Shown here piece after piece: positions 1-64,000 of a stretch of DNA of 64,000 nucleotides; the stretch's first letter is position 1; each line of letters starts with the position of its first letter. The notes below the pieces were generated by a model. The model searched no databases, had not been told where the DNA came from, and saw only the letters and a list, made by a program, of their open reading frames with translations. Where the stretch lies: the NCBI RefSeq assembly GCF_019890615.1, contig NZ_JAINVZ010000006.1, forward strand, positions 62,001 to 126,000, read 5' to 3'. The translations under genes and the position numbers were made by a program. This DNA comes from Streptantibioticus parmotrematis (lineage in GTDB: Bacteria; Actinomycetota; Actinomycetes; Streptomycetales; Streptomycetaceae).

Positions 1-76
1 GTTCCCGGTCGGGCCCCTGACGGGGGTAGCCGTACACGGTGGCCCGTGCTGCCGCGGCTGCGGGCTTCGCTGTCAT
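1..76 (-). CDS. metE: MetE, cobalamin-independent methionine synthase (N-terminal 25 codons only)
   Basis: Only the first 25 codons lie in the window. Read on the minus strand from the ATG at 76 they give MTAKPAAAARATVYGYPRQG and then PDRE. The VYGYPR.GP.RE signature is the conserved start of MetE, which transfers a methyl group from 5-methyltetrahydropteroyl-triglutamate to homocysteine in the cytoplasm. A clear ribosome site (GAAGGAG) lies a few bases upstream. The call is strengthened by the cobalamin riboswitch in the leader, which is the classic control of metE: when B12 is present, MetH suffices and metE is shut off. The rest of the protein and its catalytic zinc site are outside the window. 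Confidence 0.87.
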   Translation of the reverse strand, partial: MTAKPAAAAARATVYGYPRQGPDRE

Positions 77-260
77 GACTCTCCTTCGCGAGCGTGACTC
101 GTGCGGTCACGGAAGGGGCCCGCGGGGCGCGAAGGGGACGACAGGCCGACGGCGCCGCGCCGGTCGCGTGGCGACGCGCGCGTGTCGTGCGGTGACGCTC
201 CCGACCCGCCCTCGAAGGTCTTCCGGGACATCCGCGCGCGATCGGTCGCACGCGGGCAAC

Positions 261-468
261 GGGCAGGTCTTCGGACTCACGGGCACGCCTGCCGGATGGT
301 CCCGGCGGACACCTACTGGCCGTCGCTTCCCGGATCCGCGGCCCGGATCCAGTGCGTATGACGGCGGTCGTTCCCGCTCACCGCTGCGGGGCAGTCCCGG
401 ATTCCCACCGGGTTCCCTCTTGCGACGCCACCGCCTGGCGGACGGGGCGAACCAGCTGCACCGGCCAG
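261..468 (-). promoter_or_regulatory. Cobalamin (AdoCbl) riboswitch controlling metE
   Basis: On the minus strand the core reads GAGGGAACCCGGTGGGAATC, then CGGGACTGCCCCGCAGCGG and GTGAG, the standard B12 box and flanking helices. The element closes with AGTCCGAAGACCTGCC, the usual 3' end of this class. It sits about 190 nt upstream of the metE start. In the known class, ligand binding lowers expression. The roughly 185 nt between aptamer and start codon would contain the expression platform. Confidence 0.94.
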
Positions 469-559
469 CCTAGAGGGCGAACGAGGGGAGGGACAGGACC
501 GCCCACATCGCGGACGGCGAGGTGAGACGGCGTGTCGGCCACGAGGGCGTGTCGTCACG

Positions 560-577
560 AAGGCGTGGCCACGCCTT
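560..577. repeat. 18-bp perfect palindrome
   Basis: AAGGCGTGGCCACGCCTT reads the same on both strands. It lies between the metE leader and the terminator-like hairpin of the aceA/aceB block. It has no loop, so an operator is as likely as an RNA hairpin. Position suits a site in or near the metE promoter. Function is not known. Confidence 0.45.
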
Positions 578-592
578 CCGGGAACGCGACGC

Positions 593-629
593 GGGGCGTG
601 CCGCGGACCGACCGTCCGCCGCACGCCCC
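593..629 (-). terminator. Terminator-like hairpin after the aceA-aceB-dehydrogenase block
   Basis: Nine-base perfect arms GGGGCGTGC and GCACGCCCC enclose a second inverted pair (CGGAC/GTCCG). It begins about 50 bases after the stop codon of the last gene. There is no U-tract, which is common for Streptomyces terminators. Confidence 0.6.
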
Positions 630-676
630 GCCCGCGTGGGCCGGGTCCGCTTCCGCCCGGCCGGGCCCGGGGTCCC

Positions 677-1542
677 TCAACCCCGGGAGTAGGTGTGGAA
701 CCCTCGCCCCGTCTTGCGGCCCAGCAGCCCCGCCTCCACCATCCGCGACAGCAGCGGCGGCGGGGCGTAGGACGGCTCCTTGAACTCCGCGTACAGCGAG
801 TCCGCGATCGACGCGACGGTGTCGAGACCGATCAGGTCGGCCAGTTTCAGCGGTCCCATCGGGTGCGCGCAGCCCAGCTCCATCCCCGCGTCCACGTCCG
901 ATGCCGTGGCGAATCCCGACTCGGCCATCCGGATCGCCGCCAGGAGGTACGGGATGAGCAGCGCGTTGACGACGAAGCCCGCGCGGTCCTGGGAGCGGAT
1001 CGCCGTCTTGCCCAGCACCCCGGTGGCGAACTCCTCGACCCGGGCCAGGGTGTCCGCGCCGGTGTGCAGCGAGGTGACGATCTCGACCAGCGGCAGCACC
1101 GGCACCGGGTTGAAGAAGTGCAGCCCCACGACGTGGTCGGCACGGCCGGTGGCCATGCCCAGGCGCATCACCGGGATCGCCGAGGTGTTGGTGGCCAGGA
1201 TCGCGTCCGGATCCCGCACGATCTTGTCGAGCCTGCGGAAGACCTCGGTCTTGACCTCGGCGTCCTCCACGACCGCCTCGACCACCAGCTCCCGGTCGGC
1301 CAGGTCGTCCAGGTCCGCGGTGAAGGCCAGCCGGGCCAGCGCCGCGTCCCGTTCCCCGGCGTCCGCCTTGCCCCGGGCCACCGCCTGGTCGAGGGAGCGG
1401 GCGATCCGCTCGCGGGCCGCCGAGGTCGCGGCGGCGTTCGCCTCGCACACCACCGTGTCCAGTCCCGCGCGGGCGCAGACCTCCGCGATCCCCGCGCCCA
1501 TCTGCCCGCCGCCGACCACGCCGACGCGGCGCGGCACGGCGC

Positions 1543-1546
<4 letters not shown>
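677..1546 (-). CDS. 3-hydroxybutyryl-CoA / 3-hydroxyacyl-CoA dehydrogenase
   Basis: A 289-aa NAD-dependent enzyme that oxidises (3S)-hydroxyacyl-CoA to 3-ketoacyl-CoA in short-chain fatty-acid breakdown. The N-terminus carries the Rossmann motif GVVGGGQMGAG at about residues 8-18. The catalytic histidine segment GLHFFNPVPV is near residue 140, and the C-terminal half has the dimerisation helices ending in GLLGRKTGRGF. Its length equals that of the usual family member. The GTG start overlaps the malate synthase stop (GTGA), so it is translationally coupled as the last gene of the block. In this setting it would feed acetyl-CoA from C4 acids into the glyoxylate shunt encoded just upstream. A related substrate (for example branched acyl-CoA) cannot be excluded. 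Confidence 0.88.
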
Positions 1547-3150
<1,604 letters not shown>

Positions 3151-3204
3151 GGCATGGCTCCTGTCGGTGTGCGGGAGGCGGACCCGCAGGGGGTGTGGCG
3201 GCGC

Positions 3205-3241
3205 GGTGCCGCCGCGCGGGGACGAGGCGCGCGGCGGCACC
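3205..3241. terminator. 14-bp perfect hairpin between aceA and aceB
   Basis: GGTGCCGCCGCGCG and its exact reverse complement CGCGCGGCGGCACC are separated by 9 bases. It lies between the aceA stop and the aceB start. It could end or stabilise the aceA message, giving more isocitrate lyase than malate synthase. Confidence 0.6.
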
Positions 3242-3281
3242 GGGATCAGGGACGGCTCGGTGGACCGGGGTCAGGTGCGGC

Positions 3282-4565
<1,284 letters not shown>

Positions 4566-4623
4566 GACCACTCCTGAGTTCGCTTCGTGCCGGGATGCGT
4601 TCGTGCCAATGGTGTGAAAGGAA

Positions 4624-4648
4624 CCGCTAGGCACCGGGTGCCTAGCGG
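4624..4648. promoter_or_regulatory. 25-bp perfect palindrome upstream of aceA (candidate operator)
   Basis: Twelve-base arms CCGCTAGGCACC and GGTGCCTAGCGG flank one central G. It lies 59 bases before the aceA start codon. A one-base centre argues for a protein-binding dyad rather than an RNA hairpin. CTAG-containing sites are rare in DNA of this composition, which adds weight. Confidence 0.6.
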
Positions 4649-4808
4649 GTGCGGCCCGCCGGGCCCGTTGCGGTGGTACGCGACGTGGATGCGGCGGGCC
4701 CGGCGGACGGCCTGGACGATCCGGTGTCTGACGACGTCAGGGCATGAATCGCGCCCGGTGTCCGGTCGCTTCGCCGGGGTTCCGGCGGCCGCACTACGAC
4801 TGTCGCAG

Positions 4809-4823
4809 TGGCACTGAGTGCCA
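4809..4823. promoter_or_regulatory. Palindrome in the aceA/regulator intergenic region
   Basis: TGGCACTGAGTGCCA has 7-base arms around a single G. It sits between the 25-bp palindrome and the YTGCGAA boxes and could be part of either divergent promoter. Confidence 0.4.
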
Positions 4824-4847
4824 TCAAGAGTGACTCGATGCCAACTT

Positions 4848-4885
4848 CTGCGAATCTTCCGCTCGCCGATTGCCAAGGTTGCGAA
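4848..4885. promoter_or_regulatory. YTGCGAA boxes (candidate ScfR/RamB operator)
   Basis: Three related heptamers occur: CTGCGAA at 4848, TTGCCAA at 4870 and TTGCGAA at 4879. The last two are direct repeats 9 bases apart. The same heptamer recurs in the promoter region of the second, paralogous regulator at 13.2 kb. The known RamB/PrpR sites of mycobacteria and corynebacteria contain TTTGCAAA, a similar core. The link to these proteins is inferred. Confidence 0.55.
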
Positions 4886-4970
4886 GCCCTGACCGGTCCT
4901 CGCGGCGGCTAAGGTGACCGCACACGACCCCCGGAGGGGGACCGGGCGGAGCCCCGGGAGGGAGGACACG

Positions 4971-6389
4971 ATGGCCAAGACCTACGCCGGCGCCCGGCTG
5001 CGCAGGCTGCGCGAGGAACGGCGGCTCAGCCAGGCGGAGCTGGCCCGCGTCCTGGCGATCTCGCCCAGCTACCTCAACCAGATGGAGCACGACTCCCGGC
5101 CGCTGACCGTGCCGGTACTGCTGCGGCTCACCGAGGCGTTCGGCGTGGACCCGGGCTTCTTCTCCGAACGCGACACCAACCGCGTCCTGGCCGACCTGCG
5201 CGAGGCGCTGGCCGACGAGGTCGCCGCCGACCGCGTCGCCCCCTCGGAGCTGGCCGAACTCGCCTCCCGCCTGCCCACGGTCGCCGCCGTCCTGATCGAC
5301 CTGAGCCGCCGCAAGCAGGCGCTGACCGAGCAGGTCGCCCGTACCTCCGACAACCGCGGCACCGGCGGCCCGACCCTGCCGTGGTCACCGCACGAGGAGA
5401 TCCGCGAGTTCTTCTACCGCAGGCAGAACTACCTGCACGAGGCCGACCTGGCCGCCGAGGACCTGGCCGCCGCGATCGGCATCAGGCCCGGCGAGGTGCT
5501 GCGCGCCCTGAGCGCACGCCTCACCGACCGGCACGGCGTGCGCCTGGCGGCCGACACCACCGACCGCCTGCACCACTACGACGGCCACGCCCGCGTCCTC
5601 CACCTGTCCAACCGCCTGCGCCCCGGCCAGCAGGCGTTCCGCATGGCGACCCAGCTCGCCCTGCTGGAGTACGACGAGGAACTGTCCGCGCTCGCCTCCG
5701 AGGACCACGAACACGGCTCCGCCACCTGGTCGTTGGCGCGCATCGGCATCGCCAACTACTTCGCCGCCGCGCTGGTGCTGCCCTACCGCGCCTTCCACGC
5801 CGCCGCCGAGGAACTGCGCTACGACATCGAGCGCCTCACCGACCGCTTCGGCCTCGGCTACGAGACGGTCTGCCACCGGCTGAGCACGCTGCAACGGCCC
5901 CGGCTGCGCGGCGTGCCGTTCTCCTTCGTGCGGGTGGACCGGGCGGGCAACCTCTCCAAGCGCCAGTCGGCCACCGGCTTCCACTTCTCCCGGGCCGGCG
6001 GCACCTGCCCGCTGTGGAACGTCTACGAGGCGTTCGCCGCCCCCGGCCGCATCCACGTGCAGATCGCCGCGATGCCGGACGGGCAGCGGTACCTGTGGAC
6101 CGCGCGGACCGTCACCCGGCACCGCGGCGGCTGGGGCGAGCCGGGCAAGACCTTCGCCATCGGTCTCGGCTGCGAGGTGCGGCACGCCTCCCGGCTGGTC
6201 TACTCCGACGGCCTGGACCTGGACAACGTCTCCGCCGCCACGCCGATCGGCATGGGCTGCCGCATCTGCGAACGCCTGGACTGCCCGCAGCGCGCGGTGC
6301 CGCCGCTGGACCGGTCGCTGGCCATCGACGAGAACAGCACGACCTTCGTGCCCTACCCGGTGGCGGAGCGACCGGGGCGGCAGCGCTGA
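4971..6389 (+). CDS. ScfR/RamB-type short-chain fatty acid regulator (XRE HTH + IrrE-like + C-terminal cysteine domain)
   Basis: A 472-aa transcription regulator. Residues 8-65 form an XRE helix-turn-helix (RLRRLREERRLSQAELARVL, then SPSYLNQMEHDSRP). The middle (about 150-330) is the IrrE/ImmA-like region, including RIGIANYFAAALVLPYRAFH and YDIERLTDRFGLGYETVCHR; the HExxH zinc motif is absent, as usual in this family. The C-terminus has the conserved GLGCEVRH and GMGCRICERLDCPQRA cysteines, which in the characterised homologue PrpR hold an iron-sulfur cluster. The ATG at 4971 follows GGGAGGGAGG. It is divergent from aceA, so it probably senses an acyl-CoA and controls the glyoxylate genes, in the manner of RamB. 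It is a clear paralogue of the regulator at 11.7-13.1 kb. Confidence 0.88.
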   Translation: MAKTYAGARLRRLREERRLSQAELARVLAISPSYLNQMEHDSRPLTVPVLLRLTEAFGVDPGFFSERDTNRVLADLREALADEVAADRVAPSELAELASRLPTVAAVLIDLSRRKQALTEQVARTSDNRGTGGPTLPWSPHEEIREFFYRRQNYLHEADLAAEDLAAAIGIRPGEVLRALSARLTDRHGVRLAADTTDRLHHYDGHARVLHLSNRLRPGQQAFRMATQLALLEYDEELSALASEDHEHGSATWSLARIGIANYFAAALVLPYRAFHAAAEELRYDIERLTDRFGLGYETVCHRLSTLQRPRLRGVPFSFVRVDRAGNLSKRQSATGFHFSRAGGTCPLWNVYEAFAAPGRIHVQIAAMPDGQRYLWTARTVTRHRGGWGEPGKTFAIGLGCEVRHASRLVYSDGLDLDNVSAATPIGMGCRICERLDCPQRAVPPLDRSLAIDENSTTFVPYPVAERPGRQR

Positions 6390-6412
6390 CCTGCGGGAAC
6401 GAGAACGGCGGA

Positions 6413-6449
6413 AGTTGGTCCTGGACTTACTAGGACGTCCAACTATATG
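6413..6449 (+). promoter_or_regulatory. Promoter with imperfect inverted repeat ahead of the valine operon leader
   Basis: AGTTGGTCCT and AGGACGTCCAACT form an imperfect inverted repeat (outer arms AGTTGG/CCAACT perfect). It ends at CTATATG, a fair -10 (TATATG at 6444), with CTGGAC 17 bases upstream as a possible -35. The region is AT-richer than its surroundings and directly precedes the cobalamin riboswitch, so this is the probable start of the leader RNA. Confidence 0.5.
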
Positions 6450-6457
6450 TTCGTGGG

Positions 6458-6618
6458 CAAGGCCCGCGGTGCAGGGAAGCCGGTGTGAATCCGGCACGGT
6501 CCCGCCACTGTGACCGGGGAGCGCGTCCTCGCTGTACGACACGCCACTGACGGAGGAAGTCTGCCGTCGGGAAGGCGGGAGGACGGGCGCTGATCCGGGA
6601 GTCAGGATACCGGTCGCG
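6458..6618 (+). promoter_or_regulatory. Cobalamin riboswitch in front of the mmsA valine operon
   Basis: The core GGGAAGCCGGTGTGAATCC, then GGCACGGTCCCGCCACTG and TGACC, is a textbook B12 box. The 3' closing part GGGAGTCAGGATACCGG is also standard. The next substantial gene is mmsA, 240 bases downstream, with only a 34-codon reading frame between. B12 riboswitches normally precede metE, nrd, transport or cobalamin synthesis genes, so control of valine breakdown is unusual. Confidence 0.95.
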
Positions 6619-6657
6619 GGGTGTTCCGTGTTGTCCACGAGGATGGAGCAGACACGC

Positions 6658-6762
6658 ATGGCACCGGTACGTCTCCACGACCCTGGTGATCCGGCCCCGG
6701 TCCGGCCGGGAGGACGCACGTCCCCCCGCCCCGGCCGCTCCCGCGCCATCGCGTCCTTCTGA
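6658..6762 (+). CDS. Possible 34-codon leader peptide or gene remnant behind the B12 riboswitch
   Basis: The frame starts at ATG 6658 with GGAG 9 bases upstream and ends at TGA 6760, giving MAPVRLHDPGDPAPVRPGG and 15 further residues. The start site is placed where the first gene of a B12-riboswitch operon would normally begin. The product is arginine- and proline-rich, resembles nothing I recognise, and could be a leader peptide, a degenerate remnant of a former B12-regulated gene such as a cobalt transporter, or chance. In-frame ATG 6643 is an alternative start. Confidence 0.3.
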   Translation: MAPVRLHDPGDPAPVRPGGRTSPRPGRSRAIASF

Positions 6763-6861
6763 ACGGTCCGCCGAGCGGTCGCGCACACCCTCGCGCGCTG
6801 CGCCGGCCGACCCTGCCATCCCCGGATCGCACCTGAATCGCACTGACGAGAGCAGGTTTCC

Positions 6862-8361
<1,500 letters not shown>

Positions 8362-8367
8362 GCAGCG

Positions 8368-9510
8368 ATGAGCACACTGACCAAGGACCAACTCGCCCTG
8401 GCGGAAGCCACACTGGACTTCACCCAGGACCGCATCGCCCCGCACGCGGTCGCCTGGGACCAGGACAAGCACTTCCCCCTGGACGTCCTGCGCGAGGCGG
8501 CCGGGCTCGGGCTCGGCGGGGTGTACGTCCGCGAGGACGCGGGCGGCTCCGGCCTCACCCGCACCGACGGCGTGGTGATCTTCGAGGTGCTGGCCACCGG
8601 CGACCCCTCGATCGCCGGCTACCTGTCGATCCACAACATGGTCGGCTGGATGATCGACCGCTACGGCGACGACGCCCAGCGGGCCCGCTGGCTGCCGGGG
8701 TTGTGCGCGATGGACACCCTGGGCAGCTACTGCCTGACCGAACCCGGCGCGGGCTCCGACGCGGCGGCCCTCGCCACCCGCGCGGAACGCGTCGGCGACA
8801 CCTACGTGCTCAACGGCGTCAAGCAGTTCATCTCCGGAGCGGGCGCCTCGCAGCTGTACGTCGTCATGGCCCGCACCGGCGCCGAAGGGCCCGACGGCAT
8901 CTCGGCGTTCGTCGTCGACCGCGACGACCCGGGCGTCTCGTTCGGCCCCAACGAGAAGAAGATGGGCTGGAACGCGCAGCCCACCCGCCAGGTCGTGCTG
9001 GACGGCGTCCGGCTGCCCGCCGACCGCCGCCTCGGCGCGGAGGGCGACGGCTTCCGCATCGCCATGAACGGCCTCAACGGCGGCCGCCTCGGGATCGCCG
9101 CCTGCTCCCTCGGCGGTGCCCGCGCCGCCCTGCACCGCAGCGTGGAGTACCTCGCCGACCGCGAGGCGTTCGGCGCGCCGCTGCTGAAGTCGCAGGCACT
9201 CCAGTTCCGGCTCGCCGACATGGCCACCGAACTCGCCGCCGCCCGCGCGCTGGTGCGGCAGGCGGCCGAGGCGCTGGACCTGGGCGACCCGCAGGCACGG
9301 GAACTGTGCGCGATGGCCAAGCGGTTCGCCACCGACACCGGCTACCGGGTCGCCGACGAGGCGCTCCAACTGCACGGCGGCTACGGCTACCTGGCCGAGT
9401 ACGGCATCGAGAAGATCGTCCGCGACCTGCGGGTCCACCGGATCCTGGAAGGGACCAACGAGATCATGCGCCTGATCGTGGCCCGCGACCTGATCGGAGC
9501 CGCGCGGTGA
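8368..9510 (+). CDS. Acyl-CoA dehydrogenase, probably isobutyryl-CoA dehydrogenase
   Basis: A 380-aa FAD enzyme forming an alpha-beta double bond in acyl-CoA. It shows the family motifs YCLTEPGAGSDAA near residue 115, the middle-domain GWNAQPTRQVVLDGVRLPAD, the LQLHGGYGYLAEYGIEKIVR helix, and the catalytic glutamate in ILEGTNEIMRL near residue 368. It starts 6 bases after mmsA and overlaps the next gene by GTGA, so it is in the same operon. Since all neighbours act on valine intermediates, isobutyryl-CoA to methacrylyl-CoA is the best substrate guess; the sequence alone does not fix chain specificity. No separate methacrylyl-CoA hydratase is present in the operon. Confidence 0.88.
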   Translation: MSTLTKDQLALAEATLDFTQDRIAPHAVAWDQDKHFPLDVLREAAGLGLGGVYVREDAGGSGLTRTDGVVIFEVLATGDPSIAGYLSIHNMVGWMIDRYGDDAQRARWLPGLCAMDTLGSYCLTEPGAGSDAAALATRAERVGDTYVLNGVKQFISGAGASQLYVVMARTGAEGPDGISAFVVDRDDPGVSFGPNEKKMGWNAQPTRQVVLDGVRLPADRRLGAEGDGFRIAMNGLNGGRLGIAACSLGGARAALHRSVEYLADREAFGAPLLKSQALQFRLADMATELAAARALVRQAAEALDLGDPQARELCAMAKRFATDTGYRVADEALQLHGGYGYLAEYGIEKIVRDLRVHRILEGTNEIMRLIVARDLIGAAR

Positions 9511-10580
9511 CGCCCGACGACGCGCCGGTCCTCACTCGCACCGAGGGCCGCGCCGGGTACCTCACGCTCAACCGGCCGAAGGCGCTCAACGCCCTCACCC
9601 ACGACATGGTGCACCGCATCGACGAGGCCCTGACACGGTGGGAGGAGGACGACGCCGTCGAGACGGTCGTCATCACGGGCGAGGGAGAGCGCGGGCTGTG
9701 CGCGGGCGGCGACATCCGCGCCATCCACGCCGACGCGCGCTCCGGCGGCACCGCCTCGGCGGACTTCTGGCGCGACGAGTACCGGCTCAACGCCCGCGTC
9801 GCCCGCTACCCCAAGCCGTACGTGGCGGTCATGGACGGCATCGTGATGGGCGGCGGCGTGGGCGTCTCGGCCCACGGCTCGGTCCGCGTGGTGACCGAAC
9901 GCTCCAGGATCGCCATGCCGGAGACCGGCATCGGCTTCGTGCCCGACGTCGGCGGCACCTACCTGCTGGCCCTGGCGCCGGGCGAGCTGGGCACCCATCT
10001 CGCCCTCACCGGCACGCCCGTCGGCGCCCACGACGCCCAACGGTGCGGCCTGGCCGACCACTTCGTGCCGTCCGCCGCCCTGCCCCGCTTCCTCGCCGAC
10101 CTCGCGCACGCCCCCGTACGGGAGGCGCTCGCGCGGCACGTGAGCGCAGCGCCGCCCGGTGAACTCGACGCGCAACGCCGGTGGATCGACCGCTGCTACG
10201 CGGCCGACACCGCCGAGGAGATCGTGGAGCGGCTGCTGGCGGCGGGGGAGGTGCCGGCCAAGGAGGCGGCACGCACGCTGCTCGCCAAGTCGCCCACCGC
10301 GGTCAAGGTGACGCTGGCCGCGCTGCGCCGGGCGCGGTCGCTCGGCCCGCTGGAGGAGGTGCTGCGCCAGGAGTACCGGGTCTCGTGCGCCGCACTCTCC
10401 TCGCCCGACCTGGTCGAGGGCATCCGCGCCCAGGTGATCGACAAGGACCGCGCCCCGCGCTGGACGCCGCCCACCTTCGCGGAGGTCGGCGAGGCGGACG
10501 TGGCCCGCTGGTTCACACCGCTCGGCGACCGGGAGCTCGACCTGCCCGGCGCCGGCTCCACACAGGAGGTTCCCTGGTGA
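9507..10580 (+). CDS. 3-hydroxyisobutyryl-CoA hydrolase (crotonase family)
   Basis: A 357-aa crotonase-fold protein. The length and the internal sequences LTLNRPKALNALTHDMV, GLCAGGDIRAIH, GIVMGGGVGVSAHG, AMPETGIGFVPDVGGTYLL and SPTAVKVTLAALRRA match HIBYL-CoA hydrolases, which are longer than ordinary enoyl-CoA hydratases (about 260 aa). It would release free 3-hydroxyisobutyrate, the substrate of the following gene. The GTG start at 9507 overlaps the preceding TGA, and the 3' end overlaps mmsB. A dual hydratase/hydrolase role is possible because no separate hydratase is encoded here. Confidence 0.87.
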   Translation: MTPDDAPVLTRTEGRAGYLTLNRPKALNALTHDMVHRIDEALTRWEEDDAVETVVITGEGERGLCAGGDIRAIHADARSGGTASADFWRDEYRLNARVARYPKPYVAVMDGIVMGGGVGVSAHGSVRVVTERSRIAMPETGIGFVPDVGGTYLLALAPGELGTHLALTGTPVGAHDAQRCGLADHFVPSAALPRFLADLAHAPVREALARHVSAAPPGELDAQRRWIDRCYAADTAEEIVERLLAAGEVPAKEAARTLLAKSPTAVKVTLAALRRARSLGPLEEVLRQEYRVSCAALSSPDLVEGIRAQVIDKDRAPRWTPPTFAEVGEADVARWFTPLGDRELDLPGAGSTQEVPW

Positions 10581-11608
10581 GCAGTCCCAGCAGTGCCAAC
10601 AGCGGCGACGGCGTCAGCAGCGGCGATGGGGCCAGCGGTGGCGACGGCGTCCGCGGCGTCATCGGGTTCGTCGGCCTCGGTCACATGGGCGGTCCCATGG
10701 CCGCCAACCTCGTCAAGGCCGGTCACCAGGTGGCCGGTTACGACCTCGTGCCCGAGGCGCTCGCCGCCGCCCGGGACGCGGGGGTGAAGGCGGTGGGATC
10801 CGCCGCCGAGGCGGTCGCCGGAGCGGACGTGGTGATCACCATGCTGCCCGCCGGACGCCACGTCCTCGGCCTCTACCGCGAGCAGGGACTGCTGGCCGCC
10901 GCCCGGCCCGGCACGCTGTTCGTCGACTGCTCGACCATCGACGTCGCCGACGCCCGGGCCGCCCACGAGGCCGTCGTCCAGGCCGGTCACCGGGCCCTGG
11001 ACGCGCCGGTCTCCGGCGGTGTCGTCGGCGCCGAGGCCGGCACCCTCACCTTCATGGTGGGCGGCGGACAGGCCGAGTTCGCCGAGGCGGGACCGCTGCT
11101 GTCGGTGATGGGGAAGAAGGCCGTGCACTGCGGCGGCGCCGGTGCCGGACAGGCGGCGAAGATCTGCAACAACATGATCCTCGGCGTCACGATGATCGCC
11201 GTCAGCGAGGCGTTCGTGCTCGGCGAGAGCCTGGGCCTGTCCCACCAGGCGCTGTTCGACGTGGCGTCCACCGCCTCCGGTCAGTGCTGGGCGCTGAGCG
11301 TCAACTGCCCGGTCCCCGGCCCGGTCCCGGCCAGCCCCGCCAACCGCGACTACCGGCCCGGCTTCGCCGCCCCGCTGATGGCCAAGGACCTGGGCCTGGC
11401 CGCCAACGCCGCCCGCGCGGGCGGCGTCGACGCCGAACTCGGCCTGCGCGCAGCCGAGTCGTACGCCGCGTTCGCCGGGGGAGCGGGCGCAGCCGAGGAC
11501 TTCAGCGGCATCGTGCGCGCCATCCGGCAGCGCACCGCACCGGAAGGCGGCGGAACGGCCGGAGAGGCCGGGGAGGCCGGGGAGGCCGGGGAGGCCGGGG
11601 AGGCATGA
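10577..11608 (+). CDS. mmsB: 3-hydroxyisobutyrate dehydrogenase
   Basis: A 343-aa NAD-dependent beta-hydroxyacid dehydrogenase giving methylmalonate semialdehyde for MmsA. Motifs include IGFVGLGHMGGPMAANLVK near residue 29, DAPVSGGVVGAEAGTLTFMV, and the catalytic-lysine helix GAGQAAKICNNM. It has two unusual ends: about 26 residues of Gly/Ser/Asp-rich sequence before the Rossmann fold, and a C-terminal Gly-Glu-Ala repeat encoded by a 9-bp tandem repeat. Core length without these matches the usual 295 aa. The GTG at 10577 is chosen because of AGGAGG 6 bases upstream and the GTGA overlap with the hydrolase. Confidence 0.92.
   Translation: MSSPSSANSGDGVSSGDGASGGDGVRGVIGFVGLGHMGGPMAANLVKAGHQVAGYDLVPEALAAARDAGVKAVGSAAEAVAGADVVITMLPAGRHVLGLYREQGLLAAARPGTLFVDCSTIDVADARAAHEAVVQAGHRALDAPVSGGVVGAEAGTLTFMVGGGQAEFAEAGPLLSVMGKKAVHCGGAGAGQAAKICNNMILGVTMIAVSEAFVLGESLGLSHQALFDVASTASGQCWALSVNCPVPGPVPASPANRDYRPGFAAPLMAKDLGLAANAARAGGVDAELGLRAAESYAAFAGGAGAAEDFSGIVRAIRQRTAPEGGGTAGEAGEAGEAGEAGEA
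11564..11605 (+). repeat. 9-bp tandem repeat at the 3' end of mmsB
   Basis: Four full copies and a partial copy of GAGGCCGGG encode the Gly-Glu-Ala tail of MmsB. Because the unit is a multiple of three, copy-number change would alter tail length without a frameshift. Confidence 0.85.
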
Positions 11609-11655
11609 CCGCGTTCACCGGCGGGCGTCCGCCGCGCCGCACCCACCGCTGACGC

Positions 11656-13107
11656 TCACCCCACCGGCCCCCGCGGGTCCGCCTCCACCGGGTAGGGCAC
11701 GTGGGTGCGCCGGTCGGGGTCGACGGCGAGCCGTCCGGCGGCCGGCGGGCGCGCCCGTTGGGCGCAGTCGCGGCGCTCGCAGATCCGGCAGCCCAGCCCG
11801 ATCGGCGTGGCCGCGAGCGGGTCGTCCAGCGCCACGCCCTCGGCGTACACCAGCCGCGTGGCGTGGCGCAGTTCGCAGCCGAGGGCCACCGCGAACTCCG
11901 CGCGCGGCGCGTGGTGTCCGAAGCCGCCCTTGGCGACCGTGCGCGCCACCCAGAAGTACCGCTTGCCGTCCGGCATCTCGGCCACCTGCGTCAGCACCCG
12001 CCCCGGCGCGGAGAACGCCTCGTACACCGTCCACAGCGGGCAGGTGCCGCCCAGCCGGGAGAAGTGGAAGTCGGTGGCGGACTGCCGCTTGGAGATGTTG
12101 CCCGCCCGGTCCACCCGCAGGAACGAGAACGGCACGCCGCGCCGCCCGGTGCGCTGCAACGTGCTCAACCGGTGGCACACCGTCTCGAATCCCACCCCGA
12201 AGCGGGCCTGCAACAGCTCGATGTCGTAGCGCAGTTCCTCGGCGGCGGTGTGGAACGCGGTGTACGGCATCAGCAGTGCGCCCGCGAAGTAGTTCGCCAG
12301 ACCGATCCGGGCCAGCCCCTCCGCCTGCGGCGAGGACGGCCGTGCCGCGTCCACCAGGGTGTCCAGCAGCGGCCCGTGCTCCAACAAGGCGAGCTGCGTG
12401 GCGAGTTGGAAGGCGCGCTGCGCGTCGTTCAGCCACGCCGACAGGAACAGCAGGCCGTGCGCCGCGTCGAACCTGCGCGCGTCCGCCGACCGCCCGGCCG
12501 CCGCCCGTACGGTCTTCACACCGTGCCGGGCCGCCAGATGACCGGCGATCGCCTCCGCCGCGCGCCCGGCGGCGCCGGAACCCAGGCCCAGCCGGTCCGC
12601 CGCCCGCTCGGCCGCCTCGTCCAGCGCGGCGAAGTGGTTGTGGTGGGCGTAGAAGAAGTCGCGCACCTCGTCGTGGGGTTCCAGCGGTGGCAGCGCCGTG
12701 GCGTCGTCCGGCTCCGCCAGCGCGGCGGCCCGCTCGGCGGCGTCCCGGTAGCGGCGGTGCAGCGCCACCAGCGCGCGGGCCACCTCCGGGTGGTCGCGGG
12801 CCACGTCCGCGACGTCCTCGGCCGGCACGTCCGCGCCGCACGCCTCGTCGCCCAGCGCCGTGCGCAGATCGGTGGTGAGCCGTTCTTCCTCGGCCTCGGA
12901 GAAGAACTCCGGATCGACCCCGAGGACCTCGGCGATGCGCAGCAGCACCGGCGCGGTCAGCGGGCGCTGGCTGTGCTCGATCTGGTTGAGGTAACTGGTG
13001 GAGATGGCGAGCGCGCGGGCCAGCTCCACCTGGTTCATGCCCCGCTCGCGGCGGAGCCTGCGCAGCTTGGCGTGGGCGTAGATCTTGCGTCCGGCAGGCC
13101 GTCCCAT
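11656..13107 (-). CDS. PrpR/ScfR-type regulator of the methylcitrate genes
   Basis: A 483-aa paralogue of the regulator at 4971-6389 with the same layout: XRE helix-turn-helix at about 10-65 (RLRRERGMNQVELARALAIS), an IrrE-like middle without HExxH (RIGLANYFAGALLMPYTAFH, YDIELLQARFGVGFETVCHR), and a C-terminal cysteine region (ALGCELRH, GLGCRICERRDCAQRA). The start ATG at 13107 has GGAAGGAG upstream. It is divergent from prpDBC, matching mycobacterial PrpR, which responds to propionyl-CoA level and activates the methylcitrate cycle. Four YTGCGAA-type boxes lie in the shared intergenic region. The relative roles of the two paralogues cannot be decided from sequence. Confidence 0.88.
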   Translation of the reverse strand: MGRPAGRKIYAHAKLRRLRRERGMNQVELARALAISTSYLNQIEHSQRPLTAPVLLRIAEVLGVDPEFFSEAEEERLTTDLRTALGDEACGADVPAEDVADVARDHPEVARALVALHRRYRDAAERAAALAEPDDATALPPLEPHDEVRDFFYAHHNHFAALDEAAERAADRLGLGSGAAGRAAEAIAGHLAARHGVKTVRAAAGRSADARRFDAAHGLLFLSAWLNDAQRAFQLATQLALLEHGPLLDTLVDAARPSSPQAEGLARIGLANYFAGALLMPYTAFHTAAEELRYDIELLQARFGVGFETVCHRLSTLQRTGRRGVPFSFLRVDRAGNISKRQSATDFHFSRLGGTCPLWTVYEAFSAPGRVLTQVAEMPDGKRYFWVARTVAKGGFGHHAPRAEFAVALGCELRHATRLVYAEGVALDDPLAATPIGLGCRICERRDCAQRARPPAAGRLAVDPDRRTHVPYPVEADPRGPVG

Positions 13108-13175
13108 CGCCGTCGCGCTCCTTCCGTGGCCGCCCCCGCGTCACCGGTCCGCACGGTTCACGTGGTGCGGACTGC

Positions 13176-13246
13176 TTGCGAACATACCATCCGCTCATTT
13201 CGCAGGATTCGCTGTTTCGCAAGCCGGTGATGGACACAATTCGCAG
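13176..13246. promoter_or_regulatory. Cluster of YTGCGAA boxes between the PrpR-like gene and prpD
   Basis: TTGCGAA occurs at 13176, TTCGCAG at 13199, TTCGCAA at 13216 and TTCGCAG at 13240; the last three are the reverse complement of YTGCGAA. The same box is found between aceA and the first ScfR-type gene. The clustering in two regions next to paralogous regulators supports a shared operator. Confidence 0.6.
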
Positions 13247-13326
13247 CGTGGAGCGCTCGCCCGGGTGCCGGGCGCGGGGCAGGCTGAGATGCGTACGGCA
13301 TCCGCACCGAGCCCCCGAGGAGCCCC

Positions 13327-14841
13327 GTGATCGACCACCAGGTACGCGTGCGCCGCAGCGCCGACCGCCTGCCGCGCGAGGAACAGCTCGCCTGGAAGCT
13401 GGCCACCGTCGCCACCGGCACCCACGACGTCGATCCGCGGGCCGCCGCCATGGCCGTCAACCGGGTGATCGACAACGCCGCCGTGGCCACCGCCTCGCTG
13501 CCGCGCCGCCCGGTCGCCGTCGCCCGCGCCCAGGCCGTCGCCCACCCGGCCGCGCCCGGCACGTCCGGCGCCTCGGTCTTCGGCACCGGCGCCCGTGTCT
13601 CGCCCGAGTGGGCCGCCTGGGCGAACGGCACGGCCGTGCGGGAGCTGGACTTCCACGACACGTTCCTGGCCGCCGACTACTCCCACCCCGGCGACAACAT
13701 CCCGCCGCTGCTCGCCGTCGCCCAGCACACCGGCCGCTCCGGCGCCGACCTGCTGCGCGGCATCGTCGCCGCGTACGAGGTGCACGTGGCGCTGGTCAAG
13801 GGCATCTGCCTGCACGCGCACCGCATCGACCACGTCGCCCACCTCGGTGCCGCCACCGCCTGCGGCCTCGGCACCCTGCTCGGGCTCGACACCGAGACCG
13901 TCTACCAGGCCGTCCAGCAGACCGTGCACACCACCACCGCGACCCGGCAGTCCCGCAAGGGCGAGATCTCCAGCTGGAAGGCGTTCGCCCCGGCCTTCGC
14001 GGGCAAGGCGGCGATCGAGGCGGTCGACCGGGCGATGCGCGGCGAGGGCTCGCCGTCGCCGATCTACGAGGGCGAGGACGGCTTCCTGGCCTGGATGCTG
14101 GACGGCCCCGACGCCTCGTACACCGTCACGCTCCCGGAGCCGGGCGAGCCGCGCCGCGCGATCCTGGAGACCTACACCAAGGAGCACTCCGCCGAGTACC
14201 AGGCGCAGGCCGTCATCGACCTCGCGCGGCGGCTGCGGGAGAAGACCGGGCCGCTGGAAGGCGTGCGGGACATCGTGCTGCACACCAGCCACCACACCCA
14301 CAACGTCATCGGCTCCGGTGCGAACGATCCGCAGAAGTACGACCCCGAGGCCAGCCGCGAGACCCTGGACCACTCCGTGCCGTACATCCTCGCCGTCGCC
14401 CTGGAGGACGGCACCTGGCACCACGAGCGCTCCTACGCCCCCGAGCGCGCCCGGCGGCCCGAGACGGTCGCGCTGTGGCGCAAGATCAGCACGGCCGAGG
14501 ACCCGGAGTGGACGCGCCGCTACCACGACCCCGACCCGTCGCGGCGGGCGTTCGGCGGGCGTGCGGTGATCACTCTGGAGGACGGCACGGTCATCGAGGA
14601 CGAACTCGCCGTCGCCGACGCCCACCCCGCCGGTGCCCGTCCCTTCGACCGGGCCGGCTACACCGCGAAGTTCCGCACCCTGGCCGAGGGGATCGTGACG
14701 CCGGACGCGCAGGACGCGTTCCTCGACGCGGCGGACCGGCTCGCCGTACTGGAGAGCACGGGGCTCGACACGCTCTTCCCGGCCGTGGACACCGGCGCCG
14801 TCGCCGCCTGTGACGCCCGGCTCCCGAAGGGCCTGTTCTGA
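13327..14841 (+). CDS. prpD: 2-methylcitrate dehydratase (MmgE/PrpD family)
   Basis: A 504-aa MmgE/PrpD protein that dehydrates 2-methylcitrate in the methylcitrate cycle, the B12-independent route from propionyl-CoA to pyruvate and succinate. Seen motifs: [13 protein letters not shown], the [19 protein letters not shown] active-site region near residue 112, [33 protein letters not shown], and [20 protein letters not shown]. The GTG start at 13327 follows GAGGAG. Its stop overlaps the ATG of prpB (TGATG), so the two are coupled. Its length equals PrpD rather than the shorter immune-responsive-gene type members. Confidence 0.94.
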
Positions 14842-15746
14842 TGCTGCACACCCGCACCACCGCCGCCGAACGCCGCCGCGACCTGCGCGAGAAGCTCGCC
14901 TCCGGGCGTCTGCTGCGCGTGCCCGGCGCGATCAACCCGCTGTCCGCGCGCCTGATCCAGGACACCGGCTTCGACGCGGTCTACCTCTCCGGCGCCGTGC
15001 TCGCCGCCGACCTCGGCCTGCCCGACATCGGCCTGACCACCTCCACCGAGATCGCCGCCCGCGCCCAGCAGACCACCCGGGCCACCGACCTGCCCGCGAT
15101 CATCGACGCCGACACCGGCTTCGGCGAGCCGATGAACGCCGCCCGCACCGTGCAGCTGATGGAGGACGCGGGGCTCGCCGGGTTGCACCTGGAGGACCAG
15201 GTCAACCCCAAGCGCTGCGGCCACCTCGACGGCAAGCAGGTCGTCGGCCGCGAGGAGATGACCCGCAGGCTGCGCGCGGCCGTCGACGCGCGCCGCGACC
15301 CGGACTTCCTGCTGATGGCCCGCACCGACGCCCGTTCCGTCGAGGGACTGCCCGCCGCCATCGACCGCGCCAAGGCCTACGTGGACGCGGGCGCCGACGC
15401 GATCTTTCCCGAAGCACTCGCCGACGAGGGCGAGTTCGAGGCGTTCCGCGCGGCGGTGGACGTGCCGCTGCTGGCCAACCTCACCGAGTTCGGCAAGGGC
15501 CCGCTGCTGGACGCCGCCACCCTGGAGAACCTCGGCTACAACATCGCCCTCTACCCCGTCACCCTGCTGCGCCTGGCGATGGGCGCCGTGGAGGACGGCC
15601 TGCGCACGATCGCCGCCGAGGGCACCCAGAGTCCGCTGCTGCCGCGCATGCAGACCCGCTCCCGGCTCTACGAACTCCTCGACTACCAGGCGTACTCCGC
15701 CTTCGACTCCGACGTCTTCGACTTCCGCCTGCCGCCCGGCGACTGA
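14841..15746 (+). CDS. prpB: Methylisocitrate lyase
   Basis: A 301-aa lyase that cleaves 2-methylisocitrate to pyruvate and succinate. The catalytic signature is KRCGH (residues about 127-131, in NPKRCGHLDGKQVVG); MARTDAR and the GFDAVYLSGAVLAADLGLPD segment are also typical. The length near 300 aa and KRCGH instead of KKCGH separate it from the aceA product. It starts on the TGATG overlap with prpD, and prpC follows after 19 bases with a GGAGG site, so prpDBC form one operon. Confidence 0.94.
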   Translation: MLHTRTTAAERRRDLREKLASGRLLRVPGAINPLSARLIQDTGFDAVYLSGAVLAADLGLPDIGLTTSTEIAARAQQTTRATDLPAIIDADTGFGEPMNAARTVQLMEDAGLAGLHLEDQVNPKRCGHLDGKQVVGREEMTRRLRAAVDARRDPDFLLMARTDARSVEGLPAAIDRAKAYVDAGADAIFPEALADEGEFEAFRAAVDVPLLANLTEFGKGPLLDAATLENLGYNIALYPVTLLRLAMGAVEDGLRTIAAEGTQSPLLPRMQTRSRLYELLDYQAYSAFDSDVFDFRLPPGD

Positions 15747-15765
15747 CCTTCGCACGGAGGATCCC

Positions 15766-16899
15766 ATGACCACCGAAACCCCCGAGATCCACCGCGGCCT
15801 GGCCGGTGTCGTCGTCGACACCACCGCCATCTCCACGGTCATCGAGGAGACCAACTCCCTGACGTACCGCGGCTACCCGGTCCAGGACCTGGCCGCGCAC
15901 CGCTCCTTCGAGGAAGTCGCCCACCTCCTGTGGTACGGCGAACTGCCCGACCACGACCAGCTGGTGGACTTCGCCGCCCGCGAACGCGCCCTGCGCCCGC
16001 TGGACCGCACCACCACCGACGTGCTGACCCGGCTGCCCGAGACCTGCCACCCGATGGACGTGCTGCGCACCGCCGTCAGCTTCTTCGGCGCCGAGGACCC
16101 GGTCGAGGACGACGGCAGCCCAGCCGCCAACCGCGCCAAATCCCTTGCCCTGCTGGCGAAACTGCCCGTCGTGGTCGCCGCCGACCACCGCCGCAGGCAC
16201 GGCCTCGACCCCATCGCGCCGGACGACTCGCTCGGCCTCGCGGAGAACTTCTTCCACATGTGCTTCGGCTCGGTGCCCGACCCCGAGGTCGTGCGCTGCT
16301 TCGAGATCTCGCTCATCCTCTACGCCGAACACAGCTTCAACGCCTCCACGTTCACCGCCCGCGTCGTCACCTCCACCCTCTCCGACCTCTACAGCGCGGT
16401 CACCGCGGCCATCGGCGCGCTCAAGGGCCCGCTGCACGGCGGCGCCAACGAGGCCGTGATGCGCATGCTCAACGAGATCGGCGACCCGCGCGGTGTCGAC
16501 GCCTGGCTCGACGAGGCGTTCGCCGCCAAACGCAAGATCATGGGATTCGGCCACCGCGTCTACCAGCACGGCGACTCCCGCGTCCCGATCATGCAGGCGG
16601 CCACCGAGCGGCTGATCGCCCGCGCCGGGGACCCCGACGTCACCCGGCTCGCCACCCTGCACGCGGCGCTGCGGCACGCGATGATCAGCCGCAAGGGCAT
16701 CCACCCCAACCTGGACTACCCGGCCGGTCTCGCCTACCACCTGATGGGATTCGACATCCCCGCCTTCACCCCCATCTTCGTGATGAGCCGCATCACCGGC
16801 TGGACCGCGCACATCACCGAACAACTCGCCCACAACGCGCTCATCCGCCCCCTCGGCGTCTACAACGGCCCCGCCCAGCGCTCCGTCCCGGTCGGCTGA
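15766..16899 (+). CDS. prpC: 2-methylcitrate synthase / citrate synthase
   Basis: A 377-aa citrate-synthase-fold protein that condenses propionyl-CoA (or acetyl-CoA) with oxaloacetate. Motifs: ETNSLTYRGYPVQDLA at the start, the catalytic HSFNASTFTARVV region, LKGPLHGGANEAVM, KIMGFGHRVY with the second histidine, and the arginine-bearing RPLGVYNGPAQRSVP end. The size and operon position next to prpB and prpD make methylcitrate synthase the natural reading; a dual citrate synthase activity is common in the family. Distance to the next gene is long and holds a fluoride-type riboswitch, so the operon should end here. Confidence 0.93.
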   Translation: MTTETPEIHRGLAGVVVDTTAISTVIEETNSLTYRGYPVQDLAAHRSFEEVAHLLWYGELPDHDQLVDFAARERALRPLDRTTTDVLTRLPETCHPMDVLRTAVSFFGAEDPVEDDGSPAANRAKSLALLAKLPVVVAADHRRRHGLDPIAPDDSLGLAENFFHMCFGSVPDPEVVRCFEISLILYAEHSFNASTFTARVVTSTLSDLYSAVTAAIGALKGPLHGGANEAVMRMLNEIGDPRGVDAWLDEAFAAKRKIMGFGHRVYQHGDSRVPIMQAATERLIARAGDPDVTRLATLHAALRHAMISRKGIHPNLDYPAGLAYHLMGFDIPAFTPIFVMSRITGWTAHITEQLAHNALIRPLGVYNGPAQRSVPVG

Positions 16900-16944
16900 C
16901 GCGCACGCCTGGCCCCGGCGGGGGCGAGGGCGCACAATGGGCCG

Positions 16945-17016
16945 TGGGCGATGAGGCTCGCCCTCGACCGCACCGCGCGGCCACCGTCCGGCCCGCACGT
17001 GCTGATGGCCTCTACG
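16945..17016 (+). promoter_or_regulatory. Fluoride (crcB) riboswitch ahead of the ABC-F gene
   Basis: The 5' hairpin GGGCGATGAGGCTCGCCC has GGGC/GCCC-type arms. Its loop GAGGC can pair with GCCTC in the distal GTGCTGATGGCCTCTACGG, giving the pseudoknot that defines the fluoride aptamer. These two strings correspond closely to those of the structurally known Thermotoga petrophila aptamer. The middle stem region is longer than usual. The ABC-F start codon is about 65 bases downstream. Confidence 0.9.
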
Positions 17017-17080
17017 GATGAACGAACGCCGCGGGAGACGTGTGTGCCCGTGGCGCCGCCCACCCGGGGAGAGGCACGCC

Positions 17081-18748
<1,668 letters not shown>

Positions 18749-18766
18749 CCGGCGGGGGAGGCAACC

Positions 18767-19156
18767 GTGTCCGCAACCGACCGCGACGCCGGTCGAGCCG
18801 TCGTCCACGAAGCCCAGTTGACCCTGATCAACGCCAAGTGGCACCTGTGCCAGGACCGCGCGCTGATCCGGCTGCGCGCCCGGCCCGGTCTCGCCTGCGC
18901 CCCGCTCTTCCCCGAACACCCCGTCATCCAGGTGGTCGCGTACGACGGCGTGCTGCTCGGCCGCGCCCGGCTGCACCGCGAGGGCACGACCGCGCGGTGG
19001 ATCGCGACCGGGGCGCCCACCGCCCACGCCATCGGCTCGTACCGCACGCTGCGCGCCGCCGCCCGGGCCCTGGCCCGCGCCGCGGGAGTGCCGCACCTCG
19101 CCCGCCGCGTGCGCTGCCTCGACGGCGCCACGGAACAGGGCGTGCGAGAGGGGTGA
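18767..19156 (+). CDS. Conserved-looking small protein of unknown function
   Basis: A 129-aa protein starting at GTG 18767 after GGGGGAGG, 18 bases downstream of the ABC-F gene and therefore probably co-transcribed with it under the fluoride riboswitch. It has no signal peptide, membrane segment or metal motif that I can see. It is arginine- and alanine-rich in the second half (helical, RTLRAAARALARAAG), with a compact beta-like centre (HPVIQVVAYDGVLLGRARLH). I do not recognise the family. Confidence 0.6.
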   Translation: MSATDRDAGRAVVHEAQLTLINAKWHLCQDRALIRLRARPGLACAPLFPEHPVIQVVAYDGVLLGRARLHREGTTARWIATGAPTAHAIGSYRTLRAAARALARAAGVPHLARRVRCLDGATEQGVREG

Positions 19157-19185
19157 GGGCCGCCGAGCGGGGTGAGGGGCGCTGG

Positions 19186-19225
19186 GCTCACGCCCCGCCG
19201 ATGTCGCTCACGCCCTGCCGATGTC
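19186..19225. repeat. 20-bp tandem direct repeat over the stop codon of the CysRS-like gene
   Basis: GCTCACGCCCCGCCGATGTC and GCTCACGCCCTGCCGATGTC lie side by side with one mismatch. On the minus strand the final codons and the TGA of the CysRS-like gene are thus duplicated just after the stop. It looks like a local slippage duplication. Confidence 0.8.
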
Positions 19226-19996
19226 GCGCGGCAGCTCCAGGCCCAGCCACCGGTCGGCGAGGACGAACGTCTCGAACTTCGCGCCGTCCGCCACCTCGGG
19301 ATCCGCCGCCAGGCGCCGCAGCGCGGCGAGCGCGGCCCGGCTGTCGAGGTCGTCGTGGAAGGCGGACGCCACCTCCTTGGCGCTGACCGCGTGCACGGGC
19401 TGCGACGTCGCCCGCGCCCAGTGCGCCACGCGCTCCCGCCAGCCGGCCAGCTCCGTCGCCGCGGCGCCCAGGGCGGCCGGGGTGAGGTCGGCGGTCCGGT
19501 CGTAGGGCGTGCCGAGCAGCGCCAGACGCACGGCCAGGAGATCGTCGGCCTCCCCGTCGTCGTCGGCGGTGGTGCCCGGGGCTTCCGGGAGCGGCCAGGC
19601 CGGCGCGGGGGCCACCGCGACGCGCACCCCGTCGTCGTCCACCGGCGGATCGGCCGCCGCCGCGACCACGTGCACGTCGACCGGTCCGCCCAGCGCGTAC
19701 CGCACGCCGGACCGCTCGGTGCGCACCGTCGCCGGGTGGACGCCCGCGCGGGCGCCCGCCCGGGCCAGCTCGCGGTCGTGACCCTCGGAGGCGTCCCCCG
19801 AGGCCCAGGCGGACACCACCTGGAGCCCGTCGAGCTCCACGGTGCGCGCCAGCACGTCCGCGATCAGGAGCGCGCGCAGATCACCCTGGTCGCGCGGGCT
19901 CCCGGTGGCCGACGTGTGCACGCACACCCGCAGCAGCCCGCCCCGCGGGCGGCGGATGTCACGGAGCCCGCCGGTGCGGGCGTCTCGTATGCGCAC
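19208..19996 (-). CDS. Degenerate cysteinyl-tRNA synthetase-like protein
   Basis: A 262-aa protein. The opening RIRDARTGGLRDIRRPRGG, then LLRVCVHTSATGSPRDQGDL followed by RALLIADVLAR, follows the start of CysRS (where the family has a GATVQ..PHIGHLR region and a RNVTD-like segment). The HIGH motif is replaced by RDQGD, and no KMSKS loop is visible. The C-terminal part (FHDDLDSRAALAALRRLAAD, LADRWLGLEL) resembles the helical part of CysRS/MshC. The protein is little more than half the length of CysRS, so aminoacylation is very unlikely. GTG 19996 is preceded by GGAGG at ideal spacing. It lies downstream of the enolase on the same strand, inside the fluoride-linked region. A role as a cysteine- or adenylate-binding protein is only a guess. 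Confidence 0.6.
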   Translation of the reverse strand: MRIRDARTGGLRDIRRPRGGLLRVCVHTSATGSPRDQGDLRALLIADVLARTVELDGLQVVSAWASGDASEGHDRELARAGARAGVHPATVRTERSGVRYALGGPVDVHVVAAAADPPVDDDGVRVAVAPAPAWPLPEAPGTTADDDGEADDLLAVRLALLGTPYDRTADLTPAALGAAATELAGWRERVAHWARATSQPVHAVSAKEVASAFHDDLDSRAALAALRRLAADPEVADGAKFETFVLADRWLGLELPRDIGRA

Positions 19997-20085
19997 GGAA
20001 GACCTCCTGCCCCTCGCACCGGCGACCGGTCGCACCGGCCGCGGTGACGACGTGGCCCTCACTGTCGGGATACCCCTGCGGCACG

Positions 20086-20121
20086 CGCGTCACACCGGAT
20101 GGCAACGGATGGTGTGACGCG
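20086..20121 (-). terminator. Hairpin after the enolase gene
   Basis: Eleven-base perfect arms CGCGTCACACC and GGTGTGACGCG are separated by 14 bases. It lies 64 bases past the enolase stop and before the CysRS-like gene, so it either ends the enolase transcript or limits read-through. Confidence 0.65.
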
Positions 20122-20184
20122 ACGCGATCGATCCTCCGGGCCGATCCCCTGGGCCGATCCCATCGGCGCCGATCGCCTCCGGCG

Positions 20185-21453
20185 TCAGCGGTCGAGTCCG
20201 TAGGGGAGTTCCGGGTGGCGGGCGGCGATCTCCAGCAGCCGGTTGTACTTGGCGACCCGCTCGCCGCGCGCGGGCGCGCCGGACTTGAGCTGGCCGCATC
20301 CCGATCCCACCGCGAGGTCGGCGATGAAGGAGTCCTCCGTCTCGCCCGACCGGTGCGAGATCATCGCCCCGTAGCCGGACTCCCGGCACAGCGCGAGCGC
20401 GCGCAGCGTCTCGGTGACGGTGCCGATCTGGTTGAGCTTGACGAGCGACGCGTTGGCGATGCCGTCGCGCACCGCCTGCGCGATGATCGTGGGATTGGTG
20501 ACGAAGTTGTCGTCCCCCACCAGCTGCACCCGGTCGCCGAGTTCGGCGGTCAGCCGCACCCAGCCGCCGTGGTCGTCCTCGCCGAGCCCGTCCTCCAGGC
20601 TCCACACGGGGAAGTCCTCGACGATCCGCCGGTACCGCTGGATCAGTTCCTCCGAGGTCACGGGCTTGCCGTTGACCCGGTACGTGCCGTCCGGCCGGCG
20701 GAACTCGCTGGCGGCCGGATCCAGTGCGATGGCCACGCCGTCCCGCCCCGCGGTGTAACCCGCGTCGCCGATCGCGGCCACGATGACCTCCAGGGCCTCC
20801 TCCGGTTCGGTGAAGTACGGTGCGAAGCCGCCCTCGTCGCCGAGTCCGGTGCTGTGCCGCCCGTCGGCGAGCCTGCGCCGCAGTGCGCCGTACACCTCGG
20901 CACCCGCGCGCACCGCCTCGGCCATGTCGGGCGCCCCGATCGGCGCGATCATGAACTCCTGGAAGTCCAGCGGATTCGGCGCGTGCACCCCGCCGTTGAG
21001 CACGTTGAAGTGCGGCACCGGCAGCCGTGGTGCCACACCACCGGGGGTCAGGTGCTGCCACAGCGGGACGCCCTCGCTCTGCGCGGCGGCGCGGGCGACC
21101 GCCATCGACACCCCGATGACGGCGTTGGCGCCGAGCCGGGACTTGTTGCCCGTGCCGTCCAACTCGATCAGCGCCCCGTCGAGTTCGGCCTGGTCGGCGA
21201 AGTCGCGGCCGCGCAGGGCGTCCGCGATCTCACCGTTGACGTGGGCCACGGCCTTGCGCACGCCCTGACCGCCGTAGCGCGAGGTGTCCCCGTCGCGCAG
21301 TTCCACCGCCTCGGCGGAGCCGGTCGACGCGCCCGACGGCACGCCCGCGTGCGCCACCACACCGCCGGCCAGCCCGACGGTGACGGACAACGTGGGACGG
21401 GCCCGGGAGTCGAGGATCTCGGTCGCACGCAGGACGGTGATGTGCAGGGACAC
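20185..21453 (-). CDS. Second enolase, probably stress-induced
   Basis: A 422-aa enolase (2-phosphoglycerate to phosphoenolpyruvate). All catalytic and metal residues can be found: VPSGASTG loop, LNGGVHA histidine, QEFMIAPIGA glutamate, GDEGGFAP glutamate, ALDPAASEF aspartate, SLEDGLGEDD acidic pair, VGDDNFVTN aspartate, LVKLNQIG lysine, MISHRSGETED and GQLKSGAPARGERVAKYN lysine. One clear deviation is EDG instead of the nearly invariant EDP. It differs enough from the usual actinobacterial housekeeping enolase to be a paralogue. Fluoride with phosphate and magnesium is a classic enolase inhibitor, and enolase genes are known fluoride-riboswitch partners. GTG 21453 with GAGAAGG is chosen as start. 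The leader holds the unnamed pseudoknot-like RNA described separately. Confidence 0.93.
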   Translation of the reverse strand: MSLHITVLRATEILDSRARPTLSVTVGLAGGVVAHAGVPSGASTGSAEAVELRDGDTSRYGGQGVRKAVAHVNGEIADALRGRDFADQAELDGALIELDGTGNKSRLGANAVIGVSMAVARAAAQSEGVPLWQHLTPGGVAPRLPVPHFNVLNGGVHAPNPLDFQEFMIAPIGAPDMAEAVRAGAEVYGALRRRLADGRHSTGLGDEGGFAPYFTEPEEALEVIVAAIGDAGYTAGRDGVAIALDPAASEFRRPDGTYRVNGKPVTSEELIQRYRRIVEDFPVWSLEDGLGEDDHGGWVRLTAELGDRVQLVGDDNFVTNPTIIAQAVRDGIANASLVKLNQIGTVTETLRALALCRESGYGAMISHRSGETEDSFIADLAVGSGCGQLKSGAPARGERVAKYNRLLEIAARHPELPYGLDR

Positions 21454-21610
21454 GGTGGCCTTCTCTCGCGAAACGGTCGGGGACGCGGCGCGTACGACGG
21501 GCACGCGGGGCGACGGAACACACGGCGGCGGGGCACGCGACGGCGCCCGGCGACGGTGGCGGCGGACGGCGGGCGCGGGGCCCGGAGCGGTGTTCGGGAA
21601 ATCGGGGCAT
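21230..21610 (-). CDS. Possible leader reading frame of the enolase transcript (doubtful)
   Basis: The conserved RNA element ends in AGGTAGGAGAACC followed at once by an ATG at 21610, exactly where the sister copy starts a real gene. The frame begins MPRFPEHRSGPRARRP, runs 126 codons, and overlaps the enolase start in another frame. The composition looks like non-coding GC-rich sequence. It may be a short-lived leader translated to couple or hinder enolase initiation, or the remnant of a gene that once followed the element. Confidence 0.2.
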   Translation of the reverse strand: MPRFPEHRSGPRARRPPPPSPGAVACPAAVCSVAPRARRTRRVPDRFAREGHRVPAHHRPACDRDPRLPGPSHVVRHRRAGRRCGGARGRAVGRVDRLRRGGGTARRGHLALRRSGRAQGRGPRQR

Positions 21611-21684
21611 GGTTCTCCTACCTGGTGAGGTAGGGACCGTTGGCGGCCGGACGGCCACGGATGACGGCGAGCCCCTCCGCCGTA
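21611..21684 (-). ncRNA. Pseudoknot-like cis-regulatory RNA, copy 1 (enolase leader)
   Basis: On the minus strand: a hairpin CGGCGGAGGGGCTCGCCG, a variable stem, then GCCAACGGTCCCTACC, and a hairpin CCTACCTCACCAGGTAGG whose 3' side is the ribosome site AGGTAGGAG. AGGG in the first loop can pair with CCCT. CCTACCT can thus pair either inside the aptamer or with the ribosome site, the layout of a translational ON switch. A second copy lies at 24145-24217 with only a few differences. The organisation resembles the fluoride aptamer and the nhaA-I lithium class, but I cannot assign it. Confidence 0.7.
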
Positions 21685-21818
21685 CGACACCGTCCAGGCT
21701 AAGCGGAACCCGCGCCGGAGCAAAGCACCGACCTGCCGCCCGGACGCCACCGGCGGTGCGGTGGACCTGTGGGCTCCGGCGTCTTGACCTCCCGGCGGGG
21801 ACGCTGTTTCACTCTCCC

Positions 21819-21882
21819 CAGGTGATGGACCCCACCTGGGTGCTCGAACCCGAACCGCCCCCGCGGGCTGATGGCTCCTGAC
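21819..21882 (+). promoter_or_regulatory. Fluoride (crcB) riboswitch ahead of the 46-aa peptide and DUF2180 genes
   Basis: The 5' hairpin GGTGATGGACCCCACC and the distal GGGCTGATGGCTCCTGAC carry the two GATG elements of the fluoride aptamer, and AACCGC sits between them as in other members. The pseudoknot GGACCC with GGCTCC has one C-C mismatch, so this is the most diverged copy here. A possible -35 (TTGACC at 21784) lies upstream. Confidence 0.75.
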
Positions 21883-21922
21883 AGTGTTCGCCCCTGCCGG
21901 TCGGCGCACGTCGGAGGTGCCC

Positions 21923-22063
21923 GTGGAACCGTCCCAGCTCGTCCTGTCCCTCACCCTTCTCGCCGGAGCGCTCGCAGCGCGGTGCGCGCTGACCGCCCGC
22001 CCCGCACCGGTACCGGTGCCAGTGCCGACCGCCGACCGCTCCGGGACGGAGGCCGGCCGATGA
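21923..22063 (+). CDS. 46-aa single-pass membrane peptide
   Basis: A short gene found by reading downstream of the fluoride riboswitch. GTG 21923 follows CGGAGG at 5 bases, and the product VEPSQLVLSLTLLAGALAAR starts with a single hydrophobic helix (about residues 5-18), then a Pro/Val-rich stretch and a short polar tail. It ends with TGA overlapping the ATG of the DUF2180 gene (ATGA), so the two are translationally coupled. I do not recognise a family. The good ribosome site and the tight overlap support that it is real. Confidence 0.6.
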   Translation: MEPSQLVLSLTLLAGALAARCALTARPAPVPVPVPTADRSGTEAGR

Positions 22064-22263
22064 ACTGCTACGACTGCGTGCTCGACGGGACCGTGGCCCC
22101 GGCGGTGGCGGTGTGCAGCCGCTGCGGTTCCGGCGTTTGCCTCGACCACGTGCGCGTGACGGCCGAACACCCGCACCGCGTCACCGGCACCGGCGTGGCG
22201 ACGCTGTCCGGAACGGCCCGCCGGGCCACCTGCGCGACCTGCCGCGCGGCCGAACGCACCTGA
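22060..22263 (+). CDS. DUF2180-type small zinc-ribbon protein
   Basis: A 67-aa cysteine-rich protein: MNCYDC (C3, C6), CSRCGSGVCLDH (C19, C22, C27, H30) and CATCRAAERT at the end. The pattern of paired CxxC motifs and a histidine suggests two zinc sites, as in the DUF2180 family common in Streptomyces. No function is known for the family. The ATG overlaps the stop of the membrane peptide gene, and both lie directly behind a fluoride-type riboswitch. Confidence 0.75.
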   Translation: MNCYDCVLDGTVAPAVAVCSRCGSGVCLDHVRVTAEHPHRVTGTGVATLSGTARRATCATCRAAERT

Positions 22264-22308
22264 CGCCGAGCGGCCAAGGGGTGGCCGCCGCCCGTATGTG
22301 ACGGGTCG

Positions 22309-22857
22309 TCAAGTGATGTGCAGCCACACGCCGATCCACGTGACGGCCACCCCGCCGCATCCCATGCCCGCCGCCCACCGCGCGGGACTGCTCGCCATCG
22401 CCCGTCCCAGCGCGGCCCCTAGCCCCGCGAGGGCGAGCACGGCGAGCACCACCACCATCCACGACAGGCCCGGCAGCGCCGCGCCCACCAGCAACGGCAC
22501 CGTCGAACCGACGAAGCTCGCCAGACACGCCACCGCCATGGCCAGCAGCGACCGCCGCAAGGCCAGCCGCCCGAGCCGGGTGGTCGCCAGATGACCCCGG
22601 GAGGTGAGGTTCAACTCCCGTGAGGCGCGCGCCAGATGGGCCCGGCGCTCGGCGTGGTCCGAGACGAAGACCGAGAACGCCGCCGTGACCAGTCCCACGC
22701 ATCCCACCCGGGCCGCGAGCCAGAACCCCAGGGCCGCCCCGCTGCCGATCAGCGAACCGGCCGCCAGCGTGAGCGCGTTGAGGAGTCCGTCGGTCAGGCC
22801 CAGCACCAGCGGCAGCCGGGTGCGGCCCACGACGTGCCGCACCGCGTCCCGGCTCAT
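22309..22857 (-). CDS. VIT1/CCC1-like membrane protein
   Basis: A 182-aa membrane protein with about five hydrophobic segments. The opening RTRLPLVLGLTDGLLNALTL resembles the GLxDGLLTPLAL helix of VIT/CCC1 iron and manganese transporters. The usual charged metal-binding helix pair between TM2 and TM3 is short (DHAERRAHLARASRELNL). It is smaller than the usual 230 aa, so transport of iron or manganese is only plausible. The ATG overlaps the DUF211 stop (ATGA), forming a two-gene operon. Confidence 0.6.
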   Translation of the reverse strand: MSRDAVRHVVGRTRLPLVLGLTDGLLNALTLAAGSLIGSGAALGFWLAARVGCVGLVTAAFSVFVSDHAERRAHLARASRELNLTSRGHLATTRLGRLALRRSLLAMAVACLASFVGSTVPLLVGAALPGLSWMVVVLAVLALAGLGAALGRAMASSPARWAAGMGCGGVAVTWIGVWLHIT

Positions 22858-23138
22858 CGCTGCCGGCGCTTGGCCTCGACGGTGTAGTCGCCCGCCACCA
22901 CCTGGTCGATGCTGTGCACGACCGCGCCGGTGTGCTCGATGGCGTGCATCAGGGCGTCGACGTCGATGTCGTCACCCTCCACCGTGACATCCGTGCCGAC
23001 GGTCTCGATGTCGATCTCCGTGACGGAGATGTTCACCGCGCGCACGCCCGGCGAACGTTCGATCATCCGCGCGAGGTGGATCAGGTCGGGTTCGTCGATG
23101 GCTTTGTCGACGTCCAGCACCACACGTCGGATGGGCAT
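22854..23138 (-). CDS. DUF211 family protein
   Basis: A 94-aa ferredoxin-fold-like protein (MPIRRVVLDVDKAIDEPDLI start, then VNISVTEIDIETVGTDVTVE). The pattern of alternating beta strands with many acidic residues and an ISVTEIDIET core fits DUF211, a family found in archaea and actinobacteria as small oligomeric proteins. ATG 23138 has GGAGGAG upstream. It is the first gene of an operon with the VIT-like protein, suggesting a metal-related regulatory or buffering role. Its promoter faces the Nudix riboswitch region. Confidence 0.72.
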   Translation of the reverse strand: MPIRRVVLDVDKAIDEPDLIHLARMIERSPGVRAVNISVTEIDIETVGTDVTVEGDDIDVDALMHAIEHTGAVVHSIDQVVAGDYTVEAKRRQR

Positions 23139-23246
23139 CGCTCCTCCTCTCCGTGGACCGCGTCCGCGGACCCCTTCGCCATGGCCTCCACCATGCCGTC
23201 CGTCGCTTGCCACCGCGCGCCCGGCGTGCTGCCATGGTGAGTGAGC

Positions 23247-23296
23247 ACGGCGATGAGGCTCGCCGCAACCGCGTCCGGGACGCTGATGGCCTCTGG
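23247..23296 (+). promoter_or_regulatory. Fluoride (crcB) riboswitch ahead of the Nudix gene
   Basis: CGGCGATGAGGCTCGCCG, AACCGC, and GGGACGCTGATGGCCTCTGG occur in order within 50 bases. The GAGGC/GCCTC pseudoknot is perfect. This is the most compact and canonical fluoride aptamer in the window. Confidence 0.93.
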
Positions 23297-23308
23297 GTCC
23301 GGTCCGAG

Positions 23309-23329
23309 GGCCGTCGCCCCGCGACGGCC
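23309..23329 (+). terminator. Hairpin between the fluoride aptamer and the Nudix gene (candidate expression platform)
   Basis: Perfect 8-base arms GGCCGTCG and CGACGGCC enclose 5 bases. It starts 12 bases after the aptamer and 21 bases before the start codon, as expected for an attenuator or ribosome-site control stem. Confidence 0.6.
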
Positions 23330-23350
23330 GCCCGACACCTGGAGGTGGCC

Positions 23351-23881
23351 ATGGGCGCGGAGATCCCCGTCGAACTGCGGGCCAGCGCCGTCGTCTTCCG
23401 CGACGACCGGGTCCTGCTGGTCCGGCGCGACCGGCGGGACGACTGGGTGCTTCCCGGCGGATACCCCGAGGCCGGCGAGTCCCTCGCGCACTGCGCGGAA
23501 CGCGAACTCGCCGAGGAGACCGGCCTGCGACGCCGGGCCGAGGGCTGCGTGCTGGTCCTGGAGGCCGACGGCGAGCAGCTGACCCACCGTGTGGTGGACG
23601 TGGTCTTCCTGGCGCACGAGGACGATGACGGTCAGGCGCACGACGACCGGGACGCCGCGGAGGCCGACGAGCCGCTGACCCGGCGCAGCCCCGGCCTCGC
23701 CCCCGCGTTCGTGCCGCTGGCCGACCTCCCGGGCCTGCGGCTGCACCCGGCCCCGCTGGCCCGGCTGCTGGGCGCCGTGCACGCGCGGCGGGACGCCACG
23801 GCGGCCGTGGTGGACAGCGGGTCGCACCCCTGGGAGATGGCTCTGGACCTGGGGGAGTCGGACGACGCGAGCCACCACTGA
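23351..23881 (+). CDS. Nudix hydrolase
   Basis: A 176-aa Nudix protein that would hydrolyse a nucleoside-diphosphate derivative. The Nudix box (G-x5-E-x7-REL-x-EE-x-GL) is complete from GGYPEAGESL through ERELAEETGL at about residues 36-59, with all metal-binding glutamates. The start ATG 23351 follows GGAGG by 5 bases. The C-terminal half is rich in Asp and His (DDDGQAHDDRDAAEADEPL), unusual for the family. It sits directly behind a canonical fluoride riboswitch; Nudix enzymes depend on magnesium, and phosphate-analogue metal fluorides inhibit such enzymes, so a spare copy under fluoride makes sense. Its substrate cannot be predicted. Confidence 0.88.
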   Translation: MGAEIPVELRASAVVFRDDRVLLVRRDRRDDWVLPGGYPEAGESLAHCAERELAEETGLRRRAEGCVLVLEADGEQLTHRVVDVVFLAHEDDDGQAHDDRDAAEADEPLTRRSPGLAPAFVPLADLPGLRLHPAPLARLLGAVHARRDATAAVVDSGSHPWEMALDLGESDDASHH

Positions 23882-23898
23882 CCCCGGGGCGGCCCGCC

Positions 23899-24144
23899 TC
23901 ACGAGCCGGGCGGGGGCTGGTCGTCGTCGGCCGGTCGCCGCGCGGCCGCCGCGGTCACGAACACCCACGAGAAGACGCCGAGGAAGACCGCGAGCGCCAG
24001 CAGCACGTCGAACGGCAGCGGCCACGCCAGGGCCACCACCCAGGCCAGCACCCCACCGCCGACGACGCACACGGCGAACGTCGCGGCGTGCGTCGTGAAC
24101 CGCCTCAGGCGCTCCCGCGGCGGGCGGGAAGTGGATCGGGGCAT
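23899..24144 (-). CDS. Small two-TM membrane protein behind the pseudoknot-like RNA
   Basis: An 81-aa protein with a basic N-terminus (MPRSTSRPPRERLRRF), two hydrophobic helices at about 20-42 and 44-65 (AVCVVGGGVLAWVVALAW and LLALAVFLGVFSWVFVTAAA), and a short acidic tail. The ATG follows AGGTAGGAGGACCC, the 3' end of the conserved RNA element. No family is recognised. It is too short and lacks the motifs of CrcB/Fluc channels (about 120 aa, four TM), although a two-helix subunit of a channel or an accessory protein of the complex upstream is possible. Confidence 0.65.
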   Translation of the reverse strand: MPRSTSRPPRERLRRFTTHAATFAVCVVGGGVLAWVVALAWPLPFDVLLALAVFLGVFSWVFVTAAAARRPADDDQPPPGS

Positions 24145-24217
24145 GGGTCCTCCTACCTTTGAGGTAGGGACCGTTGGCGGCGGGTGGCCGCGGACGACGG
24201 CGAGCCCCTCCGCCGTA
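24145..24217 (-). ncRNA. Pseudoknot-like cis-regulatory RNA, copy 2 (small membrane protein leader)
   Basis: The sequence matches copy 1 base for base in the first hairpin (TACGGCGGAGGGGCTCGCCG), in GCCGCCAACGGTCCC and in the TACCTCA segment. The differences lie in the variable stem and the tip of the last hairpin, where compensating or loop changes are seen. The last hairpin CCTACCTCAAAGGTAGG again hides the ribosome site AGGTAGGAGG. It fills the gap between the PAP2 stop and the start codon. Confidence 0.72.
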
Positions 24218-24225
24218 TCGCCCGT

Positions 24226-24813
24226 TCAGGATAGGCCGGATCGGCCGGTCCGGAAGCCGCCGAAGGGGTGATGCCGTGCGACGGCAGCCCCCAGGGCGCC
24301 GTAGACCCATCCGGCGGCGACGTCGCCGGGCCAGTGCACCCGCAGCCTGACCCGGCTGACACCCACCGCCAGCGCGTACACCACGGCCGCGTTCCTGGTG
24401 GCGGCCCGGTGCGCGGGGAAGAGCGCGTCGGCCGCCACGGCCGGGGCGAAGGCGGCGAGCGTGGCGTGCCGGGACGGGAAGCTCCAGCCGTCGCAGGCCG
24501 CCAACCGCCGTGCCGCGTCTGGCCGTTCACGGCGTACGACGGCGCACAGCACCTCCCGCCCGAGGTCCGCGCAGCCGAGCGCGGCAAGGGGTCCGAGGGC
24601 GGCGAGCGGGCCACGGCCCCGCCGCAGCACGGCGAGCGCGGCGACGGACGTGAGCCCGTAGGCCACCGGGCGGGAGCCGAGCCGGGTCACGAGACGCGCG
24701 TACGGCACGTCCCGGCCGCGCTCCGACGCGCCGAGGCGCTCCAGCAGCCACCGGTCGACGTCCCGCGGCCCGTTCACGCCCGCGAGGACGCGGCGGAAGG
24801 GTCCGGATTCCAT
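24226..24813 (-). CDS. PAP2-family membrane phosphatase
   Basis: A 195-aa protein with the three acid-phosphatase motifs: VVRRERPD (KxxxxxxRP-like), SFPSRHATLAAF (the PSGH motif with Arg in place of Gly) and SRVRLRVHWPGDVAAGW (SRxxxxxHxxxD). Several hydrophobic helices place it in the membrane; the substrate could be a phosphatidic acid or polyprenyl phosphate. ATG 24813 has AAAGGAG upstream. It follows the Ehr-type complex on the same strand at 51 bases and may share its fluoride-controlled transcript. Confidence 0.8.
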   Translation of the reverse strand: MESGPFRRVLAGVNGPRDVDRWLLERLGASERGRDVPYARLVTRLGSRPVAYGLTSVAALAVLRRGRGPLAALGPLAALGCADLGREVLCAVVRRERPDAARRLAACDGWSFPSRHATLAAFAPAVAADALFPAHRAATRNAAVVYALAVGVSRVRLRVHWPGDVAAGWVYGALGAAVARHHPFGGFRTGRSGLS

Positions 24814-24864
24814 CAGGGGCTCCTTTCGGGCCGGGGCGCGCCGATCGGGGCGGACCACGTGGGG

Positions 24865-26940
24865 TCAGGCGAGCGCGGTCACCAGCGCCACCACGGCGAT
24901 CAGCACGACGAGCATGTAGGTCAGGTAGGCGTCGAGGCGTCCCGACTGAAGCCGCCGGGCGGCGGCCACCGCGATCCGCAGGGGCCGCAGCAACGGCCGG
25001 TAGAGGTAGGTCTCGACGATCTCGACGACGTCGGAGCTGTACTCGTAACGCGCCCCGGCGGCCATCTGGTCCGCGACCGGCGCGCCCGCCTCCCGCGCGT
25101 CCGCGCGCGCCGCCTCCTCTCCTTCGAGCGTGCGCACCTGTGCCCTGGTCATCAGCACCCCGGCCAGCACCCGCCGGGTGGGGTTGGCGTAGCCGTGCGA
25201 GGTGTACCAGGCGTCGCCCTCCACGCCACCGGTGGCGGAACGCCAGGCCGGCACCCGGCGCACCCGTAGCGAACGGCCCCGGCTGAGCCCGGTCAGGGCC
25301 GCGAGGACGGCGACGAACAGCACCGGCATGGCGATCCACAGCCACGACGGCGACAGCACCGAGAACGTGGGGAAGACCGGCCCCAGCACCCAGGGCCCGC
25401 CGAGCGCCCCCCGCACCACCGACGCGGGCACGATCGGCGCGATCCCGGTGGCCACGGCCCGTACCTCCAACGGCGCGACCGCGCACAGGCCCAGGCAGGC
25501 CAGCGCGAGCGCGACGATCCCACCGCTCGCCGCGACCCCCGCGTCGGCCGCCCCCGGCAGCGGTTGCCGCGGGGGCGAGCCGAGCGCGGTCAGTCCGACC
25601 AGCCGCACGAACGCCACTCCGGCGAATCCCACCGTCAGCGCCACCAGCGCACCGGCCGCCGCCATCGCCAGCCGCTCACCCAGCGAGCCCACCCTGAACT
25701 GCTGCATCAGGGACTCCAGCAGCATCCACTCGGAAGTGAACCCGCAGGTGAGCGGCAACCCGGCCAGGGTCAGGCAGCCGATGGCGAAGCCGGTGCCGCT
25801 GCGCGGCAACGCCCGCCCGGTGCCGCGCAGTTGGTCCAGCCGGTCGGTCCCGAAGGCGTGCCCGAGCCGGTGCGCCGTGGTGAACAGCAGGGTCTTGGCG
25901 AGCGCGTGGGTGATCACCTGGAGGGTGGCGGCGAGCAGCCCGACCGCCACCAGCCGCGGTTCCCGCATCGTGGTGCCGATCAGCGCCACCGAGTAGCCGG
26001 TGACGATCAGCCCCGCGTTCTCCACCGAGGAGTACGCCACCACCCGCGACAGCCGGTCCTGCACGGCGGCGTGCGCGATGCCCAGCAGCGCGCTCGCCGC
26101 ACCGGTCAGCAGCAGGAGCACGGCGAGCCAGTGCGGCGGCGCGCCGAGCAGGCGCAGGGTGCGCCACAGGCCGTAGAAGCCGACGTTGACCGCGGCGCCC
26201 GCCATGACCGCGCGCGCCGGACCGGGCGCCGAGGCGTACCCGGTCGGCAGCCACACCTGCACCGGCGCCAGCCCCGCCTTCACCGCGAACCCCGCGATCA
26301 GCAGCACGTACGCGGTGGTACGGGCCGCGCCGTGCGGGGCGGCGGCGAGCCCGTCGAGCGACAGCGCGTGCGCCCGCACGGCGAGCAGCAGCAGCCCGAG
26401 CAGCAGTAGCGCGCCGCTCGCCTTGCTGAACCCGGCGGTCAGCAGGCTCGCCGCCGCCCGGCCCGGGCGCAGCCGGTCGAACCCGGCCAGCAGGTAGAAC
26501 GCGAAGCCCAGCAGTTCCCAGCCGAACAGGAAGCCGAACGCGCCGCGCGCGGTGAGGATCAGGGCCGCCGCGCCGAGCAACAGAGCCAGCACCGCGGCGA
26601 GTCCGCGCCGGGTGCGGCCCAGCGGGCGCAGGGGGTCGGCGGCGCACCAGGTGGCGGGCGCGGCGGTGCCGAAGGTGATGACGAGGAAGAGCCCGGACAG
26701 CTTGTCGGTGCCCACCCCGTCGTCGCCCGGCACCGCGAACAGCGAACCGGTGCCCGCCTGGTGACCGGCCATCGCGGCGGCCCCGACGACCACCATGCCG
26801 CCGCACGCCACCGCGCAGCACAGCAACGAGAAGCGGGCGTGCCACGCCCCGGTGAACCGTCCGGTGGGCAGCATCGCGGCGAGGTCGGTCACCGCGGCGA
26901 ACGCCAGCAGTCCCCAGCAGGCCAGGAGCAGCGTCGTCAT
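24865..26940 (-). CDS. HyfB/NuoL-like proton-pumping subunit of the Ehr-type complex
   Basis: A 691-aa multi-pass protein (about 16 helices) of the antiporter-like NuoL/M/N and Mrp family. Key residues are kept: the glutamate in GWELLGFAFYLLAG, the lysine in GFAVKAGLAPVQVWLPTGYA, and the charged helix HALAKTLLFTTAH. SVENAGLIVTGY and GLPLTCGFTSEWMLLE also fit HyfB. So it should move protons or sodium. It is the sixth gene of a fluoride-riboswitch-controlled operon and overlaps the small subunit gene by ATGA. The middle sequence and order match formate-hydrogenlyase-type membrane arms, but the partner catalytic subunits lack metal ligands. Confidence 0.85.
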   Translation of the reverse strand: MTTLLLACWGLLAFAAVTDLAAMLPTGRFTGAWHARFSLLCCAVACGGMVVVGAAAMAGHQAGTGSLFAVPGDDGVGTDKLSGLFLVITFGTAAPATWCAADPLRPLGRTRRGLAAVLALLLGAAALILTARGAFGFLFGWELLGFAFYLLAGFDRLRPGRAAASLLTAGFSKASGALLLLGLLLLAVRAHALSLDGLAAAPHGAARTTAYVLLIAGFAVKAGLAPVQVWLPTGYASAPGPARAVMAGAAVNVGFYGLWRTLRLLGAPPHWLAVLLLLTGAASALLGIAHAAVQDRLSRVVAYSSVENAGLIVTGYSVALIGTTMREPRLVAVGLLAATLQVITHALAKTLLFTTAHRLGHAFGTDRLDQLRGTGRALPRSGTGFAIGCLTLAGLPLTCGFTSEWMLLESLMQQFRVGSLGERLAMAAAGALVALTVGFAGVAFVRLVGLTALGSPPRQPLPGAADAGVAASGGIVALALACLGLCAVAPLEVRAVATGIAPIVPASVVRGALGGPWVLGPVFPTFSVLSPSWLWIAMPVLFVAVLAALTGLSRGRSLRVRRVPAWRSATGGVEGDAWYTSHGYANPTRRVLAGVLMTRAQVRTLEGEEAARADAREAGAPVADQMAAGARYEYSSDVVEIVETYLYRPLLRPLRIAVAAARRLQSGRLDAYLTYMLVVLIAVVALVTALA

Positions 26941-27788
26941 GCCCGTCCCTCCTGCCTGCCGCCACCGGTCCGCCCGCGACGGTCCGCCTCGTCGGTCCGC
27001 CCGCGACGGTCTCCCTCGCCGATCCGCCCGAGGGCGAGCAGGATGCCGTGCAGCAGGCTGAACGGGCTCGGCGGGGAACCCGGCACCCACACGTCCACCG
27101 GCAGCATCCGTCCCACGCCGTCGGCGGTCGCGTACGAGGGCGAGACCAGGCCGCCGCTGATGGCGTCCGTGCCGGCCGCGATCACCACGGTGGGCTGGGG
27201 CATCGCCTCCCTCGTGCGGGCCAGCGGTTCCGCCATGCCCAGTGATCCCGCGCCGGTGACCAGGAGGACGTCGGCGTGGCGGGGGCTGGCGGTGAAGAAG
27301 ATCCCGAGGCGGTGGATGTCGTAGACGGGATTGCCGAGCGCCAGGACCTCCCACTCGTCGCTGCCGTCGGAGCCCGCGTCCACGTGGCGGATGTGCACCG
27401 AGCGGCGCAACGCCCGCACCCGGCGCCCCAGATCTTCGCGCAGCCGCCCCAACTCCTCGTCGTCATCATCGGGGCTTTCCGGCACCACCAGCGTCCGGCG
27501 GGACAGCCGGGCCGTCTCGGTGCCCCGGTGGACGGAGAACAGGTCCGGCCTCGCCTGTACGCACCGCCCGCACAGCACGCACCGGCCCCGGTCCAGCCGC
27601 AGCCGCCCGTCGTCGCCGCGCGAGATCGCGGCGGTGGGGCAGACGTTCTCCGGCTCGCCGTCCGAGGCGGTCGACTCCCGTTCCACGACGTCGATCCCGC
27701 CGGGCCAGGCGTCGGCCTCGGGATCGGGGCGCGCCGGATAGCGGGTGGTGACCACCCCCTCGCGCAGCCCGCGCAGCACCCATGGCAT
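26937..27788 (-). CDS. HyfI/NuoB-like small subunit with all N2-cluster cysteines replaced, fused to a ferredoxin-like segment
   Basis: A 283-aa protein. Residues 45-80 hold a 4Fe-4S type segment (C50 in NVCPTAA, and C70, C73, C76 in CVLCGRC). Residues 130-250 are homologous to the NuoB/HyfI small subunit, but every cluster ligand is changed: the GSCNGCE motif reads GSDGSDE (D141, D144), the GDC.SGG motif reads GTDAISGG (D208) and PGCPP reads PGSPP (S238). So the N2 cluster cannot form in the usual way. The ATG at 27788 is chosen because GGAGG is 8 bases upstream; a GTG at 27797 would overlap that site. It lies between large subunit and HyfB-like genes. Confidence 0.85.
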   Translation of the reverse strand: MPWVLRGLREGVVTTRYPARPDPEADAWPGGIDVVERESTASDGEPENVCPTAAISRGDDGRLRLDRGRCVLCGRCVQARPDLFSVHRGTETARLSRRTLVVPESPDDDDEELGRLREDLGRRVRALRRSVHIRHVDAGSDGSDEWEVLALGNPVYDIHRLGIFFTASPRHADVLLVTGAGSLGMAEPLARTREAMPQPTVVIAAGTDAISGGLVSPSYATADGVGRMLPVDVWVPGSPPSPFSLLHGILLALGRIGEGDRRGRTDEADRRGRTGGGRQEGRA

Positions 27789-27810
27789 GCCCGTCACCTC
27801 CGTGGCCCGG

Positions 27811-29307
27811 TCATCGCGCCGCTCCCGCCACGGACAGGCCGAAGCTCGCCTCGATGAAGGGGAAGTCGGTCAGGATGTCCCCGTTGAACACCTCGTGCAG
27901 CAGCACCAGGTTGTGGAACGAGGCGGAACGCGGATCGCACCGGGTGACGCGGCCCTGACGCACCCGGAGCAGATACAGCACCTCGCCCTGCGGTGCCTCC
28001 GCCCAGCCCAGCGCCCGCCCGTCCTCCACGTGCACCGGCGCGGCGCACGTCCCGTCACCCGGCGACTCCCGTAGTTCCTGGACGACTTGGCGGATCAGGT
28101 GGAAGGACTGCCCGACCTCGTCCCAGCGCACTTTGAGCCGGTCCATCGCGTCGCCCGCCGCACGCGGCGGCAGCGGTGTCATGGCGAGGTGCGGATAGGC
28201 GTCGTAGGGGCGCTCCACGCGGGCGTCGGCGTGGAACCCGGACGCCCTGCCCACCGGGCCCAGCGCCCCGTGCGAACGGGCGAGCGCGCCGTCCAGCCGC
28301 CCGGTGCCGCGCAGCCGGTCCAGGAACGACGGCGTCGCCATCAGCGCCCGCGCGTCTCCCTCGACCGCCGCCTGGAGCCGGTCCAGCCGGTCCAGGATCT
28401 CGATGGGCGCCAGGCGTGGCATCGCGGTGACCCCGCCGGGCACCACCACACCGCGCCCGAAACGGCTGCCGCACAGCGCGCCGACCAGCCGCAGCACGCG
28501 TTCCTTGTGCGTGCCGAACCGTGCGGTGGCGACCGCGAGCCCCGCCGCGTCCGACAGCTTCAGCGCCACGTCCAGGTGGTTGGCGACGCGTTCGAGCTCG
28601 GCGTGCAGCACGCGCACCAGCGCCGCGGGCCGGGGCACCGCCGCCCCGGCCAGGCGCTCCACCGCGTGCGCGAACGCCAGCGCGTGCGCCACCGAGGCGA
28701 TGCCCTCGACGCGTTCGGCCAGCAGCACGGCGTCGTACGGGGTCATGCCCTCGAAACGCTTCTCGATCCCGCGATGTTTGCCGAACAGCCGGATCTGGAG
28801 CCGGGGGATGTCCTCGCCCGGCGTCTCCACCAGGTACTCCACCGACTCGAACACACCGGAGCGCACCGGCCCGTGGGGAATGGTGAACAGGCCGGGCCCG
28901 GTCACCACGCGCGGCAGCGCGAACTCGTCCGGAGGCAGGTCGTCGGGCATCCCCGGCTTGCCGGGCCGGGGCAGCGGCGCCGACGGGTCCTCCAGCGGCA
29001 GCAGCAGCGGATCGGGGCGCGGATGCCCGTACGGCTCCAGGCCGAACAGGTCGCGGATCGCCCGCTCGTACCAGAACGCGGCCGGCACCAGCGGCGTCAG
29101 CGACGCGAACCGCGTGGCCATCGGCGGCAGTCGGACGTCCAGCGGCTCCACGGTGCCGTCGTGCGCCAGCAGCGCCGTCAGGTCCACCCCGTCCGGTGTC
29201 AGGCCGGCGGACAGCCCGGCGAAGCGCTGTCCGTCGCGCACCCGGGCCGCCACCTCGTCCCGCAGCGTCTCGGCCGTGGCGGCCCCGGTCACCGGCTCCG
29301 CGCTCAT
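27811..29307 (-). CDS. HyfG/NuoCD-like large subunit lacking NiFe ligands (Ehr-type)
   Basis: A 498-aa protein with an N-terminal NuoC-like domain (residues 1-110, FWYERAIRDLFGLEPYGHP) and a NuoD/hydrogenase large-subunit domain. In group 4 hydrogenases the N-terminal RVCGIC motif and C-terminal DPCxxC bind the NiFe site. Here they read RVEGIAS (E201, A204) and GLSVAG (490-495), so all four cysteines are gone. The protein ends directly after that point, without the peptide that is cleaved in maturation. HGPVRSGVFESVEYLVETPG and RLFGKHRGIEKRFEGM are typical of the HyfG branch. It is therefore a non-hydrogenase member of the complex-I/hydrogenase superfamily. Confidence 0.87.
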   Translation of the reverse strand: MSAEPVTGAATAETLRDEVAARVRDGQRFAGLSAGLTPDGVDLTALLAHDGTVEPLDVRLPPMATRFASLTPLVPAAFWYERAIRDLFGLEPYGHPRPDPLLLPLEDPSAPLPRPGKPGMPDDLPPDEFALPRVVTGPGLFTIPHGPVRSGVFESVEYLVETPGEDIPRLQIRLFGKHRGIEKRFEGMTPYDAVLLAERVEGIASVAHALAFAHAVERLAGAAVPRPAALVRVLHAELERVANHLDVALKLSDAAGLAVATARFGTHKERVLRLVGALCGSRFGRGVVVPGGVTAMPRLAPIEILDRLDRLQAAVEGDARALMATPSFLDRLRGTGRLDGALARSHGALGPVGRASGFHADARVERPYDAYPHLAMTPLPPRAAGDAMDRLKVRWDEVGQSFHLIRQVVQELRESPGDGTCAAPVHVEDGRALGWAEAPQGEVLYLLRVRQGRVTRCDPRSASFHNLVLLHEVFNGDILTDFPFIEASFGLSVAGAAR

Positions 29308-30800
29308 CGGCCCCCGCCTCCCAGCTCGGCCGCGCCCCGCCCCAGCAGCGCGGTCAGGTCCGCCGGGGGATGCACGCCCAGCAGCACCAGCGCCGCGAGC
29401 CCCACCAGGACCGGCGTGATCATCCACCAGGACGGTTCGCGCACCGGGATCGCCGCCGCGCCCAGCGACCGCAACCGCGGGCGCCCGGACGGCACGACCA
29501 CCATCCGGGTGGCCGCGGTCGCCAGCCCCAGGAACGCCAGTGTCACCAACGCCACCAGCACCGCGGCCCAGCCGCCGCGCGTGGAGCCCAGACCGCCCGC
29601 GACGATCTGGAACTCGCTGCGGAAGATGCCGAACGGCGGCAGCGCGGCCAGCGCGAAGACCGCCACCAGGAACAGCGGCGCGCTCACCGGCAGCCGCTCC
29701 ATCGCGCCCCGGATGCGGGAGATCTCCTTGGTGCGGTAGGTGCGCGCCAGCACGCCCGCGCCCATGAACGCGTTGCTCTTGGCGGCGGCGTGCGCCAGCA
29801 CGTGCAGCAGCGCGCCCGCGGAGGCGAGCGGAGCGCCGAATCCCACGGCGACCGCCAGGATGCCCATGTGCTCCACCGACGAGTACGCCAGCAGCCGTTT
29901 GACGTCGTGCTGGTCGAGCACGTACAGCGCGGCCAGCAGCAGCGAGGCGACGCCGAAGGCGAGCAGGACGCGCTGGGGGAAGACCGGGCCGACCGCCGCG
30001 CGCGCCACCTGGAAGTAGCGCAGCACCGCGTAGAAGCTCACCGCCAGCAGCGAACCGGACAGCATCGCGGAGACCGGGGTCGGTGCCTCGGCGTGCGCGT
30101 CCGGCAGCCAGGTGTGCATCGGCACCAGCCCCGCCTTGGTGCCGAATCCCACGACCGCCAGCACGAACGCCAGCCGTACGGGGGTGTGCGGGAGCCGTCC
30201 ACCCGCCTGGAGCAGCTTGGTGATCGACAGGTCGTACGCGCCGCCGAACACCGTCGAGCCCGCGTAGTACATGACGATGGTGCCCAGCAGCGCGATGCCC
30301 AGGCCCACCGAGGCCAGCAGCACGTACTTCCACGCCGCCTCCGAGGCGTCCTCGGTCGCGTCGATCGCCACCAGCAGCGCGGAGACCACGGTGGTGATCT
30401 CCACCCCGATCCACAGCAGCGCCAGCCCGTCGACCAGGCAGGCGCACATCATCGACCAGGCGAACAGGTTCAGGCCCGCGTGGAAGCGGCGGGCGTAGCG
30501 CGTGAAGCCCTCCTCGCCCTCGTCCTCGCGCAGATACCCCACGGCGTACACGGAGGTGACCGCGTAGACGAACGCCGCCGCCAGCACGAACACCCCGGCC
30601 AGCGCGTCCAGTCGCAGGAATCCCACCTTCAGCCCGCCGTGCGCCGCCGACGGCACCAGGGCGATCGCGCAGCCCAGCGAGACCACACCGGAGGCCACCG
30701 TGCAGGCCCGGCCGACCGCGGGCGGCGCCACCGCGCTCAGCACGACGGCGGCGAACGGCAGCACCGCCAGCACGATCAGCAGGTCACCCATCCCGCTCAC
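29304..30800 (-). CDS. HyfF/NuoM-N-like antiporter subunit
   Basis: A 498-aa membrane protein with about 14 helices. The proton-path residues are seen: glutamate in LLWIGVEITTVVSALLV, lysine in GFGTKAGLVPMHTWLPDAHA, and AHAAAKSNAFMGAGVL. LAYSSVEHMGILAVAVGFG is shared with HyfF. The GTG at 30800 overlaps the TGA of the preceding gene (GTGA), and its stop overlaps the next start, so it is strictly coupled. It is the second antiporter-like pump subunit of the operon. Confidence 0.86.
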   Translation of the reverse strand: MSGMGDLLIVLAVLPFAAVVLSAVAPPAVGRACTVASGVVSLGCAIALVPSAAHGGLKVGFLRLDALAGVFVLAAAFVYAVTSVYAVGYLREDEGEEGFTRYARRFHAGLNLFAWSMMCACLVDGLALLWIGVEITTVVSALLVAIDATEDASEAAWKYVLLASVGLGIALLGTIVMYYAGSTVFGGAYDLSITKLLQAGGRLPHTPVRLAFVLAVVGFGTKAGLVPMHTWLPDAHAEAPTPVSAMLSGSLLAVSFYAVLRYFQVARAAVGPVFPQRVLLAFGVASLLLAALYVLDQHDVKRLLAYSSVEHMGILAVAVGFGAPLASAGALLHVLAHAAAKSNAFMGAGVLARTYRTKEISRIRGAMERLPVSAPLFLVAVFALAALPPFGIFRSEFQIVAGGLGSTRGGWAAVLVALVTLAFLGLATAATRMVVVPSGRPRLRSLGAAAIPVREPSWWMITPVLVGLAALVLLGVHPPADLTALLGRGAAELGGGGR

Positions 30801-31462
30801 CCCCGCAGCCTGGTCAGCGCGGCGGTGGACAAGGTCGCGGTGCGCGAGTGGTGCACCCGCATCAGAAAGCCGAACACCACCACCGCCACCAACAGGTCGA
30901 ACAGGAAGGCCACTTCGAGGATGAGCGGCAGACCGGCCGCCACCACCAGCGAGGCCAGCGACACCCCGTTCTCCAGCGAGAAGAACCCCACCGCCTGCGA
31001 CACCACGTCGGAGCGCACGATCATCAGCACGAACGACACCCCGACCACCGCCACCGCCAGGCCCAGCGCGGTCGTGGGCAGGACCCGGCTGCTGACGTGC
31101 AGCTGGTCCACCGCGAAGAACCCCAGGCCGCCCACCAGGAGGGCGACCAGCACCTCACTGGCGACGCTCAGCGTGCCGCTGCCCGCGATCTCCGCGTCGG
31201 CGTCCCGCAGCAGCCGCAGCACCAGCCACGGCACCACGACCACCTTCAGCGCCAGCGACAGCGCGGCCAGCGCGTACAGCTCCGGCACGTCCCGCACCGC
31301 GGCGACCACCACGGCCAGCGCGGAGACCAGCAGCGACTGCACCGCGTACAGCCGCACCTGACTGCGCAGCAGCGCCGTGCGCAGCATCGCGAACTCGGTC
31401 AGCAGCACCAGGACCGCGATGGCGTTGGTGGTCCCGGCGTAGATGCTCGGCACCGGCCGCAT
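30797..31462 (-). CDS. HyfE-like membrane subunit
   Basis: A 221-aa membrane protein with about seven helices, starting MRPVPSIYAGTTNAIAVLVL. The segment FFSLENGVSLASLVVAAGLP matches the HyfE/NuoK-like element with its membrane glutamate, and EVAFLFDLLVAVVVFGFLM fits the end. HyfE is found only in Hyf/Ehr-type complexes, not in ordinary complex I, which supports the identification of the operon. The ATG overlaps the HyfC-like stop (TGATG). Confidence 0.83.
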   Translation of the reverse strand: MRPVPSIYAGTTNAIAVLVLLTEFAMLRTALLRSQVRLYAVQSLLVSALAVVVAAVRDVPELYALAALSLALKVVVVPWLVLRLLRDADAEIAGSGTLSVASEVLVALLVGGLGFFAVDQLHVSSRVLPTTALGLAVAVVGVSFVLMIVRSDVVSQAVGFFSLENGVSLASLVVAAGLPLILEVAFLFDLLVAVVVFGFLMRVHHSRTATLSTAALTRLRG

Positions 31463-32421
31463 CAGCCACCTCCCAGGTAGAGGGTGAACACCGCCAGCAC
31501 GGCGAGCAGGAACGCCGCCGCCACGAACTCGGTGATCTTGAACAGCCGCAGCTTGGCGAAGGAATTGTCGATCACCGCCACCACCAGCCCGATCACCAGC
31601 GCCTTGGCCACCAGCAGCACGACGGCCAGCACCACGTCGGAGGCGTCCCGGGTGGACGACAGGCCCCAGGGCGCGAGGAAGACGTTGATCAGGATGGTGT
31701 AGAGGATCAGCTGCTTCATCGCCGAACCCCACGTCAGCAGCGCGAAGTAGGGACCGGAGTACTCGAAGGAGCGGGCCTCCTCGATCATGCCGAACTCGTT
31801 GGTCGAGCGGTGCGCCTCGACCGGGATGCGGCCGGTCTCGTAGAGGATCACCAGGAACAGCGCGGCGGCGGCCAGCAGATGGGACGGACGCAGGATCTGG
31901 TCCGCCCCGGACCGCACGGTCGCGGCCATCGCGTACGGCAGGTCGGTGCCGGTCACCAGCGCGACCGCGAACACCACGAAGAGCATGACCGGTTCGGTGA
32001 TGGCCGCGAACGTCTTGGACCGGCTCGACCCCAACTGGGCGTACGGCGAGCCGGTCTCGGCCGCCCCGACCGCCACCGCGAACGAGGCCAGCGACAGGAT
32101 GATGCCGCCGCCGAGGATGTCACCCATGTAGCCGAGCGGCAGACCGTAACTGGTGAGCACCGGGATCAGCAGAGGCACCGTCAGGTAGCACACCATCGCC
32201 AGCACCGGCGCCGCCAGGAACACCGCACTCGCGCCCACCGGCGCCAGCGACTCCTTGCGGAACAGCTTGGCCAGGTCGTAGTACGGCTGGAGCACCCGCG
32301 GCCCGCGCCTGCCCTGCATCCGGGCCTCCGCGGTCGCGATGAACCCCGAGACGCCCGGCGCGGCGACCAGCACGGTCAGCGGCTGGAGCGCCTGCACGGC
32401 GGCGACCGGCATCCCGCTCAC
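31462..32421 (-). CDS. HyfC/NuoH-like membrane anchor subunit
   Basis: A 319-aa eight-helix protein of the NuoH/HyfC type, which links the membrane arm to the soluble subunits. Signatures: RMQGRRGPRVLQPYYDLAKL, then FRKESLAPVG, YETGRIPVEAHRSTNEFGMI and EEARSFEYSGPYFALL. The GTG at 32421 is preferred over ATG 32412 because GGGAGG is 6 bases upstream of the GTG. It is the first gene of the operon; a fluoride-type riboswitch lies about 140 bases upstream. Confidence 0.88.
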   Translation of the reverse strand: MSGMPVAAVQALQPLTVLVAAPGVSGFIATAEARMQGRRGPRVLQPYYDLAKLFRKESLAPVGASAVFLAAPVLAMVCYLTVPLLIPVLTSYGLPLGYMGDILGGGIILSLASFAVAVGAAETGSPYAQLGSSRSKTFAAITEPVMLFVVFAVALVTGTDLPYAMAATVRSGADQILRPSHLLAAAALFLVILYETGRIPVEAHRSTNEFGMIEEARSFEYSGPYFALLTWGSAMKQLILYTILINVFLAPWGLSSTRDASDVVLAVVLLVAKALVIGLVVAVIDNSFAKLRLFKITEFVAAAFLLAVLAVFTLYLGGG

Positions 32422-32560
32422 CAGGTGCCTCCCGGGGCCGTACGCTGCCGGGGCGCCCCGCCGTTCCCGACGGGGCCTGCCTGGTGGACCGGGGCCACCT
32501 CCGTCATCTCGCCTCCGCCAACTGCCGGGACAGCCGTGATCGGCCGTCGGGTGGTCAGTG

Positions 32561-32612
32561 GTAGAGGCCATCAGCGGCACCCGCGCCGCGGTTGTGGCGA
32601 GCCCCATCGCCG
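32561..32612 (-). promoter_or_regulatory. Fluoride (crcB) riboswitch ahead of the Ehr-type operon
   Basis: On the minus strand GGCGATGGGGCTCGCC is followed by AACCGC and GCCGCTGATGGCCTCTAC. The loop GGGGC pairs with GCCTC through one G-U, giving the fluoride pseudoknot. Formate-hydrogenlyase-like operons are among the published targets of this class, in line with this position. Confidence 0.92.
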
Positions 32613-32713
32613 GACTCCCAGTGTGGGCCCGCGCTCGGCGCCACCGCAAGGCCGGGCCGCCACATGGGTGACGCGCCACGGTGGGCGGGGCACCCCGCCC
32701 GGCATCGAGGGAC

Positions 32714-34219
32714 CTACGGGGCCGGAACGCCGAAGACCCTCGCGTACAGGTCCTCGCCGTGGCTGGTCGGCCGCGGCACCCCCGGGGTCAGCCGGAAGGT
32801 GCGGGTGCCGTCCTCGCGGCGCTCCGCGCGCAGGAACAACGCGTCGTCGGCGTGGCGTTCCCGCAGGCCGTGTGCCAGGTCGTACAGGTGCGTCACCAGC
32901 ACCACCTTGACGCCGCAGTCCAGCAGCGCGCGGACGATCTGCCGCGCGACCTGCGACCCCTCGCGCTCGTTGGTGGCCGCGAACGACTCGTTGAACAGCA
33001 CCATGCCGCCCGGGGTGATCCGGTCCGCGACGGCCGCCATCCGGGCCAGCTCCTCGTCGAACTTGCCGCTGACCATCTCCGCGTCCTCCTCGCGCCGGCA
33101 GTGCGTGAACACGGCCGTGCGCACGTCGGCGCGGAACGCCCCGGCGGCCACGAACATGCCCGCCTGCGCCATCAGTTGGGCCAGTCCGACAGCGCGCAGG
33201 AAGGTCGACTTGCCGCCCTCGTTGGCACCGGTGACGACCACCAGGCCGACACCGTCGGCGTCCGCGGCGTCGATGTCGTTGCCCACCACGCGTCCCTCGC
33301 GGCGCAGGCTCAGGCACGGGTCGTACAGTCCGCGGCAGACGGTCACCGGGCGGCCGGGCGGCAGCGGCTCGGGGAAGCACACCGGCTCGCCCTTGCCGGT
33401 CAGCTTCTCGTACGCCTTCACGCACGCGACGTAGAAGCCGAGTTCGCGGCGGAGCATGGTGAAGAAGCTCAGGATGTGGTCGCAGGAGCGGGCCAGCGCG
33501 TCGGCCGCCAGGTCGACACCGCGGTCCCGCAGTTCGGACAGCGCCCGGGCGCCGGTCTCGTCGCGGTCGGGGAGCCGGTAGGTGTAGGACGGGCTGACGT
33601 TGCGGGTGATGCGGTCCCGCCAGCCGGGGCCGGGGTGGGGCTCGCGCAGCACGTAGCCGGTGCCCACGCAGCCGCGTCCCAGCGTGGCGCTGACCATCAC
33701 GCCCGACTTGAAGCGCAGTTGCCGCAGATGCGAGTCGACGGTCTCGAACCAGGCGTCGTCGAGTTCGGCCTCCAGCATGCGGAAGAACGCCGTCATGCCC
33801 GGCGAGCGGAACTCCTCGGCGTGCGCGTCGCGGATCGCCCGCAGCTTGCGCAGCGCCCCGGTGAACATCTCCATCGCGGTCACCGAACGGCTCAGCACGG
33901 ACTCCGGCGTGCGCAGGAAGCTGGGCCAGATGTGGTGTTCCGCGGCGATCGTCTCCACCGCGAGGTTGTACAACTCGACCGCGGTATCGGTGTGTTCCAC
34001 GCAGTCGCGCAGCACCCGCTGCCGGTAGACGATCTCCTGCGGGCCCGTGAGCGGGCGGGTCAGCACCCGCAGGGCCACGTCGCGCAGGAAGGCGTCGTCG
34101 TCCGACATCGCCTCCAGCAGCGTGTCCAGACCGAGGTCGCGCACGGTGTCCGGGGTCTCGGGCGGCGGGTCCGCCGCCCAGTCGACGTCCCGGTCCCGGT
34201 GCAGCAGGAACGCCTTCAT
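32714..34219 (-). CDS. MutS-like ATPase, second gene of the pair
   Basis: A 501-aa protein with the MutS clamp/lever-like helical region (about 1-300) and a C-terminal MutS ABC ATPase (about 300-490). The Walker A motif is GANEGGKST. The Walker B region reads MVLFNESFAATNEREG: Asn stands where MutS has Asp before the catalytic Glu. It lacks the DNA mismatch-recognition domain I, so it is not a canonical repair MutS. The ATG overlaps the stop of the paralogue upstream (ATGA). mutS-related genes are known partners of fluoride riboswitches. A heterodimer with the paralogue is likely from the tandem arrangement. Confidence 0.8.
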   Translation of the reverse strand: MKAFLLHRDRDVDWAADPPPETPDTVRDLGLDTLLEAMSDDDAFLRDVALRVLTRPLTGPQEIVYRQRVLRDCVEHTDTAVELYNLAVETIAAEHHIWPSFLRTPESVLSRSVTAMEMFTGALRKLRAIRDAHAEEFRSPGMTAFFRMLEAELDDAWFETVDSHLRQLRFKSGVMVSATLGRGCVGTGYVLREPHPGPGWRDRITRNVSPSYTYRLPDRDETGARALSELRDRGVDLAADALARSCDHILSFFTMLRRELGFYVACVKAYEKLTGKGEPVCFPEPLPPGRPVTVCRGLYDPCLSLRREGRVVGNDIDAADADGVGLVVVTGANEGGKSTFLRAVGLAQLMAQAGMFVAAGAFRADVRTAVFTHCRREEDAEMVSGKFDEELARMAAVADRITPGGMVLFNESFAATNEREGSQVARQIVRALLDCGVKVVLVTHLYDLAHGLRERHADDALFLRAERREDGTRTFRLTPGVPRPTSHGEDLYARVFGVPAP

Positions 34220-35814
34220 GACGCGACCCCCTCCTCGGTCCGCTCGTCGTCGTCACCGGTGCCGGCCACCCCGGCCCGGCCGGCGATCCGGGCCACCAGC
34301 CGCTCGTACGTCAGGCCGTACTTGTCGGCGATCGCCAGGGCGTACGACAGGCCGTCCGCGGGCCTGCGCACGACACGGAAGGTGCGGGTGGCGGGGTCGT
34401 CGGGCACCACGGTGCTGACCATGCTCACCGTGGACCCGCTCAGTGACGCCAGCTCGTCGACGAACGTGACGCACACGCACAGCGCGTCCAGCGCGATGAT
34501 CCGCTCCAGCACCCGGGTGCCCAGGACGACCGCGTCGCGCAACGTGGTGGAGGTGAAGACCTCGTTCATCACGATGACGCTGTCGGCGGTGGCGTGGTCC
34601 AGGATGTCGCGCACCCGCACCAGGTCGTCCTGGAGCTTGCCGCTCAGGTCCCGCAGGTTCTCGCCGCGTTCGAAGTGGGTGAAGACCCGGTCGCACAGGA
34701 AGAGCCGGGCCCCGGTGCCGGGCACCGGACAGCCGAGGGCCGCCAGGTGGTGCAACTGGCCGAAGGTCCGGGCGAACGTGGTCTTGCCGCCCTGGTTGGG
34801 CCCGCTCACCACCAGCACCCGCTCAGGCCCCTCCAGGTGGAAGTCGTTGGGGACGACGCGTGTACCGGATTCCACCAGTTTGTCGGCGAGCGCCAGGTCG
34901 AACACCTCGCGTCCGCCGATCCGTTTGGACCGGTCCGAGACCTCCGGGTAGCAGAACGAGAGCCCTGAGGCCGCGATCCGCCCGGTGAACTCCCGCCAGG
35001 CGACGTAGAACTGGACCTCCCGGTCGAACCTCGCCACCTCCTCGTCCAGGAACGCCGCGTGCCGCCCGGCGAACGCCTCCAGCGCGTCGAAGACCTCGGG
35101 GAAGAGCAGCGCCACGCGGTCCAGGACGGCTTCCTCGACGTGGTTCATGGCCACGTGGTCGCCGAATCCGACGAGATGGCCCTCGCCCTCGGTCTGCTTG
35201 AACTTCTCGAACGCGGCCAGCACCCGCTCGCCGTAGTCCGCCTCGCCCTCGTAGCGACTCACCTTCACCCGCCCGCCCGTGATGGTCAGGCAGTAGCGCA
35301 CCGACGCCAGTCCCCGCCCGACGTCCTCGGCGTCGCGCAGCAGACCCGTGAAGGCGCCGGACCTGGCGTACCCGGTGACGTGCTCGTGGACCGCCCGCAG
35401 CCCGGCCGAGCGCGGGCGCGCGCCGTCCAGGACCCGCACCAGCCCGCGCACGGCCGTGCCGTACTCCTCGACGGCGGTCAGGAACCAGCTGTCGCGCTGG
35501 TGCGGATGACGCAGTTCGCCGGCCCGGCGCACCCGGCGCCGCACGTCACGCATCCGTCGCGCGAAGGCGTCCACGCCCGCGGCGACGGCGTGGTCCTCCA
35601 GGTCGCGGAAGACCTCGTGCCGATGGGCGACGGCGTCCACGGTGCGCAGCCGGTGGCGGAAGAAGGGCGCCAGGTCGTACTCCTCGCGCCCGGCGGTGAG
35701 CGCCGCGACGACCTGGTCGAGGTTGAGGTCGGCGAAGCAGGCGGGCTCCGCCACGCCGTCCGCCACGGCCGCCGCGTCCCGCGGATCGGCGAACAGAACA
35801 CTGGGTGACGACAC
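34216..35814 (-). CDS. MutS-like ATPase, first gene of the pair
   Basis: A 532-aa paralogue of the downstream protein with the same layout: a helical N-terminal part and a C-terminal MutS ATPase. Walker A is GPNQGGKTTF near residue 350; the Walker B region reads VIMNEVFTSTTLRDAV, again with Asn in place of Asp. No mismatch-recognition domain is present. GTG 35814 is selected because GGAGG lies 9 bases upstream; earlier in-frame starts would fall next to the riboswitch. The fluoride riboswitch ends about 50 bases upstream, so this pair forms its own fluoride-controlled operon. Confidence 0.8.
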   Translation of the reverse strand: MSSPSVLFADPRDAAAVADGVAEPACFADLNLDQVVAALTAGREEYDLAPFFRHRLRTVDAVAHRHEVFRDLEDHAVAAGVDAFARRMRDVRRRVRRAGELRHPHQRDSWFLTAVEEYGTAVRGLVRVLDGARPRSAGLRAVHEHVTGYARSGAFTGLLRDAEDVGRGLASVRYCLTITGGRVKVSRYEGEADYGERVLAAFEKFKQTEGEGHLVGFGDHVAMNHVEEAVLDRVALLFPEVFDALEAFAGRHAAFLDEEVARFDREVQFYVAWREFTGRIAASGLSFCYPEVSDRSKRIGGREVFDLALADKLVESGTRVVPNDFHLEGPERVLVVSGPNQGGKTTFARTFGQLHHLAALGCPVPGTGARLFLCDRVFTHFERGENLRDLSGKLQDDLVRVRDILDHATADSVIVMNEVFTSTTLRDAVVLGTRVLERIIALDALCVCVTFVDELASLSGSTVSMVSTVVPDDPATRTFRVVRRPADGLSYALAIADKYGLTYERLVARIAGRAGVAGTGDDDERTEEGVAS

Positions 35815-35861
35815 CTCGGCCCACCTCCGGCACGACGTCATGGCAGGACACACCACCGCGA

Positions 35862-35914
35862 CCAGAGGCCATCAGCACGACGACGTGCGGGCAAGGGCGA
35901 GCCTCATCACCCGC
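35862..35914 (-). promoter_or_regulatory. Fluoride (crcB) riboswitch ahead of the MutS-like pair
   Basis: On the minus strand GGGTGATGAGGCTCGCCC and GTGCTGATGGCCTCTGGTC are present, with a perfect GAGGC/GCCTC pseudoknot. The central stem is CACGTCGTCGTG-like. It precedes the GTG start by about 48 bases. Confidence 0.91.
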
Positions 35915-36196
35915 TCCCATGGTGCCCCCGCGACACGCCCTCCCGCCAGTCCGCCGCCCGGGCATGCCCGGGGACGGCCCGCGCGGGGCCGGTCGGTCTC
36001 CTTTACGCGGGGAGGGGGCGGCGCGTTCACGGGCCGGGAAAGCGGCCTTGAGCACGCCTCCCACCTGGGCGGATGTACAGAACTGAGAGACTACGTGGGG
36101 GTCTTGGGGACGTTATGAGGATTCACCGGTACGGTGTGCGGCAGTCGATCGCCGGTTCATGGCGCGATCGTTTGAAAAATAAGGGGGCCTATGCCC

Positions 36197-37486
36197 ATGT
36201 CACGCCTGCGCATAAGACACCGCGGCCGCAGACTCGCCCGGGTCGCCGGTGCCGCGGGTCTGGTGGCCGCAGTCATGGGGGCCGGGATCGCTCCGGCCGA
36301 CGCCAGCACCAAGCCCGGCGCCGACAACCACGGAGGCCTGGTCAACATGGACGCCACCCCCACCGGGGGGAAGGCGGCCACCCACGCGGCCCGCGGCGCC
36401 ACCACGGTGTCGATGCCCGCGCCCACCGGCCCGTACAAGGTCGGAACGGTCAGCCTGCACCTGAAGGACACCTCGCGCACGGACCCCTACGTCCCCGGTC
36501 ACCAGACCCGGGAGCTGATGGTCTCGCTGTGGTACCCGACGGACAGCACCACCGGCCACTCGCTGGCCCCGTGGATGCCGTCGCTGACCGCCGCGCACTA
36601 CCTGGCCGGTCTCGGCGTGCGGGCCGGTTCGCTGACCCTGCCCACCACCGCCGGACACGTCCTGGCCCCGGTGGACACCAAGGCGGGCAAGCTGCCGGTG
36701 CTGCTGTACTCCACCGGTCTGCACTCGGACCGCGCCATGGGCACCGCCCTCGTCGAGGACCTGGCCAGCCGCGGCTACCTGGTCGTCGCCGTGGACCACA
36801 CCCACGACGCCAACGAGGTCGAGTTCCCCGGCGGCCGGCTGGAGACGGACACCATGCCGTCCAACGCCCACTCCTCCGACACGCTCGCGGTGCGCGCGGC
36901 CGACGTCAAGTTCGTCAACAACGAACTGGGCCAGATCGCGAACGGCAAGAATCCGGACGTCGACGGCGCCAAGCTGCCCACCGGGCTGCTGCGCGACGTC
37001 GACATGACCAAGATCGGCATGTTCGGCTGGTCGCTGGGCGGGGCCGCCGTGGCCACGTCCATGCAGGCCGACTCCCGCATCGACGCGGGCGCCGACCTGG
37101 ACGGCACCTTCTACGGTTCGGCGACCTCCGAGAACCTCAGCCGTCCGTTCATGCTCTTCAGCTCCGCGACGCACAACCGCAACGACGACTCCAGCTGGGC
37201 CACCTTCTGGTCCCACCTGAAGGGCGTGCGCTACGACCTGAAGATGGCCGGCTCGGCGCACCTGACCTTCAGCGACAACGAGGTGCTGCTGCCGCAGGCG
37301 GCGAACCAGCTCGGCCTGTCGCAGTCCCAGGTGCAGCAGACCCTCGGCACGATCGCGCCCGACCGCGCGATCCAGGTCGAACGCACCTACCTGGCCGCCT
37401 ACTTCGACCAGGAGCTGCTGAAGAAGAAGAGCAGCCTGCTGAGCGCCACCTCCTCGTCGTACCCGGAGATCAGCTTCGTGAAGTGA
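36197..37486 (+). CDS. Secreted alpha/beta-hydrolase (PAF acetylhydrolase/lipase-like)
   Basis: A 429-aa exported enzyme. The N-terminus has an arginine-rich Tat-like region (RLRIRHRGRRLARV) followed by a hydrophobic stretch and a PADAS cleavage site near residue 37. The nucleophile elbow is GWSLGG near residue 277, preceded by KIGMF; ADLDGTFYG and a histidine in GSAHLTFSD near residue 356 complete a probable Ser-Asp-His triad. VSLWYPTDSTTG and VLLYSTGLHSDR resemble platelet-activating-factor acetylhydrolase-type hydrolases. The ATG 36197 is favoured because AAGGGGG is 9 bases upstream; ATG 36191 is only 3 bases from it. Transcription ends at a strong hairpin downstream. Confidence 0.82.
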   Translation: MSRLRIRHRGRRLARVAGAAGLVAAVMGAGIAPADASTKPGADNHGGLVNMDATPTGGKAATHAARGATTVSMPAPTGPYKVGTVSLHLKDTSRTDPYVPGHQTRELMVSLWYPTDSTTGHSLAPWMPSLTAAHYLAGLGVRAGSLTLPTTAGHVLAPVDTKAGKLPVLLYSTGLHSDRAMGTALVEDLASRGYLVVAVDHTHDANEVEFPGGRLETDTMPSNAHSSDTLAVRAADVKFVNNELGQIANGKNPDVDGAKLPTGLLRDVDMTKIGMFGWSLGGAAVATSMQADSRIDAGADLDGTFYGSATSENLSRPFMLFSSATHNRNDDSSWATFWSHLKGVRYDLKMAGSAHLTFSDNEVLLPQAANQLGLSQSQVQQTLGTIAPDRAIQVERTYLAAYFDQELLKKKSSLLSATSSSYPEISFVK

Positions 37487-37517
37487 CGTGGCGGTACCCG
37501 CGTCAGGCGGCACCGCG

Positions 37518-37547
37518 GGGCCGGTTCCCGGATCACGGGACCGGCCC
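37518..37547 (+). terminator. Terminator hairpin of the secreted hydrolase gene
   Basis: GGGCCGGTTCCCG and CGGGACCGGCCC pair with one bulged base around a short GATCA loop. It starts 32 bases after the stop codon and faces a convergent gene, so it may serve both sides. Confidence 0.75.
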
Positions 37548-37605
37548 TCTTCCGTTCGCCCCCGACTCTCCTCGCCCCGTCTCTCCTCGCGGCCGTCGCG
37601 CCGGA

Positions 37606-39417
37606 CTACGCGGGGCCCTCGGTGAAGTCCACCGGCAGCACCCGTTCCCCGGTGCGCACCCGCAGCCCCTCGCCCGTCAGGTACGAGGCCGCCCGCGCCG
37701 CCGGGTCGGCGAGCCTGCGCAGGTGGACCGCGCAGCCCAACAGCACCGGGTCCAGGACCCGGTGAGCGGCACCCAGGGCCTGCGCCGCCCGCGCCTCCAG
37801 CAGCGTCCCGTCACGCAGCCGCAGCAGGCAGCGGTCGGGGCCGAGGGCGGCCACCAGCACGTCGACGCCGGGCAGTTGGGCCGCCTTGCGCTCCAGCCAC
37901 TCCGCCGGCGGCAGTTCGGCGTCCACGACCGTGCGCGCCACCACCTCCGCCGAGTGGGCACGGCGCGGATGGGTGTCGAGGTCGGTGACGGCGAGGAAGC
38001 CGCGCGGTTCGTCCGGCGGTTCCGGGGCCACAGGCCTGCGTCGCACACCGACCGTCCCGTCGTCGAGCCGAAGTCCCGTCACGTCGTAGGCGACCGGAAC
38101 CGCCTGCCGCACCGGCCACGGCGCGGGCACGGGGCGCGGTCGCGGCGGGGCGTCCGGCACGGTGACGCCGCGGTGCGCCAGGAAACCGTAGATGTTCCGC
38201 CGCAGGATCTCGCCCGCCCTGCCGGGCGCGCCGAGCTGTGCCTCGGTGATCTCCCGCGCGCTGTCCGGCTTGTGGTGCTCGATGCCCTGCCGCACCTGCT
38301 CGAACAGGTCGCCGTCCGGGTCGAGCCGGGGCGTCCGAAGGGCGAACCGGGCGGCGGGGGAGACCGGGTCCAGCTCCGCGAGCCCGGTCGCGGCCAGCAG
38401 CGTCACGCGGTCCGCCGAGGACGCGTAGAAGGTGGTGCTGCCGTGGTCGCCGATGACCACGTCACAGGCGATCGTGGCGGCCCGCCACCCCTCCTGCGCG
38501 GGAACGAGCATCAGCCCCGCGTCCAGCGCGTCGGCCAGCCGGCCGCGCACCCCCAGCTCGCCCACCCGCGCCCAGACGTTCGGGTGCAGCACCGCGGCCA
38601 CCGCGTACTCGTCCACCGGCAGCGCGGTCACCAGCCGCAGCGGCAGATCGGGGCGGCTGCCGATCAGCGAGTGCTCACCCCAGGTGGAGTGCAGCACCAC
38701 CAGCTTGCGGTCGCCGCGCAGGCCGAGCGACCGGCGGTACTCGTCGCGGCGCGGCACGCTCGCCGTGATCCGGTCGAAGCACCAGTCGCCGACCACCACC
38801 GCGCGCGGCACCGCCCGCGGGCAGACGCTCGCCAGCCGCTGGACCTGCTCCTCGTGGGAGACGCCGATCACCGCGGGAACCACCTTGCCGAAGCGGGTCA
38901 GTTCACGCCGCGACAGCCCGGCCGGGGAGACCGCGTCCCCGGTGGTCTCGCGCACCAGGCGGTTGTAGCCCGCGCCGTGCGGCAGCACCATCAACGGCGC
39001 GCGCAGCCGGTGCATCGAGGCGTTCACCGTGCACGCGACGGCGAGGTCGAAGCGCTGCCGCACCGCCTCCCGCCACGGCAGCACCCGCGCGCCGACCGCC
39101 GTCAGGTACTCGTCGAGCCCGGCGGCGAAGGCCGAACCGGGATTGACGGTGTACGTGACCTCGACGTCGTCCTCGGGGCGCAGCAGGGTGAGCACGTCGA
39201 GCAGCCGGGTCGCCGAGGTCAGCGTGCGCACCACGCCCAGCACCCGGGCCTTCGGCCGCCAGGTGTCCCACCGCTCCGCGGTGGCACGCCGCCTGGCACC
39301 GCGCGACAGCAGGACCACGCCAACTCTCCGGTGAGTACGGTGACGCTCCGGGCCGGCGGGCCGCTCGTACGCATCCGGCGTCCCGGCCCCGGAGGAGGCC
39401 CCCGAGATGGTACTCAC
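37606..39417 (-). CDS. Putative GT-B-fold (CDP-glycerol glycerophosphotransferase-like) protein
   Basis: A 603-aa protein with a GT-B-like pattern over residues 40-430: an N-terminal Rossmann half (RVGVVLLSRG, KARVLGVVRTLTSATRLLDV) and a second half (KLVVLHSTWGEHSLIG, AAVLHPNVWARVGELG, IACDVVIGDHGSTTFYASSA). The GDHGSTTFYA and HPN elements resemble CDP-glycerol transferases used for teichoic-acid type polymers, but the similarity is weak and the C-terminal 170 residues are not recognisable. The GTG start overlaps the stop of the STAND regulator gene (GTGA), so both are co-transcribed. Function is not sure. Confidence 0.55.
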   Translation of the reverse strand: MSTISGASSGAGTPDAYERPAGPERHRTHRRVGVVLLSRGARRRATAERWDTWRPKARVLGVVRTLTSATRLLDVLTLLRPEDDVEVTYTVNPGSAFAAGLDEYLTAVGARVLPWREAVRQRFDLAVACTVNASMHRLRAPLMVLPHGAGYNRLVRETTGDAVSPAGLSRRELTRFGKVVPAVIGVSHEEQVQRLASVCPRAVPRAVVVGDWCFDRITASVPRRDEYRRSLGLRGDRKLVVLHSTWGEHSLIGSRPDLPLRLVTALPVDEYAVAAVLHPNVWARVGELGVRGRLADALDAGLMLVPAQEGWRAATIACDVVIGDHGSTTFYASSADRVTLLAATGLAELDPVSPAARFALRTPRLDPDGDLFEQVRQGIEHHKPDSAREITEAQLGAPGRAGEILRRNIYGFLAHRGVTVPDAPPRPRPVPAPWPVRQAVPVAYDVTGLRLDDGTVGVRRRPVAPEPPDEPRGFLAVTDLDTHPRRAHSAEVVARTVVDAELPPAEWLERKAAQLPGVDVLVAALGPDRCLLRLRDGTLLEARAAQALGAAHRVLDPVLLGCAVHLRRLADPAARAASYLTGEGLRVRTGERVLPVDFTEGPA

Positions 39418-41522
39418 GAGCCGCCCCCGCCGGGCGCGACGGGGGCGGCCGGATCCGGGCCCGCCACGCCCATGCTGCGCCGCAGCTCCTCGGTCTTGGC
39501 CAGGCAGGCGTCCCGCAGCCGTTCGTCGCGCACGTCCCCGGCCAGGGCTCCGGTGAGCGCGAGCGCCTCGTCGAGCTTGGCGTACTGCTTGCGCGCGTGG
39601 GCCCGCACCGCGGCGTCCACCGCGCAGGTCACCGCCTGGTCCGGGTGGCCCATCGCCTGGTGCGCCCGGGCGCGCACCAGCGCGACCCGCATCCGCATCG
39701 CGTCGCCGGCCGGGGCCCCGTCCAGCGCCGCGTCCAGCACTTCCAGCGCCTGCCGGGGCCGTCCGGCGGCCACCAGCGCCTGGGCCACGTTGTAGCTCTG
39801 CACGGCGACGCCGTGGCGGTCGCCCTCGTTGGCCCGCAGCGCCCGGGTGAAGAGTCCGACGGCCGCCTCGTGGTCGTCGCGCGCGCGGCACAGCAGGCCC
39901 CGGGTCTCCCAGATCACGCCGTGCAGCCGGGGGTCGGCGACCACGCCCAGCAGCTCCTGCGCCCGGTCCAGTTCGGCGTGCGCCTCGTCGTAGTCGCCCA
40001 ACTCGTAGTACGCGCGGGCGAGTTGGTTGCGCATGCGGATCTCGGCGTCCGTGCGGGCCTCCCACTGGGCGGCGGCGACGCCCAGCCGGTGCGCCTCGAT
40101 CCAGTCGCCGTAGTGCTTGCGACTGTGGTAGAGCGCCCACAGCGACTCGCACAGCCGCCACACGGCGTCGTGCCATCCGCGTGCGTGGGCCAGCCGCATG
40201 ACCGCCAGCAGGTTGTCGCGTTCGGCGTCCAGCCAGTCGAGCGCCTGCCCGCCGCTGGTGAACGGGCTGACGCCGTCCGGCGGCGGTTGCAGCCGCATCC
40301 GGTCGCCCAGCACCAGCCGGTCGGCGTGCCCGGCGGCGTTCAGGTAGAAGACGACGAAGAGGCGCGACGTGGCGTCCCCGCGCTCTTGCGGCTCGCCCGC
40401 CGTGGCGTACGCGCGGGCGTGGGCGCGTACGACGTCGTGCAGCCGGAACCTGCGCGGCAGAGCGTCCGCCTCCGCGTCGTCGCTCGGGACGCTGCGCTCG
40501 TGCGGCGCGGCGAGATTCGACGTCAGCAGTTCACCGAGGCCCGCGTCGAACCCCCGCGCCCCGGCGGCGCCGACCGCGGCGGCGGTGAAGGACGTGCCGG
40601 GGAAACAGCCCAGCACCCGGTACAACTCCCTCGCCGGTTCCGAGAACCCCGCCACCACCTGGTCGAACACGACCCCCACGGTGTCGTGCCCGCCGCCGCG
40701 GCCCAGCCATCCGGCCTCGTCGCCCAGCGTGCGCACGACGTCGTCGAGCGACAGGTGGGGCCGCTCCAGCACCTGGGTGCCTGCGGCGCGCATGGCCAGC
40801 GGCAGCCCGCCGCAGAACCTCCACAACTCGACCGCCTGCCGCTGCTCCGCGTTCTCCAGCCAGCAGCGCACCAGTTGCACACCGGCCGTCTCGTCCAGGG
40901 GCTCGACGACGACCTCGGCCGCGCCGTCCAGCAACAGGGAGGGCAGCCTGCGACGGCTGCACACCACGAGGTGACCGCCGCCGGGGATCAGCGGGCGGAC
41001 CTCGGGGGCTTACCGGACGTTGTCGACCACCACGAGCAGCCGCAGCCCCCTCGTCACCGTGCGGAACAGCGCCGACCGGCCGGAGACCGTGGCGGGCAGG
41101 AAAGCCGCGTGCACCCCGAGGGCGGCGAGGAAGTCACCCAGCACGGCGCCGACGTCCACGACTCCGTCCCGCCGCCCGTCCTCCAGGTTGGCGTACAACT
41201 GCCCGTCCGGGAAACGGTCCGCCACCGCGTCCGCCCACTCGGCGATCAGCCGGGTCTTGCCGACACCGCCCATCCCGGAGACCGTCACCAGGTTGGCGAA
41301 GGTCAACGCCCTTGTGAGCCGGTCGAGTTCGCGCTTGCGGTTGACGAACGTGCCGATCCGCGAGGGCAACTGGCGTGGCGGCGGGGGACGGTGGTCCTCT
41401 GCCTGATGGATCGTCAGTCCTTCGATGCGCTCGGCCTGGAGCACGGTGCCGTGCACCGAGGCGTGACCGTCCAGACTGTTGCGCGTCGCATGCCGACCGT
41501 CCGGTCCGCTCTGCCCGTCCAC
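39414..41522 (-). pseudogene. STAND (NB-ARC/TPR) regulator interrupted by an in-frame TAA
   Basis: GTG 41522 (after GGAGGGGG) opens a frame with an N-terminal glycine-rich motif (VHGTVLQAERIEGLTIHQ, about 23-40), the NB-ARC P-loop GMGGVGKTRL at 83-92 and VVVDNVR. There TAA (41012-41010) stops it at codon 171. In the same frame APEVRPLIPGGGHLVVCSRR continues with the expected NB-ARC and winged-helix region, then TPR repeats to the stop at 39414 (703 codons in all). The rest is well kept, so this is a recent nonsense mutation, a sequencing error, or a gene expressed as two pieces. Such proteins (AfsR-like without a SARP domain) control transcription or defence in Streptomyces. Confidence 0.75.
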
Positions 41523-41756
41523 CCCGGTCCCCCTCCCGCCGTGACCGGTGCCCCGGCCGGCTCCACTTCGGGGACCAGCGTATGGCCTGCCCGCGACGGA
41601 GAGACGCCAACAAGGTGGCGTGTTGGGCGGCCCGGTGGCGAGCCGCTCCGCGAGCCGGGACAACACGCGGACCCGTACGATGTGTTGTGCCGACGAGACG
41701 TCGGCCGACGAGGCCACGGCGTGACGGAAGTGGGGACCGGGGATGGGGGCGGCGGT

Positions 41757-42515
41757 ATGAGGGCCAAGCGGGCGGACACCTCCGATCCGTGGTTCCACCG
41801 GCATCCGGCCGAGTCCCCGGCCGTGCGGCTCGTGTGCTGCCCGCACGCGGGCGGGACCGCCGCCGCCTACGTCGGCTGGCCGCAGCGGCTGCCGCGTCAC
41901 GTCGAGACGCTGGCCGTGCAGTATCCCGGCCGGCAGAACCGCTTCCACGAGCCGTGCGCCGCGTCGATGGACGAGCTGGCCGACGCGCTGGCGATCGCCC
42001 TCAAACCCCATCTGGGGCTGCCGCTCGTGCTGTTCGGCCACAGCATGGGCTCGGCCGTCGCCTACGAGGTCGCGGTACGGCTGGAGCGCGAGGGAGCCGA
42101 CGTGGCCCGGCTGCTGGTCTCCGGGCGCGGCGCACCGCACCGCGCGTACGCCACCGCGCGGCTGCCCGGACTCGACGACGCCTCGCTCCTGGAGAACGTA
42201 CGGCGCCTGGCCGGGCCGGAGGCCGCCGTCTACGACCACCCCGAACTGCGCGACGTGCTGATGCCGCCGCTGCGCGCCGACTACCGGCTGCTGGACGCCT
42301 ACCAGCCCGCCGCCGTCCCGGCCGTGCTGCGCGCCCCGGTCGCGGCGTTCGGCGGCGACGCCGACCCGGCCTGCCCGGTCGACGAACTGGACACCTGGGC
42401 CGACGTCAGCGGCTCGCCGTTGCGCAAGCGCCTCTTCCCCGGCGGCCACTTCTACCTGCGCGACCACGAGGACGCGTTGCTGGACGACGTGGCGCGGCTG
42501 CTGCCCCAGCCCTGA
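41757..42515 (+). CDS. Type II thioesterase (alpha/beta-hydrolase)
   Basis: A 252-aa stand-alone thioesterase of the type that removes wrong acyl groups from polyketide or peptide synthetases. Seen: RLVCCPHAGGTAAAYVGWPQ, AVQYPGRQNRFHEP, the nucleophile GHSMGSAVAYE near residue 97, GGDADPACPVDEL (Asp), and PGGHFYLRDH (His). ATG 41757 has GGGGG upstream. No PKS or NRPS gene lies in the window, so it is an orphan here; it either serves a distant cluster or another thioester. It is divergent from the broken STAND gene. Confidence 0.88.
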   Translation: MRAKRADTSDPWFHRHPAESPAVRLVCCPHAGGTAAAYVGWPQRLPRHVETLAVQYPGRQNRFHEPCAASMDELADALAIALKPHLGLPLVLFGHSMGSAVAYEVAVRLEREGADVARLLVSGRGAPHRAYATARLPGLDDASLLENVRRLAGPEAAVYDHPELRDVLMPPLRADYRLLDAYQPAAVPAVLRAPVAAFGGDADPACPVDELDTWADVSGSPLRKRLFPGGHFYLRDHEDALLDDVARLLPQP

Positions 42516-42624
42516 AATCCCCTGCCCGGAACGCCACTTACTGTCGCGTAACGCTGCGCACAGGGTGACCGCCCGGGATACTGGGCGCCCTGAGCCGGGG
42601 ACACGGTACGGGGGGAGGCTCGGG

Positions 42625-44175
42625 ATGAGCGACGACGCGCCGCGCGACGGGGCGGCCGAGGACGACGGGACACGCCTGCTCGCGGGCCGGTACGCGCTGG
42701 GGGAGTGTCTTGGCAGCGGCGGCATGGGCACCGTCTGGCGTGCCGAGGACCGGACGCTGGAGCGCGAGGTCGCCGTCAAGGAGATCACCGTCGGCGCCCT
42801 CGCCGATGAGCAACTGGCCGTGCTGCACGTGCGGTTGCGGCAGGAGGCCAGGGCGGCGGCCCGTATCAGCCACCCCGGCGTCGTCACCGTGCACGACGTC
42901 CTGGAGGAGGACGGCCGCCCCTGGATCGTCATGGAACTGGTCGACGGGCGCTCCCTGGAGGAGGTGCTCGCCACCGAGGGCACCCTGCTGCCCCGCGACG
43001 CCGCCCGCGTCGGCGCCGACCTGGTCGCCACCTTGCGCAGCGCGCACCGGGCGGGCGTGCTGCACCGGGACGTCAAACCCGCCAACGTGCTGCTGGAGCG
43101 CGGCGGCAGGACCGTGCTGACCGACTTCGGCATCGCCGTGGTCGACGGCCTCCAGGGCGGACTGACCCGCAGCGGTGACATCGTGGGATCGCCCGACTAC
43201 CTCGCCCCGGAGCGCGCCACGGGTCACCGCCCCGGCCCCGCCTCCGACCTGTGGTCGCTGGGCGCCACCCTCTACGCGGCCGTCGAAGGACGCTCACCGT
43301 TCCGTCGCACCTCGACGATGGGCACCCTGCACGCCCTCGTCTCCGAGCCGCTGCCGCCCGCGCGTGACGCCGGAGCGCTCGCGCCGGTCCTCGAAGCGCT
43401 GCTGCGCAAGGACCCCGACCAACGGCCTACCGCGGAACGGACGCAGCGCATGCTGGAGGACGTGGCGAACGGCCGCCCACCGCGCGGCGTCACCCCCGTC
43501 CACCCGCCCACCGAGGTCGTCACCCCGCAGCCCCCGCTGGCCGGGCACGGCTTCGCGCACCAGCCGACGCAAGTCGCACCGGCCCGCCCGCCGTCCACCG
43601 TCCCGATCGCCTACCCGGGCGCCCACGAGCCGCCGCGCCGCGGACGGACCGGACTGCTGGTCGGCGCGACCGCCGTGGCCGCCGCGCTGCTGGGCGGCGG
43701 CGTCGCGGCGGCCGTGCTGCTCGGGGCGTCGCACCACCACGCCGTCCGCGCCGAGGTGCGCCCGGGGACCGGCGGCACCGTCGTCCCGAGCACCCCGGCC
43801 CCCGCCGTCCCGTCGAGCCTCCCGTCCGCGCCCGTCCAGCCACCCGCGGCCACCCCGCCCGCGCCCACGCAGGCCGCCGCCGCGCCGGACGAGGTGGTGC
43901 AGGCCTACTACACGGCCATCAACTCCGGTGACTACCAGGACGCGTGGGAGCTGGGCGGGGACAACATCCAGGACGGCTCGTACGACTCGTTCGTCTCCGG
44001 GTTCGCGGAGACCGCCACCGACTCGGTGGACGTCGAGTCGGTGGACGGCGACCAGGTCACCGTCCAGCTCGACGCCGAGCAGACGGACGGCAGCCACGAG
44101 TACTTCGCGGGCACCTACACCGTGCGCGGCGGTGTCATCACCGGCGCCGACATCACACCGCTGTCGGACGGCTGA
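42625..44175 (+). CDS. Membrane Ser/Thr protein kinase (PknB-like) without PASTA repeats
   Basis: A 516-aa eukaryotic-type kinase. The N-terminal kinase domain (about 22-280) has GSGGMG (30-35), catalytic lysine K52 in REVAVKE, HRDVKPAN (147-154), DFG (167-169) and GSPDYLAPE. A Pro-rich linker follows, then one membrane helix at about 342-367 and an outer Pro-rich segment. The last 90 residues (VVQAYYTAINSGDYQDAWEL) look like an NTF2-fold sensor domain rather than PASTA. ATG 42625 follows GGGGGAGG. The 3' end overlaps the convergent monooxygenase gene by 23 bases. Confidence 0.9.
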   Translation: MSDDAPRDGAAEDDGTRLLAGRYALGECLGSGGMGTVWRAEDRTLEREVAVKEITVGALADEQLAVLHVRLRQEARAAARISHPGVVTVHDVLEEDGRPWIVMELVDGRSLEEVLATEGTLLPRDAARVGADLVATLRSAHRAGVLHRDVKPANVLLERGGRTVLTDFGIAVVDGLQGGLTRSGDIVGSPDYLAPERATGHRPGPASDLWSLGATLYAAVEGRSPFRRTSTMGTLHALVSEPLPPARDAGALAPVLEALLRKDPDQRPTAERTQRMLEDVANGRPPRGVTPVHPPTEVVTPQPPLAGHGFAHQPTQVAPARPPSTVPIAYPGAHEPPRRGRTGLLVGATAVAAALLGGGVAAAVLLGASHHHAVRAEVRPGTGGTVVPSTPAPAVPSSLPSAPVQPPAATPPAPTQAAAAPDEVVQAYYTAINSGDYQDAWELGGDNIQDGSYDSFVSGFAETATDSVDVESVDGDQVTVQLDAEQTDGSHEYFAGTYTVRGGVITGADITPLSDG

Positions 44176-45739
44176 CCGACTCGGCCGTCGCCACCCACTT
44201 GCCGAGCGCCTCCGCCATCGCGCCCGGGTCCGCGGCCGCCGTCGCGTGCGCCACGTAGCCGTCCGGCCGCACCAGCGCCGCGCCCGCAGACGCCCATGCC
44301 CCCTCGCGCGGCAGCGCCCGCCGCACCGCGACGCGCTCGCAGGCCAGGTCCGCGAACGCGCCGTCCGGCGTGAAGTCCGCGAGCAGGAAGCGGTCGACCC
44401 GCAACGCCCGCAGCAGCCGGTCGTCCCCGCTCCCGCCCGGTCCGCCGCCGGGCACCGGCCGCAGCGCGAGGTCCGGCGCGCGGGTACCGGCCAGCGGGTG
44501 CGCGCCGTCGGGCTGCGGGTAGTCCAGGCCCAGGCCGGACAACCAGCCGGTGAGTTCGCGCGCGGTGTCGCCGCCCCGGGCGATCAGGTCCGCGAACAGC
44601 TCCCGCAGCGCCGCGCCGGAGGGGGAGAAGTCGTGCATCAGGGCGCCCTGCGCCAGGGTGTTGGCGGCCAGGCGCTCGGCCACCCGGCGGCGTTCGTGCT
44701 CGTAGCCCAGCTCGCCGTGGGTCAGCGCGGGCGTCGCCCAGCCCCGGATCTCGGCGGCCAGCTTCCAGGCGAGGTTGGCGGCGTCCTGGAGGCCGACGTT
44801 GAGGCCCTGCCCGCCGGCCGGGAGGTGGACGTGCGCGGCGTCGCCCGCCAGATGCACCCGGCCCACCCGGTAGCGGGACGCGTGCCGCGTGACGTCGGTG
44901 GACCGGGTCAGCCAACTCACCGACCGCAGGCCGAAGTCGTGGCCCACGACGCGCCGCATCGCCGCCCGCAGCCCCTCCGGCGTCAACGGCTGCGCGCGCC
45001 GTTCCCTGATCGTCTCCGGGTCCAGCCGGGTGTCGGCCGCCTCGGTGCCGAAGACCCGGTAGCCGCCGTCCGGCAGCGGTATGACGCTGACCGAGCCGGT
45101 CGCGGCGAACCACTGATGGCTGATCCCCTCCGGCGGCCGGTCCAGTTCCACGTCGGCGCCGAAGCCCAGGGCCGAGGGAGGAGAGCCGGGGAAGTCCACC
45201 TCCGCCAGCCGCCGCACCACGCTGTGCGCGCCGTCGGCGCCCACCAGGTGTGCCACCTCGCGCACGGTCCCGTCGCCGAGCCGTACCCGCACCCCGTCCT
45301 CGTGCTGCTCGAACCCGGTGACCTCGCACCCGCGGCGCACCGGCACCCCGCGCTCGCGCAGGTGCGCCTCCAGCAGCCGTTCGGTGCGTGCCTGCGGGAT
45401 CAACAGCACGAACGGATAAGGGGTGTCGAGACCCGCGTAGTCCAGCAGGCTCGGCAGCAGGGCGAAGTGGGTCCGCGAGGCCGTGCGCCCCCGCGCCAGC
45501 AGTTCCTCGGAGAACCGCCCGCCGCTCGGCGTCGTCAGCACCTCCAGGGTCTCCAGGGTGCGCGGGTGCATCACGGTGGCCTTGGAGTGCTCGCTCGGCA
45601 CGGTCGCGCGCTCGAAGACCTCGACCGGCACGCCCGCCGCGTCGAGGAAGGCGGCGACGGCCAGTCCGACCGGACCGCCACCGGCGATCGCGACCGCCAA
45701 CTCGCCTGTGTTGCCGTGCTGTTCGCCTAACGATGTCAT
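44153..45739 (-). CDS. FAD-dependent aromatic monooxygenase (class A flavoprotein)
   Basis: A 528-aa flavin hydroxylase. It has the three family motifs: Rossmann AIAGGGPVGLAVAAF near residue 17, VGADGAHSVVR (DG motif) near 165, and HLAGDAAHVHLPAGGQGLN (GD motif) near 295, followed by a thioredoxin-like C-terminal domain. Family members hydroxylate phenols, polyketides or rifamycin-type antibiotics using NADPH and oxygen. It is divergent from a MarR regulator, a common arrangement for detoxification of aromatic compounds. The substrate cannot be read from sequence. Confidence 0.88.
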   Translation of the reverse strand: MTSLGEQHGNTGELAVAIAGGGPVGLAVAAFLDAAGVPVEVFERATVPSEHSKATVMHPRTLETLEVLTTPSGGRFSEELLARGRTASRTHFALLPSLLDYAGLDTPYPFVLLIPQARTERLLEAHLRERGVPVRRGCEVTGFEQHEDGVRVRLGDGTVREVAHLVGADGAHSVVRRLAEVDFPGSPPSALGFGADVELDRPPEGISHQWFAATGSVSVIPLPDGGYRVFGTEAADTRLDPETIRERRAQPLTPEGLRAAMRRVVGHDFGLRSVSWLTRSTDVTRHASRYRVGRVHLAGDAAHVHLPAGGQGLNVGLQDAANLAWKLAAEIRGWATPALTHGELGYEHERRRVAERLAANTLAQGALMHDFSPSGAALRELFADLIARGGDTARELTGWLSGLGLDYPQPDGAHPLAGTRAPDLALRPVPGGGPGGSGDDRLLRALRVDRFLLADFTPDGAFADLACERVAVRRALPREGAWASAGAALVRPDGYVAHATAAADPGAMAEALGKWVATAESVSRPTAV

Positions 45740-45768
45740 GGGACGCAGTCCTTCCCTCAGTTCTTTTG

Positions 45769-45787
45769 ACGTTAAGATAATGAACGT
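45769..45787. promoter_or_regulatory. Candidate MarR operator between the monooxygenase and marR genes
   Basis: ACGTT and AACGT are inverted around AAGATAATG, inside an AT-rich patch (TTGACGTTAAGATAATGAAC). It occupies the middle of the 93-base divergent promoter region, where a MarR dimer would block both genes. Confidence 0.5.
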
Positions 45788-45832
45788 TGAGACAGTCCGG
45801 TAGTCCGCCTCCCCGTCACCCTGGAGTGGTTC

Positions 45833-46363
45833 GTGTCACAGCAGCAGCCCGCCGCCGACTACGTCGACCGGCTCACCGAGGTCATGACCGGTCTGCACAC
45901 CGACGCGCAACTCCAGGCCAAGGCGCTGGCCTACCGGCTGCGCCGGGTCGCGCACCGCCTGGAGACCGAGATGCGGCGCGAACTGGCGCCGCACGGAATC
46001 GAGTTGTGGGAATTGGAGCTGCTGGCCTGCCTGCGCCGCGCCCCCGGCCACCGGCTCACCGCCGGCGAGCTGACCGGCCACCTCCAGCTCACCTCCGGCG
46101 CGGTCACCAACCGTGTGGGGCGGCTGGAGGCCAAGGGCTGGCTGACCCGCACCCTGCACCCGGGCGACCGCCGCTCGGTGCTGGTCGCGCTCACCGCCGA
46201 GGGACGCGAGCGCGCGGAGCGGGTGTTCGCCACGAAGACCGACACCGAGACCCGGCTGCTGTCCACTCTCCCCCCGGACCGCCAGCGCACCCTCAACGAC
46301 GAACTGCGCACGCTGCTGCTGGAGTTGGAGGGCCCGGACGGCGAGGCCTCCGACCACGGCTGA
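45833..46363 (+). CDS. MarR-family regulator of the divergent monooxygenase
   Basis: A 176-aa MarR protein with the winged helix at about 55-125: IELWELELLACLRRAPGHRL, then TAGELTGHLQLTSGAVTNRV, GRLEAKGWLTRTLHPGDRRS and VLVALTAEGRERAE (the DxRS wing). GTG 45833 follows GGAG. Being divergent from the FAD monooxygenase, it is its likely repressor, relieved by a phenolic or other lipophilic ligand. Confidence 0.88.
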   Translation: MSQQQPAADYVDRLTEVMTGLHTDAQLQAKALAYRLRRVAHRLETEMRRELAPHGIELWELELLACLRRAPGHRLTAGELTGHLQLTSGAVTNRVGRLEAKGWLTRTLHPGDRRSVLVALTAEGRERAERVFATKTDTETRLLSTLPPDRQRTLNDELRTLLLELEGPDGEASDHG

Positions 46364-46399
46364 CCCGGGACCCCCGATGACGCCTTCCCCGATGCCGCC

Positions 46400-48778
46400 T
46401 CAGGTGTCGATGGGCTGCTCGGTCCAGATCGTCTTGCCGCTCGTCCCGTAACGGCTGCCCCACCGGCTGGTGAGGTTGGCGACCAGGAACAGCCCGCGTC
46501 CCCCCTCGTCCGTGGTGCGGGCACGACGCAGCCGGGGCTGGCTGTTGCTGGTGTCGCTCACCTCGCAGATCAGGCTCTGGCCACGGATCAGCCGCAGCCC
46601 GACGGCCTCACCGGCGTACCGGATGGCGTTGGTGACCAGCTCGCTGACGATCAGTTCGGTGGTGAACGCGAGCTCCGCCAGCCCCCAGTCGTCCAGTTGC
46701 CGCAGCACCTCGCGCCGCGCGTCGGCCACCGCCGCCGGATCGGACGGCAGCCGCCACGCCGCGGTGTCGTCCGCCGGGATCTCCCGGACCCGGGCCAGCA
46801 GCAGCGTCACGTCGTCGACCGGCGCCGGGCCACGGTCCGCGTCCACGATCTCCCGGCCGACGTCGTACAGGTCCCGGTCGGGGCGGCAGACGGCGGCCAG
46901 TTGCTTGGCGAGCACGTCCTCGTCGCCCGCGCGGGCGTAGTCGTCGAGCTGGGTCAGCCCGTCGCTGTGCAGGGCCAGCACGCTGCCGGGCTCCAGCTCC
47001 AGTTCCACCGCCTCGAACGGCAGGCCGCCCACGCCCAGCGGCGGCCCCGGCACCACCTCCACCCGCCGCACCGTGCCGTCGGGGCGCACGACGAGCGGCG
47101 CGGGGTGCCCGGCGGCGGCGAACTGGCAGCGCCGGGTCACCGGGTCGTACACCCCGTACAGGCAGGTCGCACCGATCGGGTGCGAGGACGGCGACTCCTC
47201 GGCGATCCGCTGCACCACGTCGTCCAGCCGCACCAGCAGGTCGTCCGGCGGCAGGTCCAGGTCGGCGAGCGTCTGCACGGCGGTGCGCAGCCGGGCCATC
47301 GTGGCGGTCGCCTGAAGGCCGTGGCCGACCACGTCGCCGACGACCAGGGCGATCCGCTGGGAGGACAGCGGGATCGCGTCGAACCAGTCGCCGCCCACGC
47401 TCGCGGTGCCGCTGGCCGGACGGTAGACACCGGCGGTCTGCGCGGCCGCGCTGTCGGTCGAGCCCTGCGGCAGCAGGCTGCGCTGGAGGTGCACCGAGAC
47501 CTGGTGCTCGCGGGTGAAGCGGCGGGCGTTGTCCACGCCGAGCGCGGCCCGGGTGGCGATCTCCCGCAGCAGCCGGGCGTCGGCGGCGGTGAACGGTCTG
47601 GTGTCCAGGGTGCGGTGCACGGTCACGTACCCCAGCACCATCCCGCGGGCGAACAGCGGCGCGCCGAGGGAGGCACGCATGTCGTCGGGGAGCATCAGTT
47701 CCATCAGCTGCGGGTCGTGGCCGAGCAGCTGTTCTGCGTCGCGGCGGGTGGCCGTCATCACCGTGCGGCCGCACGCCGTGCCGGCCATCTCCGGCCGCTC
47801 CGGTATCGGCGGCAGCCACGATCCCGGCTGCACCATCCTCGACGGCCAGGGGCCGTGCGCGTGGCGTACCGCGATGCGCCTCATGACGTTCTCCGGGTGG
47901 CCGCCGGTGTAGCGGGGCGGTTCGCCGCCGCGCAGCACGTCGTCCGGGATCTCCACCGAGGCCATGTCGCCGAGCACCGGGACCAGCAGTCCGACCAGTT
48001 CCTGCGCCGTGCGGTCGATGTCCAGCGATCCGCCGAGCCGTTTGGACGCCTCGTGGACGATCTCCAGGTGGCGCCAGATCTCGTAGCCGTCACTGATGTC
48101 CACGGTGACGGCCAGCACGCCGGTGGGGTCCGTCGCGGTGCCGAGCCGGGCGGAGGTGAGCGCGATGATGCGGTCGCGGTCCGGCGAGCCCGCGTCCCGC
48201 AGCATCCGGTCGGTCCCGGTGACCGCGGCGCCGGTGGCGAGCACGTCGCGGATCGTCTCGACGCCGGTGCCCTGGCCCTCCTCGACCGGCTGCAGGTCGT
48301 CAAGGCGCAGCGCGGCGGCCGGACCGCTGCCGTCACCGGGCTCGGCGGTCCGGTTCGCGCCGACCGGCCGCAGCCCGGCGTCGTAGACGGCGACGGCCAT
48401 CCGCTCCTGGTCGAACAGTCCCCGGCCCACCGCCTCGTGCATCGCCCGGGTCGCCTCGGCGCCCGCCGGGACCCCGAGCACGACCGCGCCCTGCCCGCCT
48501 CCCAGCGGCAGCAGGCGCACCGCCAGGTCGATCCGGTGCCCGGCCCGGTGGCGCACCGTGCGGACCGGTCCCGCGTAGGTGTGCGCCCGGACGCGTTCGG
48601 GGGACAGCAGGCGGCGCAGCGAACGGCCACGGGCCTCACCGGCCGGGTAGCCCAGCAGCCGCTCGGCGCCGCCGGACCAGTCGCGCACCGTGCCCGAACG
48701 GTCCACGACCACCGCGACGACGTCGTCGGCTGCGTGGGCGCCGGGAACGAGGCCGGGGGCCTCGGGCGGTGCATTCAT
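46400..48778 (-). CDS. PAS-GAF-SpoIIE phosphatase with fused anti-sigma-type ATPase
   Basis: A 792-aa signalling protein. Order: PAS (about 15-100, DRSGTVRDWSGGAERLLGYP), a second PAS-like part (to 240), GAF (about 250-440), PP2C/SpoIIE phosphatase (about 460-660, GGDWFDAIPL, VVGDVVGHGLQATATMARLR), and HATPase_c/RsbW-like domain (about 680-790, ELIVSELVTNAIRYAGE, TDEGGRGLFLVANL). Such proteins control anti-anti-sigma factors in the stress and development network of Streptomyces. No membrane segment is seen. ATG 48778 starts the protein. The same architecture with a membrane sensor recurs at 60.3-63.1 kb. Confidence 0.9.
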   Translation of the reverse strand: MNAPPEAPGLVPGAHAADDVVAVVVDRSGTVRDWSGGAERLLGYPAGEARGRSLRRLLSPERVRAHTYAGPVRTVRHRAGHRIDLAVRLLPLGGGQGAVVLGVPAGAEATRAMHEAVGRGLFDQERMAVAVYDAGLRPVGANRTAEPGDGSGPAAALRLDDLQPVEEGQGTGVETIRDVLATGAAVTGTDRMLRDAGSPDRDRIIALTSARLGTATDPTGVLAVTVDISDGYEIWRHLEIVHEASKRLGGSLDIDRTAQELVGLLVPVLGDMASVEIPDDVLRGGEPPRYTGGHPENVMRRIAVRHAHGPWPSRMVQPGSWLPPIPERPEMAGTACGRTVMTATRRDAEQLLGHDPQLMELMLPDDMRASLGAPLFARGMVLGYVTVHRTLDTRPFTAADARLLREIATRAALGVDNARRFTREHQVSVHLQRSLLPQGSTDSAAAQTAGVYRPASGTASVGGDWFDAIPLSSQRIALVVGDVVGHGLQATATMARLRTAVQTLADLDLPPDDLLVRLDDVVQRIAEESPSSHPIGATCLYGVYDPVTRRCQFAAAGHPAPLVVRPDGTVRRVEVVPGPPLGVGGLPFEAVELELEPGSVLALHSDGLTQLDDYARAGDEDVLAKQLAAVCRPDRDLYDVGREIVDADRGPAPVDDVTLLLARVREIPADDTAAWRLPSDPAAVADARREVLRQLDDWGLAELAFTTELIVSELVTNAIRYAGEAVGLRLIRGQSLICEVSDTSNSQPRLRRARTTDEGGRGLFLVANLTSRWGSRYGTSGKTIWTEQPIDT

Positions 48779-49096
48779 GACGCTCCCCTGGACCGGACCG
48801 CCGTACCGGCACGGTCGCGCCGGCCCTTCCCAGCATGGCGGTTCCCGGCGAGGTCCGCCAAAGGGCCCGCACGGCACGCGGGACGAGGGCGGGCCCGCCG
48901 GCCGCCGCCGTGCCGCGGCCGACGGCCGTGCGCGGCGGGCCGCGAAGGGCGGCGCCCCGGGCGGTGAAAGGGCGGCGTCCGGCGGTGGAAAGGCGGCGGC
49001 CCGGCCGGTCACGGAGGAACGCGACCGGCCGGGACGCCCCGCGCGGCGCGGTGCCCGAGCCGCCGGGCCCGCTGCCGCCGACCGTCCCGTCGTCGG
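48779..49096. other. Intergenic region without a recognised gene
   Basis: These 318 bases are extremely GC-rich with irregular GGCGG/GGTGAAAGGGCGG-like repeats near 48950-49000. I see no credible coding frame with a ribosome site. It would carry the promoter of the phosphatase gene at its left side and the 3' end of the PRC-barrel gene at its right. Confidence 0.4.
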
Positions 49097-50077
49097 TCAG
49101 CGGCGCCCCGTCCCGCGGCCCGGCTCGGTACCCCGGTCCTTGTCGGGGAGTTCGGCGTCGATGCGCTCCTTGCGGACCTGGCCGCGCACCGTCTTCTCCT
49201 CGATCTGCTCCTCCGTGGCCAGCCGCACCCGCTCCACCGGCACGGTCTCCTTCTCGACCACGGCGCGCTCCTCGTGCAGCACGACCTCCTGGTCGGCCTC
49301 GCTGAACTGGGCGTCCGACATCGCCTCGCGGCGGCCGGTCTCGGTGATCGGCTCGCGGACCACCCGGACCTCCTCGTGCCGCAGCGGCACGGTCTCCTGG
49401 ACCTCCTCGGTCACCACGTAGCGGTGCAGCTTGGCCCGGCCCGTCTCACGGCGCTCGACGTTGACGTGCAGCCGTTCCTCGGAACGGGTCATCGCCCGCT
49501 CCTCGTCGATCCCGCCGGTGGCGCCCCGCCGCGGCATGTCGGCCGCCCGGCCGCGCTCGTCCGCGGTGCCGCCGGACTGCCACTCGCGGGTCGGGGTGCG
49601 GCCGGTCGCGTCGGCGTCCGCGGCGCTCGCGCGCTCGCGTCCGGCGCCCATCGCTCCGGCGGCGCCGGCCGCCCCCGCGGCGCCCGCCGTGCCCATGGTG
49701 TCCGACGTACGCGCGGCGTCCGGGGCGCCTCCGCCGCGCGCGCGGTGCCTGCCGTTGCCGTCGGACAGGCCGTAGTACTCGTACAGCTGGCGTTCCTCGC
49801 CCGCGGACAGGTGACCGCCGTTGTCGATGTCGACCTTGGGCGCGTCCTTGACCTGGCTCTTGTCGAAGGGGACCTCCAGGTGGTCGCCGACCAGGTTGGC
49901 GTCCTTGATCGGGACGAACGACTCGCTGGAGCCGAACAGCCCCGTCTTCACGCTCACCCACTCCGGGCGGCCGGTGGCGTCGTCGAGGAACACGTGCCCG
50001 GCGCTGCCTATCTTGCTTCCCTCGCTGTCGTAGACGGGATGGCCCAGTACCGCGGGGATCTGCTTCTGGGTGATCAT
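49097..50077 (-). CDS. PRC-barrel and DUF2382 stress protein
   Basis: A 326-aa protein with an N-terminal PRC-barrel (about 1-95, IPAVLGHPVYDSEGSKIGSA, SVKTGLFGSSESFVPI) and a C-terminal DUF2382/YsnF-like domain (about 205-310, RSEERLHVNVERRETGRAKL, VVREPITETGRREAM). They are joined by a Gly/Ala linker (MGTAGAAGAAGAAGAMGAG). Proteins of this kind are induced in general stress responses. ATG 50077 follows AAGGAGGAC. An AT-rich region with a perfect GTCATATATGAC palindrome lies just upstream. Confidence 0.88.
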   Translation of the reverse strand: MITQKQIPAVLGHPVYDSEGSKIGSAGHVFLDDATGRPEWVSVKTGLFGSSESFVPIKDANLVGDHLEVPFDKSQVKDAPKVDIDNGGHLSAGEERQLYEYYGLSDGNGRHRARGGGAPDAARTSDTMGTAGAAGAAGAAGAMGAGRERASAADADATGRTPTREWQSGGTADERGRAADMPRRGATGGIDEERAMTRSEERLHVNVERRETGRAKLHRYVVTEEVQETVPLRHEEVRVVREPITETGRREAMSDAQFSEADQEVVLHEERAVVEKETVPVERVRLATEEQIEEKTVRGQVRKERIDAELPDKDRGTEPGRGTGRR

Positions 50078-50151
50078 GCGGTCCTCCTTGTCGTCCGTCA
50101 GGCCGAGGCCCATCACTCTCGTGGGTAGCCGTCCGTAATCACACCAAACAA

Positions 50152-50163
50152 GTCATATATGAC
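50152..50163. promoter_or_regulatory. GTCATATATGAC palindrome in an AT-rich divergent promoter region
   Basis: A perfect 12-base palindrome, with a further half-site GTCATAT at 50243. Both lie in a roughly 150-base stretch that is markedly AT-richer than the rest of the window. It is between the PRC-barrel gene and an unknown gene, so it may control one or both. Confidence 0.5.
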
Positions 50164-50295
50164 GTTATTCGTGCTAATGGCCCATAAGTTGTTTCGCGCT
50201 CCAGGCATAAGAGAATTTGTGTGTGGTTTAGAACGATCGGGTGTCATATGCCCCGAGTGGCGTATCCGGTGCACCTTTTCGCAGTTGAACAGGCA

Positions 50296-51183
50296 ATGGA
50301 GCCAAGGGAGATGTGGAACCGCAACAACGTTCTGGCGGAGGCTTTTTGTCGCAGCGACGAGCACGTCAGAGATGCCCAGGGGCTGCTGGACGAGGCGCAG
50401 GCGGACCGGGTCCGGCTGCTCGCCGCCTTCTCGATCTCGGTGGGCAGTGACGGAGCCGTCGCGGACATGCTCGGGCTGGCGGAGCGCGAGGTGAGGGTGG
50501 CCCGGCGCACCGTGGGCAAGGACAACGCCCGCGCCGTCGCCGAGGAACTGCTCGCCGCCGCCCCCGCGCCGCCTCCGGGAGCCGCCGGCCCGGCCACCGA
50601 CGTGCCTGCGCCACCACCGTCGGCTGCTCAGCCACCGGCCCAGGCGCCGGGTGCGGCGTCGACGTCGGCGTCGGGGCCCGCGTCCGCGGCGTCCGCCGAC
50701 TGGACCGCGCAGGCCCCGGCGGCGGGGCCGGCCGACCCGTTCCCGGTGGACGCGGACCAGATCGCGCAGGGGGCGGTGTGGACGCCGGTGCTCGACACCG
50801 TGCTGATCAACAGCTGGAACGCGGAGGTGGACCTGGAGACGCTCTCCGCGCAGTTCGGCATGGACCTCACGCACATCGTCAAGCGCGTCCAGCACCTGTT
50901 CGCCCACGGGCTGCTGGCACCGCCGCCGGGGGAGGGCGGCCGGTCGGGGCGGCACCGGCGCTCCGGCGCGGCCCCGGTCACCGAGCCCGAACCCACGTTC
51001 CCCGTCGGGACGGGCACCGCGTGGATCTCGTCTGAAGAAACGATGCAGCCAAGAGAGTGGCACCCCTATCCGGCCCACCCGGCGGCTCCGCAGGGCTGGG
51101 ACGGCGTCCTGACCGCGTGGGCGGGCGGCACGCCCGGCGCGTACTCGACCATTCCACACCAGGAGCTGTGGTCGCAGGGATGA
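50296..51183 (+). CDS. Unknown protein with helical ends and a long Pro/Ala linker
   Basis: About 295 aa from ATG 50296 (MEPREMWNRNNVLAEAF). Residues 1-95 are helical and look like a small helix-turn-helix (SDGAVADMLGLAEREVRVAR). Residues 95-165 are a Pro/Ala linker. Residues 170-220 form a second winged-helix-like element (DTVLINSWNAEVDLETLSAQ, FGMDLTHIVKRVQHLF). A possible repeat of the N-terminal motif, MQPREWHPYP, occurs near residue 250. I do not recognise the family. The ribosome site is weak, so ATG 50248 or 50311 could be the true start. The AT-rich promoter region is unusual for the window. Confidence 0.5.
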   Translation: MEPREMWNRNNVLAEAFCRSDEHVRDAQGLLDEAQADRVRLLAAFSISVGSDGAVADMLGLAEREVRVARRTVGKDNARAVAEELLAAAPAPPPGAAGPATDVPAPPPSAAQPPAQAPGAASTSASGPASAASADWTAQAPAAGPADPFPVDADQIAQGAVWTPVLDTVLINSWNAEVDLETLSAQFGMDLTHIVKRVQHLFAHGLLAPPPGEGGRSGRHRRSGAAPVTEPEPTFPVGTGTAWISSEETMQPREWHPYPAHPAAPQGWDGVLTAWAGGTPGAYSTIPHQELWSQG

Positions 51184-51669
51184 CGTCCGCCGCGGCGCGG
51201 CGCGGCCCGCCGTCACCGGGGGCGGGGAGGACGCCGGGGCCCGGGGCTCCCGCACCCGCCCCCTCCCGGGGGCGCCCGCGCACGCATGTTCCGGCAGCTG
51301 AGGCGGGGTGCGGCCGCACCCCGCGGCAGGGGAGGCGGCGTTAACAGGACGTGGTGGACGACGAACGGTGCGAGGGGGCCGCGGTGGCGCCGCCCCCCGC
51401 GGCGGGGACGGTGCGCGGGGCGGTGGCGCCGCCCATGCCGGGGACGGTGCGGGGGCCGGGGACGCGCGCGTGGGCGGTCTCGCGGGCGGGGATCGCGGAA
51501 CCGGCCGGGCCGCTCCCGCCGTTCCACGCCCCGGACGGCGGCGACGATTCGCCGGCCCCCACCGCCCACCGGGGCGTCACCGCGCGGGAACCGGATCGCG
51601 TTACCCCGGGGTAGGGCGGACGCGCCCACGCCGTCGCGGCGGGACCCGGGCAGAATCGGCGGACAGTGG
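51184..51669. other. Intergenic region without a recognised gene
   Basis: About 490 bases with very high GC and repeated GGGGACGGTGCG-like strings near 51405-51455 (two imperfect copies about 42 bases apart). No frame has both a ribosome site and plausible protein sequence. I see no RNA gene. Confidence 0.4.
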
Positions 51670-51689
51670 TTCGAAGGCGAAGGTTCGAA
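51670..51689. promoter_or_regulatory. TTCGAA repeat upstream of tetR (candidate autoregulatory operator)
   Basis: Two copies of the palindrome TTCGAA, at 51670 and 51684, sit in the context GGTTCGAAGGCGAAGGTTCG. They lie 20-40 bases before the tetR start codon, a usual location for a TetR self-repression site. Confidence 0.45.
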
Positions 51690-51711
51690 CGCGGTCCGAA
51701 GGAGAACGCCG

Positions 51712-52362
51712 GTGACCGAAGTCGCCAACCAGCCGCGCCGCCGCTACGCGGGCAAGCCGGCCGCCGAACGGCGCGCGGAACGGCGGGAACGGCTGCTGGA
51801 GGCGGGACTGCAGTTGTTCGGCGGCGGTCCCGGATTCCGCGCGGCCTCCGTCAGCGCGCTGTGCGAGACCGCCGGGCTGTCGACCCGGCAGTTCTACCAG
51901 GAGTTCCACAACCTCGAAGAGGTCCTTGCGGTCCTGCACGCCCGGGTCAACGACCTCGCGGAACAGGCCGCCGTCGAGGCCCTGACCCGTACCGCGGGCC
52001 AGGACATCGGACGCCGGGCGACCGCCGCGTTCCGCGCGTACGCGGCCTCGGTCACCGACGACCCGCGCCGGGTGCGGCTCGCGTTCGTCGAGGTGGTCGG
52101 CGTCAGCCCGGGGATGGAACGCCGCAGGATGGAGCGCAGGACCCGCTGGGCGGAACTCATCCACGCCGAACTGATGGCGGCCGGCGGCGGCGACGAGGCC
52201 GCCTCGCGCGCCTACCGGGTGGCCACCACCGCCTTCGTCGGCGCGGTCAACGGCCTGGTGCACGACTGGTCCGCCGGGTACGTGGACGCCACGCTCGACG
52301 AGATCGCCGCCGCGCTGGTGAACATGCTCGTCGGCATCCCGCGCGAGCCCCCGTCGCGGTGA
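51712..52362 (+). CDS. TetR-family regulator
   Basis: A 216-aa regulator. The N-terminal helix-turn-helix covers about 18-70 (RAERRERLLEAGLQLFGGGP, ALCETAGLSTRQFYQEFHNL); the rest is the helical ligand-binding and dimer domain. GTG 51712 follows GAAGGAG. Upstream TTCGAA repeats suggest it represses itself. The adjacent small acidic protein gene and the MHS transporter lie on the same strand and could be targets. Confidence 0.88.
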   Translation: MTEVANQPRRRYAGKPAAERRAERRERLLEAGLQLFGGGPGFRAASVSALCETAGLSTRQFYQEFHNLEEVLAVLHARVNDLAEQAAVEALTRTAGQDIGRRATAAFRAYAASVTDDPRRVRLAFVEVVGVSPGMERRRMERRTRWAELIHAELMAAGGGDEAASRAYRVATTAFVGAVNGLVHDWSAGYVDATLDEIAAALVNMLVGIPREPPSR

Positions 52363-52408
52363 CGTTCCGTCGGACTGACCCGGCCACCTGCTGGGCAGGA
52401 GAGCAGAC

Positions 52409-52813
52409 GTGACGGAACAGGGACTGGGACACGAAGCGATCCACGCGCCCGAGGACGACTCGACCGGGCTGGACGCGCTGACCGACGACGAGCTGCGCAC
52501 CCACGTGCGCATCATGCTGGAGGGCCACGGCCACCGGGGCCCGCGCGAGTGGCCGCTGGACGACCTGGAGGACGACGTCTACCAGGAGATCGAACGCCGC
52601 TCGTCCGCCCTCGCCGAGCTGCGGACGCGTCAGGACCAGCTGCTCCAGGCCGACCATCGCCGCCGGATGCGTGAGGACCCCACCACGCCCGACGTCGACG
52701 CCTACGTGGACAGCGGCCTGCCCTGGGCCGACCGGGACGCGGAGCGCGAGTACGACGAGGCGCGCGAGGAATGGCGGCGGCTGATGACCGCCTGGGTGAA
52801 CGGGTCCGTCTGA
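52409..52813 (+). CDS. Acidic hypothetical protein
   Basis: A 134-aa soluble protein with many Asp/Glu residues and long predicted helices (ERRSSALAELRTRQDQLLQA). GTG 52409 follows AGGAGAG. It has no membrane, signal or catalytic motif. It starts 46 bases after tetR and may be co-transcribed. I do not recognise it. Confidence 0.6.
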   Translation: MTEQGLGHEAIHAPEDDSTGLDALTDDELRTHVRIMLEGHGHRGPREWPLDDLEDDVYQEIERRSSALAELRTRQDQLLQADHRRRMREDPTTPDVDAYVDSGLPWADRDAEREYDEAREEWRRLMTAWVNGSV

Positions 52814-52923
52814 GGGGAGCACCGGCCTGGCGGCACGCCAGCGGATGAGCGGAACGATCGCCTCCGCTGAGGGGATGATGGGCGGGCTGTCCCGCTCCAC
52901 ACCCCAGCCGTCGACGGGATGAC

Positions 52924-54525
52924 ATGAGCACTACTGGCCCCACACCGCCACCGCGCAGGCCCACCACCGGCCACGGCGGCCACCCGGCGACCGACCGCAT
53001 GCTGCGCATCCTGCTGCGCCGCCGCAAGCGGTCGCTGAGCCTGGAGGACGTCACCGTCACCGACCGGCCGGCGGTGCGCCGCGCCATCTCGGCCGCCGCC
53101 ATGGGCAACACCATGGAGTGGTTCGACTTCGGCGTCTACGCCTACGTCGCCACCACCCTCGGCAAGGTCTTCTTCCCCTCCAGCTCGCCCGGCGCCCAGG
53201 TGGTCTCCACCTTCGCCACCTTCGCCGCCGCCTTCCTGGTGCGGCCGCTGGGCGGGCTGGTGTTCGGGCCGCTGGGCGACCGCATCGGACGGCAGCGGGT
53301 GCTGGCGGCCACCATGATCATGATGGCGGTCTCCACCTTCGCGGTCGGCTTCCTGCCCTCCTACGCCTCGATCGGCTTCGCGGCGCCGATCCTCCTGCTG
53401 GTGTGCCGCCTGGTGCAGGGCTTCTCCACCGGCGGCGAGTACGCGGGTGCCACCACGTACATCGCGGAGTACGCGCCCGACACCCGGCGCGGATTCCTCG
53501 GCAGCTGGCTGGACTTCGGCACCTTCATCGGCTACTCCCTCGGTTCCGGCCTGGTCACCGGCCTGACGGCGGCGCTCGGCACCGACGGGATGACGCACTA
53601 CGGCTGGCGCATCCCGTTCTTCGTGGCCGGACCGATCGGCATCATCGGGCTGTACCTGCGGCTGCGGCTGGAGGAGACCCCCGCCTTCCAGCGGGAGGCC
53701 GAGCAGGCGCACGCCGAGGCCGAGGCGCTGCGCTCCCAGGAGGACGGCACCGACCCGGTCGAGGAGGCCCGGCAGTCCGGCCGCGGACGCCTGAAGGAGA
53801 TCTTCACCGAGCACTGGCAGGCCGTGCTGATCTGCATGGGACTGGTGCTGCTCTACAACGTCACCAACTACATGGTGACCTCCTACCTGCCGACCTACAT
53901 GACCTCCACCCTCGGGCAGAACGACACCACCGCCCAGCTGCTCGTGCTGGGCACCATGGTCGTGGTGGCGCTGACCATCACCACGGTCGGCCGCTCCTCG
54001 GACCGCTGGGGCCGCAGGCCCGTCTTCCTGTTCGGCAGCGTCGCGATGATCGCGCTGGCCGTGCCCTCGTTCGCGCTGATCCGGCTGAACGGCATCCTCT
54101 ACCCGGCGATCGGCTGCCTGATCCTGGGCCTGCTGCTGGTCTGCTTCGCGGGCACCTCGGCGGCGACCCTGCCCGCGCTCTTCCCGACCCGCATCCGCTA
54201 CGGCGCCCTGTCGATCTCCTTCAACGTCTCCGTCTCGCTCTTCGGCGGCACCACGCCGCTGGTCGCCTCCGCGCTGGTGGACGCCACCGGCGACCGGATG
54301 GTCCCGGCGTACTACCTGATGGGCGCGGGCGCGGTCGGCCTGGTCTCGGCGCTGCTGCTGCGCGAGACGGCGGGCAAGCCGCTGATGGGATCGGGGCCGA
54401 TGGTCGAGAGCCCCGAGCAGGCCCGCAAGCTGGTCGCCCGCAGCCGCGTGGCAGCCGGGCGGCGGGCCCGCGACGTGTGGATCCGGGTGCGCCATCCGCG
54501 CACCCGCGACCGCTCCGAGCACTGA
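52924..54525 (+). CDS. MHS-family (ProP-like) MFS transporter
   Basis: A 533-aa 12-helix transporter. Signatures include AISAAAMGNTMEWFDFGVYA, PLGGLVFGPLGDRIGRQRVL, RLVQGFSTGGEYAGATTYIA, EYAPDTRRGFLGSWLDFGTF and GRSSDRWGRRPVF, typical of metabolite:H+ symporters such as ProP (proline/betaine). The first 55 residues are a hydrophilic extension and the C-terminus has about 50 extra basic residues (RSRVAAGRRARDVWIRVRHP), which in ProP-type proteins can sense osmolarity; no clear coiled coil is seen here. The substrate is probably a compatible solute or organic acid. Confidence 0.88.
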   Translation: MSTTGPTPPPRRPTTGHGGHPATDRMLRILLRRRKRSLSLEDVTVTDRPAVRRAISAAAMGNTMEWFDFGVYAYVATTLGKVFFPSSSPGAQVVSTFATFAAAFLVRPLGGLVFGPLGDRIGRQRVLAATMIMMAVSTFAVGFLPSYASIGFAAPILLLVCRLVQGFSTGGEYAGATTYIAEYAPDTRRGFLGSWLDFGTFIGYSLGSGLVTGLTAALGTDGMTHYGWRIPFFVAGPIGIIGLYLRLRLEETPAFQREAEQAHAEAEALRSQEDGTDPVEEARQSGRGRLKEIFTEHWQAVLICMGLVLLYNVTNYMVTSYLPTYMTSTLGQNDTTAQLLVLGTMVVVALTITTVGRSSDRWGRRPVFLFGSVAMIALAVPSFALIRLNGILYPAIGCLILGLLLVCFAGTSAATLPALFPTRIRYGALSISFNVSVSLFGGTTPLVASALVDATGDRMVPAYYLMGAGAVGLVSALLLRETAGKPLMGSGPMVESPEQARKLVARSRVAAGRRARDVWIRVRHPRTRDRSEH

Positions 54526-54818
54526 CCCGCCCTACGCCCACCGCCGTACCCGCGCCGTCGTACGGGACGAGCGGCTCAGATCGCCTGCCCCGGGCGGCCG
54601 ATGGAGGCCGCGCCCCAGGTCGTACGGTGGCCGCACCGCCCGCGCGGCGCCTCGGTGCATATGCCCGGGCAAAAGGCCAAGAGCATAGCCACCCGCGCCC
54701 GCCCCGCACCCGGAATCCGGCGAACTGCCCTCCTGCGACGGCACGTTGCGTAACCTCTTCGTCACTCGGCACCACCGGGCCCCGCCCGGTCAGGTGTGCC
54801 AAACACGGAGGGAGACGT

Positions 54819-55214
54819 GTGCCCGGAATCGACGAGTGCCTGCTGGAGGCGATGCTGCTGCCGGGGGCGCGCGGTGCCGCGCTGGTGGACTGGATCAGTG
54901 GTCTGCCCATCGGCGCGGTGGGCGAGTCGCCGGGCGGCGACCACGAGATCACCGCGGTCGAGACGGCTGAACTCGCCCGGCTGGCCGGCGAACACCACGT
55001 GTTCACCGCCCCGGCCGCGGCGGGCGCGGACGCCGACGTCGCGGTGGAGGACGTGGTGGTCACCACCACCAACGGCTACCACCTGCTGCGGTTCGTCGAA
55101 TCGCCACTGGACACCTGCGTCGTGGCCTACCTGTGGCTGGACCGCGACGAGGGCAACCTCGCGCTGGCCCGCCTGCGCATGCGGTCGCTGGCCGAACGGC
55201 TGGTGCTGGTGTGA
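54819..55214 (+). CDS. Roadblock/LC7-like small protein A
   Basis: A 131-aa protein with the roadblock-type pattern: GARGAALVDWISGLPIGAVG at the start, a helix with ETAELARLAGEH, then VVVTTTNGYHLLRF and VVAYLWLDRDEGNLALARLR. It clearly parallels the third gene of this cluster (ALVDYTSGMALGTVGGG ... HLIRLM ... LALDKTRANLAMARHQLRS). Roadblock proteins in actinobacteria act with small GTPases or sensor kinases. GTG 54819 follows GGAGGG. It overlaps gene B by GTGA. Confidence 0.68.
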   Translation: MPGIDECLLEAMLLPGARGAALVDWISGLPIGAVGESPGGDHEITAVETAELARLAGEHHVFTAPAAAGADADVAVEDVVVTTTNGYHLLRFVESPLDTCVVAYLWLDRDEGNLALARLRMRSLAERLVLV

Positions 55215-55666
55215 GACGCGTGCTGCGCGCACGGCCGGAACGCGGGCTGCCGGTGGTCGAGGCGGCGCTGGGGGAGGAGCTGCGCAGGCTGCGGGCCCGG
55301 GTCCCGTCGCTGACCGGGTCCGTGGTGGCCGCCTCCGACGGCCTGGTGCTGGCCCGCGACCTCGCCACCGGTGACGCCGACGGCACCGCGGCGCTGACCG
55401 CCGCGGCCATGGGCGTCGCCGTGCGGATGTCCGACGACGCGGGCCACGGCGCCCTGCGCGAACTGCTGGTGCACGGCGAGGACGGCTACGTCGCCTGCTA
55501 CCGGGCGGGCTCGGCGGCCGTCCTGACGGTGCTGGCGCAGGCCCGCATCAACGTCGGGCGGCTGCACCTGGAGTCGCGGGCGGCGAGCGGCCGCATCGGA
55601 CGGCTGGTCGACGTCGCCACACGGGACACCCCCGCGCCCCTCCGACTCCCGTACCGGCAGCGGTAG
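55211..55666 (+). CDS. Roadblock/LC7-like small protein B
   Basis: A 151-aa protein: LRRLRARVPSLTGSVVAASD, then GLVLARDLA, AAMGVAVRMSDDAGHGALRE, LLVHGEDGYVACYRAGSAA and VLTVLAQARINVGRLHLESR. This is closer to the classic MglB/CvnB roadblock pattern than A and C. GTG 55211 overlaps the preceding TGA. In Streptomyces, CvnB proteins form signalling units with CvnA kinases and CvnD GTPases; neither partner is present here. Confidence 0.72.
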   Translation: MRRVLRARPERGLPVVEAALGEELRRLRARVPSLTGSVVAASDGLVLARDLATGDADGTAALTAAAMGVAVRMSDDAGHGALRELLVHGEDGYVACYRAGSAAVLTVLAQARINVGRLHLESRAASGRIGRLVDVATRDTPAPLRLPYRQR

Positions 55667-55754
55667 TCGGTACGCGTTCTCTCCCTCGCTCATCAATCCC
55701 ATCACCCCGCACCGTCCACCGCCGCGCGGCGGTGACGTGTGCCAGAAAGGACCC

Positions 55755-56138
55755 GTGAACGACATGGCCAACGTCGAGGCAGCCCTGAAGGAAGCGATGA
55801 CCGGCATCGAGGGATCCCTCGGGGTCGCGCTGGTCGACTACACGAGCGGCATGGCGCTCGGCACGGTGGGCGGCGGCAAGGACCTGGACCTGACCGTCGC
55901 CGCGGCCGGGAACACCGACGTGGTGCGCGCCAAGGTGCGCACCATGGAGATGCTGGGCCTCAAGGACGAGATCGAGGACATCCTGATCAGCCTCGACACC
56001 CAGTACCACCTGATCCGGCTGATGAAGGCGCGCGGCAGCAAGGGGCTCTTCCTCTACCTGGCGCTGGACAAGACGCGGGCCAACCTCGCCATGGCGCGCC
56101 ACCAACTGCGGTCCATCGAGGGCGACCTGGAGATCTGA
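55755..56138 (+). CDS. Roadblock/LC7-like small protein C
   Basis: A 127-aa protein similar to A. It has SLGVALVDYTSGMALGTVGG, DLDLTVAAAGNTDVVRAKVR, EDILISLDTQYHLIRLM and GLFLYLALDKTRANLAMARH. GTG 55755 after AAAGGA is taken as start; ATG 55764 is an alternative. It lies 88 bases after B. Its tight clustering with A and B suggests they form hetero-oligomers. Confidence 0.7.
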   Translation: MNDMANVEAALKEAMTGIEGSLGVALVDYTSGMALGTVGGGKDLDLTVAAAGNTDVVRAKVRTMEMLGLKDEIEDILISLDTQYHLIRLMKARGSKGLFLYLALDKTRANLAMARHQLRSIEGDLEI

Positions 56139-56271
56139 CGCGGCGTCATCGCCGTGTCCTCCGGCGTGCCTCTGTGTCTCCCGGCGCACCTCGGCGCCGG
56201 GAGACGCGCTTCGGGGGTCGGCACCCCGGACCGGCGGACGTCCCGCCAGGTGGACGCCCACTGGATTAAAT

Positions 56272-56305
56272 ATTGCCCTCTGCAATACTTGCATCATGGA
56301 TGCAA
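56272..56305. promoter_or_regulatory. Double inverted repeat over the CLC gene start
   Basis: ATTGC/GCAAT flank CCTCT at 56272-56286, and TTGCATC/GATGCAA flank ATG at 56289-56305, where that ATG (56296) is the CLC start codon. TTAAATAT just upstream may be the -10. No ribosome site is seen, so the message may be nearly leaderless and repression may occur at the start itself. Confidence 0.55.
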
Positions 56306-58185
56306 TACCCGTGGACCCCACGACCCGGCACCGCGCGGCCCACCTGGGCGACTTCACCGTGCGGCCGAGGATGCTGTTGATCACCGGCTGGGCGCTGCTG
56401 GTCGGCGGCGCCGGTGCCGTGGCGGCCCTGGCTCTGCTGCGGCTGATCGGGCTGGTCACCAACTTCGTCTTCTACCAGCGCTTCGCCACCTCGCTGGTGG
56501 CCCCCGGCCGGGCGCACCACCCCTGGTGGCTGGTGCTCGGCGCGCCCGTCGCCGGGGGCCTGGTCATCGGCCTGATGGCGCGCTACGGCTCGGAGAAGAT
56601 CCGTGGCCACGGCATGCCCGAGGCGATCGAGGCCATCCTGACCGGCGGCAGCCGGGTCGCGCCCCGGGTGGCCTTCCTCAAGCCGGTCTCCGCCGCCATC
56701 AGCATCGGCACCGGCGGCCCCTTCGGCGCCGAGGGACCGATCATCATGACCGGCGGCGCCATCGGCTCCATCCTCGCGCAGCACATGCGGCTGTCCGCCG
56801 ACGAACGCAAGACCCTGCTGGTCTCGGGCGCCGCCGCAGGCATGGCCGCCACCTTCAACTCCCCGATCGCGGCAGTGCTGCTCGCCGTGGAGCTGCTGCT
56901 GTTCGAATGGCGGCCGCGCAGCTTCGTACCGGTCGTCGGCGCGGTGGCGGTCAGCACGGTCTGCCGCGGTTTCCTGCTGGGCACCGCCCCGATCTTCCCG
57001 GTCGCCACGGCCGGGCTGAAGGTGACGGCGGGCGACACCGCGTTGTGCGTGGTGGCCGGGGTGCTCGGCGGCGCGCTGGCCGTCGCGGCGACCTGGCTGG
57101 TCTACCGCGCCGAGGACGGCTTCGCCCGGCTCCCGTTCCACTGGATGTGGTGGCCCGCGATCGGCGGCGCGATCATCGGCCTGGGCGGTCTGGTCGAACC
57201 CAGGGCGCTCGGCGTCGGCTACGACGTCATCGACCAGCTGCTGACCGGGCGGGCGACCGTCTCCCTGATCATCGGCATCCTGGTCGTCAAGACGCTGATC
57301 TGGGCGCTGTCGCTGGGCTCCGGCACCTCCGGCGGCGTACTGGCGCCGGTCTTCATGATCGGCGGCGCGGTGGGCGCCGCCGAGGGACTGGTCTTCCCCC
57401 ACGTCATCCCCGGCTTCTGGGCGATGACGGGGCTCGCCGCGGTGGTCGGCGGCGTGATGCGCTCGCCGCTGACCGGTGTGATCTTCACCCTGGAGCTGAC
57501 GCACGCCTGGGGGGCCGCGCTGCCCCTGCTGGTCTCCTCGACGGCCGCGTACGCCCTCTCCGCGCTGCTGCTCAAGCGGTCGGTGCTCACCGAGAAGATC
57601 GCCCGGCGCGGACTGCACCTGACCCGCGAGTACTCCACCGACCCGCTGGAGACCTTCTTCGTCGAGGAGGTCATGGACCGCGACGACACCGTGCTGCACG
57701 CCGACGACAGCCTGGACACCGCGCTCACGGCCACCCTGCGTTGCGGCGACGCGGGACGCGACGGGCGGCGGCTCTTCCCGGTGGACCTCGGCGACGAGGA
57801 CGCGCCGCTCGCCGTCGTCACCCGCCGCAGGCTGCTCGACGCCTCCGCGAAGGCGTCCGTTACGGGCCCGGCGACGACCGTGCGGGAGGTGAGCCGCCCG
57901 GCCACGGTCGTGCTGCGCCCCGACGACACCCTGCGGCGCGCCGCGTACCTCTTCGCCGAGCACGGTGTCACCGAGGCCCCGGTCGTCGGCCACGGCCCCG
58001 GCGGTCGGGTCGTCGGCACGGTCGCGCTGCGGCACCTGCTGTACGCGCGGCGGCACGACCTGACCGAGGAGGTCCACCGCCAGCGTCTGCTGCCCCGGCA
58101 GGGCTCCGGCCGGTCCACCGTCGTCGACGGCTCCGGTGCCCGCCCCGCGCCGGAACCGGCCCGCCGCGAGGCCGCCGACGTCTGA
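56296..58185 (+). CDS. CLC-family chloride channel/antiporter with CBS domains
   Basis: A 629-aa membrane protein of the CLC type (about residues 25-430) followed by two CBS domains (about 450-590). Selectivity motifs are GHGMPEAIEAI, GGPFGAEGPIIMTGG with the gating glutamate, and GSGTSGGVLAPVFMIGG. They follow the ordinary chloride type (GSGIP, GxEGP) and not the fluoride-specific CLC-F type. CBS domains usually bind adenine nucleotides and regulate gating. No fluoride riboswitch lies upstream. The start codon sits within a palindrome. It is convergent with a MarR gene. Confidence 0.9.
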   Translation: MDAIPVDPTTRHRAAHLGDFTVRPRMLLITGWALLVGGAGAVAALALLRLIGLVTNFVFYQRFATSLVAPGRAHHPWWLVLGAPVAGGLVIGLMARYGSEKIRGHGMPEAIEAILTGGSRVAPRVAFLKPVSAAISIGTGGPFGAEGPIIMTGGAIGSILAQHMRLSADERKTLLVSGAAAGMAATFNSPIAAVLLAVELLLFEWRPRSFVPVVGAVAVSTVCRGFLLGTAPIFPVATAGLKVTAGDTALCVVAGVLGGALAVAATWLVYRAEDGFARLPFHWMWWPAIGGAIIGLGGLVEPRALGVGYDVIDQLLTGRATVSLIIGILVVKTLIWALSLGSGTSGGVLAPVFMIGGAVGAAEGLVFPHVIPGFWAMTGLAAVVGGVMRSPLTGVIFTLELTHAWGAALPLLVSSTAAYALSALLLKRSVLTEKIARRGLHLTREYSTDPLETFFVEEVMDRDDTVLHADDSLDTALTATLRCGDAGRDGRRLFPVDLGDEDAPLAVVTRRRLLDASAKASVTGPATTVREVSRPATVVLRPDDTLRRAAYLFAEHGVTEAPVVGHGPGGRVVGTVALRHLLYARRHDLTEEVHRQRLLPRQGSGRSTVVDGSGARPAPEPARREAADV

Positions 58186-58253
58186 CAGGGCCCGGGCCCA
58201 CCGCCGGACCCCGGCGTTCGCGGCCCGCAGCCGGGACCGACGGTGCGCTCGCC

Positions 58254-58796
58254 TCAGATGCTCCGGGCCGTCCGCTCCGCCGGTCCCGGCTCCGGGCCCA
58301 TCAGCGCCTCGTCGGCCGCCCCCGCCAGCGCCCGCAGGGAGCGGATCAGACCGGTGCGCTGGTCGGCGGGCAGACGGGAGACGATCGCGCGGATCTCCCG
58401 GCGCCGGTGGTCCATCACCCGTTCCACCAGTCCGGCGCCCTCGGGCGTCAGGCGCAGCACGACCTCACGGCGGTTGCCCGGATTGACCTGGCGGTCCACC
58501 AGGGCGTGGGCAGCCAGCTTGTCCACCATGCGCATCGCCGTCGACGGGTTGACGTCCAGCGCGGCGGCGAGCGCGGCCAGCTTGACCGGGCCCTCTCCGT
58601 CCAGGACGACGAGCGTCCGCAGCTGGGGCAGGGTCAGCGTCGTGTCGATCGCGGCCAGCGAACGGGCGGAGATCGCCACGAAGAGCCGCGAGGCCGCCAT
58701 CACGACCTCGCCGACCTCCTCCACCGCCGCGTCGTCCAGCGGTTCCGGCGGCGGTTCCTGGGACGCCGGGGTACCGCGATTCGCCTGTCGCACCAT
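58254..58796 (-). CDS. MarR-family regulator
   Basis: A 180-aa MarR protein with its winged helix at about 55-125 (LPQLRTLVVLDGEGPVKLAA, LAAALDVNPSTAMRMVDKLA, VNPGNRREVVLRLTPEG). The wing has the NRRE form instead of DxRS. The first ATG (58796) has no ribosome site; TATAAC lies 6 bases upstream on the coding strand, which suits a leaderless transcript. Its target could be the convergent CLC gene, whose start has strong palindromes, or the divergent RidA gene. Confidence 0.85.
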   Translation of the reverse strand: MVRQANRGTPASQEPPPEPLDDAAVEEVGEVVMAASRLFVAISARSLAAIDTTLTLPQLRTLVVLDGEGPVKLAALAAALDVNPSTAMRMVDKLAAHALVDRQVNPGNRREVVLRLTPEGAGLVERVMDHRRREIRAIVSRLPADQRTGLIRSLRALAGAADEALMGPEPGPAERTARSI

Positions 58797-58883
58797 GAGG
58801 CTGTTATACCGCTTTCGAACGCGCGTCCCGGCGAACCCGGAGGCCAAGGGGCCCCGGGCACCGGGAAGGTGAGGAGAGAACGC

Positions 58884-59270
58884 ATGCGGCACGTCACCCG
58901 TCCTGACGGCATGCCCCCGGTGAACGGCTACAGCCACGTCGTGGCCGCGGCCGGCACGCTCGTCGCGGTCTCCGGCCAGGTGCCGATGGACGCGGACGGC
59001 CAGGTGGTCGGCGAGGACGACGCGGCGGCGCAGGTCCGGCAGGTCTTCGTCAACCTGCGCACCGCACTGGACGCCGCGGGGGCGTCGCTCGCCGACGTGA
59101 TCAAGCTGACGGTCTTCCTGACCGACCTGGCGGACCTGCCCGCGTTCCGCGCCGCGCGTGACGAGTTCCTCGACCCCGAGCGGCTTCCGGCCTGCTCCCT
59201 GGTACGGGTCGCCGGGCTGGTCCACCCCGCGTTCCGGGTCGAGATCGACGCGCTCGCGGTGACCTCATGA
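58884..59270 (+). CDS. RidA/YjgF-family enamine deaminase
   Basis: A 128-aa RidA protein that would hydrolyse reactive enamine/imine intermediates made by PLP enzymes. Seen: VSGQVPMDADGQVVGEDDAA, QVRQVFVNLRTALDAAGASL, DVIKLTVFLTDLADLPAFR and LPACSLVRVAGLVHPAFRVE, with the arginine in SLVRV that binds the substrate carboxylate and the final E in VEID. ATG 58884 follows GAGGAGAG. It is divergent from marR. Confidence 0.9.
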   Translation: MRHVTRPDGMPPVNGYSHVVAAAGTLVAVSGQVPMDADGQVVGEDDAAAQVRQVFVNLRTALDAAGASLADVIKLTVFLTDLADLPAFRAARDEFLDPERLPACSLVRVAGLVHPAFRVEIDALAVTS

Positions 59271-59400
59271 TCCTGGAGCGAGCCGAGGCAGCGTCCCGCA
59301 GGCCCGGACATCGCGTTGTTGCATCACGCGGCTGCCCTGTGTAGAAACCCGGATTCCCCGCCACCACCGCACCCGTACCGCGCAGTTCTTGGAGTATCAG

Positions 59401-60189
59401 ATGACCGACCCCCGGCACCCGCTGGACAACCCGGCGCGCTCCGCCCTGACCGGCCCGCACGCGCACCTCGCCGAGCGGCGCGGCAGGGTGCTGCGGTATC
59501 CGGCAGACGTCTGCCCGTTCGTCGCGCTGCCGGACGACCCGGACGCGGCGGACTGGGCGGACGCCGCCGCGCTGGCCGGGGCGGGCGGGACGGTCGTGCT
59601 GGCCGCGGTGGACACCCCCACGCCGCCGGACTGGCCGGAGACGTTCGCCGCCCCGTGCGTGCAGCTCGTCGACGAGCGGGTGGCCGCCGGGCCCGATCCG
59701 GAGGCGGTCCTGCTCGGGCCCGCGGACGTGCCGGAGATGCTGGACCTGGTGGAGCGCACCCGCCCGGGCCCCTTCCTGCCCCGCACCGCCGGACTCGGCA
59801 CGTACCTCGGCATCCGGCGCGGCGGCGTGCTGGTGGCGATGGCGGGGGAGCGGATGCGGCCGCCCGGCTGGACGGAGATCAGTGCCGTGTGCACCGACCC
59901 GGCGTACCGCGGTCAGGGCCTGGCCGCCCGCCTGATCCGGGCCGTGACCGCGGTCGTGCGCGAGCGCGGGGACCGGGCGTTCCTGCACGCCGCGTCCGAG
60001 AACACCGGGGCGATCCGGCTGTACGAGACGCTGGGATTCGGCCTGCGGCGCACGACGATGTTCCGCGGGGCACAGGTGCCGGACGCGGAGACGGTGAGCT
60101 GGGCGCGGGACGCGTCGCCCGCGCGGCCCGGACGGGACACCGGCGCGGCGTCCGGCCTGCCCGAGGGACCCCGCGAGCGGGTCGGCTGA
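59401..60189 (+). CDS. GNAT-family N-acetyltransferase
   Basis: A 262-aa protein whose C-terminal half (about 100-235) is a GNAT domain of the FR47 type: AMAGERMRPPGWTEISAVCT, DPAYRGQGLAARLIRAVTAV with the acetyl-CoA loop RGQGLA near residue 179, and FLHAASENTGAIRLYETLGF. ATG 59401 follows GGAG by 6 bases; an earlier TTG is possible. The N-terminal 95 residues are less conserved. The substrate is unknown. Confidence 0.87.
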   Translation: MTDPRHPLDNPARSALTGPHAHLAERRGRVLRYPADVCPFVALPDDPDAADWADAAALAGAGGTVVLAAVDTPTPPDWPETFAAPCVQLVDERVAAGPDPEAVLLGPADVPEMLDLVERTRPGPFLPRTAGLGTYLGIRRGGVLVAMAGERMRPPGWTEISAVCTDPAYRGQGLAARLIRAVTAVVRERGDRAFLHAASENTGAIRLYETLGFGLRRTTMFRGAQVPDAETVSWARDASPARPGRDTGAASGLPEGPRERVG

Positions 60190-60306
60190 GTCACCCGGAC
60201 GGCCCCGCCCGCCGGGCCCGTCCGCACGACGCCGTACGGACCCCGGCCGCCGCACAGGGAACGCACAGTGGACGGGGTCCGGCCCGGCGACCTCCCACCT
60301 CCTGCG

Positions 60307-60337
60307 TTGGCCTGTCGCGGTCGGGCAGTGTAGACAT
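60307..60337 (+). promoter_or_regulatory. Candidate promoter of a leaderless transcript for the membrane phosphatase
   Basis: TTGGCC (60307) and TAGACAT (60331) are separated by 18 bases, and the assumed start codon ATG 60343 falls where transcription would begin. No ribosome site is seen before that ATG. Confidence 0.45.
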
Positions 60338-60342
60338 GGCGT

Positions 60343-63132
60343 ATGCCCCGTTTCCGGGGCCGGTCCTGGGCTCCGTCGGCCCGCCGTGCCACTGATCGGC
60401 GCCCACGGGGTCGGCCTGATCACCCGAGTCGAGCCGGCAGCCAGGACGCACGCGAGCGCCGGGACCAGCGGCCGGACGCCGAGCGGCGCCGGTGGCTGGG
60501 ACTGAGTGTCCGCAGCCTGGCCGGCCAGGTCTTCGTGCTCCAAGTGGTCATCGTGCTGCTGCTCATCGCCGCCGCGGTGGGCGAACTCGTCGCGCAGTCG
60601 CACCACGACAGCACCCAGGAGGCCCGCAACCGCTCGCTCGCCGTCGCCCAGACCTTCGCCAACTCGCCGGGCATGGTGGCCGCGCTCGCCGCCAAGGACC
60701 CGACCGCGATCCTCCAGCCGAAGGCCCAGGAGGTGCGGGCCACCACCGGGGTGGACTTCGTCGTCGTCACCAACACCCAGGGCATTCGCTACACCCACCC
60801 GATCCGCAACAGGATCGGCAAGAAGTTCGTCGGCGACATCTCCCAGCCGCTGGCCGGTCACCCCGTCACCCAGACCATCAACGGCACCATCGGCCGCCTC
60901 GTGCAGGCGGTCGTCCCCGTCTTCGACGCCAAGGGCAAGGTCGTCGGCCTGGTCTCCGCGGGCATCACCATCAGCAAGATCAGCAACGTCACCGACCGGC
61001 AGCTGCCCATCCTGCTCAGCGGCGCGATCCTGGCGCTCGGCCTGTCCACCGCGGGCACCGCCCTGGTCAGCCGCAGGCTGCGCCGCCAGACCCACGGCCT
61101 GGGCCCGGCCGAGATGACCCGGATGTACGAACACCACGACGCGGTGCTGCACTCCGTCCGCGAGGGCGTCCTGATCGTCGGCGAGGACGGCAGGGTGCTG
61201 CTCGCCAACGACGAGGCGCGCCGCCTGCTGGACCTGCCGCCCGACGTGGAGGGCCGACCGCTGGACGAGCTGGGCCTGCCCGAGCAGCTGGCCCGGCTGC
61301 TGCGGTCCGGCTCGGCCGTCACCGACGAGGTCTTCAGCGCCGGCCCCCGGCTGCTGGCCACCAACATCCGCTCCACCGACCGCGACGGCGGCCCGCCCGG
61401 CACCGTGGCCACCCTGCGCGACTCCACCGAGCTGCGGGCGCTCAGCGGCAAGGCGGACCAGGCCCGCGGGCGGCTGCGGCTGCTGCACGACGCCAGCAGG
61501 GCCATCGGCACCACCCTGGACGTGCGCCGCACCGCCGAGGAGCTGACCCGGGTGGCCACCCCGAGCTTCGCCGACTTCGTCACCGTCGACCTCGCCGAGG
61601 GCGTCCTGCTGGGCGAGGAGCCCACCCCGGGCGAGGCGATGCAGCTGCGCCGGGTGGCCTCCGGCGGCATCCGCGACGACGCTCCGCTCTACCCGGTCGG
61701 CCAGACCATCACGTTCGCCCCGAGCACCCCGCAGGCCAACAGCCTCAGGACCGGGCGGGCAGAGCTGGAGCCGTCGCTCGACGCGGCCCCCGACTGGCAG
61801 GCGCAGGACGTCGAACGCACCCGGCGCGTCATCGACTACGGCATCCACTCGCTGATCGCGGTGCCGCTGCGGGCGCGCGGCGCGGTGCTGGGGGTGGCCA
61901 ACTTCTGGCGTTGCGAGCAGCCCGACCCGTTCGAGGACGACGACCGGTCGCTGGCCGAGGAACTGGTGGCGCACGCCGCGTTGTGCGTCGACAACGCCCG
62001 CCGCTACACCCGCGAGCACGCGATGGCGGTCACCCTCCAGCACAGCCTGCTGCCGCGCGGCCTGCCCGAGCAGAACGCCCTGGAGGTCGCCTACCGCTAC
62101 CTGCCCGCGCAGGCCGGGGTCGGCGGCGACTGGTTCGACGTCATCCCGCTGCCCGGCTCACGGGTGGCGCTGGTGGTCGGCGACGTGGTCGGCCACGGGC
62201 TGCACGCCGCGGCCACCATGGGACGGCTGCGCACCGCGGTGCACAACTTCTCCTCCCTCGACGTGCCGCCCGACGAACTCCTCGGCCACCTGGACGAATT
62301 GGTCAACCGCATCGACCAGGAGACCCCGGCCGCCGGGGACGAGTCGGCGATCACCGGCGCCACCTGCCTGTACGCCACGTACGACCCGGCGAGCAGGCGC
62401 TGCGTCATCGCCCGGGCCGGCCACCCGCCGCCCGCCGTCGTCCACCCGGACGGACGGGTGGAGTTCGCCGAGGTGCCCGCGGGGCCGCCCCTGGGCCTCG
62501 CCGTGCTGCCGTTCGAGACCACGGAGATCCTCCTGGAGGAGGGCAGCCGCCTGGTCTTCTACACCGACGGCCTGGTCGAGGAGCGCGACGAGGACATCGA
62601 CGTGGGCCTGGAACGGCTGCGCGGGGTGCTGGCCGAGGGGGAGCGCACCCCCGACGAGACCTGCTCCGCCGTGCTCGGCTCGCTGCTGCCCGCCCACCAG
62701 CGCGACGACATCGCCCTGCTGGTGGCCCGCACCCGGGTGCTCAGGCCCGACCAGATCGCGGACTGGGAGGTGCCGTCCGACCCGGCCGCGGTCGCCACGG
62801 TACGCGCCGACGTCACCCGCAAGCTGGAGGAATGGGGCCTGGGCGACCTGGCGTTCACCACCGAACTGATCCTCAGCGAACTGATCACCAACGCCATCCG
62901 CTACGCCACCGGGCCCATCCGGGTGCGGCTGCTGCGCGACCGCAGATTGACCTGCGAGGTCTCCGACACCAGCAGTACCGCCCCGCACCTGCGGTACGCG
63001 GCGAGCACCGACGAGGGCGGGCGCGGACTGTTCCTCGTCGCGCAGTTCGCCGAACGCTGGGGGACGCGCTACACCCCGGACGGCAAGGTCATCTGGACCG
63101 AGCAACAGCTCGAACCCTCCTGGGAGTTCTGA
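60343..63132 (+). CDS. Membrane sensor SpoIIE-type phosphatase (Cache-PAS-GAF-PP2C-HATPase)
   Basis: A 929-aa signalling protein. A basic N-terminus is followed by TM1 (about 61-84), a CitA/DcuS-like extracellular sensor (about 85-205, FVVVTNTQGIRYTHPIRNRI, GRLVQAVVPVFDAKGKVVGL), TM2 (about 222-242), PAS (255-365, LHSVREGVLIVGEDGRVLLA), GAF (380-560), PP2C (570-770, GVGGDWFDVIPLPGSRVALV, GDVVGHGLHAAATMGRLR), and an RsbW-like ATPase (795-925, ELILSELITNAIRYATG). It would link an outside ligand, perhaps a carboxylic acid, to sigma-factor control. The start ATG 60343 is the first of the frame and may be leaderless. Confidence 0.88.
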   Translation: MPRFRGRSWAPSARRATDRRPRGRPDHPSRAGSQDARERRDQRPDAERRRWLGLSVRSLAGQVFVLQVVIVLLLIAAAVGELVAQSHHDSTQEARNRSLAVAQTFANSPGMVAALAAKDPTAILQPKAQEVRATTGVDFVVVTNTQGIRYTHPIRNRIGKKFVGDISQPLAGHPVTQTINGTIGRLVQAVVPVFDAKGKVVGLVSAGITISKISNVTDRQLPILLSGAILALGLSTAGTALVSRRLRRQTHGLGPAEMTRMYEHHDAVLHSVREGVLIVGEDGRVLLANDEARRLLDLPPDVEGRPLDELGLPEQLARLLRSGSAVTDEVFSAGPRLLATNIRSTDRDGGPPGTVATLRDSTELRALSGKADQARGRLRLLHDASRAIGTTLDVRRTAEELTRVATPSFADFVTVDLAEGVLLGEEPTPGEAMQLRRVASGGIRDDAPLYPVGQTITFAPSTPQANSLRTGRAELEPSLDAAPDWQAQDVERTRRVIDYGIHSLIAVPLRARGAVLGVANFWRCEQPDPFEDDDRSLAEELVAHAALCVDNARRYTREHAMAVTLQHSLLPRGLPEQNALEVAYRYLPAQAGVGGDWFDVIPLPGSRVALVVGDVVGHGLHAAATMGRLRTAVHNFSSLDVPPDELLGHLDELVNRIDQETPAAGDESAITGATCLYATYDPASRRCVIARAGHPPPAVVHPDGRVEFAEVPAGPPLGLAVLPFETTEILLEEGSRLVFYTDGLVEERDEDIDVGLERLRGVLAEGERTPDETCSAVLGSLLPAHQRDDIALLVARTRVLRPDQIADWEVPSDPAAVATVRADVTRKLEEWGLGDLAFTTELILSELITNAIRYATGPIRVRLLRDRRLTCEVSDTSSTAPHLRYAASTDEGGRGLFLVAQFAERWGTRYTPDGKVIWTEQQLEPSWEF

Positions 63133-63238
63133 CCGCCGGGCGCGTGGCGCCTCCGAAGAACGCCCGCCGCTCCGGCTCCAACCGGTGCTTCACGGACGGG
63201 ATTTGGGCAGATCACCGGACCTTCAATAACATCCGGCG

Positions 63239-64000
63239 ATGATCACAAGAAAGCGGTTGGCGGCTTGGCTGGGCACCGCCCTGCTCACCGTCGCGACCTG
63301 CGGCGCGCTGCCCGCGTCGGCCTCCGCCGACGCACCCGATCCCCAGGCGGCTCCCAAGGTCGAACTCGTCCTGGACGTCAGCGGTTCGATGAGCACCAAG
63401 GACATCGACGGCCAGTCGCGGATGTCCGCGGCCAAGCAGGCGTTCGACGAGGTGCTGGACTCCACGCCGGCCGACACCCAGCTCGGCATCCGCACCCTCG
63501 GCGCCAACTACCCCGGCGACGACCGCCAGGTCGGCTGCCGCGACACCGCCCAGCTCTACCCGGTCGGCCCGCTCGACCGGGACCAGGCCAAGGCCGCGGT
63601 CGCCACGCTCAACCCGACCGGCTGGACCCCCATCGGCCCCGCCCTGCTGGCCGCCGCCAAGGACCTCAAGGGCGGCACCGGCAGCCACCGCATCGTCCTG
63701 ATCACCGACGGCGAGGACACCTGCGGGCCCACCAACCCCTGCGAGATCGCCCGGCAGATCGCGGCGCAGGGCGTCGGCATGACCATCGACACCCTCGGCC
63801 TGATCCCCGACGCCACCACCCGCGACCAGCTCAGCTGCATCGCCGAGGCGACCGGCGGCACGTACACCACCGTGCAGCACCGCCAGCAACTGACCAACCG
63901 GGTGCAGCAGTTGGTGCAACGGGACACCGACACCACGGTCAACCCGGTGCCGGTGCAGGGCGGTCCCGACTGCGCCGACGCGCCCACCGTGCGGCCCGGC
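63239..64000 (+). CDS. Secreted von Willebrand factor A domain protein (3' end outside window)
   Basis: The frame opens at ATG 63239 and stays open to the last base (254 codons). The start MITRKRLAAWLGTALLTVAT is a signal peptide with a probable cut after ASASA near residue 30. A vWA domain follows with the MIDAS motif DVSGSMS (D46, S48, S50), a threonine/aspartate pair further on (GWTPIGPALLAA and LITDGEDTCG), and ends near residue 225. Several cysteines (C100-C160 region) may form disulfides outside the cell. No ribosome site is seen upstream, so the message may be leaderless. The family binds proteins or metals on the cell surface. Confidence 0.85.
   Translation, partial: MITRKRLAAWLGTALLTVATCGALPASASADAPDPQAAPKVELVLDVSGSMSTKDIDGQSRMSAAKQAFDEVLDSTPADTQLGIRTLGANYPGDDRQVGCRDTAQLYPVGPLDRDQAKAAVATLNPTGWTPIGPALLAAAKDLKGGTGSHRIVLITDGEDTCGPTNPCEIARQIAAQGVGMTIDTLGLIPDATTRDQLSCIAEATGGTYTTVQHRQQLTNRVQQLVQRDTDTTVNPVPVQGGPDCADAPTVRPG

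Follow-up and report, generated by a model that had tools for sequence, protein, structure and literature searches.

The window, a stretch of 64,000 nucleotides from Streptantibioticus parmotrematis, carries two near-identical minus-strand elements, one upstream of enolase (copy 1) and one directly before an 81-aa two-TM protein (copy 2), together with canonical fluoride riboswitches (Table 1). Both strings that the original prediction had described as shared by the two elements were located at their places, and the divergence lies chiefly in P2 and the P2 loop; the variable stem that the prediction had named, alongside a loop, as a place of differences is P2, with compensatory changes. In the host genome of 7.4 Mb, two matches to GGCGGAGGGGCTCGCCGT...CAACGGTCCCTACC were found (reversed-pattern control, zero), and the motif of the two copies is beyond chance. 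Of 162 variants, 90 carried a TANNNT hexamer in the 28 nt that precede the element, against 12.6 expected from shuffles. Single-strand minimum-free-energy z-scores were −0.67 (copy 1, stability not above shuffles) and −2.14, from a method uninformative for a pseudoknot. A plasmid search with a 121-base query gave no match.

Table 1 Features of the window (positions counted from its first nucleotide; stems and core residues of the two copies assigned by hand).
Feature	Position	Strand	Details
Canonical fluoride riboswitch	16938-17021	+	28.3 bits, below Rfam cut-off; core read (AUG...UGAU)
ABC-F (EttA-like) gene			Behind the 16938-17021 switch; ABC domains by Pfam
Enolase	20185-21453	-	Pfam Enolase_N/C; presumed target of copy 1
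Expression platform, copy 1	21608-21634	-	Potential helix of CCTACCT 21634-21628 and AGGTAGG 21623-21617, the latter overlapping Shine-Dalgarno AGGAG 21619-21615; ATG 21610-21608
Variant fluoride-type aptamer, copy 1	21628-21683	-	Before enolase; R1 78.4 bits, R2 71.6 bits; P1 21682-21678/21669-21665, P2 21658-21653/21648-21643, pseudoknot 21675-21670/21638-21633; G6 21677, A7 21676, C38 21642, A40 21640, U48 21632
-10-like TAGCCT	21696-21701	-	Upstream of copy 1; putative promoter
Canonical fluoride riboswitch	21812-21887	+	37.3 bits
Canonical fluoride riboswitch	23240-23302	+	33.5 bits, slightly under cut-off; before NUDIX-like ORF (by eye)
81-aa two-TM protein	23899-24144	-	ORF whose start codon directly follows copy 2; two TM segments by eye
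Expression platform, copy 2	24142-24168	-	Potential helix of CCTACCT 24168-24162 and AGGTAGG 24158-24152; ATG 24144-24142
Variant fluoride-type aptamer, copy 2	24162-24216	-	Before two-TM protein; R1 75.3 bits, R2 68.8 bits; G6 24210, C38 24176, U48 24166
-10-like TATCCT	24228-24233	-	Upstream of copy 2; putative promoter
Canonical fluoride riboswitch	32555-32620	-	43.3 bits; closest internal comparison for the variant
NADH-dehydrogenase/formate-hydrogenlyase-like operon			Behind the 32555-32620 switch; NADHdh, Proton_antipo_M
Probable canonical fluoride riboswitch	35856-35920	-	19 bits, E 0.33; AUG...UGAU core; before MutS-domain genes (MutS_V)

We searched both copies against Rfam (cmscan, 4227 families). 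The fluoride riboswitch family RF01734 gave no match at either copy at E ≤ 10, where Rfam listed chance matches only, and no confident match to a named non-ion class was found there; the variant is not flagged at the window copies by this standard RNA database. A misfit to the fluoride consensus had been noted from the sequence. Relatives of the copies were matched below threshold: of 20 variant loci tested, 12 were hit by RF01734 at the exact place with 16.8–24.8 bits (the remaining eight gave no match at E ≤ 10), and the top variant score noted, 32.5 bits (G348), is also under the gathering cut-off of 34 bits. The lithium-sodium riboswitches nhaA-I and DUF1646 share an ion-class theme and a loop pseudoknot with the elements; an unrelated orphan ion-sensing class of this type, resembling the fluoride riboswitch in layout only, had been the first impression from the sequence and would account for the lack of an above-cut-off Rfam match at the two copies. 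We consider it very improbable, since the elements match fluoride RNA at residue level, RF01734 gives sub-threshold matches, intermediates with A6-U38 but C41 occur, and neither nhaA-I nor DUF1646 was listed at either copy at E ≤ 10 in a library that we take to include both. The suggested closeness to these two families was thus not borne out.

Both copies align position by position with the canonical switch at 32555-32620, which the variant models R1 and R2 also detect (38.2 and 36.7 bits, respectively). P1, the pseudoknot loop, J1 'AACC', P2, A40-U48, the 3' UAC, the P2-to-pseudoknot spacing, and the position before CrcB, enolase, and pyrophosphatase genes are the same as in RF01734. Comparative evidence shows an H-type pseudoknotted aptamer that combines P1, P2, and a pseudoknot between loop and 3' strand, like that of the fluoride riboswitch. 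The same fold, core spacing, A40/U48 linchpin, and close sequence match to 32555-32620 identify the RNA, as judged from sequence, as a diverged homologue of the fluoride (crcB) riboswitch and not a separate class. Island and architecture are common to the variant and the canonical switches of the window, whereas the AUG...UGAU core of the latter differs. Of the proposal that the elements are a distinct ion- or halide-sensing RNA serving the same island, the halide theme and the island membership stand; a distinct class is not supported, given the match to the window's canonical switch, the sub-threshold RF01734 relatives, and the fluoride-regulon genes.

We then examined the distribution of the variant. 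Within the host's family, 17 of 297 genomes matched a looser pattern, at 27 places in total (reversed control, zero matches). A model built from relatives detected the variant in 86 Actinomycetes genomes of the 394 searched at E ≤ 0.01, and in 53 at E ≤ 1e-5; one of 26 distinct sequences (L017) was excluded from model R1. In a wider contig scan with the variant, the organism names among the matches listed were actinobacterial, and the G6-C38 subtype has so far been seen only in class Actinomycetes; outside this class, canonical A6-U38 elements stood before CrcB in seven of nine loci tested. Paired cells reached 98.8% in P1, 99.8% in the pseudoknot, and 91.3% in P2 (96.6% over all base pairs, vs 37–55% when slid), and the covariation score was reached by none of 500 shuffles; the alignment was fitted to R1, a model that favours P1 and P2. 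Compensatory changes were found in P1, P2, and one pseudoknot pair, and pair 13-42 is C-G, U-G, or U-A among variants; both-sided changes affect only one of six pseudoknot pairs. RNAalifold on A2, which cannot represent pseudoknots, recovered P2 and most of the pseudoknot pairing and dropped P1. Neither refuting outcome named in the original prediction materialised: numerous additional copies with compensatory changes turned up, and no named non-ion class was matched with confidence. A protein-binding DNA repeat or a duplicated segment of promoter and ribosome site, with no RNA switch at all, would be consistent with the near-identity of the window copies and with the −10-like hexamer and Shine-Dalgarno that travel with the block; it is scarcely conceivable, because sequences from many genera show compensatory changes in the switch helix, in P1 and P2, and in one pseudoknot pair, and because pairs are kept while junction and loop lengths vary.

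The difference from the canonical aptamer is concentrated in the core. Positions are numbered following the available text of PMC11586693, in which A6-U38 is a reversed Watson-Crick pair. Among 176 distinct sequences, positions 6/38 were G-C in 159, A-U in 14, and other in 3, both letters changing together; 9 of 201 rows were removed from this count for loop length, and the A6-U38 rows were retrieved by a model trained on the variant, so that their proportion cannot be read as a frequency. C41 was present in 155 of the 159 G6-C38 sequences (U41 in 4); among the 14 A6-U38 sequences, 5 likewise carried C41 and represent intermediates. The A40-U48 linchpin is kept (U48 in 160 and A40 in 159 of 162 G6 rows; one of the two rows lacking U48 has no letter at that position). 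Compared with RF01734, A6-U38 is replaced by G6-C38, usually accompanied by C41 in place of U41 and by A39, and position 7 is A or U. The Levitt pair of tRNA is a G-C pair in trans geometry, and G6-C38 presumably adopts the same trans geometry as A6-U38 in a like manner. We infer that the variant aptamer binds fluoride, and a shift of affinity or ligand is possible.

The pairing of CCTACCT with AGGTAGG at the ribosome site, as originally predicted, is possible in both copies and covaries across the family. Comparative evidence shows two alternative partners for the 3' strand (positions 46-53, CCUACCUG), namely the pseudoknot/linchpin and the Shine-Dalgarno (CAGGUAGGAG), which it cannot engage at the same time. 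At least 7 of 8 switch-helix pairs plus a start codon were found in 46 of 76 distinct pairs; 500 permutations, in which the best site per locus was picked anew as in the real data, averaged 24 and never exceeded 33, and we rely on this result; a first test (score ≥8 in 98 of 164 loci vs 6.0% of dinucleotide shuffles) and a second one took the best site per locus and were superseded by it. Covariation of the pseudoknot 3' strand with the Shine-Dalgarno points to a translational switch, in which the 3' strand would pair with the Shine-Dalgarno in the absence of ligand, turning translation off. The translational ON design proposed for the elements is thus supported by comparative evidence, namely a pseudoknotted two-hairpin aptamer with a covarying switch helix; the Bacillus cereus fluoride switch differs in being transcriptional (PMC8752731). 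Enolase does lie downstream of copy 1, as claimed, but the ATG behind the switch is not its start: this codon opens a 126-aa ORF, out of frame with enolase and with no coding GC bias in the part preceding it, and the enolase start is taken to be GTG 21453. The 81-aa two-TM protein matched no Pfam family at E ≤ 0.001, and an NCBIfam search of the two-TM proteins gave a single weak match, far under cut-off.

Most genes behind the variant belong to the fluoride regulon. Flanking sequence was available for 166 distinct variants, of which 122 lie before CrcB, 6 before enolase, 3 before pyrophosphatase, and 2 before phosphoglycerate mutase (PGM), while 18 have none of the tested genes behind them; Pfam CRCB matches lie just behind variant places in at least nine genomes. 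CrcB itself is present in 362 of the 394 genomes, most of them without a detected variant. A link to organofluorine was dropped because PF01887 (fluorinase family) had no match in the host genome. Riboswitch ligand shifts are usually accompanied by a gene shift, and the gene sets of the canonical and variant cores overlap (CrcB, enolase, pyrophosphatase, ABC-F, dynamin-like); a G6-C38 variant that kept the fold and changed its ligand to another anion or ion is for this reason unlikely, even though the substitutions fall precisely at binding-core positions 6, 38, 39, and 41 and both cores are found side by side, in the window as well as across the host genome (at least 11 canonical cores next to 7 variant ones), as if for different jobs.

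These comparisons suggest that both elements very probably represent a divergent subtype of fluoride riboswitch that acts as a translational ON switch and has so far been seen only in class Actinomycetes. More tentatively, a compensated swap of the pocket-closing pair from A6-U38 to G6-C38, with C41/A39, may have given Actinomycetes a second core of the fluoride riboswitch, in which the Mg-F site, the working range, or the ligand is re-tuned, beside the canonical core in the same genomes, which would provide graded fluoride sensors in one cell; where the ligand is still fluoride, this overlaps with the reading as a divergent fluoride riboswitch.

Several observations count against a fluoride switch: the change of U41 to C, given that U41A abolishes the response of the B. 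cereus switch according to the available text of PMC11077080; the copies without an RF01734 match; the variants without a tested gene; the frame of the copy 1 ATG and its fold z-score; the single pseudoknot pair with both-sided change; and the many CrcB genomes in which the variant was not detected.

About 15% of Fluc genes are riboswitch-controlled and other, unknown mechanisms exist, according to the available part of a 2024 review (PMC11139923). RF01734 exceeded its cut-off in 12 of the 394 Actinomycetes genomes (25 at E ≤ 0.001, some being variant loci) and the variant model reached E ≤ 1e-5 in 53, at thresholds that are not equivalent, suggesting that some apparently unregulated exporters carry an overlooked switch, though most of the CrcB genomes show neither a canonical nor a variant core. 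Studies based on Rfam's list, such as PMC13273304 as far as its available text indicates, would probably have missed the variant. Because two substitutions have arisen naturally in the binding core of an aptamer that is small and intensively studied, the variant would show which contacts fluoride sensing truly needs.

The variant family is homologous to the fluoride (crcB) riboswitch. We compared its core residues with those of the window's canonical fluoride switch at 32555-32620, upstream of the NDH/formate-hydrogenlyase-like operon. The canonical switch reads CGGCG AUGGGGCU CGCC ACAACC GCGGC..GCCGC UGAUGGCCUCUACC, and the A7 form of the variant reads CGGCG GAGGGGCU CGCC G.CA(A/U)CC GCGGC..GCCGC CAACGGUCCCUACC, with U7 in place of A7 in many other variants; segment lengths 3' of helix P2 are the same in both. 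In the numbering of the T. petrophila fluoride switch, for which an excerpt of PMC11586693 gives A6-U38 as reversed Watson-Crick and A40-U48 as reversed Hoogsteen (an excerpt of PMC10687018 gives the same aptamer contacts, but calls the first residue A10), the variant carries G6, A or U7, G8, C38, A39, A40, C41 and U48; we infer the geometry of its G6-C38 pair.

The family models R1 and R2 both found this canonical switch (38.2 and 36.7 bits). Conversely, the Rfam fluoride model RF01734 (cmscan, E<=10) found 12 of 20 variant loci in place, all under its 34-bit cut-off, and gave no match at the other eight (L003, L005, L008, L012, L017, L041, L049, L053). The first four of these are the only Streptomycetaceae A7 loci among the 20 tested; L050, also A7, matched at 21.4 bits.

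Positions 6/38 were G-C in 159 of 176 distinct sequences, A-U in 14, G-U in one and unpaired in two (9 of 201 rows, with a loop length other than 8, were excluded). In the canonical comparison set (the window plus 12 loci with an RF01734 match but no R1 match), A6/U38 was read by eye in 17 of 19 RF01734 matches; in the remaining two, the low-scoring L275 and L276, these positions could not be placed. All 13 loci found by R2 outside Actinomycetes had A6/U38. Intermediate AUG...UGAC cores, combining A6-U38 with C41, occur at L101:10646-10700, L088:5001-5054, L263 and L264, and in the host genome too. Because of these counts, the A6/U38 cores outside the class and the intermediates, the G6-C38 core appears to have arisen inside Actinomycetes within this sample, judged by sequence comparison. 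No description of the subtype was found in the literature searched, which did not cover the S. cattleya study, Baker 2012 or Ren 2012, where it may already have been noticed; extensive riboswitch-based regulation in S. cattleya is mentioned in an excerpt of the review PMC11139923.

Searching 297 Streptomycetaceae genomes with a gapped pattern gave 27 sites in 17 of them, representing 26 distinct sequences; 25 of these were aligned to build R1 (L017 was excluded). Of 394 genomes sampled across the class, 86 had an R1 match at E<=0.01, the weaker matches including canonical fluoride switches and some chance matches, and 53 had one at E<=1e-5 by hand count. Scanning named genomes gave at least 118 stretches, with Streptomyces, Kitasatospora, Actinacidiphila, Nocardioides, Micromonospora, Mycobacterium helveticum, Nocardia, Amycolatopsis, Kribbella and Actinomadura among the pattern matches listed. 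A segment of about 60 kb in one related genome (L100-L102, G073:C4:6700000-6759999) contains canonical elements as well as seven variant copies; the downstream genes encode PGM, pyrophosphatase, enolase, CrcB and ABC-F.

Across 83 sequences aligned to R1, and hence biased towards its P1 and P2, paired cells reached 98.8% in P1, 99.8% in the pseudoknot and 91.3% in P2. Two-sided changes occurred in nine pairs: three in P1, five in P2 and one in the pseudoknot (13-42; C-G, U-G or U-A). None of 500 shuffles scored as high for covariation as the real alignment, and pairing fell from 96.6% to 37-55% when the partners were slid. P2 was likewise supported on a MAFFT alignment of 25 sequences, in which the pseudoknot was fixed by the search pattern and so unable to vary.

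Downstream genes were assigned by tblastn of up to 1500 nt against reference proteins, retaining the nearest match. Among 166 distinct variants with flanks of at least 500 nt, we found CrcB behind 122, enolase 6, dynamin-like 5, pyrophosphatase 3, DUF190 3, PGM 2, MFS 2, ABC-F 2, other ABC 2, two-TM 1 and none behind 18; this count excludes six short flanks (2 CrcB, 4 none), one element with U38 (CrcB) and ten not parsable (4 CrcB, 1 enolase, 5 none). Behind 24 canonical elements were CrcB 7, pyrophosphatase 3, dynamin-like 2, enolase 1, ABC-F or ABC 2 and none 9, with two more elements having short flanks. Pfam confirmed representatives (enolase, PGM-like histidine phosphatase, pyrophosphatase, dynamin-like, MFS, ABC), and CrcB identity rests on tblastn plus the listed Pfam CRCB matches; in at least nine genomes (among matches listed, G032, G082, G088, G094, G121, G342, G402, G412, G562) these sit no more than about 300 nt behind a variant. 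Excerpts of PMC8752731 and PMC11139923 place exporters, enolase, pyrophosphatase and formate hydrogenlyase in the fluoride regulon. Fluoride is the putative ligand of the variant.

The Shine-Dalgarno region can pair with variant positions 46-53. At least 7 of 8 pairs, with a start codon within 22 nt, were present in 129 of the 163 variants for which 150 nt or more of downstream sequence was available (5'-strand permutation: mean 93, maximum 105, 300 trials), and in 46 of 76 distinct strand pairs (mean 24, maximum 33, 500 trials). Two-sided combinations were ACCTG/CAGGT, ACTTG/CGAGT, ACCAG/CTGGT and GCGTG/CACGC. One strand would serve either the pseudoknot and U48 linchpin or Shine-Dalgarno pairing; because the same strand makes both, ligand binding should release the Shine-Dalgarno, predicting a translational ON switch. 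In 18 of 41 A7-type copies the Shine-Dalgarno is followed by ATGCCCC; its GCCCC could conceivably pair with the GGGGC loop, which would be free in the OFF state.

Elements and associated features in the window
Feature	Position	Strand	Context	Basis
Cobalamin riboswitch	245-471	-		
Cobalamin riboswitch	6426-6632	+		
Canonical fluoride riboswitch	16938-17021	+	before ABC-F gene	
ORF behind copy 1, part before enolase	21610-21454	-	upstream of enolase	
Variant element copy 1	21628-21683	-	before enolase	sequence comparison
Canonical fluoride riboswitch	21812-21887	+	before small Cys-rich ORF	ORF by eye
Canonical fluoride riboswitch	23240-23302	+	before NUDIX-like ORF	ORF by eye
Two-TM protein	23899-24144	-	directly under copy 2	
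Variant element copy 2	24162-24216	-	before two-TM protein	sequence comparison
Canonical fluoride riboswitch	32555-32620	-	before NDH/formate-hydrogenlyase-like operon	
Probable canonical fluoride riboswitch	35856-35920	-	before MutS-domain genes	

The window's two variant copies have identical 5' and 3' blocks, differing in P2 and its loop; each has a -10-like hexamer upstream and is followed by a Shine-Dalgarno complementary to the element's end (CCTACCT versus AGGTAGG). The ATG behind copy 1 is out of frame with enolase and opens an ORF that shows no coding bias in its part upstream of enolase. Similarly, L010, L015, L027 and L029 have a leader ORF, short or out of frame, that begins at the start codon downstream of the switch and precedes the actual gene.

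By hand count, the host genome carries at least 18 elements: seven variants and 11 or more of canonical type, two of these 11 (C33:22407 and C33:23466) being counted without base-by-base reading. Fluoride-type switches form a second cluster on contig C33 (L278, L279), and also occur on C78 (L280). A 19-kb part of the window holds both variants and five canonical elements, two of the five above the Rfam cut-off and three under it, one of these three only probable; together these are a fluoride-response island. The small two-TM protein matched no family in a Pfam search, and small two-TM-like ORFs were also seen by eye downstream of the element in L003 and L028/L102; the window's two-TM protein is a candidate new fluoride-response membrane protein.
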